Assembly (NCBI GenBank): GCA_020720455.1
Contig: DYOQ01000023.1
Location: 1 to 39,371 of the forward strand
DNA: 39,371 nucleotides
Direction: 5' to 3'
DNA from: Bdellovibrio sp.
GTDB taxonomy: Bacteria > Bdellovibrionota > Bacteriovoracia > Bacteriovoracales > Bacteriovoracaceae
Each line of letters starts with the position of its first letter. The first letter of the stretch is position 1. Made by a program: the position numbers and the translations under genes. Shown one piece after another: positions 1-39,371 of the stretch. The notes beneath the pieces were generated by a model, which made no database searches, was not told the DNA's origin, and saw only the letters and a program-made list of their open reading frames with translations.

Positions 1-5
1 GAATC

Positions 6-30
6 TTTATTGCAAACTGTTTGCAATAAA
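6..30. promoter_or_regulatory. Perfect palindrome ahead of zrgA, Zur/Fur-like operator candidate
   Basis: Two 12-base arms, TTTATTGCAAAC and GTTTGCAATAAA, are exact reverse complements around a single T at position 18. The site ends 30 bases before the zrgA start codon, the right place for a repressor to block transcription. Odd-length AT-rich palindromes are typical of Fur-family regulators, and a zinc-uptake operon follows, so a Zur operator is the natural reading. That assignment is inference: the sequence does not match the enterobacterial Zur consensus closely. Confidence 0.6.
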
Positions 31-59
31 CTAATTTACAGATTGTTAAAGGAGAAACT

Positions 60-680
60 ATGTTTAAACTTATTATTACTAGTTTGTTGATTAATTTTAG
101 CGTGTCAGTTTTGGCCGCTGACAAGAAAGAGAAAAGACACCACTATGCACATGAACACGGCACAGGAAAATTAAATTTAGCTATTGAGAGTAAAAGTTTA
201 CTTGTGGAAATTGAAGTTCCGGCCCACGATATTGTTGGGTTTGAACACTATCCTGAAAGTGATACTCAGAAGAAATTAGTTAATGATGCAATCGCATCAT
301 TAAAAAATGTTGATGAAATTATTATGTTACCTCAAAGTGCAAATTGTGTATCAGAAAAGGAAGCCGTGGTTGAGGCCGAGATATTAAATGAAGGGGATCA
401 TCATGATAAAAATCATAAGGATCATAAGGATCATAAGGATCATAAGGATCATAAAGAGGGTAAAGATCATCATAAAGAGGGAAAGGACCACGATAAACAT
501 TCTGAATTTCACATTAACTACTCACTTACTTGTCAAAATATAGATAAATTAGATCAAGTAACAGTGTTAGCGTTTAAAAAATTTGCTGAAATGAAAAAAA
601 TAGTTGCTCAAGCAGTTACTTCATCTGGGCAGTTTTCTCAAACATTAGATGCAAAATCACCTGTCTTAAAATTAAAGTAG
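60..680 (+). CDS. zrgA: ZrgA-type DUF2796 periplasmic zinc-binding protein
   Basis: 206 residues. A signal peptide (hydrophobic residues 4-19, likely cleaved after LAA) sends it to the periplasm. The body has the DUF2796 look, opening with an HHYAHEHGTGKL segment, followed by a very His/Asp/Lys-rich linker at about residues 114-150 built from HKD triplets, which should bind zinc or similar metals. The start has a good GGAGAA ribosome-binding site. It is followed after 6 bases by an ABC ATPase and then an FtsX-like permease, the arrangement known from the zinc-regulated zrg operon of Vibrio cholerae. A palindrome upstream probably mediates metal-dependent repression. Function is inferred from family and context. 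Confidence 0.8.
   Translation: MFKLIITSLLINFSVSVLAADKKEKRHHYAHEHGTGKLNLAIESKSLLVEIEVPAHDIVGFEHYPESDTQKKLVNDAIASLKNVDEIIMLPQSANCVSEKEAVVEAEILNEGDHHDKNHKDHKDHKDHKDHKEGKDHHKEGKDHDKHSEFHINYSLTCQNIDKLDQVTVLAFKKFAEMKKIVAQAVTSSGQFSQTLDAKSPVLKLK
414..449 (+). repeat. Four exact 9-bp tandem repeats encoding His-Lys-Asp
   Basis: The unit CATAAGGAT occurs four times in a row without a mismatch, then continues into a degenerate CATAAAGAG-containing 18-base unit repeated roughly twice to about position 490. Being in multiples of three, changes in copy number would lengthen or shorten the metal-binding linker of ZrgA without breaking the frame. Confidence 0.9.
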
Positions 681-686
681 GTAGCA

Positions 687-1418
687 GTGGCAAATCAAAT
701 AGTCTTACACATTTCAGATTTGGTATTTAGCTGGCCCAGAAGTACTGCGCCTCTCCTCAATATTGATTTATTATCGGTCGCAAAAGGTGAAAAAATATTT
801 CTACATGGCCCAAGTGGTAGTGGGAAATCGACACTGCTAAATGTAATAGGTGGTGTGCTAGAACCTGAGCGAGGAAAGATCGAAGTTCTTGGAAAGAATT
901 TTTCGGAACTTACATCATCAAGGAAAGATCAGTTCCGAGGTGATCATATGGGGTTTATTTTTCAAATGTTTAATCTACTCCCATATTTTAGTGCTGTTGA
1001 GAACGTTGTTTTGCCGTGTGAGTTTTCCAAAATAAAATCTAAGCGTGTTTTAGAGCATGCAACTTCACTAGAAGAAGAGGCAAAACGGTTATTGACGGAA
1101 TTAAGACTTAGCGTAGAAGATTTAAGTCATAAAAATGTAACCAAGCTTAGTGTTGGACAACAACAACGAGTAGCTACAGCAAGGGCCGTTATGGGCCGTC
1201 CTGAAATAATTATTGCTGACGAACCTACGTCGGCCCTTGATTCAAATATCCGTGAGAGTTTCCTTAAGTTATTATTTGAAGAGTGTCATAAATTTGAAAT
1301 TACCCTTATTTTTGTCAGTCATGATATTAGTTTGGGAACTAAATTTGATCGTGTTATTTCACTGTGTGAGATAAATAAAGCAAACATGTCGGGTCAGATG
1401 GAACGGGAGTTTATTTAA
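687..1418 (+). CDS. ABC transporter ATP-binding protein of the zrg zinc operon (ZrgB-like)
   Basis: 243 residues, starting at GTG. Walker A GPSGSGKST is at residues 41-49, the ABC signature is LSVGQQQRVA (about 154-163; LSVGQ instead of the usual LSGGQ), and Walker B IIIADEPT with D-loop SALD follows. The subfamily is that of LolD/MacB ATPases, which power FtsX-like permeases rather than classic importers. Its TAA stop overlaps the ATG of the permease (TAATG), so the two are translationally coupled. With zrgA it forms a three-gene unit; a mechanical role in presenting or moving zinc is inferred from the Vibrio system. Confidence 0.85.
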   Translation: MANQIVLHISDLVFSWPRSTAPLLNIDLLSVAKGEKIFLHGPSGSGKSTLLNVIGGVLEPERGKIEVLGKNFSELTSSRKDQFRGDHMGFIFQMFNLLPYFSAVENVVLPCEFSKIKSKRVLEHATSLEEEAKRLLTELRLSVEDLSHKNVTKLSVGQQQRVATARAVMGRPEIIIADEPTSALDSNIRESFLKLLFEECHKFEITLIFVSHDISLGTKFDRVISLCEINKANMSGQMEREFI

Positions 1419-2680
1419 TGGTGATTTTTAAGGTTGCAAAAAAAAGTCTACTTAATAGAAAGGCGACGACTCTACTTACAATTTTTTCGTTGGCCTTAAG
1501 TGTTTCTTTACTCTTGGGGATTGAAAGAATTAGATCTGGTGCCAAGGCAAGTTTTGAATCAACAGTCTCTGGTGTTGATTTAATAGTTGGTGCGAGAAGT
1601 GGCCCAATTAATCTGCTTTTGTACTCAATATTTAGAATTGGAGATGCAACGAACAATATTTCATATAAATCTTATGAAGAGTTTAAAGATCATTCTGTTG
1701 TTGAGTGGACAATACCTATTTCACTTGGAGATTCACATAAAGGGTTTAGGGTTGTTGGAACAAATCGTGACTATTTTAAATTTTATAAATATTCAAATGA
1801 CGAATCGTTAAGATTTTTTCAAGGCAATGAGTTTATAAAGCTTTTTGATGTTGTTGTTGGATCTGAGGTTGCAAAATCTCTTGGATATCAAGTAGGTGAT
1901 AAAATAACTCTCTCTCATGGCACTGGAAATATTAGTTTCCAAGAGCATGAAGATAAGCCATTTACTGTCGTTGGTATTCTAGATAGAACGATGACACCTG
2001 TTGATAGCTCGCTACATGTTTCACTTGAAGCTATAACGGCAATTCATGTCGATTGGCAAAATGGTGCCCCTCCTGCTCCTGGTGAAGAAATTACTGCAGA
2101 AAAAGTTTTGCAAATGGAATTAAAACCTGCCGATGTGACGGCTTTTCTTGTAAGACTTAAATCACGAATTGCAGTATTTAATGTTCAACGAGAAATAAAT
2201 TCTTATGATGAAGAGTCACTACTTGCAATTTTACCAGGAGTAACATTGCGTGATCTATGGAATACAATTGGTATTGCTGAAAAATCACTGATGATAGTTA
2301 GTATTCTTGTTTTTATTGTTAGCTTGGTCGGAATGGTGATTTCTCTTCTCGCAACACTTAATGAGCGTCGTAGGGAGATGGCAATTTTGCGTTCTATTGG
2401 GGCAAAGAAAAGATTTATTTTTTCAGTCCTAGTGATTGAGACATGCATCCTGACAATTACAGGGGTACTTTTTGGAATAGCTTCTCTATATGTGGGGTTA
2501 TTAATTTTTAGACCAGTACTAGAGTCACAGATGGGGCTTACTCTTGGGCTGTTTGAACCGACGGAGAATGATTATCGGTACATTGTTCTAGTTTTAGTCG
2601 GCTCATTATTAGCTAGCATTGTTCCAGCGCTTAGAGCATACAAACACTCTTTGGCCGATGGTTTGGTTGTAAAAAATTAG
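1418..2680 (+). CDS. FtsX/MacB-type ABC permease of the zrg zinc operon (ZrgC-like)
   Basis: 420 residues. One N-terminal membrane segment (about 18-36) is followed by a long periplasmic MacB-PCD-like domain (about 40-285) and an FtsX domain with three membrane segments at the C terminus (about 290-410), including the characteristic ERRREMAILRSIGAKKR cytoplasmic loop. This topology fits a mechanotransmission ABC permease partnered by the preceding ATPase. The stop codon TAG at 2678-2680 overlaps the stop of the convergent DUF3299 gene, leaving no room for a separate terminator. The assignment to family is firm; zinc as the cargo is inferred from ZrgA. Confidence 0.82.
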   Translation: MVIFKVAKKSLLNRKATTLLTIFSLALSVSLLLGIERIRSGAKASFESTVSGVDLIVGARSGPINLLLYSIFRIGDATNNISYKSYEEFKDHSVVEWTIPISLGDSHKGFRVVGTNRDYFKFYKYSNDESLRFFQGNEFIKLFDVVVGSEVAKSLGYQVGDKITLSHGTGNISFQEHEDKPFTVVGILDRTMTPVDSSLHVSLEAITAIHVDWQNGAPPAPGEEITAEKVLQMELKPADVTAFLVRLKSRIAVFNVQREINSYDEESLLAILPGVTLRDLWNTIGIAEKSLMIVSILVFIVSLVGMVISLLATLNERRREMAILRSIGAKKRFIFSVLVIETCILTITGVLFGIASLYVGLLIFRPVLESQMGLTLGLFEPTENDYRYIVLVLVGSLLASIVPALRAYKHSLADGLVVKN

Positions 2681-3252
2681 TTTTTAATCTCTTCAATAGT
2701 TGAAGCATTTAAAAAGAATAGTCCATCCATTGTATAACGATCAATTTTCCCTTTTGGTTCAACGAGACTAAGTTTTCCCGTTACCTTAATAGGAAAATAA
2801 CCTGCTTTTTGTCCATCTTTGCTACTCGTTTTAACTTTGATTATCATGTTTGGAGGAGGTGGTGGAACGTGGATGCAACTTGGTATGTACGGAACCAGTA
2901 AAAAATCTTTTATAACTCTTGCAGAATAATCCAGCGGTATCATGTAGCCTTTTATACTGACATTTTGTCCAATTACTTTTCTTAAATTATGGCCAATTTT
3001 TTTATCCGTAATGTCGTATTCAGTAAATATCTTCCAGCTTACTTGGAAATTTCCATCTTTGTCTTTAACTGGCGGTAGGTTTTTTATATCGGATTTTTTT
3101 TCGGGAGGAGGAGTTGGGATTGGTGTTGGCCCTGGTGTATTTACTCTTAGATTCTTTAGGTCAAGTGCGCCAAGCTCTGCGGTTGCATACTGGAAAGGAG
3201 TTGTCATGAAAATAGTAATAAGTATGGTGGTATGTAAAATAAAAAGATACAC
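2677..3252 (-). CDS. DUF3299 periplasmic protein
   Basis: 191 residues. A hydrophobic N-terminal signal (residues 2-24) is followed by a Pro-rich linker (PGPTPIPTPPPEKK, about 40-53) and the DUF3299 domain with its hallmark GYMIPLD and LLVPYIPSCIHVPPPPP stretch at about 103-135. The single Cys-x-His within that stretch could be a metal site. The start has a GGAG ribosome-binding site. DUF3299 proteins accompany zrgABC in other bacteria, here on the opposite strand and convergent with it. It sits 15 bases after two half-permeases, probably one operon. Molecular role unknown. Confidence 0.8.
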   Translation of the reverse strand: MYLFILHTTILITIFMTTPFQYATAELGALDLKNLRVNTPGPTPIPTPPPEKKSDIKNLPPVKDKDGNFQVSWKIFTEYDITDKKIGHNLRKVIGQNVSIKGYMIPLDYSARVIKDFLLVPYIPSCIHVPPPPPNMIIKVKTSSKDGQKAGYFPIKVTGKLSLVEPKGKIDRYTMDGLFFLNASTIEEIKN

Positions 3253-3267
3253 ATTTACTCCATATAT

Positions 3268-3783
3268 CTATTGCTGAAGCTGTTGGTTTTTCCCCCAGAC
3301 TTTTTCTATAATTACTGATGCAAGCACAATTAGTGGTAGAGATATTATAAGTCTAATTATTGTAAATTTAAACCCTAAATATGATGCTTCAAAAAATGTC
3401 ATAGGAATGCGGCATATTGCTGAAGCAAAAATGAATGTGTAGACGACACTTGGTTTGGCACCTTTGTTAAATAAAGAGGCAGCAACAGGAAGCGCAACGA
3501 CAATGCCTCCAACCATGGTTGATGCAAGCAAAATTACAAAGAGGAAACTGCTAATTCCAGATTGTTTACCTAGGTACTTTTCAATACTCTCTTTTTTTAC
3601 CCAAACTTCAAACAGGCCAATTAATATAAATACAGGTGGAAGTAATAGTCCCATATTTTTTAAAAAAATTACGAAGTTTTTACCAATGGTAATTCCTGGA
3701 TCAAAATCTAGAATTAAACTAACTAGAGCAAATAGCGCAAACAAAATTAGCAGTGTGATTGTTTTATCAATCTTAATTTTCAT
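3268..3783 (-). CDS. Half-size permease, COG0701/ArsP-like family (second half)
   Basis: 171 residues with about four to five membrane segments. The stretch around VGGIVVALPVAASLFNKGAKP followed by FIFASAICRIPM resembles the conserved core of the COG0701 predicted permeases, whose usual members are about 300-350 residues; this is one half. Its ATG overlaps the stop of the other half (3780-3783, ATGA), so both should be made together and form a heterodimer. Co-transcribed with the DUF3299 gene. The substrate is not visible; a metal or metalloid is possible given the zinc neighbours (inference). Confidence 0.65.
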   Translation of the reverse strand: MKIKIDKTITLLILFALFALVSLILDFDPGITIGKNFVIFLKNMGLLLPPVFILIGLFEVWVKKESIEKYLGKQSGISSFLFVILLASTMVGGIVVALPVAASLFNKGAKPSVVYTFIFASAICRIPMTFFEASYLGFKFTIIRLIISLPLIVLASVIIEKVWGKNQQLQQ

Positions 3784-4259
3784 ATTTCACCATATAAAGC
3801 GCCAATTACAAGTGAGACTAAAATTGCAACCACGTAGCTGACTAGGTTTCTTATAATCGCCATTTTGGCACCAAGAAATTTTTTTTCAATTGGATAAGAT
3901 AAAACTCCCACTAGCATTAGCGTCGTCGTGAACGCAGCGATCGCCATATATGAGATCCCCTTGCTTACAAGTATTTCTGCAAGTGGGAAAGCGATAAAGC
4001 CAGGCATAACGACAATTGATCCTAGTAGTGATGCTACAATCATTGAGTGCCATTGATTTTTCGGGCCAAGGTATTCCATGATTAGTGTGTCTGGAATAAA
4101 AAAGAGTGACACAGATATCAGACATATCATTAGAAAAAAATGAGGTAACATATTGATAAATTTTTTCTGCGCAAGAGTTAGTGCCTTAACTGTCTTTTGA
4201 CGATCTTTAAAAAAAGAGATTGCTAGGCCAATAAGACTGATTAAATATATTGCAACCAT
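3780..4259 (-). CDS. Half-size permease, COG0701/ArsP-like family (first half)
   Basis: 159 residues with about five membrane segments and a cytoplasmic Lys/Arg-rich loop near residues 18-32. The motif GSIVVMPGFIAFPLAEILV matches the repeat seen in the partner half protein, as expected for a permease built from two similar halves. It is the first gene of a leftward operon continuing into the second half (4-base ATGA overlap) and the DUF3299 gene. No strong ribosome-binding site is visible. The promoter must lie in the 100-base gap shared with the divergent ATPase gene. Confidence 0.65.
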   Translation of the reverse strand: MVAIYLISLIGLAISFFKDRQKTVKALTLAQKKFINMLPHFFLMICLISVSLFFIPDTLIMEYLGPKNQWHSMIVASLLGSIVVMPGFIAFPLAEILVSKGISYMAIAAFTTTLMLVGVLSYPIEKKFLGAKMAIIRNLVSYVVAILVSLVIGALYGEI

Positions 4260-4339
4260 TGATAAAACCCTTGTGTAGTTTCGCGATATTGGCCAAATGG
4301 TAACATGTCGTAAAGTGTAGGTCTATATGCATTTGACGA

Positions 4340-4382
4340 TCGTAGAATGCATGTTGACATGCATTCTACGAGATGCTATTAT
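4340..4382 (+). promoter_or_regulatory. Inverted repeat (15-bp arms) overlapping a consensus promoter
   Basis: Arms TCGTAGAATGCATGT (4340-4354) and ACATGCATTCTACGA (4357-4371) are exact reverse complements across a two-base TG. A -35 box TTGACA (4354-4359) spans the centre, and TATTAT (4377-4382) lies 17 bases further on, giving a near-consensus sigma-70-type promoter reading right. A dimeric regulator on the repeat would cover the -35 region. No T-run follows, so this is not a terminator. The expected transcript start is close to the ATG at 4388. Confidence 0.6.
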
Positions 4383-4387
4383 TGCAT

Positions 4388-5569
4388 ATGTCATTGATTA
4401 TTCAGAGAATTATTTCAAATATGCTTAAGGTTTCAAATGAGAACTTCGATCTTGAGCCTATGGTATTTTTGACTGGTCCAAGACAGATAGGAAAAACTTT
4501 TTACTCTAAATCATTAAAGATACCTTATTATAATTGGGATACTGCGGAAGTTAAAAATTCCCATCTCAAAGACCCATATTTTTTTAGACAATCAAAGGGT
4601 TGGTTAGTGTTTGATGAAATTCACAAGCGTAGTGATTGGAAAAAAATATTAAAGGGTTATTATGATTCTCCAACAAGAGAAGAAAATATTTTGTTAACTG
4701 GCTCTGGACGATTTAATCTTTTTCAAAAAGGTGGAGATAGTTTGCAAGGAAGATATGAGCTATTTCATATGATGCCAATTACATTTGATGAGTATGATGG
4801 AAGATCAATCCCTGCATCACCAAGAGATTTTACTAGTTGGACTCCAGATCAAAATGTAAATAGTGATGGGCCATTAATTTCGTTTGGAGGGTTTCCTGAC
4901 CCACTAATTGCTCAAAATATGCAGAAGCTAAATCGTTGGCTTGATCTTTACTTACAACGATTAGTTAAGGAAGACATTCGAGATTTTAGCAAGGTTGAGT
5001 TGATTGACAAGATTGAATTGTTGGCAAGAATTCTTCCTGAGCGTATCTGTTCTCCTATATCAATGAAATCTCTGTCCGAAGATATTGAAACATCCAGAGA
5101 ATCAATTAAAAATTGGTTGCGTTTGTTTGATGTTTTGTATTTAGGAATTCAGCTACCTCCTTATTCGAGAAAAATTCATAGAGCGGTAAAAAAAGAAAAA
5201 AAATTTTATTTTTATCAATGGCCATTTTGTAATGATTTTGCAGCTCTGTTTGAAAATTATATGGCGATCCAATTGTACACTGCCTGCCAGTATTATCGGG
5301 ACCAAGGATATGGTACTTACGAACTTTACTATCTCAGAGATCAAGACGATAGAGAGGTAGATTTTTTGATTACAAATAACTTGAAACCAGTTGCCTTGAT
5401 AGAGGTAAAATCATCGCCACAGACATGGACAAAGGGGTTACATTTTTACACTGAAAAACTCAATGTTCCAAGTTTCCTTGTATATCCCCAAGGCCCAACA
5501 GTTAGAATAGAAAAAAAAGGTTATTCATTATCATCTGCTAGATTTTTAAAAAATCTCACTGCACTTTAG
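4388..5569 (+). CDS. AAA-family ATPase with DUF4143 C-terminal domain
   Basis: 393 residues from ATG 4388 (an in-frame ATG at 4373 lies before the -10 box and is unlikely; ATG 4421 is an alternative). Walker A GPRQIGKT sits near residue 30, Walker B LVFDEI near 75, and the LLTGSGRF sensor segment near 105. The C terminus has the DUF4143 nuclease-like signature REVDFLI ... ALIEVKSS, resembling a PD-(D/E)xK core. The family is widespread, often solitary, and its biological role is unsettled. It stands alone, divergent from the permease operon and convergent with the export operon, and is preceded by a strong operator-like promoter. Confidence 0.8.
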   Translation: MSLIIQRIISNMLKVSNENFDLEPMVFLTGPRQIGKTFYSKSLKIPYYNWDTAEVKNSHLKDPYFFRQSKGWLVFDEIHKRSDWKKILKGYYDSPTREENILLTGSGRFNLFQKGGDSLQGRYELFHMMPITFDEYDGRSIPASPRDFTSWTPDQNVNSDGPLISFGGFPDPLIAQNMQKLNRWLDLYLQRLVKEDIRDFSKVELIDKIELLARILPERICSPISMKSLSEDIETSRESIKNWLRLFDVLYLGIQLPPYSRKIHRAVKKEKKFYFYQWPFCNDFAALFENYMAIQLYTACQYYRDQGYGTYELYYLRDQDDREVDFLITNNLKPVALIEVKSSPQTWTKGLHFYTEKLNVPSFLVYPQGPTVRIEKKGYSLSSARFLKNLTAL

Positions 5570-5623
5570 TGATTTAATATTTCAGGCATGATTTTCGGGT
5601 AAGTATTTAGTCAGTACAAGTAT

Positions 5624-6832
5624 TTACTCGTACCTTAGTGCATCGATAGTTTGAATCTTAGAAGCCTTTCTTGCTGGCCAAACACCAAAGACTACACCTG
5701 TAGTAAATGACATTAAAAAAGCTGGCGGGAGTATCCAAAATGGAGGTCTTAAATCAAAGCCTGGATAGAAAATAAAAATTGAGTAAGTCATCATCATCGC
5801 AAAAATAATTCCAGCTAAACCGCTTGTAACAGAAATCATGATAGCTTCGCTTAAGAACTGAATTAGAATGTCTGATTGCCGGGCCCCAATTGCTCTTCTA
5901 ATTCCAATCTCTCTAGTTCTTTCAGTTACAGAAACTAGCATGATATTCATGATTCCAATACCGCCAACAAGCATAGATATAAAAGCAATAGCGCCAAGAG
6001 CGTAGGTCAACATATTTAAAATAGTATTCATGCTTTCAAGCATCGAGACTTGAGTGATAATAGTGAAATCTTCTTCTCCATCATGCCTTTCCTTTAAAAT
6101 CTCCGTTACCTCTTTTACTGCATCATCCATTCCCGAACGTGTTTTGGCGGAGGCCCTTATTCCAAAAAGCCTTTCGGTGTTAAACAGTCTAAGTGCAGAC
6201 CTTGTTGGGACAAAGACGATCTCATCAACATTGAATCCTAGTTTATCGCCTGATTCTTTTACGACTCCAATCACTCGGTGTTCGCTATCATTAATTTTTA
6301 CAAGTTTCCCTAGTGCTTCTTCGTTACCAAACAAACTTCTCTTGACGTTATGGCCAAGGACAACGACCCTTCTGCCAACATCATCTTCTTCTTTTGAGAT
6401 ATAAGAACCATCTTGGATTACTAAATTGAAAATTTTGGTTAGCTGGTCAGATGATCCGAGAAGATTTACATTGACCGATGCAAATTCGTTTTTCACTGAG
6501 CATGAACCGAACATGACTCCTGATACAGCAGATAAGTTTGATCCTCGTTTGAGTAACGCATCGACGTCTAATAGAGTGAGTTTACCTTTGCTCGAAGTAA
6601 CAGGTGCTCTCATTGAGGATTTCTTGTCAGTTTTTCCTGGTTGAACGATAATTATATTTGTTCCAAGACTTTCAAACTCACTTGTAATATATCGTTTCGC
6701 TCCAGTTCCAACTGAGACAAGCAAAATAACAGCACTAACTCCAATAACCATTCCAAGCATGGTTAAAGCAGACCGTAGTTTGTTCTCAATTAAGGCTTCA
6801 AGTGAATTAAAAAAATACTTTTTAAACAACAT
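5624..6832 (-). CDS. MacB-type ABC exporter permease
   Basis: 402 residues from ATG 6832, which lies inside the end of the ATPase gene (11-base overlap); a longer form from 6865 adds 11 residues. One membrane helix near the N terminus (ALTMLGMVIGVSAVILL), a periplasmic MacB-PCD domain, then an FtsX domain with three helices and the TERTREIGIRRAIGAR loop at about 300. The C-terminal GVWPARKASKIQTIDALRYE-like ending is typical of MacB. The ATPase is on a separate gene, unlike fused E. coli MacB. With the three upstream genes it should make a complete tripartite exporter. Cargo unknown. Confidence 0.87.
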   Translation of the reverse strand: MLFKKYFFNSLEALIENKLRSALTMLGMVIGVSAVILLVSVGTGAKRYITSEFESLGTNIIIVQPGKTDKKSSMRAPVTSSKGKLTLLDVDALLKRGSNLSAVSGVMFGSCSVKNEFASVNVNLLGSSDQLTKIFNLVIQDGSYISKEEDDVGRRVVVLGHNVKRSLFGNEEALGKLVKINDSEHRVIGVVKESGDKLGFNVDEIVFVPTRSALRLFNTERLFGIRASAKTRSGMDDAVKEVTEILKERHDGEEDFTIITQVSMLESMNTILNMLTYALGAIAFISMLVGGIGIMNIMLVSVTERTREIGIRRAIGARQSDILIQFLSEAIMISVTSGLAGIIFAMMMTYSIFIFYPGFDLRPPFWILPPAFLMSFTTGVVFGVWPARKASKIQTIDALRYE

Positions 6833-7526
6833 ATAAATTATTTTCTTCAACGATTTTACCATCAAGCATTCGTAAAATTCGTTTGCACTTGTGTGCTACA
6901 TCATTGTCGTGAGTGACAATGATAACAGTTACACCGTTATGATTAAGTTCTTGGAATAAACAGAGAATCTCTTCACCTGTTTTTGAATCAAGCGCCCCCG
7001 TTGGCTCATCTGCTAATAAAATTTTTGGTTTGTTAACAAGTGCTCGTGCAATAGCAACACGTTGCCTTTGCCCACCAGAAAGCTCGTTCGGCCGATGGTG
7101 CATTCTTGGTGTTAGTCCGACTTCTTCGAGGGCCTTAATTGCCATCTCTTTTATCATCTCCTCACTTAAATTTTTATTGTAAGTTGTTGCATACTGCATT
7201 GGCATCATGACATTTTTTAATGCTGAAGCTTTTGGTAGCAGATTAAAACTTTGGAAAACAAAACCAATCTTTTGATTTCTGTATAGCGAAAGAGCATTGT
7301 CATTCATCGTAGTAGTGTTTGTACCATCTAGAATGTATTCACCACTACTTGGTAAATCGAGGAGACCTATAATATTCATTAGCGTTGATTTTCCAGAGCC
7401 AGACGCTCCAACAATAGATGTTAGTTCTCCATCGTTTATAGCAATTGAAACACCGTCTAGTGCTTTGATTATCTCTTCACCCATAGTGAATGTTTTATGA
7501 ATGTTTTTTAATTCAATTAGTGCCAT
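6822..7526 (-). CDS. MacB/LolD-type ABC exporter ATP-binding protein
   Basis: 234 residues. Walker [10 protein letters not shown] around 40-48, ABC signature [11 protein letters not shown] around 147-157, Walker [20 protein letters not shown] after it, and the H-loop in VTHDNDVA. These mark the MacB/LolD/FtsE class that drives FtsX-like permeases. It overlaps the MFP gene by 14 bases upstream and the permease downstream, so all four genes are tightly coupled. It should couple ATP hydrolysis in the cytoplasm to movement of the permease and adaptor. Confidence 0.9.
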
Positions 7527-8523
7527 TTTTCTCTTTTGGGTTAACTTTTACTTTGTCTTCAGCTCTAGCGCCATCTGGCAACTTGGCAACCATCATGCCT
7601 TCGGTTAATCCGCTAATGATCTCTGTTTTATCATAATTTCTTACACCAATAACAATTGGTGTTTTAGTTAGGACATTATCAATAATTGCGTAAACAAATT
7701 TCTCGTTCCCAACTCCTAGTACCATTTGAGTAGGAAGTGATAGCGCACTATCTTTAGTGCTAACGACAATTTCTACATCGGCCGATGCCCCAACGGGAAT
7801 TAATGGGTCAGTTTCGTTTCTGATAATTTCTAATTCGATCTCGCTTGTGCGATCTTGATCTTTTGCGGTCGAGATAAATGGTACTACATTGGAAACTTTA
7901 GCTTTAAAGATTTGGTTTTTAAACGCAGGAATTTTAATTCGAGCTATTTGATCTAGCTTGACTCTTGGAAGGTCGATTTCATCAATCTCACCTTTGATAA
8001 TTCTAAAGTTTAAATCAATGATCTGAACCTTTGGCCTGGATGTTGATTGTGCCTGATTTTGATAGAACTCGCCAATCTTCAGATCAAGCGCAGTGATCAT
8101 TCCTTTAAATGGTGCCAAGATAAGAGTTTTATCTAGATTGGTTCTTGCAACTGTCAACACTCTTGTTGAGCTATCAAGTGCACTAGATGATATTAAACCG
8201 CTCTTAAATAGTTCGCGATCTCTATCATGGGCCCTTCTTGCTTCGTTATACATTGCCCTTAAATCTGAATTTTCTATTTCTGCTATAATTTGATTTTTTT
8301 CAACGATGCTTCCAACTTGTAAGTGAATTTTTGAAACTCTTCCAACTGCACCAAATGCAAGTTCGGATTGTAATTTAGCTTCTACTGTTCCAGAGTTTAT
8401 TGTTGTAACCGTTTGTTCAACAGTTCCAATTTTAGCTTTCACTGCCTCGACGTCATAAGTTTTACTACAACCGATCATGGTGATAGTAAGAAACAAAGCT
8501 GCGATTAGTATTGTTGGTTTCAT
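7513..8523 (-). CDS. MacA-like periplasmic adaptor (membrane fusion) lipoprotein
   Basis: 336 residues. Signal peptide ending in TMIGC (Cys19 lipobox) predicts a lipid-anchored periplasmic protein. A barrel-sandwich (lipoyl) half at about 45-75, a short coiled-coil hairpin rich in Arg/Asp/Glu at about 85-120, the second lipoyl half (LAPFKGMITALDLKIGEFY region, about 135-160), then beta-barrel and membrane-proximal domains follow the HlyD/RND-adaptor order. The hairpin is short compared with MacA. The ATG overlaps the stop of the TolC-like gene by four bases. It should bridge the inner-membrane MacB pair to the outer-membrane channel. Confidence 0.87.
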   Translation of the reverse strand: MKPTILIAALFLTITMIGCSKTYDVEAVKAKIGTVEQTVTTINSGTVEAKLQSELAFGAVGRVSKIHLQVGSIVEKNQIIAEIENSDLRAMYNEARRAHDRDRELFKSGLISSSALDSSTRVLTVARTNLDKTLILAPFKGMITALDLKIGEFYQNQAQSTSRPKVQIIDLNFRIIKGEIDEIDLPRVKLDQIARIKIPAFKNQIFKAKVSNVVPFISTAKDQDRTSEIELEIIRNETDPLIPVGASADVEIVVSTKDSALSLPTQMVLGVGNEKFVYAIIDNVLTKTPIVIGVRNYDKTEIISGLTEGMMVAKLPDGARAEDKVKVNPKEKNGTN

Positions 8524-9851
8524 TGTGTTTTTGTCTGCCTGTTATAGGTTTCTGCTATTTGGTATAGTTGAATTTTATTTTCTGCTAATAAAATTTTAGA
8601 TTCGAGTAGCCTATCGTGTGATTCTAAAAGTTCTAATAGAGTACTTTTTCCAAGCTGGTACGATTTAGTCGTTAGTCTTGATAACTCTTCAAACTGTTCG
8701 ACATTTTTTTCAAGTGATTTTACTTGTGAACAAAGAGCGCTAATTTTAATCACTGCATTTTTAAGCTGATGATCTAATCCTTGAATTTTTAATCTTTTTT
8801 GATAGTCGATGACTCGCGTAGCATAATACTCTTCAAATTGAGAAGCAATTGTTCCACCACTGTTGAAGAGTGGAATCGTTACAGATAAGGCGACTATGTG
8901 ATCTCTGTCTGGTTGATGATAAGTTCCACTAAACGTGTCAGATGTTTGAGACAAGCTCCCTTCGATTTTTATTAGTGGCCAATCTTTAGCAGTTATTAGT
9001 TTTGCTTGAGATTGGTTAAGACTAATTTCTTCATTTAATTTTTTGTAGTCGATTGTCTGTTCAGTGTTAACATTTGTAGTTATTGGTTGATACACACTTA
9101 GATCTTTTATAAGTGTTAAATATTCATTTTCTTCCAAATTGTTTAAGAAGATAAATTTACTTTCATCTAGTCCAGATTTTTCGATTAATGTGCTTTTGCT
9201 TTTCTGCTCTTCATCTTCATATGTGGTTTTTTTTGAGTTAAGGGAGATTAAGTTTGCATCTGCTCTTAATACATCAATTTTTGTTTTATGGCCCAACTCA
9301 AAGCCAAGCTGTGCCTCTCTTTTGGCAGTTTGGGCTTTTTGTAAAGAGTTCGCAATTGCAGCACTTTTGTATTTTGAAAGAAGATAATCAAGTACAAGTG
9401 TCGTAAACTGTGTCTCATATTCTTTGACCGCGTTTGAAGCGTTAATCTCTTGTATATTATCTTCTGTTACACTCTGTTTTGTTTGTAAATATTTAGTACG
9501 ATCAAAAATCGACCACTCATAATTTATACTTAGTTCATAATCTGGTTTTGTTACTCCAAGGGAGCGCAAAAACTCATTTGAATTTTCATAGTAATCATGT
9601 TTTTTTTGTGCTTGAAGATAAAGCTGGGGAAGGTGAGTTGAAAATCTGTTCCATTTCTTTGCTTCACTCTGGTTACGTTTGATAATTTCAGTATTGTAAA
9701 CAGGTGAAATCTGATACGACTCTTCTTTTAATGTTCCTATCTTGGTGATTAGCTGCCTCGTATTTTCAGCGGCCCTAATGTTACTACTACTCAATATGGC
9801 CAAGCACCCAATTATGTAGTAGTTTAGGACAAAATTTAGTTTTAGAATCAT
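8520..9851 (-). CDS. TolC-like outer-membrane efflux protein
   Basis: 443 residues from ATG 9851, chosen because the N terminus then forms a signal peptide (MILKLNFVLNYYIIGC onward) with a G-rich ribosome-binding site; the reading frame is open further upstream to 9908. The long helical body shows the duplicated TolC pattern, with the repeated signatures around AQLGFELGHKTKIDVLRA (about 185-205) and SYQLGKSTLLELLESHDRL (about 395-413). It should form the trimeric outer-membrane exit duct for the downstream adaptor and MacB pair. First gene of the operon; an inverted repeat lies some 50 bases upstream. Confidence 0.87.
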   Translation of the reverse strand: MILKLNFVLNYYIIGCLAILSSSNIRAAENTRQLITKIGTLKEESYQISPVYNTEIIKRNQSEAKKWNRFSTHLPQLYLQAQKKHDYYENSNEFLRSLGVTKPDYELSINYEWSIFDRTKYLQTKQSVTEDNIQEINASNAVKEYETQFTTLVLDYLLSKYKSAAIANSLQKAQTAKREAQLGFELGHKTKIDVLRADANLISLNSKKTTYEDEEQKSKSTLIEKSGLDESKFIFLNNLEENEYLTLIKDLSVYQPITTNVNTEQTIDYKKLNEEISLNQSQAKLITAKDWPLIKIEGSLSQTSDTFSGTYHQPDRDHIVALSVTIPLFNSGGTIASQFEEYYATRVIDYQKRLKIQGLDHQLKNAVIKISALCSQVKSLEKNVEQFEELSRLTTKSYQLGKSTLLELLESHDRLLESKILLAENKIQLYQIAETYNRQTKTQ

Positions 9852-9900
9852 ACAACCCCACCAACAAATTCCTAAGTGTAATTTTCCCGATATCGCGTAC

Positions 9901-9925
9901 AGTGTCAATTGGTTTGTTTGACACT
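9901..9925. promoter_or_regulatory. Inverted repeat upstream of the export operon
   Basis: AGTGTCAA (9901-9908) and TTGACACT (9918-9925) are exact reverse complements separated by nine bases. The position about 50 bases before the TolC-like start and the 25-bp overall size suit a TetR- or MarR-class operator. I could not place a convincing -10 box relative to it, so its role as operator is inference. Confidence 0.4.
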
Positions 9926-10029
9926 ATTCACTCTAGAATGGCAATATAGTGCGAGATGAGTCAGTCGGACAATGTTTTAAATTAGATTGTGTAATATTTG
10001 GGGCCCATTGTCGGGGACAGAATTGGAAT

Positions 10030-10061
10030 TTTTGATTTTGTCTGTCTCAAAATTTGGAGCG
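10030..10061 (+). repeat. Direct repeat copy 1, matching the 3' end and flank of tRNA-Gly
   Basis: This 32-base stretch matches 12105-12136 at 30 of 32 positions (two T/C differences). Its right end, TGGAGCG, corresponds to the encoded CCA, discriminator and last acceptor-stem bases of tRNA-Gly, while the rest corresponds to the tRNA's downstream flank. No tRNA body follows here. Position and content suit an attachment-site duplicate. Confidence 0.75.
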
Positions 10062-10087
10062 TTCTCCGGTAACCTCATAACTCACCG

Positions 10088-10246
10088 TTAGAGCCCAGAT
10101 CTTGGTTTGTAACAAGCATGGTCTAGCCAAGCTCTAAATTCTGCACTCATCTTTCCAGATTCTTCATGGTTATTCAAGCTTTTAATGAAAACTCCCTCTG
10201 AAAAATTGAGTTTACTACTTATTCGATACGTTGTTGAGGTGAAATT
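10088..10246 (-). pseudogene. Startless coding remnant of unknown family
   Basis: A 52-codon open stretch bounded by stops, with no ATG near its beginning; the first in-frame ATG leaves only about 19 codons. The translation has a protein-like composition, including GVFIKSLNNHEESGKM and AEFRAWLDHACYK, and could be the C-terminal end of a lost gene. It lies just inside the left repeat of the tRNA-Gly region. I do not recognise the family, and chance openness is possible. Confidence 0.25.
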
Positions 10247-10361
10247 TTAGTTTTTTTTTGATTAAGGAAGGGATTGTTATAATGAATGAGAGGGCAAAGA
10301 AATTATGCATTTCTTATTACTGGCAAAAGATTCACACAAGCCTTGTTATTTTTTTCAAAAT

Positions 10362-10847
10362 TTAGTCTGGATATCCAACTTCAAATACAAATTTAATCGC
10401 TCCATTAACTTGTACAAATTTCATTTCATGACCATCTGAATAAGCTGGAATTGAGTTATCAATACAAATCTTAATTTTATGAGCACCAAAATCAGCTTGA
10501 AATTCTTCAAGAGCCTCATTCAATTCTTTTTGTAGTTCACTGGCCTCTTTTGATTTTCCAAAGCCTCGATCAATTCCCTCATTAACTTCTTGCCCGATTA
10601 TCTTTGAAATTTCGGTGACGTTGGATGCTCGAAAGTTCTTAGCTTTTTTACAGAAAGAACTCTCTTGCAACTGTTGGGATAACTGTGACGAGCTAAAATC
10701 AAAACTAAGCCAATAGTTAGATTCTAACAGGTCAGCTTCATTCGTCGCGTTATACACCGAAGAAATAGCTGCCAGAGATGATTCTTCTGCAGCTTGTGTT
10801 ATTCCCGAAAAAACAATTAGACTCATTAATAAAAACATTTTTTTCAT
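10362..10847 (-). CDS. Secreted protein of unknown function
   Basis: 161 residues from ATG 10847, chosen because GGAGGT lies six bases ahead; an upstream ATG at 10859 overlaps that ribosome-binding site. A signal peptide (KKMFLLMSLIVFSGITQA) is followed by a mature part of about 140 residues with a helical Glu/Lys-rich segment near 95-120 and two cysteines (about 66 and 130) that could pair. No family recognised. It is divergent from a LysR regulator, with a 14-bp-arm inverted repeat between them, so LysR control is likely. Both lie between the tRNA-Gly direct repeats. Confidence 0.65.
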   Translation of the reverse strand: MKKMFLLMSLIVFSGITQAAEESSLAAISSVYNATNEADLLESNYWLSFDFSSSQLSQQLQESSFCKKAKNFRASNVTEISKIIGQEVNEGIDRGFGKSKEASELQKELNEALEEFQADFGAHKIKICIDNSIPAYSDGHEMKFVQVNGAIKFVFEVGYPD

Positions 10848-10896
10848 AAATACCTCCATGGCGCGGAATATAACTGAATTAAAAATTATAAGATAG

Positions 10897-10929
10897 ACAT
10901 AAATGTATATATATAATATACATTTATGT
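10897..10929. promoter_or_regulatory. Inverted repeat in the LysR divergent promoter
   Basis: ACATAAATGTATAT (10897-10910) and ATATACATTTATGT (10916-10929) are perfect 14-base reverse complements around ATATA. TATAAT at 10912-10917 lies in the centre and could be the -10 box of the LysR gene, whose ATG follows directly at 10930. LysR proteins commonly bind dyads in such divergent regions and repress themselves. Binding is inferred. Confidence 0.55.
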
Positions 10930-11775
10930 ATGAATATACCTATTCATCTTATACAAGCTTTAGTTGTTTTTGCGGAAGAAAAAACGGTTGCTGCTGCTGC
11001 CAATCGGTTAAAAACTACTCAACCCACAATAACCAGGCAGCTTCAGAATATTCAGTCATTATTGCCATACCCATTATTTGAACAACAGGGACGTAAGAAA
11101 AATTTGACACCTTATGGAAAAGTTCTTGTGGATAAATTGGCTGGCCAGTTTATGGATTTTGAATCTATTTTTCAAGAAGCACTCATTGAACAGGGCAGTA
11201 GTAAAAACATAAAAATTGCAATAGGTGGCCGGTCTGAGATTCTAAAGCGTTTTTTTGGGAATAAACTTTTTTCTGGAAAATTAGCGCTGGAATCTATGGG
11301 CCACGCTCAATTGGAGAGAGCATTGGCCCATGGCTTAATGGACGTAGGTGTTTCACAAAAAGAAATCCTAACTAGTAATTATGTTCGCAAAAAATTATTT
11401 GCGGACTATTTTTGCTTAGTTGTCCCTCACACTTTCCTGCGCAAACATGGCGGAAAAATAGAGAAATGGATGGATCACTACTTGGATTATCCTTTTTGCA
11501 CTTATAAGTCAGATACCCACGAAATGAAAAAAACATTGCAACTGGCGGGATTTTCATCTGCACCAGAAGAGAATTTTACTTTTTCCGACTGGGAAATTTT
11601 AGAAGAAAGAATAAATCAAGGACTAAATTGGGGAATGGTCCCTAGTTCTTATTTGAAAGAGTCAAAAAATTATGTATTTAAAAAAATTGATTCTAGTCAG
11701 GAGCAGATATTTTACATTTACTATCGAAAAAGTCTGAGTCGATTTGAGTGGTTTCGCAAATTTCTTGAGTTGTAA
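10930..11775 (+). CDS. LysR-family transcriptional regulator
   Basis: 281 residues from ATG 10930. The N-terminal winged helix-turn-helix occupies about residues 3-62 (AAAANRLKTTQPTITRQLQ, then LFEQQGRKKNLTPYG), typical of LysR. The C-terminal effector-binding domain is shorter and less typical than usual (LysR proteins are about 290-310 residues). ATG 10903 in the same frame would add nine residues but falls within the operator. No Shine-Dalgarno sequence is visible before either, so a near-leaderless mRNA from the TATAAT at 10912 is possible. Likely target: the divergent secreted-protein gene and itself. Ligand unknown. Confidence 0.82.
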   Translation: MNIPIHLIQALVVFAEEKTVAAAANRLKTTQPTITRQLQNIQSLLPYPLFEQQGRKKNLTPYGKVLVDKLAGQFMDFESIFQEALIEQGSSKNIKIAIGGRSEILKRFFGNKLFSGKLALESMGHAQLERALAHGLMDVGVSQKEILTSNYVRKKLFADYFCLVVPHTFLRKHGGKIEKWMDHYLDYPFCTYKSDTHEMKKTLQLAGFSSAPEENFTFSDWEILEERINQGLNWGMVPSSYLKESKNYVFKKIDSSQEQIFYIYYRKSLSRFEWFRKFLEL

Positions 11776-11827
11776 AAAAACAATCGAAAAGGCTCCTCAG
11801 TCAGAACTTTTTTTATATATTCTACCC

Positions 11828-12064
11828 TTACCTTTTGCTGGGTAAAAATGAGGCTGGTAATTGGCCAGTGTTTTTTCGAAAGATAGTAATGAACTGTGAA
11901 AGCGAGCTGTAGCCAACTTCGAGGGCCACTTCAGTGACTGAGTTGCGGCCAAGCTCTAACATTTGTTTTGCCACTTGGCCCATGGATATATTGCTAGCAA
12001 AATTATCCTTAATATTCTCAAGAGCTAGTTTTACTCTTTGATCTTTAGAATAATTGGCAACCTC
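11828..12064 (-). pseudogene. AraC-family regulator remnant with internal deletion
   Basis: The minus strand encodes an AraC-type DNA-binding C terminus: RVKLALENIKDNFASNIS (start of the first helix-turn-helix) and SVTEVALEVGYSSLSQFITI, FRKNTGQLPASF (second). The piece that normally joins them, roughly 35-45 residues with the first recognition helix and linker, is missing in frame: QVAKQ runs straight into MLELGRN. An in-frame TAG (12065-12067) precedes it, no good start codon is present, and the N-terminal sensor domain is absent. It therefore looks dead, with the reading frame still intact, suggesting fairly recent decay. Confidence 0.7.
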
Positions 12065-12104
12065 CTAGAATCATTCGTTTCTGGTTTTAATGATTTAGAG
12101 ATTG

Positions 12105-12136
12105 TTTTGATTTTGCCTGTCCCAAAATTTGGAGCG
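12105..12136 (+). repeat. Direct repeat copy 2, overlapping the tRNA-Gly 3' end
   Basis: Partner of 10030-10061 (30 of 32 bases identical). Bases 12130-12136 are the tRNA's CCA end, discriminator and final acceptor-stem bases; the remainder is its immediate downstream flank. Such repeats are what tyrosine-recombinase integration at a tRNA gene leaves behind. Confidence 0.75.
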
Positions 12137-12205
12137 GCAAACCAGGTTCGAACTGGCGACCTCCACCTTGGCAAGGTGGCGCTCTACCAACTGAGCTATT
12201 GCCGC
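12130..12205 (-). tRNA. tRNA-Gly (anticodon GCC)
   Basis: 76 bases including an encoded CCA. The acceptor stem pairs GCGGCAA with TTGCCGC, the D arm is GCTC..GAGC, the anticodon stem CCACC/GGTGG encloses loop TTGCCAA with anticodon GCC, and the T arm has the standard loop TTCGAAC flanked by CCAGG-type stem bases. The discriminator base is T. It is transcribed leftward from its own promoter and sits at the right border of a direct-repeat-bounded region. Confidence 0.95.
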
Positions 12206-12221
12206 ATTTTTTGAATGAGCG

Positions 12222-12250
12222 ATTTAAACGCTTAAGGAAGTAATTGTCAA
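12222..12250 (-). promoter_or_regulatory. Promoter of tRNA-Gly
   Basis: On the minus strand TTGACA (12250-12245) is followed after 17 bases by TTAAAT (12227-12222), about 17 bases ahead of the mature tRNA 5' end. This is the expected place and spacing for a sigma-70-type promoter. Confidence 0.55.
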
Positions 12251-12262
12251 TATTTTTGTTAA

Positions 12263-12769
12263 TTATGATCCGGCGATTAAAGAGTTGATGACCCCTTTGT
12301 CTTTTAAAAAGAGTTCTCTGTCTAATCCCTGTTGATACTGTTTGTAATAACTACCATTAAAGTGGTTTGTAGACATTAAGGACGTTGGTTGGTTGTTGTA
12401 TTTTGTATCGTCATGCTCACGCTTTAAAACTGCGTGACCTAGCTCATGAAATATCAACTCTCTTTTATCGTATTCACTATATGTATCCCATTTAGATTTG
12501 CGAATAATAATTTCACTTGTTCCATCAGAGTATGAGATGTATTCTCCGGCCCACTCACGTTTGCTCGGCTCACCAAAATTTATAGGAATTTTTGAAGCAC
12601 TAACTGTTTGTCCTGTCAGCGAAGATCCTGTTGATTCAAAAGCTGCAACGTAGCTAGAAAAAGACGAATCAGTGGAATTATACTTTCTCGTCCCATTAAC
12701 TATTTTGGCCGGATAACCACAAGAGATAATAAATGTTGCCACCAAGAGCATTGTCATAATCGTTTTCAT
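12263..12769 (-). CDS. Lipoprotein with HExxH zinc-metallopeptidase motif
   Basis: 168 residues from ATG 12769 (an upstream ATG at 12781 would add four). The signal peptide ends in a lipobox, FIISC (Cys17). FHELGHAVLKREH holds HExxH at residues 108-112, with a further His119 that could be the third zinc ligand, and an SLMS turn follows at about 133-136, a layout seen in small predicted metallopeptidases of the HELGH..H..SIM type. The overall protein is otherwise unlike known families that I can name. It stands alone upstream of tRNA-Gly. Protease activity is inferred from the motif. Confidence 0.72.
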   Translation of the reverse strand: MKTIMTMLLVATFIISCGYPAKIVNGTRKYNSTDSSFSSYVAAFESTGSSLTGQTVSASKIPINFGEPSKREWAGEYISYSDGTSEIIIRKSKWDTYSEYDKRELIFHELGHAVLKREHDDTKYNNQPTSLMSTNHFNGSYYKQYQQGLDRELFLKDKGVINSLIAGS

Positions 12770-12849
12770 AATACAGATCATGAAGCAATTAGTGTGCCGA
12801 ATATTTTATTGAATTAATAAGTGGTTAGAGAGCTAGTATTGTTTAAATT

Positions 12850-13251
12850 TTAGACAGTTGCTATAGACCTAAACTCAATTTTTGGATATTTTGTGTGCAG
12901 TTGCTTAATGAGATTATCGCTAATACTCTCACTTGAAATGAGCGCGATAGAACCGTTGTTAGTGTCAATATTCATTGTTCCTATAACAGAGAAAAGTTCT
13001 GACGTTTTACTGTTATTGCCCATGCATAAATGAGCGAGGTAAAAATTTTTTTCAAAATTTCTTGTCATAAAGAGTGTTTTGTCTAGACCGTCAATGGCAA
13101 ATTGACAGTGATTAGATAGCAATCCATCAAAAATATAATCAAGGTCAGAAAACAGTGAGCTCTTGGCATGATTTTTTAGCGGTTGGTTTGATAACCAAAG
13201 GACAGCACTGAGATTCTCATCGAATAAAGAGTTAATCTCTTTTGATGTCAT
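12850..13251 (-). CDS. Conserved-looking hypothetical protein in the nusB operon
   Basis: 133 residues, no signal peptide or membrane segment. No family recognised. Predicted mixed alpha/beta, with an N-terminal Asp/Glu/Asn-containing helix and a central segment with LFMTRNFEKNFYLAHLCMG. Its ATG overlaps the nusB stop (ATGA), and base composition matches the neighbours, so it is very likely translated with nusB. A role connected with that operon is only a guess. Confidence 0.6.
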   Translation of the reverse strand: MTSKEINSLFDENLSAVLWLSNQPLKNHAKSSLFSDLDYIFDGLLSNHCQFAIDGLDKTLFMTRNFEKNFYLAHLCMGNNSKTSELFSVIGTMNIDTNNGSIALISSESISDNLIKQLHTKYPKIEFRSIATV

Positions 13252-13712
13252 TTTATCTTTCCTTCCGTCTTTGCTATTTTATCTAAAATTCCATTAACAA
13301 AAGAAGATGATTTGGCAGAGCCAAATTTTTTTGCCAAAGAGATAATCTCATCGATAATTATTTTTGGGGACGGGCAGTTCTTTACATACATCATCTCGCT
13401 AATACCGACAAACAGCGCGGCCATATCAATCCTATCAAGTTTTTCCAATTTCCAGTTATCAAGGCCGGCGTTTAACTTTTCTTCAATATCTTTTTTGTGT
13501 TCTAACGCAAGCTCAACGATAGAGATCGCATAATTGTAATTTGGGCCAAAAGTATCAAGCTTGGAACCACTATCAGGATCGTTAATTGTGGTATTGAAAT
13601 TTTTTATTAGTTCAGAGATCTCTTCACTGTGGCCATCTTTTTTATCAAAATAAAAATAAAGAAATTTGAATGCGTATTCTCTAGATATAGTTCTGTTCAT
13701 TACATTACTCAT
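13248..13712 (-). CDS. nusB: Transcription antitermination factor NusB
   Basis: 154 residues, the usual size. All-helical, starting with the typical SREYAFKFLYFY segment and ending in the conserved part IIIDEIISLAKKFGSAKSS, FVNGILDKIA. NusB with NusE (S10) binds boxA RNA and supports rRNA antitermination. The ATG overlaps the nrdR stop (ATGA), and its own stop overlaps the next gene, so nrdR-nusB-orf133 is one transcript. The nrdR-nusB linkage is widespread. An alternative ATG lies four codons in. Confidence 0.93.
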   Translation of the reverse strand: MSNVMNRTISREYAFKFLYFYFDKKDGHSEEISELIKNFNTTINDPDSGSKLDTFGPNYNYAISIVELALEHKKDIEEKLNAGLDNWKLEKLDRIDMAALFVGISEMMYVKNCPSPKIIIDEIISLAKKFGSAKSSSFVNGILDKIAKTEGKIK

Positions 13713-14218
13713 ATATCGCTTAATCCTATATTTCGACTATCCTCTTGAGCATAGTTTGTTGTCATTAAACAAGATGGTACAGTGCTTAGTCCTGTTATAA
13801 ACTCATTAATCTCTTCAAATTTCCAGTAACTTGCAGCAAATCTTACATATGCAACGATATCTAGAATGTATAGTGCGCTTATAACAAATTCACCAATCTG
13901 TTTTGTTGCTATTTCAATTTCCTGAGTATCAAGAATTCTTTTTTCGATATCGTTTACGATGCTATCTATTTTATCAGCAGAGACAGGTCTTTTTTGACAC
14001 GCTTTTTCAATTCCTTCGTGAATTTTGCCACGCTGATAAAGCTCTCTTCTGCCATCATTTTTAACTATGACAGGCATTTGAATTTCATATTTTTCATAGG
14101 TTGTGAATCTTTTCTCACACTGCTCGCATTTTCTGCGCCTTCTAATAACGGTCCCATCAAAATGAACTCTGGATTCGATGACCTTTGTATCTATCGCTTG
14201 GCATGATGGGCAATGCAT
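13709..14218 (-). CDS. nrdR: Transcriptional repressor NrdR
   Basis: 169 residues (typically 150-170). The N-terminal zinc ribbon has Cys3, Cys6, Cys31 and Cys34 and the conserved RRRRKCEQCEKRFTTYE segment; an ATP-cone domain follows (about 48-138, VIVKNDGRRELYQRGKI onward). NrdR senses ATP/dATP and represses ribonucleotide reductase genes through NrdR boxes. No NrdR-box pair is obvious in this window. It may use the promoter at 14238-14266; the CGGAG site lies just before the start. Confidence 0.95.
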   Translation of the reverse strand: MHCPSCQAIDTKVIESRVHFDGTVIRRRRKCEQCEKRFTTYEKYEIQMPVIVKNDGRRELYQRGKIHEGIEKACQKRPVSADKIDSIVNDIEKRILDTQEIEIATKQIGEFVISALYILDIVAYVRFAASYWKFEEINEFITGLSTVPSCLMTTNYAQEDSRNIGLSDI

Positions 14219-14237
14219 AATATAACTCCGAAACTAA

Positions 14238-14266
14238 CTTATATAGAGCTTTCCATTAGAATTCAA
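14238..14266 (-). promoter_or_regulatory. Candidate promoter of nrdR-nusB
   Basis: TTGAAT (14266-14261) and TATAAG (14243-14238) on the minus strand are 17 bases apart, about 20 bases ahead of the nrdR start, with CGGAG between. It would let nrdR be expressed separately from the fab-glyA operon upstream. Confidence 0.42.
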
Positions 14267-14296
14267 CCGTTTTTTATATGGTTATTATTCTGGAAG

Positions 14297-14325
14297 TTGA
14301 CATATTTTTTTTGTATTGGTAGATT
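14297..14325 (+). promoter_or_regulatory. Promoter of the 22-codon ORF
   Basis: TTGACA (14297-14302) and TAGATT (14320-14325) are 17 bases apart on the plus strand. The expected transcript start near 14332 lies just ahead of a GGGGGA ribosome-binding site and ATG 14350. It is divergent from the nrdR promoter. Confidence 0.5.
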
Positions 14326-14349
14326 TCCGCACGTTTTTGGGGGAAATTT

Positions 14350-14418
14350 ATGAGACTTCTAGCACAGCTTGTTGTTGTTGTTACTTTAATCGTTATTGCT
14401 GGCCAAGCATTTAGTTAA
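14350..14418 (+). CDS. Hydrophobic micropeptide (22 residues)
   Basis: ATG 14350 to TAA 14416-14418. The peptide starts MRLLAQLVVVVT and ends IAGQAFS, with one hydrophobic segment of about 16 residues after a single Arg, so it would insert into the membrane or resemble a bare signal peptide. GGGGGA lies six bases before the ATG, and a 17-spaced promoter lies upstream, all on the strand opposite to the flanking genes. The whole unit fits the 207-base gap between glyA and nrdR. Function unknown; it could be a membrane micropeptide, type I toxin-like, or chance. Confidence 0.5.
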   Translation: MRLLAQLVVVVTLIVIAGQAFS

Positions 14419-14425
14419 TAAAAAT

Positions 14426-15670
14426 TTATGAGTATACTGGAAACTTTAGACATATTGCTTTAACTTCTTCTCTGATCTTTGATATCTCAGCAAGGTTTTC
14501 TCGGTTTTTCAATGATCTTACTATCCAATCTGCCATTACCTTGATCTCATTTTCTTTGAATCCACGAGTTGTAATTGCAGGAGTTCCGAGCCTAATACCA
14601 CTTGTTACAAAAGGAGATCTTTTATCACCTGGAATCATATTTTTATTTGAAGTAATTCCAGCTTTTTCCATTGCCTCTTCAGCTTCTTTTCCAGATAGGC
14701 CAACAGAGTCGGTCTTAATGAGAATGAGATGGTTGTCTGTTCCGTTTGAAACAACACCAATTCCTTTTGCCATTAGTTCTTTTGCTAAAAGTGCAGCGTT
14801 TGTCACGACCTGTTTTTGATATGCACTAAACGATGGTTTTAGTGCTTCACCAAATGCAACGGCCTTCGCGGCAATTACATGCTCAAGTGGTCCACCTTGA
14901 ATGCCTGGAAAAATTGTGGAGTTCATTTTTTTTGCCAAGGCTTCGTCATTTGTTAGTATTAGTCCACCTCTTGGACCCCTTAGCGTCTTATGCGTTGTTG
15001 ATGTTACAAAGTGGGCGTACGGCATAGGACTTTGGTGTAGATTGGCAGCAACAAGACCAGCAATGTGGGCCATATCAACTAATAAATAGGCTCCAACGGA
15101 ATCGGCGATCTCTCTAAATTTTTTAAAATCAATTGCTCTTGGGTATGCACTTGCTCCAGCAACAATCATTTTTGGCCGCTCTTTTTCGGCCAGCTCTGCC
15201 ACTTGATTATAATCCAAAACCTCTTTTTCAATATCTAGTCCGTACGAAACGATATTGTATAATTTACCAGAAAAATTAACAGGTGAACCGTGAGTTAGGT
15301 GGCCTCCCTGTGAGAGGTTCATGCCCATAACTTTGTCACCTGGTTGAAGCAGTGAAAAATAACATGCCATATTTGCTTGAGAACCAGAGTGGGGTTGGAC
15401 ATTAGCAAAATTGGCGTTAAACAGTTTCTTTACTCTTTCAATTGCTAATGTTTCTATTTCATCAACAACATGACAACCACCATAGTAACGTTTACCTGGA
15501 TAACCTTCTGCATATTTATTGGTAAGTATCGTTCCATTTGCTTCCATTACCGCTTTGCTTGCATAATTTTCTGAAGCGATTAACTCTAGGCCATACTCTT
15601 GGCGTTCTCTCTCTTTATCAATTAGATTGTAGATTTCTGGATCTGAATTTCTGATATGTTCATTCATCAT
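14426..15670 (-). CDS. glyA: Serine hydroxymethyltransferase
   Basis: 414 residues, the standard length. Interconverts serine and glycine with tetrahydrofolate, using pyridoxal phosphate. LIASENYAS near the N terminus, the [14 protein letters not shown] motif (about 53-66), and the PLP lysine in [12 protein letters not shown] (about 228) are all present. Located 28 bases after fabF in the same direction, it probably belongs to the fab transcript, an order also found in Bdellovibrio-like genomes (from memory). No terminator separates it from fabF. A second ATG directly after the first may be used. Confidence 0.97.
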
Positions 15671-15698
15671 GAGAGTATTCCTTTTATTAAAATTTGAA

Positions 15699-16946
15699 CT
15701 AGTTAACTTTTTTAATTAAGACCGAAGAGTTTGTTCCACCAAAACCAAAAGAGTTGCTTAGCGCGTACTCGCCGTCGTATTTAACACATTTGTTAGGAAC
15801 GCAGTTAATATCGCATTCAGGATCTTGGTTTTCAACATTAATAGTAGGAGGAATAATCCCATTATGTAGAGTCATTGCACTAAATACTAACTCAATTCCA
15901 CCAGCTGCTCCAAGAAGATGTCCTGTCATTGACTTGGTTGAACTACAGTATAGTTTTTTTACATGATCTCCAAAAACTTTTTTTACAGCTTTAATCTCTG
16001 CGATATCGCCAAGTGGAGTAGATGTCCCATGAGCATTTATATATCCAACCATCTCTGGTGTGATACCTGCTAGTTCGATTGTCTGTTTCATACATTGAGC
16101 TGCTCCGTCACCTTCAGGATGTGGTGCAGTTATATGGTGAGCGTCGCTACTGTAACCAAACCCAACGAGTTCAGCGTAGATTTTTGCTCCTCTTGCTACG
16201 GCCTTTTCATAGTTTTCGAGAACAACAATGCCTGCTCCTTCTCCCATAACGAATCCATCTCTATCTACATCAAACGGCCTAGAGGCCCGTTCAGGTTCTT
16301 CGTTTCTTTTCGAGAGTGCCTTCATATTAATAAACCCTGAGATAGGTGTATTACAAATAACGCTTTCTGCTCCACCTGAGATCATAACGTCTTGGCGACC
16401 AGAGATAATTTCACTAGCAGCAACGCTTATCGCATGGGTTGCTGAAGCACAAGCACTAGCGACAGTGAAATTTACACCTTTAATGCCAAGTTTGATGCTT
16501 ATTAAACCAGTACTCATATTAGGGATTATTGCAGGAATAAAAAAAGGAGAGACGCGACGAGGCCCTTTTTCTAAATAGTTTTTATGATTCTCTTCGATGA
16601 GAGGAAAACCACCCATTCCAACGCCTAATATGGTTCCAATTTTTTCAGGGGCGTAATAAGTATTATTTATTAGACCTGCATCTTTGTACGCTTCGTTTGC
16701 GCAGTGGAGCGCAAAGTGAACAAATCGATCGTACCTTGAGGCATCTTTTGAACCTAAAAGGTCCTCTGAGATTTGAAAATTTTTAACCTCTCCAGCAATC
16801 TTAATTGACCACTGTTCAGTATCGGTATTCTCGATTGTTGAGATACCAGATTTTCCATTAACAAGATTTTCCCAAACTGTCTTAAGGTTGTGGCCCAATC
16901 CGCAGATGGCCCCCAAACCTGTAATTGCAACTCTGTTTGCTTTCAT
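15699..16946 (-). CDS. fabF: Beta-ketoacyl-ACP synthase II
   Basis: 415 residues. Condensing enzyme of fatty-acid elongation. The nucleophile is Cys166 in VASACASAT, with the two catalytic histidines in [11 protein letters not shown] (about 305) and [12 protein letters not shown] (about 341). The C-terminal [11 protein letters not shown] loop is intact. It lies 79 bases downstream of acpP, with a strong hairpin between them. Likely part of the fabH-fabD-fabG-acpP-fabF operon. Confidence 0.97.
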
Positions 16947-16979
16947 ATAAGAATCCAGCTTACTATGGGTTTAAAGGTA

Positions 16980-17011
16980 AGTGCCTTTCTAAACAGATTT
17001 AAAAAGGCACT
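16980..17011 (-). other. Hairpin between acpP and fabF
   Basis: AGTGCCTTT (16980-16988) and AAAGGCACT (17003-17011) are exact 9-base reverse complements around a 14-base loop. In the leftward transcript it follows the acpP stop by some 15 bases. No U-run follows, so it is not a classical terminator; it could be an RNA-processing or 3'-stabilising element that lets acpP be made in excess over fabF. Role inferred. Confidence 0.5.
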
Positions 17012-17025
17012 GTATAAAATTTTAT

Positions 17026-17250
17026 TTATTGTTTCTTTTCTAGGTAAGAAACAACATCTTTAATACTTCTTAGATGTTCTGCTTCTTCTTCTGGAATTTC
17101 CACACCAAACTCATCTTCCATCTTCATCATTAGCTCAACGATGTCTAGGGAATCTAAATTTAGATCATCAACAAATGTTGTATTTGCACTAATTTTTGAC
17201 ATATCAACTTTCGTTGCATCACTTACTAATTTAATAACCTTCTCTTGCAT
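17026..17250 (-). CDS. acpP: Acyl carrier protein
   Basis: 74 residues from ATG 17250, which has AAGGAG seven bases ahead; the open frame extends upstream but overlaps fabG. The phosphopantetheine serine is Ser34 in DLNLDSLDIVEL, and the acidic helix that follows (MKMEDEFGVEIPEEEAE) is typical. Carries growing acyl chains for FabD, FabG, FabF and FabH encoded around it. Confidence 0.97.
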   Translation of the reverse strand: MQEKVIKLVSDATKVDMSKISANTTFVDDLNLDSLDIVELMMKMEDEFGVEIPEEEAEHLRSIKDVVSYLEKKQ

Positions 17251-17269
17251 AATAAACTCCTTCAAATGT

Positions 17270-18028
17270 TTAAATGTATAGACCACCGTCTATTTTTATA
17301 ACTTCACCTGTAATATATGAAGAATTACGACTTAGCAAGAAGCATACTAAGCTTGATACTTCATCGCAACTTCCAAATCTTTTTAGTGGAATTCCACTCA
17401 GATAATTCTCTTTAACTTTTTCGTCTAACGCATCGGTCATATCTGTTTCAATAAAGCCAGGACAAATAATGTTTGCTCGAACATTTCTTGATGCGAGTTC
17501 TTTTGCCACACTTTTGGTCATCCCAATTAAGCCAGCTTTAGATGCTGCATATGCCATCTGGGAAGGGTTTCCCATTAGTCCAACGATTGATCCGATGTTG
17601 ACAATAGAGACATTTTCAGCTTTTAAAAATGATCTAGATAGTGCGGTTGTTACAAGCATTGCCCCTTTTAAATTTGTATCTAAAACGGAATCGATGTCGT
17701 CTTCTTTTGTTCGCAAAATTAGCTGATCTTTTGAAATTCCCGCATTGTTTACTAAACCAGAAATTGGCCCAAACTCTTTAACAAAACTATCTATTGCGTC
17801 TTTTATATCTGCATTATTTGTAACATCAAATTTGAGTGGAGTTGCTTTTCCTCCAATTGTTTCTAACTCATGCTTTAGTTGCATCGCTTTTTCTACATCG
17901 CCTCGATAATTAAAAACTGTATGGCAACCCTGGGCCGCGAGTTCTTTGGCAATAGCTCTACCAATTCCTCTCATCGCACCAGTCACTAATACTATTTTAT
18001 CTTTTAAATCTGGGTAAACTACTCTCAT
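17270..18028 (-). CDS. fabG: 3-oxoacyl-ACP reductase
   Basis: 252 residues, short-chain dehydrogenase/reductase. The NADPH site TGAMRGIGRA is at 16-25, NNAG at 94-97, and the catalytic triad is Ser147, Tyr160, Lys164. Reduces 3-ketoacyl-ACP in each elongation round. Its ATG overlaps the fabD stop (ATGA, with GGAG ahead), and acpP starts 19 bases after it. Confidence 0.95.
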   Translation of the reverse strand: MRVVYPDLKDKIVLVTGAMRGIGRAIAKELAAQGCHTVFNYRGDVEKAMQLKHELETIGGKATPLKFDVTNNADIKDAIDSFVKEFGPISGLVNNAGISKDQLILRTKEDDIDSVLDTNLKGAMLVTTALSRSFLKAENVSIVNIGSIVGLMGNPSQMAYAASKAGLIGMTKSVAKELASRNVRANIICPGFIETDMTDALDEKVKENYLSGIPLKRFGSCDEVSSLVCFLLSRNSSYITGEVIKIDGGLYI

Positions 18029-18975
18029 TTTAAAATCTCCTCTAGCTGTTCAAAACCGTTGTCACTATCAAGAGCGATGACTGTAAGTTCACTTTTTATT
18101 TTTTTTACTAATCCAGTTAAAACTTTGCTTGGGCCTACTTCGATACAGAGTGTTTCATTTGGAATTTGAAGAACACTTTGTGTCCAACGAACTGATCCGC
18201 AGACTTGTCGATACAAATTATATTTGATCTCTTCACCGCTTGTACCATTGCCATAGCGTTTCGCATCGATGTTTGCAATATATGGCAGCTTGTTAGAATT
18301 AAAAGTTAGAGCATCAAGTTTTTGTTTTAATTTTTCAGCAGCAGGTGCCATTAGTGATGAGTGAAATGGTGCGGAGACTTTTAGTTCAATCGCACGGAAC
18401 TTAGTTCCTGCATTTGATTCTAACCACTGAATAACTCTTTCACATGCACTTGTTTCACCGGATATAACTGTTTGGTCAGGACCATTAAAATTTGCAGGCA
18501 TGACTCTTGATTCGCCACTAGAAACTTCATGGCACCCATTTTCAATTACAGCTGGATCAAGTTTCATAATTGCAAACATTTTCCCTTTTCCGGCAGGAAC
18601 AGCGTCTTGCATATATTTTCCACGATAATGTACAGTAAGAACTGCATCTTCAAAACTCATAACTTGGGCAGCAACTAGTGCTGAGTACTCTCCTACAGAG
18701 TGGCCAAGGACTGAATCGATTTCAATGTTTTTTGAATTAAGAATAGGTAGTAGCTTTTGAAATAGTGCTACTGAATGAGTTAAAATTCCAGGTTGGGCAT
18801 TACTTGTAAGAGTTAATTTATCTTCTGGGCCCTCTTGGCAAATTTTAGCAAGATCGTGTCCTAGTACGCTGTTCGCTGTTTTAAACGATCTGTAATATTC
18901 GCTGCTGAATAGTTTCTCGCCCATCCCAACGTATTGAGAACCCTGTCCAGGAAATAATAGAGTAACTTTTTTCAT
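18025..18975 (-). CDS. fabD: Malonyl-CoA:ACP transacylase
   Basis: 316 residues. LFPGQGSQYVGMG oxyanion loop at about 7-19 and nucleophile Ser93 in GHSVGEYSA; the catalytic histidine falls in the APFHSSLM segment (about 205). Loads malonyl groups on ACP for chain elongation. Lies 18 bases after fabH and overlaps fabG, so co-transcribed. Length and motifs are standard. Confidence 0.96.
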   Translation of the reverse strand: MKKVTLLFPGQGSQYVGMGEKLFSSEYYRSFKTANSVLGHDLAKICQEGPEDKLTLTSNAQPGILTHSVALFQKLLPILNSKNIEIDSVLGHSVGEYSALVAAQVMSFEDAVLTVHYRGKYMQDAVPAGKGKMFAIMKLDPAVIENGCHEVSSGESRVMPANFNGPDQTVISGETSACERVIQWLESNAGTKFRAIELKVSAPFHSSLMAPAAEKLKQKLDALTFNSNKLPYIANIDAKRYGNGTSGEEIKYNLYRQVCGSVRWTQSVLQIPNETLCIEVGPSKVLTGLVKKIKSELTVIALDSDNGFEQLEEILK

Positions 18976-18993
18976 TAAAATTATCCTTAGTTT

Positions 18994-19998
18994 TTAATAC
19001 CTCAGAAGAGTTGCACCAGATGTTAAGCCAGCACCGAACGTATCAAATAAAACGAGATCTCCTCTTTTGATACGGCCATCTTTAACGGCTTCGTGAAATG
19101 CTAGCGGAATAGTTGCAGCACTTGTGTTACCCCAACGCTCAATATTGATAATGACATTGTCTAAATTGTTAAGCCCAAGAATTTTGCAAGCGGTTTCTAT
19201 GATTCGTACATTTGCTTGATGCGGAATTATCCAGTTAACATCGTTGATTGATACATGTACTTTATCTAGAGCATCTTTAGCATTCTTAGCAAGAGTTCTA
19301 GTTGCAACCTTGAACATCTCCTTACCCTTCATTTTCATGTAGTGTGATCCCTCTTCAATCATCTGGGTAGTTAGCGGAGCAACCGCTCTTCCATATGGTT
19401 GATAGAAGAACTCTTTTCCAGTTCCATCAGCATGAATATTTGAAGAGAGAATTTGTGAGCCATCATTGCTCTCATTTCTACCTAAAATCGCGACTCCACA
19501 TCCGTCACCAAAAAGTATACATGAAGATCTATCCTTCCAGTCTACTTCGCGACTTAACATCTCAGAAGCTACAATTAAAACGTTTTTTAAAAAACCTGTT
19601 TGGATCATGGCATTTGCCATATTGAGTCCGTAGACAAATCCTGAGCACGCAGCTGAAATATCTAAACAGCCACACTCATTTGTAATCCCAAGTTTGGTTT
19701 GCAAAATAGAGGCACTGTTTGGAAGTGGCACGTCTGGAGTTACTGATGCAAACAGGATCAAATCGATGTCGTTTGGAGTGAGTTTCGCTTCAACGAGCGC
19801 ATCTCTTGTTGCGTAGAGCGCCATGTCTGTTGGCCATTCTCCACCCTCAGTTGAACAGATCCTTCGTTCACGAATTCCTGTTCTTTCAAATATCCACTCG
19901 TCACTAGTTTCGACGATACTTTCCAACTCTTTATTAGTTAGAATTTTTTTAGGGGCATATATTCCTGTTCCAAGTATTTTAGATTTATAAAAATCCAT
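18994..19998 (-). CDS. fabH: Beta-ketoacyl-ACP synthase III
   Basis: 334 residues from ATG 19998; a GTG at 20004 in frame is less likely because AGGTGG, the ribosome-binding site, covers it. The Cys-His-Asn triad is visible: Cys118 in ISAACSGF, His in WIIPHQAN (about 249) and Asn in WGNTSAAT (about 279). Starts fatty-acid synthesis by condensing acyl-CoA with malonyl-ACP. It follows rpmF by about 137 bases; plsX, which often sits between, is absent. The ribosome-binding site is inside a small ACCAC-GTGGT hairpin. Confidence 0.95.
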   Translation of the reverse strand: MDFYKSKILGTGIYAPKKILTNKELESIVETSDEWIFERTGIRERRICSTEGGEWPTDMALYATRDALVEAKLTPNDIDLILFASVTPDVPLPNSASILQTKLGITNECGCLDISAACSGFVYGLNMANAMIQTGFLKNVLIVASEMLSREVDWKDRSSCILFGDGCGVAILGRNESNDGSQILSSNIHADGTGKEFFYQPYGRAVAPLTTQMIEEGSHYMKMKGKEMFKVATRTLAKNAKDALDKVHVSINDVNWIIPHQANVRIIETACKILGLNNLDNVIINIERWGNTSAATIPLAFHEAVKDGRIKRGDLVLFDTFGAGLTSGATLLRY

Positions 19999-20135
19999 GA
20001 CCACCTCGTGGTTGTAAAATTAAAACGCGCACTTTGCATAAATCAGGGTATTCTTTGAAAAAAGAGTTGATTTGGCAAGTTTAAAATTGGTAACAACTAG
20101 GTTAATTATCAAGGTAATTGTAGATAAATGCTTAA

Positions 20136-20345
20136 TTATTCGCTTTGCTCAGATTCAGTATCAGCTTTAATCTTGATAATCTCTTTACCTTTATATGTCC
20201 CACATGATGGACAAGCGTGTAGAGGAAGAGTTAAATCACCACAATTTGGACACGACATTGGATCTTTCGCGTAAAGTTTATGATGTTGGCCAGCTCTTCT
20301 TAAGCCTTTTCTTGCGACACTGGTTTTTTTCTTAGGTACAGCCAT
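20136..20345 (-). CDS. rpmF: Ribosomal protein L32
   Basis: 69 residues. Basic N terminus with the typical AVPKKKTSVARKGLRRA start, then a four-cysteine zinc ribbon (Cys32, Cys35, Cys45, Cys48). This zinc-binding form contrasts with zinc-free L32 paralogues. The acidic tail (about DTESEQSE) is somewhat longer than usual. Starts right after CCGGAGATAAGT. It heads the fab cluster, as in many bacteria. Confidence 0.96.
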   Translation of the reverse strand: MAVPKKKTSVARKGLRRAGQHHKLYAKDPMSCPNCGDLTLPLHACPSCGTYKGKEIIKIKADTESEQSE

Positions 20346-20394
20346 ACTTATCTCCGGAAACGCACTAACTTAAATTACTAATTTAAACCGAACT

Positions 20395-20422
20395 TTTATG
20401 ATAAATGGTAATATGTTGTCAA
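20395..20422 (-). promoter_or_regulatory. Candidate promoter of rpmF-fab operon
   Basis: TTGACA (20422-20417) is followed 16 bases later by CATAAA (20400-20395) on the minus strand, about 50 bases before the rpmF start and after the kinase stop codon. An alternative -10, TATCAT, sits closer (13-base spacing). Only the -35 box is strong. Confidence 0.4.
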
Positions 20423-20432
20423 GAGATTAATC

Positions 20433-21632
20433 TTAATCAGTAGTCATAATCCACATCGGTCTATCTTCAAAATTAATATAAAGAGGACAGTACCGTTCAA
20501 CGTTATAGTACTTTGAAACATCGACCAGCTTGGTAGTACTGGTGACAATATTTAGTGGAACACTCTCATATCGACCATTTCTTAAACAGACCATTCGTCC
20601 AAAACGTTTTGCTTCGATTAAATCAAGGGCCAAGTTACCAAATGCCATTGATACGATTGAATCTACAGCGTCAGGGTCGCCTGATCTAACCAAGTATCCA
20701 AGTCGTTGACTTATAACATTGATGCTCTCTCCATTGTGAAATTTTGGAGACATCTCTTTTAAGTGTTTTGATACGACGTCACCAATTCCACCAAGTTTTT
20801 TATGGCCAAACCCATCAACCTCGGTACTCTCATAGGTTCTATCCTCTTTATCTTTTGGCATTGCCCCCTCAGAGACGAGTACCACGGAGTAGTTACTTGG
20901 ATTTTTTAGCTTATCATCAACTAAAAGCTTCGTGAGTCTTTCTGGGTCAAATTTGTATTCAGGGATAACACAGCGATCCCCAGCACCGGCCATTGCAGGA
21001 ATTAATGCAGAAAAGCCTGCGTATCGGCCAAACACTTCTACGACAAGAAAACGCTCGTGAGATCCTGCACAGGTTCGAAGGTTGTGAACATATTCGATAG
21101 TTCTAGTAACACATGTACTAAAGCCAAGACAGTAATCTGTCCCTGGAATATCGTTATCCATAGTTTTTGGGATAGCGACTACTTTAACACCGATATTATG
21201 AAGGTGAACACCGTAACTAAGAGTATCATCACCACCAATTGGAATTAAAATTGTGATGCCGAGGTATTCAAGGTTTTTCAGAACCTCAGGCGTGAGATCG
21301 TTTAGATCTTTGGTGTATTCGTCTTTAAGGTGGGGAGGAACTTTGTCTTTTTTAACTTTTACTGGATTTGTTCTAGAACTATGTAGGAAGGTTCCACCAG
21401 TTCTCCCAATTTTAGCAACTTGTTGTAGCGTTAATTTAAGACAGTAATCTTGTTCTTCAGGTTTTTTATTTCGATCAATATTAATAAGTCCTGACCAACC
21501 CTTGCGAATGCCGATTACATCGTATCCTTCCTTGATTGCTCGAATCGTGACAGCTCTAATTGCTGGGTTAAGTCCTGGAACATCACCACCACCGGTAAGT
21601 ATTCCAATAGTCCCTCTCTTTGCTCCGTTCAT
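20433..21632 (-). CDS. 6-phosphofructokinase, PPi-dependent type by signature
   Basis: 399 residues. Two residues separate PPi- from ATP-dependent enzymes in this family: here GGDDT (Asp136 at residues 133-137, where ATP enzymes have GGDGS) and PKTMDND (Lys156, where ATP enzymes have PGTIDND). Both point to pyrophosphate as phosphoryl donor, making the step reversible. GGGDVPGLN (14-22) holds the usual N-terminal phosphate loop. Phosphorylates fructose 6-phosphate in glycolysis. It is about 90 bases upstream of rpmF, separately transcribed I think. The donor call is from residues alone. Confidence 0.88.
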   Translation of the reverse strand: MNGAKRGTIGILTGGGDVPGLNPAIRAVTIRAIKEGYDVIGIRKGWSGLINIDRNKKPEEQDYCLKLTLQQVAKIGRTGGTFLHSSRTNPVKVKKDKVPPHLKDEYTKDLNDLTPEVLKNLEYLGITILIPIGGDDTLSYGVHLHNIGVKVVAIPKTMDNDIPGTDYCLGFSTCVTRTIEYVHNLRTCAGSHERFLVVEVFGRYAGFSALIPAMAGAGDRCVIPEYKFDPERLTKLLVDDKLKNPSNYSVVLVSEGAMPKDKEDRTYESTEVDGFGHKKLGGIGDVVSKHLKEMSPKFHNGESINVISQRLGYLVRSGDPDAVDSIVSMAFGNLALDLIEAKRFGRMVCLRNGRYESVPLNIVTSTTKLVDVSKYYNVERYCPLYINFEDRPMWIMTTD

Positions 21633-21686
21633 TGTACACTCCTAAAGATAAGAAAGATTTTAAAGAAATTTTTATCATAATTAAAA

Positions 21687-22202
21687 CTATCTATCCATGA
21701 TAAAAATTTCTTTTTCTTGATTTGTTAGGATTTCATTAAGTGGAATATGTTGAACATTTGAAAAAAAATTATAGTTTGATGGAGCGATAACCTTTGTGAA
21801 CTCTCTTGTCTGAATAAATTGTTCAAGTGTTTTTTGGGGAATCGAGGTTACTTGTCCATCTACAGAGATCTTACCTGCCGTAAAGCAGTCGTCTAATTTT
21901 GTAATTGGGATCTGCTTCGCCAGTGACCAAAATAGCAGCAGGATTGGAAGTTCAAGCCATTGATAGCTTTTATTGTCGAGCAGATGTTTATCTTCTAGTT
22001 CAACACAAAGAGTATATTTTCTCATCGGTAGTTTTATGTTTAACGATTTGGTAAGATAGATCAGCTTTTCTTTTATGTTCCTTCCGTGACGTCCAAGATT
22101 AACGATGTCGACACCAGGTATTCCTTTGGTCGTGTAGCCAAAAATTTCCACTGCGCCTACTTCACTATTTTTTAAATAGAGAGCATTAATTTTGTTGTGC
22201 AC
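21687..22202 (-). CDS. Stand-alone ComM/ChlI N-terminal domain protein
   Basis: 171 residues. The segments VEIFGYTTKGIPGVDIVNLG and ELPILLLFWSLAKQIP, DCFTAGKISVDGQVTSIP line up with the N-terminal Lon-protease-like (ChlI, PF13541) domain of ComM/YifB, around 'GxPxFxIVGLP', 'DLPIAIAILAAxGxI' and 'GELALxGxLRxV'. ComM is about 500 residues, with an AAA+ motor and C-terminal domain that are missing here; the frame ends in IFIMDR and stop, and nothing downstream restores it. Several conserved positions are changed (for example the DLP, Lys-Arg region). Either a decayed or repurposed domain. No ATPase lies next to it. Confidence 0.6.
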   Translation of the reverse strand: MHNKINALYLKNSEVGAVEIFGYTTKGIPGVDIVNLGRHGRNIKEKLIYLTKSLNIKLPMRKYTLCVELEDKHLLDNKSYQWLELPILLLFWSLAKQIPITKLDDCFTAGKISVDGQVTSIPQKTLEQFIQTREFTKVIAPSNYNFFSNVQHIPLNEILTNQEKEIFIMDR

Positions 22203-22305
22203 ATTTCCTCCGATATTTTAAGTGATATGTTTAATTTTTTTTGCAAATGTGGAGTTTGGGCCACGGAGATAATTTATTGGAAACTCTAATGTCGTTGTGA
22301 GGTGT

Positions 22306-22824
22306 TTATAAAACTAGATCATCTGTTTGGTCGAAACTGTTTTTAGTGGTGAAGTAGCAGTTTAGTTGCTGTGTTCCTCCTTCGCCGTCAGTTATTGATC
22401 TATGAACTTCTAAGAGGTTTGCTGCATAGTTTTGTTTAATTTTTTTGCAGCCATTCGTTTCATTGTAACAGTACTTTTTGTCTCTTTCGTCACAAACGAC
22501 AGTAATAATTGCTCGTGATGCCATTTGGCAAGTTACTACTTTTGAATCTGGTTTGATGAAGCCTCTTAATAGTTGTGGGCCGTTTTTACTAATTTTATTG
22601 CAAAAATCAGTAGTATTAATTTTGGTACCCATGCAATCAATGGTGTAGGTGTCGACAACTTCCACAAGAATAGTATGTTTTATACCCATGGTTTCACATG
22701 TCTTAGAGAGTGGGTATTCTTCTTTTTTTAAATCGGTAACTTCATATTTAGTAAACTTTGCGTGGGCCAAGCTTGTTAGGGAAAAACTTAATAAAAATAG
22801 CAGGGCCATTAAAAAAAATTTCAT
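22306..22824 (-). CDS. Cysteine-rich secreted protein of unknown function
   Basis: 172 residues from ATG 22824, chosen because it yields a clean signal peptide (KFFLMALLFLLSFSLTSLAHA) and clears the end of the gene upstream; the frame itself is open to 22899. The mature part has about eight cysteines spread evenly (in contexts SKTCETMG, IDCMGTK, TCQMASR, VVCDERDKKYCY, NGCKK, LNCYF), consistent with disulfide bonds in the periplasm or outside. No family recognised. Located 31 bases after another secreted unknown, probably co-transcribed. No clear Shine-Dalgarno sequence. Confidence 0.65.
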   Translation of the reverse strand: MKFFLMALLFLLSFSLTSLAHAKFTKYEVTDLKKEEYPLSKTCETMGIKHTILVEVVDTYTIDCMGTKINTTDFCNKISKNGPQLLRGFIKPDSKVVTCQMASRAIITVVCDERDKKYCYNETNGCKKIKQNYAANLLEVHRSITDGEGGTQQLNCYFTTKNSFDQTDDLVL

Positions 22825-22855
22825 ACAAAATTTTAACATATTCAAAAATAAAATT

Positions 22856-23620
22856 CTAGAAATTGTGAGTGAAAAAAACCTCGACTCGTTTATCAGCACT
22901 TTTATTGGCCGGAGTCTCGTTCATGCGTTGTTTTGACGATACCCTTCCTGTGACATCCGAAGATATTTTATGACTTATCGATGTTATCCAATGCTCATCT
23001 TTTACGAGATATTTTGTTTCTGCTATTACGTCGACTGACTTAATATCTTTTGCCACTCTGACTTCAGCTTCACCTCGGTAGTTAAAGTTTGCCTCGCATT
23101 TTACAAATGGGTTTTCAATAATAATTGCACCATTTCCTTGGATAACCCTGGCTTTGAATTTAATTTTGATATTTGGAGCAATGTCTACTTTTGAGCTTGG
23201 TTTAAGAGCGTTGTGAACAGTGCCAACATTGTATAGAGTAGATCCTTTATCAGCATGTTTGATCTCTCCTGATAATCTTTTATCAAAATATTTCAAAAGC
23301 TGTTTTGTAAGATAGTTCTTTTTAGAGTCATCGTTAGGGATGCTAACAACTCCACTATTTTCTTGATTCCATACTACGATGTATTCCTCTTTTGATTCCC
23401 AGTTGTTGACAGTATCCTTAATGGATCTTAGTACTCCAGCATCATCTTCAACTAATACCTCATTAATCCAGAATTCATCGCTCTCTAACGTTACAGTATC
23501 TATATTTTCACTTGGGATGAAGCTTGCTTGAGACGCTAACGTGAACAGTAAGGTGGTAATGAGCGCTACTCGCCTGCTGATTGACACCTGTTGAATGTTT
23601 TTACACGTTTTTATTATCAA
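22856..23620 (-). CDS. Secreted or outer-membrane protein of unknown function
   Basis: 254 residues from TTG 23620, which follows AGGAGAAGGTGGC; the frame extends to an ATG at 23728, but that part has no signal sequence and the true signal lies at RRVALITTLLFTLASQA. No ATG exists between. The mature part looks rich in beta strands and ends in VEVFFTHNF, with a terminal Phe as in outer-membrane barrels, though the sequence is short for one. No family recognised. It is probably the first gene of a two-gene secreted unit with the cysteine-rich protein. Confidence 0.6.
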   Translation of the reverse strand: MIIKTCKNIQQVSISRRVALITTLLFTLASQASFIPSENIDTVTLESDEFWINEVLVEDDAGVLRSIKDTVNNWESKEEYIVVWNQENSGVVSIPNDDSKKNYLTKQLLKYFDKRLSGEIKHADKGSTLYNVGTVHNALKPSSKVDIAPNIKIKFKARVIQGNGAIIIENPFVKCEANFNYRGEAEVRVAKDIKSVDVIAETKYLVKDEHWITSISHKISSDVTGRVSSKQRMNETPANKSADKRVEVFFTHNF

Positions 23621-23798
23621 GCCACCTTCTCCTATGCTTAATCGCTTCCAATACCACACAATTAGCGATATTTGCCGCGATGTATAATAATTACATGCAA
23701 GTGGTCTGCCAAAAGTTATTTTGACCATATCCCAAAAATGGCGTACAGTTTCAGGGTATGTTCAAAAGATTTGTTAAACTACCTAAATCTAATAAGTT

Positions 23799-24950
23799 CT
23801 ATAGGCCTATGAGCTGTAAACCTTCTTGCCAGGGAACGATTTTTATATCCCCACGGTTGGTACTTTTTTTTCCCATGTGAAAAACAAAGCGTTCGATACT
23901 ATTTTTAAGGCCAACATTATCTTTAAAGAAATCCAATCCTGAAAAATCTTCACTTATAAGATTCTCGCTATTTTTAACTTCAATTGCGTATAGCGTTTCT
24001 TCAATCTTAACTACAAAATCTACTTCGATACCTTGACGTGTCCGAAAACTGTAGATTGTTATATCTTTTTCCTTGGCCCATGCAGAATGTTTTAGCTGTG
24101 AGAAGACAAGTTGTTCAGCAAGAAGACCGATTCTATCGCTACTAGCGATAAAGTTTCCCAATAGACCGTTGTAAACTCCGTTATCAAAGAAAAAAAACCT
24201 TGGATGTTTAACCAGATCCAAATCGTGATATTGAAGATCTAGTGGGAATATCCGTTCTGCTATTAAAGTATCTTCTAAGATTTCAAAATATCTAGGTATT
24301 GAATGACGAGATATTTTAGAATGGTTTGCTAGTTTACTATAGTCGATAAATTGTGAGACATTCTTTGTACATTCGTTAAAAAAACGGGCAAAAGAATCAA
24401 GGTTCCTAACTAAGGCTTCGGCTTTAATTTCTTCTTTTATGTAGTTGGCAGAATAAGATTTCAAAATTCTCTTTCTCTCCTCATTGTCATTTAAGAGATA
24501 TATTTCAGGTAATGAACCAAATTCTAAATTAGTTTTAGTTTCGAGTTTGTAATTAAATTCAGATGCGACAAAAGGGCCAAGATAGAAATTAACTAACCTT
24601 CCTGGTAAAAGGTTGGCGCCACCACTTTTTAATTTTCTAGCACTCGAACCAGTGAGATAAAACTTTTTGTTTTTATTTTTATCAACAATGGCCTGAATAG
24701 AGTTTAACATTTTAGGGGCTCTTTGAATTTCATCAATGAAAATAGTTGTTGCGTTGTTAGCTTCAATTAGCTCAAGGAGCAGTTGAGGGTTAGATGAGTG
24801 ATTTAAAAAAGTTAGTTCATCGGCCAAGTTGATAGAAATATCTACCTCTATCGTCTCCATCATTGTTGATTTTCCGACCTGCCGTGGGCCAAGAAGAAGC
24901 GTGGACTTTCTGGTACGTACTAGTTTTTGCTTTATAATTCTGTTGATCAT
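23799..24950 (-). CDS. AAA-family ATPase with DUF4143 C-terminal domain
   Basis: 383 residues. Walker A LLGPRQVGKST (about 19-29), Walker B TIFIDEIQRAP (about 69-79), LTGSSARKLKSGG sensor segment (about 99-111), and a C-terminal nuclease-like IEVDFVVKIEE ... YAIEVKNS. Same family as the gene at 4388 but clearly divergent in sequence. The start has TGCTCAT/ATGAGCA inverted repeat just upstream, suggesting self-regulation. It follows parB by 62 bases on the same strand, so read-through is possible. Function of this widespread family is unsettled. Confidence 0.82.
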   Translation of the reverse strand: MINRIIKQKLVRTRKSTLLLGPRQVGKSTMMETIEVDISINLADELTFLNHSSNPQLLLELIEANNATTIFIDEIQRAPKMLNSIQAIVDKNKNKKFYLTGSSARKLKSGGANLLPGRLVNFYLGPFVASEFNYKLETKTNLEFGSLPEIYLLNDNEERKRILKSYSANYIKEEIKAEALVRNLDSFARFFNECTKNVSQFIDYSKLANHSKISRHSIPRYFEILEDTLIAERIFPLDLQYHDLDLVKHPRFFFFDNGVYNGLLGNFIASSDRIGLLAEQLVFSQLKHSAWAKEKDITIYSFRTRQGIEVDFVVKIEETLYAIEVKNSENLISEDFSGLDFFKDNVGLKNSIERFVFHMGKKSTNRGDIKIVPWQEGLQLIGL

Positions 24951-24951
24951 G

Positions 24952-25002
24952 TGCTCATTTTTACATAATTATGAGCATTAGTACACCATAATTGTGGCGT
25001 AC
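24952..25002. promoter_or_regulatory. Two inverted repeats upstream of the second DUF4143 ATPase
   Basis: TGCTCAT (24952-24958) pairs with ATGAGCA (24971-24977), and GTACACCA (24981-24988) pairs with TGGCGTAC (24995-25002) with one mismatch. They fill the gap between the ATPase start and parB. They may be operator sites for the ATPase gene; no T-run makes a terminator unlikely. Confidence 0.35.
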
Positions 25003-25011
25003 ATCGTGTGT

Positions 25012-25863
25012 TTACAAAAGATCGGCAAGCAATTCTTTTGTTTTTTTATCCAATTTTTCATCCTTGGATTTTTCGCTAAGTAGTTGAATAAGTTCAGCCG
25101 TTGAGGGTGTTTGAGCAGTTCGCGAAGGCGTAATTTTTTGAAGTGGCTCAATTGTTTGCCCACCCTCTTTTATATATTTTTTTAGTTGTGATCTTTTTGT
25201 AACTTTACCGGATAGAATTAGGCCTTCAATTTTTTTCTTAATAGGTGAAGATGGCATTTCATCAAACTCAAGCAGAACATATTTTTCTATATCATGCATC
25301 TTGCCGGCATCTTTAAGCTTGTCGCTCATTTTAGCAATTAAAAGACTTCTGTGAACTTCTGATTTTGAAATTCCAAGTGAAGCTTGAATTTTTCTTTCTG
25401 AGGCGTTAGTTGCTAATTGATAATTAAGAATGCCGTCTGCTTTATCAATGTAATGAAGCTCTTCTCTTGAGGAGTTTTCAGAAAATTGGATGGCCATTAG
25501 CTCTTCAGTGGTTTTGTTGTCGAGAACAAAGCATGGGGCCTCGGTCATATTATTAATCATCATCGCTCTATAGCGTCTTTCGCCACAGATGAGTGTCAGT
25601 CTCATTCCCTCTCGATGAATTACGAGCGGTTGAATTAGCCCATTTTCTTTTATATTTTGAGCGAGGTCCTTTAAAGATTGGTCATTAAATTTTGTTCTAA
25701 CCTGCTCTTTAACCGCAATATCTTTTAGATTAACGACCTCTTGCTGTGCTCCTTGCATTAGCTTGCTTTCGGATATTCTAAATAGATCACGATCAAGTTT
25801 GTCACTTAGATCGATAGTTTTTCTCTCTTTTTTTGAAACTCTTGGTGCGAATAACTTAGCCAT
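25012..25863 (-). CDS. parB: ParB-family partition protein
   Basis: 283 residues. N-terminal ParB/Srx domain (about 45-135) with the CTP-binding motif GERRYRA at 94-100, followed by a helix-turn-helix region (KIQASLGISKSEVHRSLLIAKM, about 154-175) and a low-complexity linker to a short Lys/Leu-rich C-terminal dimerisation segment. Loads on parS and partners with ParA. It starts 38 bases after parA, one operon. No parS-like palindrome was found nearby. Confidence 0.88.
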   Translation of the reverse strand: MAKLFAPRVSKKERKTIDLSDKLDRDLFRISESKLMQGAQQEVVNLKDIAVKEQVRTKFNDQSLKDLAQNIKENGLIQPLVIHREGMRLTLICGERRYRAMMINNMTEAPCFVLDNKTTEELMAIQFSENSSREELHYIDKADGILNYQLATNASERKIQASLGISKSEVHRSLLIAKMSDKLKDAGKMHDIEKYVLLEFDEMPSSPIKKKIEGLILSGKVTKRSQLKKYIKEGGQTIEPLQKITPSRTAQTPSTAELIQLLSEKSKDEKLDKKTKELLADLL

Positions 25864-25901
25864 TTTTTCTCCACTTCCTTATGAATAAAAAAATATTTAT
25901 T

Positions 25902-26678
25902 TTAATTAATGTTTAGCGATTCCCATAACGCATCATAATCCATTTTTCCTCTTGTTTTGTTACCCATTAAACAGACTGGTTTTTGCATAGAGACCGACTC
26001 TTGCATTTGAACAAGGTTTCTAATAGCTGGCGTTATGTTAAATGATTGTGATAGTTCTCCTAATCGTTGTCTCTCAATGCTTCTTCTCATATTTACCATC
26101 GACGGTATGATGTTAAATTGGAGAGTTGGATTTTCAGTCTCTTTTATTATTTCAAAGGTATCCATAAGCTCTTCAAGTCCGTCAATAGAGTAGTCTTGAG
26201 CTTGAGTAGGGATAAGAATTTTATTAGATGCAACTAGGGCCATAATTAATTCATCTCCAAGCATTGGAGGAGTATCGATAACTATGTAGTCAAAGAGATC
26301 TCCAGCTTCGGCAAGCCTAATGCGAAGTAGTCGCTCCTTTCTTCCTGCATTTTTTCGTATTTCACTCTCAGATAAGATGAGTAGTTTTGATAAACTTGCT
26401 AAATGTCTACTGGCTGGAATCATTGTGATATTTTTAATATAATCCCCTGTACCTTCTGCTGGGACTAAAACATCACTAATTGGAACATCGCCTATTAACC
26501 ACTCTGGTATTAGAGTTCGTTGAATTTGTACTCCTAATGTAGTACTTAAGTTGCCTTGAGAATCTAAATCAATGGCCAAAACTTTTTTTCCTAAATTGGC
26601 CAAATGACAAATCAGTTGATAACACTGCATTGTTTTGCCGACGCCGCCTTTATTGTTTGCGACTGTGATAACTTCCAT
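25902..26678 (-). CDS. parA: ParA-family partition ATPase
   Basis: 258 residues. Deviant Walker A KGGVGKT at residues 10-16 (next residue Met instead of the usual Thr), Walker A' in LAIDLDSQGNLS (about 35-46) and Walker B-like YIVIDTPPMLGDELIMAL (about 122-139). Cytoplasmic ATPase that, with ParB, segregates replicons. No N-terminal DNA-binding extension, as in chromosomal and type Ib plasmid ParA. The neighbours are metabolic genes rather than the rnpA/gidB cluster typical of chromosomal parAB. Confidence 0.88.
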   Translation of the reverse strand: MEVITVANNKGGVGKTMQCYQLICHLANLGKKVLAIDLDSQGNLSTTLGVQIQRTLIPEWLIGDVPISDVLVPAEGTGDYIKNITMIPASRHLASLSKLLILSESEIRKNAGRKERLLRIRLAEAGDLFDYIVIDTPPMLGDELIMALVASNKILIPTQAQDYSIDGLEELMDTFEIIKETENPTLQFNIIPSMVNMRRSIERQRLGELSQSFNITPAIRNLVQMQESVSMQKPVCLMGNKTRGKMDYDALWESLNIN

Positions 26679-26837
26679 GAATCACTCCTCAAAAAAGTAA
26701 ACCGAAAAGGTTTTAACATAATAATTTTATGGAATTGGTCACGCTTAGTCAATTTTTGACTTACATATTGATGTCGTGATAATTCACATGATAAATTTCT
26801 AGAAGAAAAAACTTGAGCAGCTTGGTCGGAGATTCTA

Positions 26838-27917
26838 ATGGTCAGAGAGATTTTAAAACTTAGTGAGAATGATATTGTTGAAGAGATTTGGAAAATAAAA
26901 AGGAGACTAGGTGAGCGACTGGTAATACTTGGACATCACTATCAACGAGATGATGTGATTCAGTTTGCAGATTTTCGAGGAGACTCCCTAGGACTTGCAA
27001 AGAGCGCAGCAAAATTGAATGCCAAGTATATCATTTTTTGTGGTGTTCACTTTATGGCAGAAGTTGCAGATATGTTAACTACAAATAACCAAAGTATAAT
27101 TTTACCAGAGATGCGAGCAGGTTGTTCTATGGCAAATATGGCAACAAAGGGCCAGATTGAGAAAGCATGGACAGAGCTGACGGCAGCAACGAATGAAAAA
27201 ATAATCCCTGTCACATATATTAATTGCACGGCAGAGCTTAAAGCGTTCGTTGGTGAAAGAGGTGGTGCTATTTGTACATCATCAAACGCAAAAGAGATTG
27301 TTTCGTGGGCATTAAAAGAGGGCCCAAAACTTCTTTTTTTTCCAGATCAACATCTTGGCCGCAATACCTGTTATGATTTGGGAATATCTTTAGACGAAAT
27401 GGTTGTATATGATCCTCGAAAAAAAGGAGTATCACTTACTGATCAGCAGATTAGAGCGTCCAAAGTAATTTTATGGTATGGATGTTGTTCTGTTCATCAA
27501 AAGTTTACAGTACAAGATGTTGAGCATACCAGACAAAGTTATCCTGATTCAAAAATAATAGTCCATCCTGAATGTTGTTTTGATGTTGTTAATAAATCAG
27601 ACATGAGTGGCCCAACGTCATTTATACTTGAAAAAGTTATGGGTGCTCCTGCTACCGCTAGTTTTACTATTGGGACAGAGGCTAATCTAGTTAGACGAAT
27701 TTCTAAGCTTTGCCCAGATAAAATTATTCGGTCATTAGCTTCTTCTAATGAAGACAAATCTCTTTGCCCAACGATGAATATGATTAAGCCTGCGTCGCTA
27801 CTATTATCTTTAAGGGATATAGAAAAAGAGTCACTGTCAAATGTGATTAAAGTTCAACAAGAGATTAAAGAAAAAAGTTTGATGGCACTAGATAAAATGT
27901 TATTGATCGGTGGCTAA
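26838..27917 (+). CDS. nadA: Quinolinate synthase
   Basis: 359 residues. Condenses iminoaspartate with dihydroxyacetone phosphate to quinolinate for NAD synthesis, using a 4Fe-4S cluster. The cluster cysteines are visible in EMRAGCSMANM (Cys96), GGAICTSSNA (about 147) and HPECC (about 245), with the GHHYQ substrate loop at 32-36. Stands alone; nadB and nadC are not in this window. Divergent from parA, with 159 bases between. The start is supported by the CGGAG ribosome-binding site. Confidence 0.95.
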   Translation: MVREILKLSENDIVEEIWKIKRRLGERLVILGHHYQRDDVIQFADFRGDSLGLAKSAAKLNAKYIIFCGVHFMAEVADMLTTNNQSIILPEMRAGCSMANMATKGQIEKAWTELTAATNEKIIPVTYINCTAELKAFVGERGGAICTSSNAKEIVSWALKEGPKLLFFPDQHLGRNTCYDLGISLDEMVVYDPRKKGVSLTDQQIRASKVILWYGCCSVHQKFTVQDVEHTRQSYPDSKIIVHPECCFDVVNKSDMSGPTSFILEKVMGAPATASFTIGTEANLVRRISKLCPDKIIRSLASSNEDKSLCPTMNMIKPASLLLSLRDIEKESLSNVIKVQQEIKEKSLMALDKMLLIGG

Positions 27918-28015
27918 ATTGCGACTGAAATATTTTCCGTAGCAAAATGGTACGCTAATGAATGGTACATACAATGTGGCAGTAGCCGATAGGTAGGTAT
28001 TAGGGGGAAATATAG

Positions 28016-30970
28016 ATGTCGATAGATGCTGTTACTTCAAAAGTTTATCAAACGTTAATGCCTAAAAGAATCAGGGATATATTAATTGTCTCTAGCCCAT
28101 ATGATGCGTTTGTCATGGAAGAAGACGGTGGGATAATTGAACACGTATTTACCACTTTTAGAGGCCTCAGCTTAGTTGAGCCGCCAAGATTTACAACGGT
28201 AACAACATCTGAGGATGCGCTAAATGAGTTACATGATAAAAAGTTTGATCTAGTTATTATTATGCCAAGATTTTCCGGAATGGATGTCGTTGTCTTTGGT
28301 AAAGAGGTTAAACGGATTATTCCAAATCTACCTGTGGTTTTGTTGGTGCAGAGTCGACTAAGTTTAAATAGATATATGTCTATTGTAGATCCAGAGAGCA
28401 TTGATAGGATATTTATCTGGTCTGGTAATAGAACTATTATGTGGGCAATAGTTAAATGGATTGAGGATGAAGAAAATGTGGAGCATGATACAAAGCTTGC
28501 GATGGTAAGAGTGCTAATCTTAGTTGAGGATTCTCCATACCATTACTCGTCTCTGCTTCCTATTTTGTATGATTCAATTGTTCAACAGAGTCAAGCGATT
28601 GTGGATGATACTTTAAATGAAGAGCATCGCTTGCTTAAATTGCGTGCGAGACCAAAAATTCTACTTGCCTCTAACTACGAAAACGCAGTTAAGCTGTGTG
28701 ATAAGTACCGGCCATATCTCCTTGGAGTTTTTTCCGATACTAGGTATCACATGAATGGAAAAGAAGAGCCGCTAGCGGGAGTGAGACTTTTAGAAAAAAT
28801 AAAGTACGAGATGCCACATGTTCCAATTCTTTTGCTAAGTACTGAAGGAAAAAATAGAGAGAGTGCAATTCGGTTAGAAGCATATTTTCAGGATAAAAAC
28901 TCTAAAACACTTCATCAGGATATTAAAAACTTTCTCGTTGATCATATGGGATTTGGTGATTTCATTTTTAGATTGCCAAGTGGTAAAGAGGTTGGAAGAG
29001 CATCTAATCTTCTTGGCTTAGAAAAAAAATTAAAAACAGTACCTCGAGAATCGTTACTTTATCATGTAGCGCTCAATCATTTTTCAAGTTGGTTGATGGC
29101 CAGAGGAGAGATTGATATTGCATTGAAGTTTAGAGGTCAGAGATATTCAAACTTTCAAGGAATAGATGAGATTAGAGATTATTTGGTTGCTAGTTTACAT
29201 GAAAGAAGAATGAGGCAACAAGAAGGAGTCGTTTCATCTTTTACTGCTAGTGAGTTTGACTCAGAACAGATGTTCTTAAAGATTGGAGATGGTTCACTAG
29301 GAGGAAAAGCTAGAGGTTTAGCGTTTATGGCAAAATATTTGCAGAGAAGGTTGAGTTCATTCGAGGAGTTTGAAAATGTTATTATTACTATTCCTCAGAC
29401 TTTAGTTCTTACCACTGATTGTTTTGATAAATTTATTGAAGAGAATAATCTTTCAAATTTTGCTCAGGTTGAATGTAGCGATGAAGTAGCAGCTTCACGT
29501 TTTATTAATGCTAAATTGCCAACATATATAGAAGAGTGTTTGCGGTCATTCTTAGAAGTTACGACACATCCACTAGCTGTAAGATCGTCAAGCTTGTTAG
29601 AAGATAGTCGTGATGAACCTTATGCTGGGCTTTATAAAACATATATGATCCCAAATAATCATCCTGATATTGAAGAGCAGGTAAGTCAACTTTCTATCGC
29701 AATCAAGTTGGTATACGCCTCGATATTTTATGAAGGGCCTAGAGCTTACTCGAGAAATACTCAGCATCGAACAGAAGAAGAAAAAATGGGTGTTGTTATT
29801 CAGCAAATTATCGGTAGGAAATATGGCGATTATTTTTATCCTGCAATATCTGGTACTGTTCAATCATATAATTATTATCCGTTTCCAAATATGAAAGCAG
29901 ATGAGGGGATTGCACAGATTGCAATAGGATTAGGGAAAATCGTTGTGGAAGGCGGACAAGCATTGCGTTTTGCTCCAAAATTTCCACAGAGCTTACCTCA
30001 GTTTTCAAAGGTTGATGATATTCTTAAAAATTCACAAAAATATTTTTATGCGCTCAAATTAAACTACGATATTAATGATCTCTGGTTGGATGAAGATGTC
30101 ACGCTTGCAAGGAGAGAGATCGAAGACGCAAATGACGAGATCCCTGTGAAAATGCTTTCGAGTAGTTTTTCAAGCGAAGATTATCGGTTGAGAGATTATT
30201 ATGATGGTAAGACGGGTTCGCCAGTTGTCACTTTTGCTAGTGTTTTAAAATACGATAAAATTAAATTGCCACAAGTTCTGTCAAAATTAATTGAATTAGG
30301 AAGAGAAGGTTTTGGTTGTGAACTTGAAATGGAGTTTGCTATCAATTTGACCAATAATCCAAAAAAGAAACATGAGTTTGTTTTGTTGCAGGCCAGACCA
30401 ATGACTATTCCCTATGATGATTTAGATGTTGAGATTACGGAAGAAGATCAAAAAAAAGCAATCTGCTACTCAACAAATGCTTTAGGAATTGGAGTTTTTG
30501 AAAATATTAGTGATATTATTCTAGTTAAACCTGATAGTTTTTCATTTAAAACTACACTAAAAACAGTCAAAGAGATCTCAGATATTAATGTTAGGTTAGA
30601 CAAAGAGAATCGTAAATATCTATTGGTCGGACCAGGGAGGTGGGGAACCTCAGACCACTCGCTTGGAGTCCCTGTATCTTGGCAAGATATCTCGGCAGTT
30701 GGGGCAATAGTTGAAGCTACAACCAAAACTTTTAGGGCCGATCCATCACAGGGAACCCACTTTTTTCAGAATATCACAAGTCTTGGGATAATTTATTTAA
30801 CTGTTTATGGAGAGAAAGATTATATTGATTGGAGTTGGTTTATGTCACAAGAGTACGTGCATGAAGCTGAGTTTGTTAGGCACATAAGGCTGAGCGAACC
30901 ACTCAAGTTAAAGATTAGTGGTAAAAAAAATCAAGGGGCCATACTGCATAAAAGTTGGGCCGGTCGTTAA
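28016..30970 (+). CDS. Receiver-like and PEP-synthase ATP-grasp fusion protein
   Basis: 984 residues. Two response-regulator-like domains come first (about 20-160 and 165-310), but the first lacks the phosphoacceptor Asp (IIMPRFSG replaces the usual LLD-MPG), so phosphorylation there is unlikely. An ATP-grasp domain of the pyruvate phosphate dikinase/PEP synthase N-terminal type follows (about 420-800), with GGKARGLAFM, HPLAVRSSSLLEDS and LLQARPMT. The swivelling phosphohistidine and PEP-binding TIM-barrel domains of real PEP synthases are absent; instead there is a conserved-looking C-terminal segment with GPGRWGTSD and DPSQGTHFFQNI. Preceded by GGGGGAAATATAG. Catalysis of full PEP synthesis is doubtful; similar proteins exist in other bacteria. 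Confidence 0.78.
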   Translation: MSIDAVTSKVYQTLMPKRIRDILIVSSPYDAFVMEEDGGIIEHVFTTFRGLSLVEPPRFTTVTTSEDALNELHDKKFDLVIIMPRFSGMDVVVFGKEVKRIIPNLPVVLLVQSRLSLNRYMSIVDPESIDRIFIWSGNRTIMWAIVKWIEDEENVEHDTKLAMVRVLILVEDSPYHYSSLLPILYDSIVQQSQAIVDDTLNEEHRLLKLRARPKILLASNYENAVKLCDKYRPYLLGVFSDTRYHMNGKEEPLAGVRLLEKIKYEMPHVPILLLSTEGKNRESAIRLEAYFQDKNSKTLHQDIKNFLVDHMGFGDFIFRLPSGKEVGRASNLLGLEKKLKTVPRESLLYHVALNHFSSWLMARGEIDIALKFRGQRYSNFQGIDEIRDYLVASLHERRMRQQEGVVSSFTASEFDSEQMFLKIGDGSLGGKARGLAFMAKYLQRRLSSFEEFENVIITIPQTLVLTTDCFDKFIEENNLSNFAQVECSDEVAASRFINAKLPTYIEECLRSFLEVTTHPLAVRSSSLLEDSRDEPYAGLYKTYMIPNNHPDIEEQVSQLSIAIKLVYASIFYEGPRAYSRNTQHRTEEEKMGVVIQQIIGRKYGDYFYPAISGTVQSYNYYPFPNMKADEGIAQIAIGLGKIVVEGGQALRFAPKFPQSLPQFSKVDDILKNSQKYFYALKLNYDINDLWLDEDVTLARREIEDANDEIPVKMLSSSFSSEDYRLRDYYDGKTGSPVVTFASVLKYDKIKLPQVLSKLIELGREGFGCELEMEFAINLTNNPKKKHEFVLLQARPMTIPYDDLDVEITEEDQKKAICYSTNALGIGVFENISDIILVKPDSFSFKTTLKTVKEISDINVRLDKENRKYLLVGPGRWGTSDHSLGVPVSWQDISAVGAIVEATTKTFRADPSQGTHFFQNITSLGIIYLTVYGEKDYIDWSWFMSQEYVHEAEFVRHIRLSEPLKLKISGKKNQGAILHKSWAGR

Positions 30971-31062
30971 AAATCTATCAATAAATATTTGTTTTTGTCG
31001 ACAAGTTCTTAAGTTGCTTAGTGCGTATAAGTACTAGGTAGTAATAGAAACACAGGAATCCA

Positions 31063-32943
31063 ATGATACTATTGTTGAGAAAAATGTCGTTTGGACTTTT
31101 GATTTTATTAATAGCATTTGGGTGTGCAACCAATAAAGCTATAGTTATAAAAGAGCAAGTGCCAGTGGTAACTGATACTGATCTGAAAAATAAAATTACT
31201 CCAGAAGAGTTGCTGGTAGATATTAACAAAGAGTTTATTGAATTGATCGCTGAGGCCAAGAAAAAAGGTGATGAGGCCATCAACTATTTGGCGACTGACT
31301 TCTTCATCAAAGCATCAGACGCTTCGATGAGAGGGGATGCTCACACGGCCGCTTTTTTATACAAGTATTTAGTGGCGTTAGATGAAAGTAATGATTTCTT
31401 AAAGAAAAAATATGCTATCGAATTAGTTAGAATTAACGAGCTGGTAAAAGCAGAGGAGATACTTTCTCCAATGTATTACGGAAGCAAAATTAAAGATAGA
31501 GATATTGATGTTGGGTTAATGTTGGGTGGCATTCAGATTACACTTAACAAGATGGATGATGCTAGACGAGCATATAAAGATATTTTATCAATAGATAAAA
31601 AACATACTGAAGCTTGTGTGTTTCTGGCCAAAACCTACGTTGCTGATAAGAATTATACTGAAGCTACAAAGGTGATTGAAGGTTGTGAAAAAAATAATAA
31701 GACTGATCCAGTCTATAGATTGTTTCTTGGGAGTATCGCTGCTGAAAACGATAAGATTGATTTAGCGAGGACCCATTTTAAAGAAGCATTAAAAATTAAA
31801 CCAGACTACGATAAGGCCGTACTAGCAATTGGTGCTACATATGAGCAAAAAGAGCAGTATGATAAAGCAACAGCGGAGTATCAAAAGTTTTTAAAGAAAT
31901 ATCCTGACAATATTGAAGTCCTTTCTCAGATTGTTCAAACGATGTTTGCCTCTGGAAGTCTTGATGGCATCGTCCCATATTTAGAAAATTTGGTTGAGCA
32001 AGATGGTACGGATCTTAATAGCAAAGTTAAGCTTGGTGTTATTTATACTGAGAAAAAAGAGTATGACAAAGCAAAAAAGATATTTAGTGAAATTTTGGTG
32101 TCAGTTCCAGAGTCAGATAAAATTCTTTACTCTCTTGGATCAATTTACCAAATAACTGGAGAAGCAGATAGTGCTATTACTTATTTTTCTAAAATAGGGA
32201 CTGATAGTGATTTGTATCACGATAGTGCAGTTCAAGTTGGAAAGATGTTACAAGTAAGGGCCCTACAAGAGAGAGAAGAAGGAGATAAATCTTTCGAAGA
32301 GAAGTTTGTAAAATATGTTGATGAAAAGTTGTCGCAACCTGGGCCATATAAAATTGAGCTCTCAATTATAAAAGCTAGTTTTTATGATGAGATTGGCAAA
32401 AATGAGAAAGCTCTGGAAATTGTAGCTAGCATAAAAGATTTGCAAGATTTTAATGACGCTAATGCGTATTACTTAGCTTCACTTTACGATAAAGTTGGCC
32501 GTAAAGAAGAGTCAAGAGTTGTAATTAAAAAAATAATTGAACATGATCCAAAGAATGCTCATGCATTTAACTTTCTTGGATACTCATTGTTAGAAACTGG
32601 TGACAAGAAAGAGTGGCCTGAAGCATATGCATATATTAGCAAGGCCGTGGAGCTCAGTCCTAATGATGGTTATATTAGAGACTCTCTAGGTTGGTATTAT
32701 TATCGCTTAGGAGATTATGAAAAAGCTAAGGATGAGTTACATAGAGCTTGGACTATGGAGAAGAAAGATCCTATAATAGGTAAACACTTGTCTCTGGTTT
32801 ATCAGAAGTTGAATAAGTTTGATAAGGCAAAAGAGTATTTGGTTGAGGCCTTAAACAATTGTGCCGGTCAAGAACAAAAGGATGATATATCAAAAGCTTT
32901 GCAAGAGTTAGATTCGTCGATAAGAGTTCCTGCTTCAAACTAA
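31063..32943 (+). CDS. TPR-repeat lipoprotein
   Basis: 626 residues. Signal peptide with lipobox LIAFGC (Cys21), then about a dozen tetratricopeptide-like helical pairs (for instance around EQYDKATAEYQKFLKKYPDN, KEYDKAKKIFSEIL, GDYEKAKDELHRAW). Probably an outer-membrane-anchored scaffold for protein interactions. ATG 31063 has an AGGA ribosome-binding site. It overlaps in upstream frame with the next lipoprotein-like gene. Similar TPR lipoproteins occur in cell-envelope assembly systems of many Gram-negatives; the partner is not visible. Confidence 0.85.
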   Translation: MILLLRKMSFGLLILLIAFGCATNKAIVIKEQVPVVTDTDLKNKITPEELLVDINKEFIELIAEAKKKGDEAINYLATDFFIKASDASMRGDAHTAAFLYKYLVALDESNDFLKKKYAIELVRINELVKAEEILSPMYYGSKIKDRDIDVGLMLGGIQITLNKMDDARRAYKDILSIDKKHTEACVFLAKTYVADKNYTEATKVIEGCEKNNKTDPVYRLFLGSIAAENDKIDLARTHFKEALKIKPDYDKAVLAIGATYEQKEQYDKATAEYQKFLKKYPDNIEVLSQIVQTMFASGSLDGIVPYLENLVEQDGTDLNSKVKLGVIYTEKKEYDKAKKIFSEILVSVPESDKILYSLGSIYQITGEADSAITYFSKIGTDSDLYHDSAVQVGKMLQVRALQEREEGDKSFEEKFVKYVDEKLSQPGPYKIELSIIKASFYDEIGKNEKALEIVASIKDLQDFNDANAYYLASLYDKVGRKEESRVVIKKIIEHDPKNAHAFNFLGYSLLETGDKKEWPEAYAYISKAVELSPNDGYIRDSLGWYYYRLGDYEKAKDELHRAWTMEKKDPIIGKHLSLVYQKLNKFDKAKEYLVEALNNCAGQEQKDDISKALQELDSSIRVPASN

Positions 32944-32969
32944 GCCCTATTTTTTTTGTTGCGCTTCTT

Positions 32970-33650
32970 GTGCCATTGCTAATGAGTGGTTGCTCTTCTA
33001 TCTTTGATAAACAAGAAAGAAAAACTTTTCAATCTTTTTCTCAAGCTTGGAGTGAGATTTGTTTATCGGGAAATGGGAAAGGGAGAATCAAATACTTAAA
33101 AGAGAGTTACAGTTTTGGACATGAAATGGCCATTCGGCAGAATCTCTCTGAATGGATTGTTGGAATGAATTTTCCAATTCATGGAGAAGAGGTTCTCTTG
33201 GTCGCGTTTAAAGATATTGAATCTCATGGAGCTGTTGTTTTAAAAGGGAGCTTTGTAGAAAGGTTAAGAAAAAGCTTGCGTGAGTCTAAGCGCGGCGATG
33301 AGATCGTTGTTATCGTTGAAGGTATGTTCTATGATTTGGCGATGTTTTTAAATGCATACAATTCTACCCTGCTTACGAATAAACAATATTCAATAGTCGA
33401 AAAGGATGGAGCACATGGAGAGGTGCTGTATGATAGAAGAAAAGTTTTTGATTGGTCGATCGAAAGCAATGGAAGTTTTCATATTATAGTTAAAAATAAA
33501 TCAAAATATGATGTTGAAATTGTTTTTTATAAAGGTGATAAATTTTCTGATCGTATAGACGTTGTTATGAAAACTCAGGGACAATTTGACACCGAAAAAC
33601 CTGACATTGAATTAAATTTAGCAATTATTAACTGTATTACTGGCCATTAG
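32970..33650 (+). CDS. Lipoprotein-like protein of unknown function, start uncertain
   Basis: 226 residues if started at GTG 32970. The expected lipobox (LMSGC, Cys8 in this form) sits too close to that start for a functional signal; the missing hydrophobic part (PIFFVALLVPLL) is encoded in frame just upstream, reaching back into the end of the TPR gene, but that stretch contains no ATG, GTG or TTG until a stop at 32883-32885. So the real start may be a rare codon, or there is a frameshift or sequence error. The remaining protein is mixed alpha/beta with a Lys-rich loop (about 87-95). Family not recognised. Confidence 0.6.
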   Translation: MPLLMSGCSSIFDKQERKTFQSFSQAWSEICLSGNGKGRIKYLKESYSFGHEMAIRQNLSEWIVGMNFPIHGEEVLLVAFKDIESHGAVVLKGSFVERLRKSLRESKRGDEIVVIVEGMFYDLAMFLNAYNSTLLTNKQYSIVEKDGAHGEVLYDRRKVFDWSIESNGSFHIIVKNKSKYDVEIVFYKGDKFSDRIDVVMKTQGQFDTEKPDIELNLAIINCITGH

Positions 33651-33729
33651 TTTGTAATCCAATATATTTTTCTATATATCATCACCTGCCTTAGTGCTTG
33701 AGGTTGTGATTTTCATATCGAGGTTTAAG

Positions 33730-35493
33730 ATGAGAATGTTTCACTTGTTAGTTTTATGTCTTTGTATTTTAGGTGGCAGTATCGGATGTAAGAAGAGCGA
33801 TGATGGACTAAAAGTTTATAACATTGCTTCTACATCTGAAGTAAAAGGGATGGATCCAATTTATGCTGGTGATCTATATTCAAGTGAAGAGGTCGGAAGA
33901 GTGTACGAAGGTCTTTTGGAGTATCACTATTTAAAGCGGCCATACATATTAGTTCCAAATTTAGCTCAAGAGATGCCGCAAGTTTCTAGAGATGGATTGA
34001 CTTATACTTTTAAAATTAAAAAAGGTGTTTTGTTTCAAGATAATGAGTGTTTTCAAAATAGTAAAGGTCGTGAGTTAGTAGCAGAAGATTTTGTTTACTC
34101 ACTTAAGCGTCTTGCTGATCCGAAATTACAGTCTCTTGGGTGGTGGCTTTTAGATGGAAGAATAGCTGGTCTAAATGAGTGGAGAGATAAACACGCAAAT
34201 TTAGATGTTGTTAATTATGATGAAGTTGTTGAAGGGATCAAGACAATCGATTCACATACTGTGCAGTTTAAGTTGGTTAAACCATACCCGCAATTTTTGT
34301 ATGCTTTGGCAATGCCGTTTACTTTTGTTGTTGCAAAAGAAGCTGTTGAATATTACAAAAAAGAATTTTTAAATCATCCTGTTGGAACAGGCCCATTCCA
34401 ACTTTCAGTTTTTACACAGAGTAATACTATTGTATATTTCAAAAATCCAACGTTTAGAGATAAGTTTTTTCCAAGTGACGTAGATTTTACTCTTGCTAAT
34501 AGCGAGCTTTCAAAAGATGCTGGAAAGAAGTTGCCACTTGTTGATAAGATTGTTGTTAATATTATGATCGAGTCTCAGCCGCGTTGGCTTGTCTTTCAAA
34601 AAGGTGATCTGGATTACATTTCAATACCTAAAGATAATTTTGATACAGCGGTAACTCCAAATAAAGAGTTGGCGCCAGATCTTCTTGCTAAAGGGATAAG
34701 ATTAGAAATCACGCCACAGCTAGATGTTACATACATAGCCTTTAATCATGATTTACCAATCTTTAAAAATGTTAGACTTAGGAGAGCGCTTTCTTTGGCC
34801 TATGATGTAAATAAGTCGAATACTCTTTTTTATAACGACACTGCTCTTCCTGCCCAATCGGTAGTTCCTCCCGGAATCGCAGGCCATATTCCAAATTTTG
34901 TAAATGGTTTTAGAGGGCCAGATATTGAACTAGCAAAAAAAGAGTTGCAAGAAGCTGGATATCCTGATGGCAAAGGGTTGCCGGAAATTACTTACGATAT
35001 CACTGCAAGTACAGTATCGATGCAGATGGCAGATTTTTTTAAAGCAAGAATGGCCGAGGTCGGTGTTAATATTAAAGTAAGAACTAATTCTTGGCCTGAA
35101 TTAGAGAATAGAATTCAAAACAGAACTGTTATGATGTGGGGAATAGCATGGGGTGCTGATTATCCAGATGCAGAAAATTTTTTGCAACTACTCTATGGAG
35201 CGAACAAAACGCCAGGGCCAAATGGATCTGGATATTCTAACCCAGAGTTTGATCTGATGTATAAAGAGGCTTCTGTTATGCAAGATTCACCTGAGCGTAC
35301 AGCTATTTATGAAAACATGAACAAGTTAATTGCATCTGAAATGCCATGGATATTTGGTGTTCATAGACAGCAGTTTTCGTTGAAACAGTCTTGGTTAAAG
35401 AATTTTATTCCAAGCGATTTTACAACAGGCAGATGTCAATATGTGAACATAGACAAGAGTGAAAAAGAAAATTTAGTTAAATCAAAATTTTAA
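33730..35493 (+). CDS. Peptide ABC transporter substrate-binding lipoprotein (Dpp/Opp A type)
   Basis: 587 residues from ATG 33730, supported by GAGG six to seven bases ahead; a GTG at 33694 is in frame but would spoil the signal peptide. Lipobox GGSIGC (Cys20) anchors it to the membrane face in the periplasm. SBP family 5 features: the N-terminal EGLLEYH and QEMPQVSRDGLTYTF segments, RRALSLAYDV at about 355-365 and GANKTPGPNGSGYSNPEFD near 490-510. Binds short peptides (exact ligand unknown). First gene of a five-gene importer operon. Confidence 0.9.
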   Translation: MRMFHLLVLCLCILGGSIGCKKSDDGLKVYNIASTSEVKGMDPIYAGDLYSSEEVGRVYEGLLEYHYLKRPYILVPNLAQEMPQVSRDGLTYTFKIKKGVLFQDNECFQNSKGRELVAEDFVYSLKRLADPKLQSLGWWLLDGRIAGLNEWRDKHANLDVVNYDEVVEGIKTIDSHTVQFKLVKPYPQFLYALAMPFTFVVAKEAVEYYKKEFLNHPVGTGPFQLSVFTQSNTIVYFKNPTFRDKFFPSDVDFTLANSELSKDAGKKLPLVDKIVVNIMIESQPRWLVFQKGDLDYISIPKDNFDTAVTPNKELAPDLLAKGIRLEITPQLDVTYIAFNHDLPIFKNVRLRRALSLAYDVNKSNTLFYNDTALPAQSVVPPGIAGHIPNFVNGFRGPDIELAKKELQEAGYPDGKGLPEITYDITASTVSMQMADFFKARMAEVGVNIKVRTNSWPELENRIQNRTVMMWGIAWGADYPDAENFLQLLYGANKTPGPNGSGYSNPEFDLMYKEASVMQDSPERTAIYENMNKLIASEMPWIFGVHRQQFSLKQSWLKNFIPSDFTTGRCQYVNIDKSEKENLVKSKF

Positions 35494-35503
35494 AGGAAGT
35501 GTT

Positions 35504-36445
35504 GTGAATATTTATATTTATATAATTAGAAGATTAGCTTATTTGATACCTGTTTTGCTTGGTGTCTGTTTGATTATTTTTTTACTGTTTAATGTTGTTG
35601 CAGGAGATCCTACCGCAGTACTTCTTGGAAAGCACCCAACAGCAAAGCAGATGGCAGAATTAAGACACGAGTTAGGAATTGATAAGCCAATGGTTTATCA
35701 ATATCTCGATATAGTAAAATCAGCTTTCACTTTTGATTTTGGTAGATCGTGGGCAACAAAGCAGCAGATTTCATCGATGTTAAAAAGAGGTGCGCTGCCA
35801 TCACTTACGGTCTCAGTCCCTGCGTTTGTTTTGGCAACAATTCTTGCGATATCGATCTCACTTCTTGTTGCATATTTTAGAGGGAAATTTATTGATAAGG
35901 CCGTTGTCTTTGTTTGCGTTATGTTAATGAGCATATCAAGCTTGGTATACATTCTGTTTGGCCAATGGGCGCTTGCATATCATTTAGGTGTTTTTGAAAT
36001 TGCCGGTTATGATGAAGGGTTTCCAAATTTTATTCCGTATGTGTTATTACCAATACTAATCTGGGTTGTGATTTCTGTAGGGCCCGACGTTAGGTTTTAT
36101 CGAACAGTCATGCTAGATGAAATTTATCAAGACTATGTAAGAACAGCTAGAGCTAAAGGTGTTGGTGAGAAGATGATTCTTTTTAAACATGTACTAAAGA
36201 ATGCGATGATTCCAATTGTTACATTCGTAATTATTAGAATCCCATTTCTAATTTTAGGAGCACTTTTGATTGAAAGTTTTTTTTCGATACCTGGACTTGG
36301 TGGCATTACTTTGAAGGCGATTAATAATAATGATTTTCCAGTTATTAAAGCGATGACAGTGCTGTCTGCAGTTGCGTACATGGTCTTTAGTGTGGTCACT
36401 GATGTCGTATATACAGTTGTCGATCCAAGAGTCAGGTTGAAGTAG
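35504..36445 (+). CDS. Peptide ABC transporter permease (DppB/OppB type)
   Basis: 313 residues, starting at GTG 35504 with AAAGGAAGTG ahead. Six predicted membrane helices; the family N terminus YIIRRLAYLIPVLLGV, and the EAA loop DYVRTARAKGVGEKMILFKHVLKNA at about 205-229 that contacts the ATPases. Starts 10 bases after the binding-protein gene. One half of the translocation channel together with the next permease. Confidence 0.93.
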   Translation: MNIYIYIIRRLAYLIPVLLGVCLIIFLLFNVVAGDPTAVLLGKHPTAKQMAELRHELGIDKPMVYQYLDIVKSAFTFDFGRSWATKQQISSMLKRGALPSLTVSVPAFVLATILAISISLLVAYFRGKFIDKAVVFVCVMLMSISSLVYILFGQWALAYHLGVFEIAGYDEGFPNFIPYVLLPILIWVVISVGPDVRFYRTVMLDEIYQDYVRTARAKGVGEKMILFKHVLKNAMIPIVTFVIIRIPFLILGALLIESFFSIPGLGGITLKAINNNDFPVIKAMTVLSAVAYMVFSVVTDVVYTVVDPRVRLK

Positions 36446-36453
36446 GAGGATGT

Positions 36454-37353
36454 ATGGATAATGTAGCAGTTTTAGATGGTGAGCTGATTATTGATGAAGG
36501 GCCAAAATCCAAATCACTTTGGAGGCATGCGTTTGATACACTTTTAAAAGATAAAGTTGCAGTTATCTCATTTATTGTTGTTTCAATATATGCATTGCTT
36601 GCAATTTTAACAGCGACAGGAATGTTGGCAGCTGATTGGGCAAAAGAGGTTGGTAGTTCGTATTCTCCACCATCAGCGGAACATATTTTTGGAACAGATA
36701 TTTTTGGAAGAAGTGTTCTTGCTAAAGCACTTGTTGGAACGAAGATAGCGATGAGTATTGGCATTGTGACAGCAACAATATCAGTAGTTATTGGAGTATT
36801 TCTAGGCGCAATAGCTGGCTACTTTGGCGGAAAGACGGATGAGGTTATTGTTTGGTTCTATACAACGTTTTCATCTGTGCCAGATATTATGCTACTGATT
36901 GCAATCACTCTCATCCTAGGGAAGGGACTGTTTGCGGTTTACCTTGCTCTAGGTTTAACTAGCTGGGTGACTGTTTGCAGACTGGTAAGAGGAGAGGTCA
37001 TTAGACATAAGGATCGTGAGTATGTTCAGGCAGCATCAGCGATAGGTGGTTCACACTTTAGAAGACTCTTTATTCACATCTTGCCAAATATTGGCCACAT
37101 TATGATTATTAATTTCACTCTACTTTTTCAAACAGCGATCAAGTCTGAAGTAATTTTGGCTTACTTAGGACTAAGTGTTCAAGATGCTCCAAGCTGGGGA
37201 AAGATGATTGATGATTCTAAGCTAGAGTTAGCTAGAGGTGTTTGGTGGCAGCTCGTTGCTGCGACACTATTTATGTTTGGTATTGTCCTAGCATTTAATC
37301 TAGTAGGAGATGCAGTTAGAGATGCATTAGATCCTAAACTAAAGGGTAAATAG
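36454..37353 (+). CDS. Peptide ABC transporter permease (DppC/OppC type)
   Basis: 299 residues. A short cytoplasmic N-terminal tail is followed by a helix (KVAVISFIVVSIYALLAIL) and the HIFGTDIFGRSVLAKALVGTK block at about 69-89, typical of DppC/OppC, then the EAA loop EYVQAASAIGGSHFRRLFIHILPNI at about 190-214. Predicted six helices. Starts 8 bases after the DppB-like stop with GGAGG in between. Second half of the channel. Confidence 0.93.
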   Translation: MDNVAVLDGELIIDEGPKSKSLWRHAFDTLLKDKVAVISFIVVSIYALLAILTATGMLAADWAKEVGSSYSPPSAEHIFGTDIFGRSVLAKALVGTKIAMSIGIVTATISVVIGVFLGAIAGYFGGKTDEVIVWFYTTFSSVPDIMLLIAITLILGKGLFAVYLALGLTSWVTVCRLVRGEVIRHKDREYVQAASAIGGSHFRRLFIHILPNIGHIMIINFTLLFQTAIKSEVILAYLGLSVQDAPSWGKMIDDSKLELARGVWWQLVAATLFMFGIVLAFNLVGDAVRDALDPKLKGK

Positions 37354-37354
37354 T

Positions 37355-38362
37355 ATGAGTAAGATATTAGAAGTAATCGATCTCTCTGTTGAGTTTAATA
37401 CTGATGGAGGAGTAGTCCGTGCTGTTGACTCCGTCTCATTTGAGGTTCACAAAGGTAAAACATTTGGGATTGTTGGTGAGTCTGGTTCAGGAAAATCGGT
37501 ATCTGCTCTTTCTATTATGGGTTTAATTCCGACCCCGCCAGGAAAAATCGTTAATGGAAAAATTTATTTTGATGGGGAAAATATTCTAAACGCAAATCAT
37601 TCAAGAATGAGAGAGATTAGAGGCAAAAGAATCGCAATGATTTTTCAAGAACCAATGACTTCTCTTAATCCTGTTTTTACAATTGGGAACCAAATAGATG
37701 AGGTCTTAGCGCTACATCAAAGAGAGTTGTCAAAATCACAGAGACAAAAAAAAGGAATCGAGATGCTGGAGTTAGTTGGAATTCCATCTCCTGAAAAGCG
37801 TTATAAAGAATATCCTCATCAGTTATCTGGTGGGATGAGACAACGAATCATGATAGCAATGGCGTTAGCGTGTAGGCCAGATGTGCTGATTGCTGATGAG
37901 CCAACAACTGCACTAGATGTTACCATTCAAGCACAGATCTTAGATTTAATGAAACAGCTGCAAGTGGAAATGGGTATGGGTATTATTTTAATAACTCATG
38001 ACCTTGGCGTAGTTGCAGAAATTTGTCATGAGGTTGCGGTAATGTACTGTGGAAAGATTGTTGAGACTGCTGATGTTAACACAATTTTTATTAATCCAAA
38101 ACATCCGTATACAAGAGGCCTTTTGAATTCCATTCCTGAGTTTGATTCAACCAAAATGTTAGATCGTGGAAGATTAAAAACTATTGATGGTATGGTGCCA
38201 AGTCTAGCTTGTTTACCGCATGGTTGCAGTTTTCAAAATAGATGTTTTAGAGCGTCTAGTAGCTGTAAAGGAGTTGGTGGGTATCCATCGTTAGTTATGG
38301 TTGGTAATAATCATAAAGTTAGTTGCTTTCATCCGCTAGATAACCAAGGAAAAAATATATGA
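37355..38362 (+). CDS. Peptide ABC transporter ATP-binding protein (DppD/OppD type)
   Basis: 335 residues. Walker [12 protein letters not shown] (about 40-50), signature [15 protein letters not shown] (about 160), Walker [19 protein letters not shown]. The C-terminal oligopeptide/dipeptide domain carries four cysteines ([18 protein letters not shown] ... VSCFHP) in the pattern seen in DppD-type subunits that can hold an iron-sulfur cluster. Two-base gap after the permease. Energises import with the next ATPase. Confidence 0.94.
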
Positions 38363-39336
38363 GTGAAGAGTCATTGATTAAAGTTGAAAATCTTTGTAAA
38401 CATTTTCCCATTAAAGGTGGACTGTTTAATAAGCAAATTGGTGAAGTGAAAGCAGTTGATCGAGTTAGTTTTGAAATTAAAAGAGGTGAGACGCTTGGTC
38501 TTGTTGGTGAGTCTGGCTGTGGTAAAACCACACTCGGCAGAACGGCCCTTAGATTATTAGAACCAACGAGCGGAAAGATTTTTTATGGTGGTAAAGATAT
38601 CACAAATCTTGATTATGAAGAGATGAAAAAGATGAGGAGGAAGATGCAGATCATTTTTCAAGACCCTTATGCATCCCTTAATCCACGAATGACGGTTGGA
38701 ACAATCTTGTCTGAACCTCTAAATATTCATAATTTGTATACAGGAGTAACAAATAGGAAAAAAAGATTAAGAGAGTTGCTAGATTATGTAAAGTTACCAA
38801 CAGATGCTTTAAATAAGTATCCGCATGAGTTTTCAGGTGGCCAAAGACAACGAGTCTGTATTGCTAGAGCGTTAGCAGTTAATCCTGAATTTATTGTGTG
38901 TGATGAGCCTGTGTCGGCCCTTGATGTATCGATTCAAGCACAAGTGATTAATCTTTTGATGGATCTTCAAAAAGAACTCGGACTGACATACTTGTTTATT
39001 GCTCATGATTTAAAAGTTGTGGAGTTTATTTCAGATAGGGTCGCAGTTATGTATCTTGGAAATATAATTGAGACGGCATGTGCAAGTGAGCTGTATGGAG
39101 AGTCGAAGCATCCATATACTGAAGCACTGTTTTCGGCAATTCCTGTTCCAGATCCAACTCATATTAAAAAAAGAATTATTTTAAAAGGTGATGTGCCAAG
39201 CCCACTTAATCCTCCATCTGGATGCTATTTTCACCCTAGGTGTCCCAATATGAAAGAGATGTGTAAGCAAAGATTTCCAGATAAAAGTGCTCGGACCAGT
39301 ACACATCATTACTCATGTTTTAATCCGATACAATAG
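38359..39336 (+). CDS. Peptide ABC transporter ATP-binding protein (DppF/OppF type)
   Basis: 325 residues. Walker [12 protein letters not shown] (about 54-64), signature [15 protein letters not shown] (about 155), Walker [19 protein letters not shown], and a C-terminal four-cysteine segment ([16 protein letters not shown] ... YSCF) like the DppD partner. Overlaps the end of the DppD-like gene by four bases (ATGA). It forms the heterodimeric motor with it. The last 35 bases of the window after its stop contain nothing recognisable. Confidence 0.94.
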
Positions 39337-39371
39337 TTTTACAGCCATGTTTAATTTGATGTTGTAGGTTA

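Follow-up and report, generated by a model that had tools for sequence, protein, structure and literature searches.

A family of two-receiver, PPDK_N-containing proteins whose genes recur beside glutamate dehydrogenase

The window, by which we mean the whole stretch of DNA analysed (39,371 nucleotides of contig DYOQ01000023.1 from a Bdellovibrio sp., assembly GCA_020720455.1), carries on its forward strand an uninterrupted reading frame of 984 residues that starts with ATG, ends with TAA and has a run of AGGGGG, similar to a ribosome site, 8 bases 5' of the ATG. The gene is present as a single copy in its own 2.7-Mb genome, the assembly of which is 97% complete. Upstream of it lie nadA and parA/parB-like genes, and downstream genes for a TPR protein and an oligopeptide ABC transporter; nadA recurs as a neighbour in 0 of the 92 family loci. 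Since the sequence is conserved at 39-58% identity over the 92 rows of the family alignment, chance is ruled out as an explanation. An AlphaFold2 model of the full-length protein, built with this alignment, has a mean pLDDT of 86 and a pTM of 0.75. The features of the gene are as follows:

28016..30970, + strand: complete gene, 984 aa, encoding in order receiver 1, receiver 2, a helical domain, PPDK_N and a C-terminal domain
28067..28480, + strand: receiver-like domain 1, residues 18-155 (VIA-align against the PorX receiver, column counts)
28505..28954, + strand: receiver domain 2, residues 164-313, with E171, D172, D241, S275 and K294 (VIA-align against ComE, column counts)
28736..28738, + strand: codon of D241, predicted phosphorylated Asp (column counts)
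28991..29293, + strand: residues 326-426, a small helical domain with a weak resemblance to DUF5752 and a conserved H350 (Pfam, model helices)
29294..30454, + strand: PPDK_N ATP-grasp domain, residues 427-813 (Pfam, VIA-align, column counts)
30458..30967, + strand: residues 815-984, the C-terminal domain, with a predicted swivelling beta/beta/alpha fold (AlphaFold2, VIA-align)
30758..30760, + strand: codon of H915, candidate phosphohistidine (invariance, helix start)

The Pfam Response_reg profile matches two stretches of the protein at 24.8 bits, below its cut-off of 30.2. In the AlphaFold2 model both N-terminal domains have receiver structure. The first (about residues 18-152) aligns with PorX receivers with a VIA-align Z of up to 13.9, and in the column of the phosphorylatable Asp it has M83; Met occupies this column in 77 of the 92 rows and Asp in none of the 92. 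It is, that is to say, an Asp-less receiver, a receiver fold without the phospho-Asp. The second domain (about residues 165-315) aligns with the ComE receiver with a Z of 15.8 and combines the fold with the phospho-Asp, Lys and Ser/Thr of a response regulator, D241 being kept in 91/92 rows, D172 in 87/92, S275 in 90/92 and K294 in 92/92. The profiles of the two receivers are related to each other (hhalign P 9.9e-7).

Between the receivers and the catalytic region is a small domain, helical in the model, that reaches 20.4 bits against Pfam PF19027, below the cut-off of 23, and in which H350 is present in 90/92 rows. The PPDK_N domain that follows is recognised by Pfam with an E-value of 1.7e-34 and aligns with the ATP-grasp domain of rifampin phosphotransferase (RPH) with a Z of 26.0. 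K431, R523, E773 and Q792 are invariant in all 92 rows, and E771 and R794 are kept in 91/92; we take these residues to be the equivalents of K22, R92 and residues near 321-337 of PPDK. Given this conservation, we are confident that the ATP-grasp domain would prove active. In RPH, Lys22, the equivalent of the ATP-grasp Lys, is essential, according to the available part of its description (PMC4844700).

The PEP/pyruvate barrel (PF02896) is absent and the protein ends after its C-terminal domain. A scan of the genome for the domains PF02896 and PF00391 found each of them once, both in one complete PPDK of 891 aa, and no separate gene that could supply them. Since the protein has no barrel and the genome no separate supplier, we conclude that PEP synthesis is not its function and expect it to have a different acceptor or to act as a sensor. 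Membership of the PEP synthases fails on both the barrel and the canonical swivel motif, and the mode of working is probably dikinase-like. Its PPDK_N homology would favour the idea that the protein contributes one part of a PEP synthase or PPDK and that a second gene provides the rest in trans, but we consider this highly improbable and rejected it as an assignment, because the sole PF02896 and PF00391 domains of the genome are confined to the complete 891-aa PPDK; moreover, the recurrent neighbours of the family are GDH and others, none of them recognised as a partner in the neighbour clusters, which are annotated in part. These results bear out the initial annotation of this DNA, which had described two receiver-like domains, the first without a phosphorylatable Asp, fused to an ATP-grasp PPDK-N domain lacking the PEP-binding domain, and had excluded the normal PEP synthase reaction in favour of another substrate or a sensing role; the separate gene for the missing domains that it had named as its own refutation is not found in the assembled 97% of the genome.

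The C terminus has no Pfam match. As the initial annotation had also noticed, it is conserved; it has two nearly invariant motifs, GPGRWG and PSxG[ST]HFF. When modelled alone with AlphaFold2 (88 rows), it is predicted with a pLDDT of 90.7 and a pTM of 0.90 as a swivelling beta/beta/alpha fold. H915, which lies in the second motif, is invariant in the 88 C-terminal rows and is found in 90 of the 91 full-length rows with a letter at this position, the exception being a row (L107) whose reading frame departs from the alignment there. In the C-terminal model a strand and a loop lead to a helix that begins with H915, and the residue before H915 is Ser or Thr in 90/91 rows with a letter. The known swivel His have Thr, Ser or Cys just before them, as described in the accessible text of PMC12167813. 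Only two His are conserved in the 984 residues, H350 and H915.

Swivel domains are among the top structural matches of this domain, at moderate scores. The top seven VIA-align matches of the C terminus alone include RPH (5fbu, residues 761-867, Z 6.8), enzyme I (EI; 2eza, Z 6.4), EI-Ntr (5t1o, Z 6.4) and PPDK (5jvj, residues 390-509, Z 6.2), together with two pyruvate kinase C-terminal domains, which are presumably relatives of the same domain as the swivel domains; all Z values are below 8, with unrelated proteins close behind at Z 5-6. The swivel domain of RPH has been delimited at residues 767-865 (PMC4844700, in its available part). The full-length model can also be superimposed with VIA-align on PEP synthase 2ols (Z 25.6, 367 residues, rmsd 4.8, model 408..980 against chain 4..467), RPH 5hv2 (Z 21.2, 375 residues, rmsd 5.5, 403..980 against 8..867) and PPDK 1dik (Z 18.3, 350 residues, rmsd 4.6, 418..980 against 7..511). 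All three alignments span the ATP-grasp domain and the C terminus up to residue 980, and the C terminus stands where PEP synthase has its swivel domain. In the reading frames examined the C-terminal domain is always found behind a PPDK_N domain, also in an 862-aa variant (L192) with PPDK_N followed by the C-terminal domain and in a tandem protein of 1650 aa (L031) that has the C-terminal domain and ends in a nucleotidyltransferase domain.

Sequence comparison gave no significant link to known swivel domains. Against PF00391 profiles, one of them made of 27 true swivel sequences, hhalign returned P values of 0.11 (the 27 sequences) and 0.09, neither significant; pairing of H915 with the catalytic His of PF00391 appears at a near-zero posterior threshold and is not counted as evidence. 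An hmmsearch with the C terminus against the PDB produced unrelated weak matches only (best E 0.025) and no chain of the PF00391 family, and Foldseek of the C terminus alone gave nothing at E <= 0.001 (best E 0.018), ranking glutathione peroxidase and peroxiredoxin chains first. In place of the canonical motif GGxT(S/C)H the family has PSxG[ST]H; the former is given as the motif around the swivel His in the accessible text of PMC12167813. Because the Z values are below 8 with unrelated proteins close behind and the PF00391 comparison is not significant, homology to swivel domains is an inference here, and we regard the C terminus, on its modelled fold, as probably a swivel domain that has diverged strongly, with H915 as its likely phosphocarrier. 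The initial annotation had stated that there is no phosphohistidine domain; the predicted swivel fold (Z 6-7) and the invariant H915 indicate that this is probably wrong, the non-significant profiles notwithstanding.

Among 97 near genomes, the window's own included, 12 have a long match to the family, and the remaining weak matches resemble ordinary PEP-synthase-like proteins. The C-terminal domain is found in 19 of 290 genomes of the phylum. A pattern scan over one genome per species (84,980 species) detected no fewer than 578 relatives; the 80 best of them, which were retained, are mostly from Desulfobacterales, and include Anaerolineae/Chloroflexota, one Planctomycetota and one Victivallales record. 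A search of the species genomes with the single protein as query gave no match, the alignment being the query that found the at least 578. Bacteroidales also carry members of the family. In 17 named genomes, the gene is present in one copy in 7 and in two or three copies in 10. A role in anti-phage defence was considered and rejected, as no PADLOC family matched. A viral origin was rejected likewise: the 47 IMG/VR stretches with both patterns that were used yielded 0 confirmed cases, and three matches named 'Bacteriophage sp.' come from faecal-sample records, of which the two that were inspected carry an unverified mark.

Clustering of the neighbours of 92 family loci (L031-L122) shows, besides the gene itself, one dominant cluster, glutamate dehydrogenase (GDH), in 42 loci. 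In 31 of these 42, GDH directly follows the family gene and is read in the same direction. The neighbouring reading frames were taken with a simple longest-ORF script, for which reason some of them are false. In the scanned loci L034 and L057 the cluster member is NADP-type GdhA, and in one locus (L038) it is a degenerate GDH-like protein. The gap between the gene and GDH on the same strand is typically 15-170 bases, while in other loci GDH is divergent and upstream, at 213-608 bases. One genome carries two distant paralogues, L032 and L033, which share 39% and 49% identity with the 984-aa protein; each of the two has its own GDH at a distance of 22 bp. Glu_synthase-domain genes are found upstream of the family gene in 5 loci, and in one locus (L081) glnA lies 752 bases from it.

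In order to place this arrangement on the phylogeny of the family we used a FastTree tree of 105 rows, added paralogues included, with 33 of the 101 inner branches open. Short flanks or missing data led to the removal of 20 of these rows, and of the 85 informative rows 44, from five phyla, have GDH within 1 kb, often co-directional and close, and 41, the window gene among them, have none within 1 kb; in these counts the GDH labels of 14 tree rows (the window and 13 added rows) were set by hand and one locus, entered as L083 and L198, is counted twice. The GDH-adjacent rows occur on either side of the midpoint root, and the state changes 18 times along the tree. The homologues in Bacteroidota to which the initial annotation had pointed exist and agree in part: in Parabacteroides and Phocaeicola GDH is the divergent neighbour, with a second GDH 3.5-4.1 kb further, whereas in Prevotella there is no GDH within 8 kb of the family gene.

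The association also holds at the level of gene content. Among the 97 near genomes, long-type GdhA is present in 11 of the 12 with the family gene and in 6 of the 85 without it (Fisher P 1.4e-9, in a test that ignores relatedness), the two GDH types having been split by eye (long, 51-100% identical to the query; short, about 31-37%) and one long-type call, in G054, being based on a fragment of 113 residues. In the exception, genome G029, a short-type GDH lies 648 bases from the tandem variant of the family. The window itself contains no GDH, and its genome encodes a long-type GdhA on a different contig, to which the family gene is not adjoining. Taken as a whole, the family is very likely to be functionally linked to GDH. 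The linkage of the genes across relatives is new, and nitrogen metabolism may have in this protein a regulator or partner that has gone unrecognised.

Our preferred reading, to which we give a probability of roughly one half, is that the protein is a receiver-gated dikinase which phosphorylates a His and serves GDH metabolism, in other words a response regulator with a dikinase engine as its output. Phosphorylation of D241 in receiver 2 would gate the PPDK_N ATP-grasp domain, the Asp-less receiver 1 being perhaps a structural or constitutive part. The ATP-grasp domain would then hand a phosphate of ATP to H915 on the diverged C-terminal swivel domain, in a transfer analogous to those of PEP synthase, PPDK and RPH. 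An alternative is that no phosphate is transferred, the protein being a non-catalytic regulator in which the ATP-grasp domain senses ATP, ADP or AMP, and the C terminus, descended from a swivel domain and no longer carrying phosphate, serves with the rest to bind and tune GDH. The distance of the C-terminal sequence from every known swivel domain, the loss of the GG motif, the regulatory character of the receivers and the adjacency of GDH all suit such a role; nevertheless, the ATP-grasp residues (92/92) and H915 (90/91) are conserved more strictly than mere sensing needs, and we regard this explanation as rather improbable.

Under the reading of a gated dikinase, the phosphohistidine must be used elsewhere, since the PEP/pyruvate domain is missing, and the gene neighbourhood suggests that it would serve glutamate dehydrogenase or GDH metabolites. 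That the GDH protein itself accepts the phosphate is doubtful; in a comparison of 45 GDH sequences from partner loci with 5 from family-free genomes, 4 columns differed and none was a convincing partner-specific acceptor residue. The acceptor could also be a metabolite close to GDH or in some other pathway, phosphorylated by a metabolic dikinase of the RPH or HpeHI kind with the receivers setting its rate. The engine of RPH, HpeHI and PpsAB acts on many substrates, as the available parts of PMC4844700 and PMC12167813 describe, and the neighbours here are GDH and, in the 5 loci mentioned, a Glu_synthase-domain gene; against this, Pfam recognises no additional substrate-binding domain, only the helical domain of about 100 aa and the receivers being left over, and we hold a small-molecule dikinase of this sort to be unlikely. 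With a similarly low probability, the protein might be a covalent switch of GDH, that is, a signal-gated dikinase whose diverged phosphohistidine domain would serve to phosphorylate GDH or to pass a small phosphorylated effector on to it. If so, it would be for GDH the counterpart of what GlnE/GlnD are for glutamine synthetase. Work of the 1980s reportedly described a reversible inactivation of GDH in Bacteroides, for which a switch of this kind, if real, could account.

The link to GDH in several phyla, gut Bacteroidales included, makes this nameless family a testable candidate for the control of ammonia assimilation. It would also bring a diverged swivel domain into the dikinase superfamily, the members of which repeatedly prove to use unexpected substrates. 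We found no literature on the family or on its linkage to GDH among open-licence PMC papers. An annotated relative, WP_041525632.1 from Parabacteroides distasonis, is 39% identical over 98% of the length and has its gene divergently beside gdhA; it bears at NCBI a domain name only ('PEP/pyruvate-binding domain-containing protein').

Fusions of receivers with PPDK domains are already in print. A 2015 survey lists pyruvate phosphate dikinases among the effectors highly associated with Asp-less receivers, and these may include the present family; the second, intact receiver, the missing barrel and GDH go unmentioned in the available portion of that survey (PMC4395418). PEP synthase and PPDK (2ols, 1dik) share with the family an ATP-grasp domain followed by a swivel-type domain, the latter predicted in the family, the structures aligning over both, and differ from it in that the family has lost the barrel, has gained two receivers and is not recognised by PF00391. 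RPH (5hv1, 5hv2, 5fbu) resembles the family in the fold of its PPDK_N ATP-grasp domain, in a C-terminal His swivel domain, predicted in the family, and in having no pyruvate domain, but in RPH a large domain that binds the drug separates the two parts of the engine, there are no receivers and the swivel motif is canonical, which that of the family is not. Finally, the phenolic dikinases HpeHI, PpsAB and CreHI also use an ATP-grasp domain and a swivel His, predicted in the family, on substrates other than pyruvate, and Foldseek with the full-length model ranks HpeI (9goj) first; unlike the family, they are split over two genes and have a domain for the aromatic substrate, and receivers go unmentioned in the accessible text of PMC12167813.

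Glutamate dehydrogenase (GDH) was divided by eye into a long type, 51-100% identical to the query, and a short type, at about 31-37%. Among the 97 genomes compared, 11 of the 12 carrying the family gene yielded only long-type GDH and most of those lacking it have the short type, and the two seem to replace each other across the set.

The neighbours of family genes at other loci, designated by L-numbers with their own coordinates, include the following.

L038 (genome G029, contig C40), 6735-7934: degenerate GDH-like protein, adjoining a 978-aa family member
L193 (genome G308), 3478-9550: tandem pair of family members separated by 46 bases

The only Pfam match of the GDH-like protein at L038 is the dimerisation domain. 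At five loci (L057, L059, L066, L067 and L068) a glutamate synthase domain gene lies directly 5' of the family gene, and in four of the five GDH follows downstream. No GDH was found near the tandem pair in the stretch of L193 that was read.

Two relatives depart from the usual architecture.

L031 (genome G029, contig C44), 5521-10470: ORF of 1650 aa in which the pair of PPDK_N and family C-terminal domain occurs twice, with NTP_transf_2 at the end
L192 (genome G304), 6801-9389: 862-aa relative with PPDK_N and the family C-terminal domain, its N-terminal half unlike that of other members

The nucleotidyltransferase domain of the former is terminal, behind the duplicated unit, and a short-type GDH lies 648 bases from this ORF. 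In the latter, the C-terminal motif takes the form SFGTHFF, and the N-terminal half gave no Pfam match at 1e-5.

In the window's own 984-aa protein, a histidine of the small helical domain is kept in 90 of the 92 rows of the family alignment (column count).

29063-29065: codon of H350, which follows receiver 2 and precedes the ATP-grasp domain

Elsewhere in the window we recorded:

3268-4259: two adjacent half-size ORFs, each matching ArsP_1 permease
4373-5569: AAA_14/DUF4143 ATPase gene
23799-24950: second AAA_14/DUF4143 ATPase gene

The half-size ORFs may be pieces of one gene that has split, or they may occur naturally as halves. The 39-kb contig holds two ATPase genes of this kind, one adjoining ParB/ParA-like genes.

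Relatives of the 984-aa protein are also encoded on three 'Bacteriophage sp.' scaffolds from faecal samples (MT835811.1, MT835667.1 and MT839982.1), which are probably bacterial DNA deposited under a phage label.
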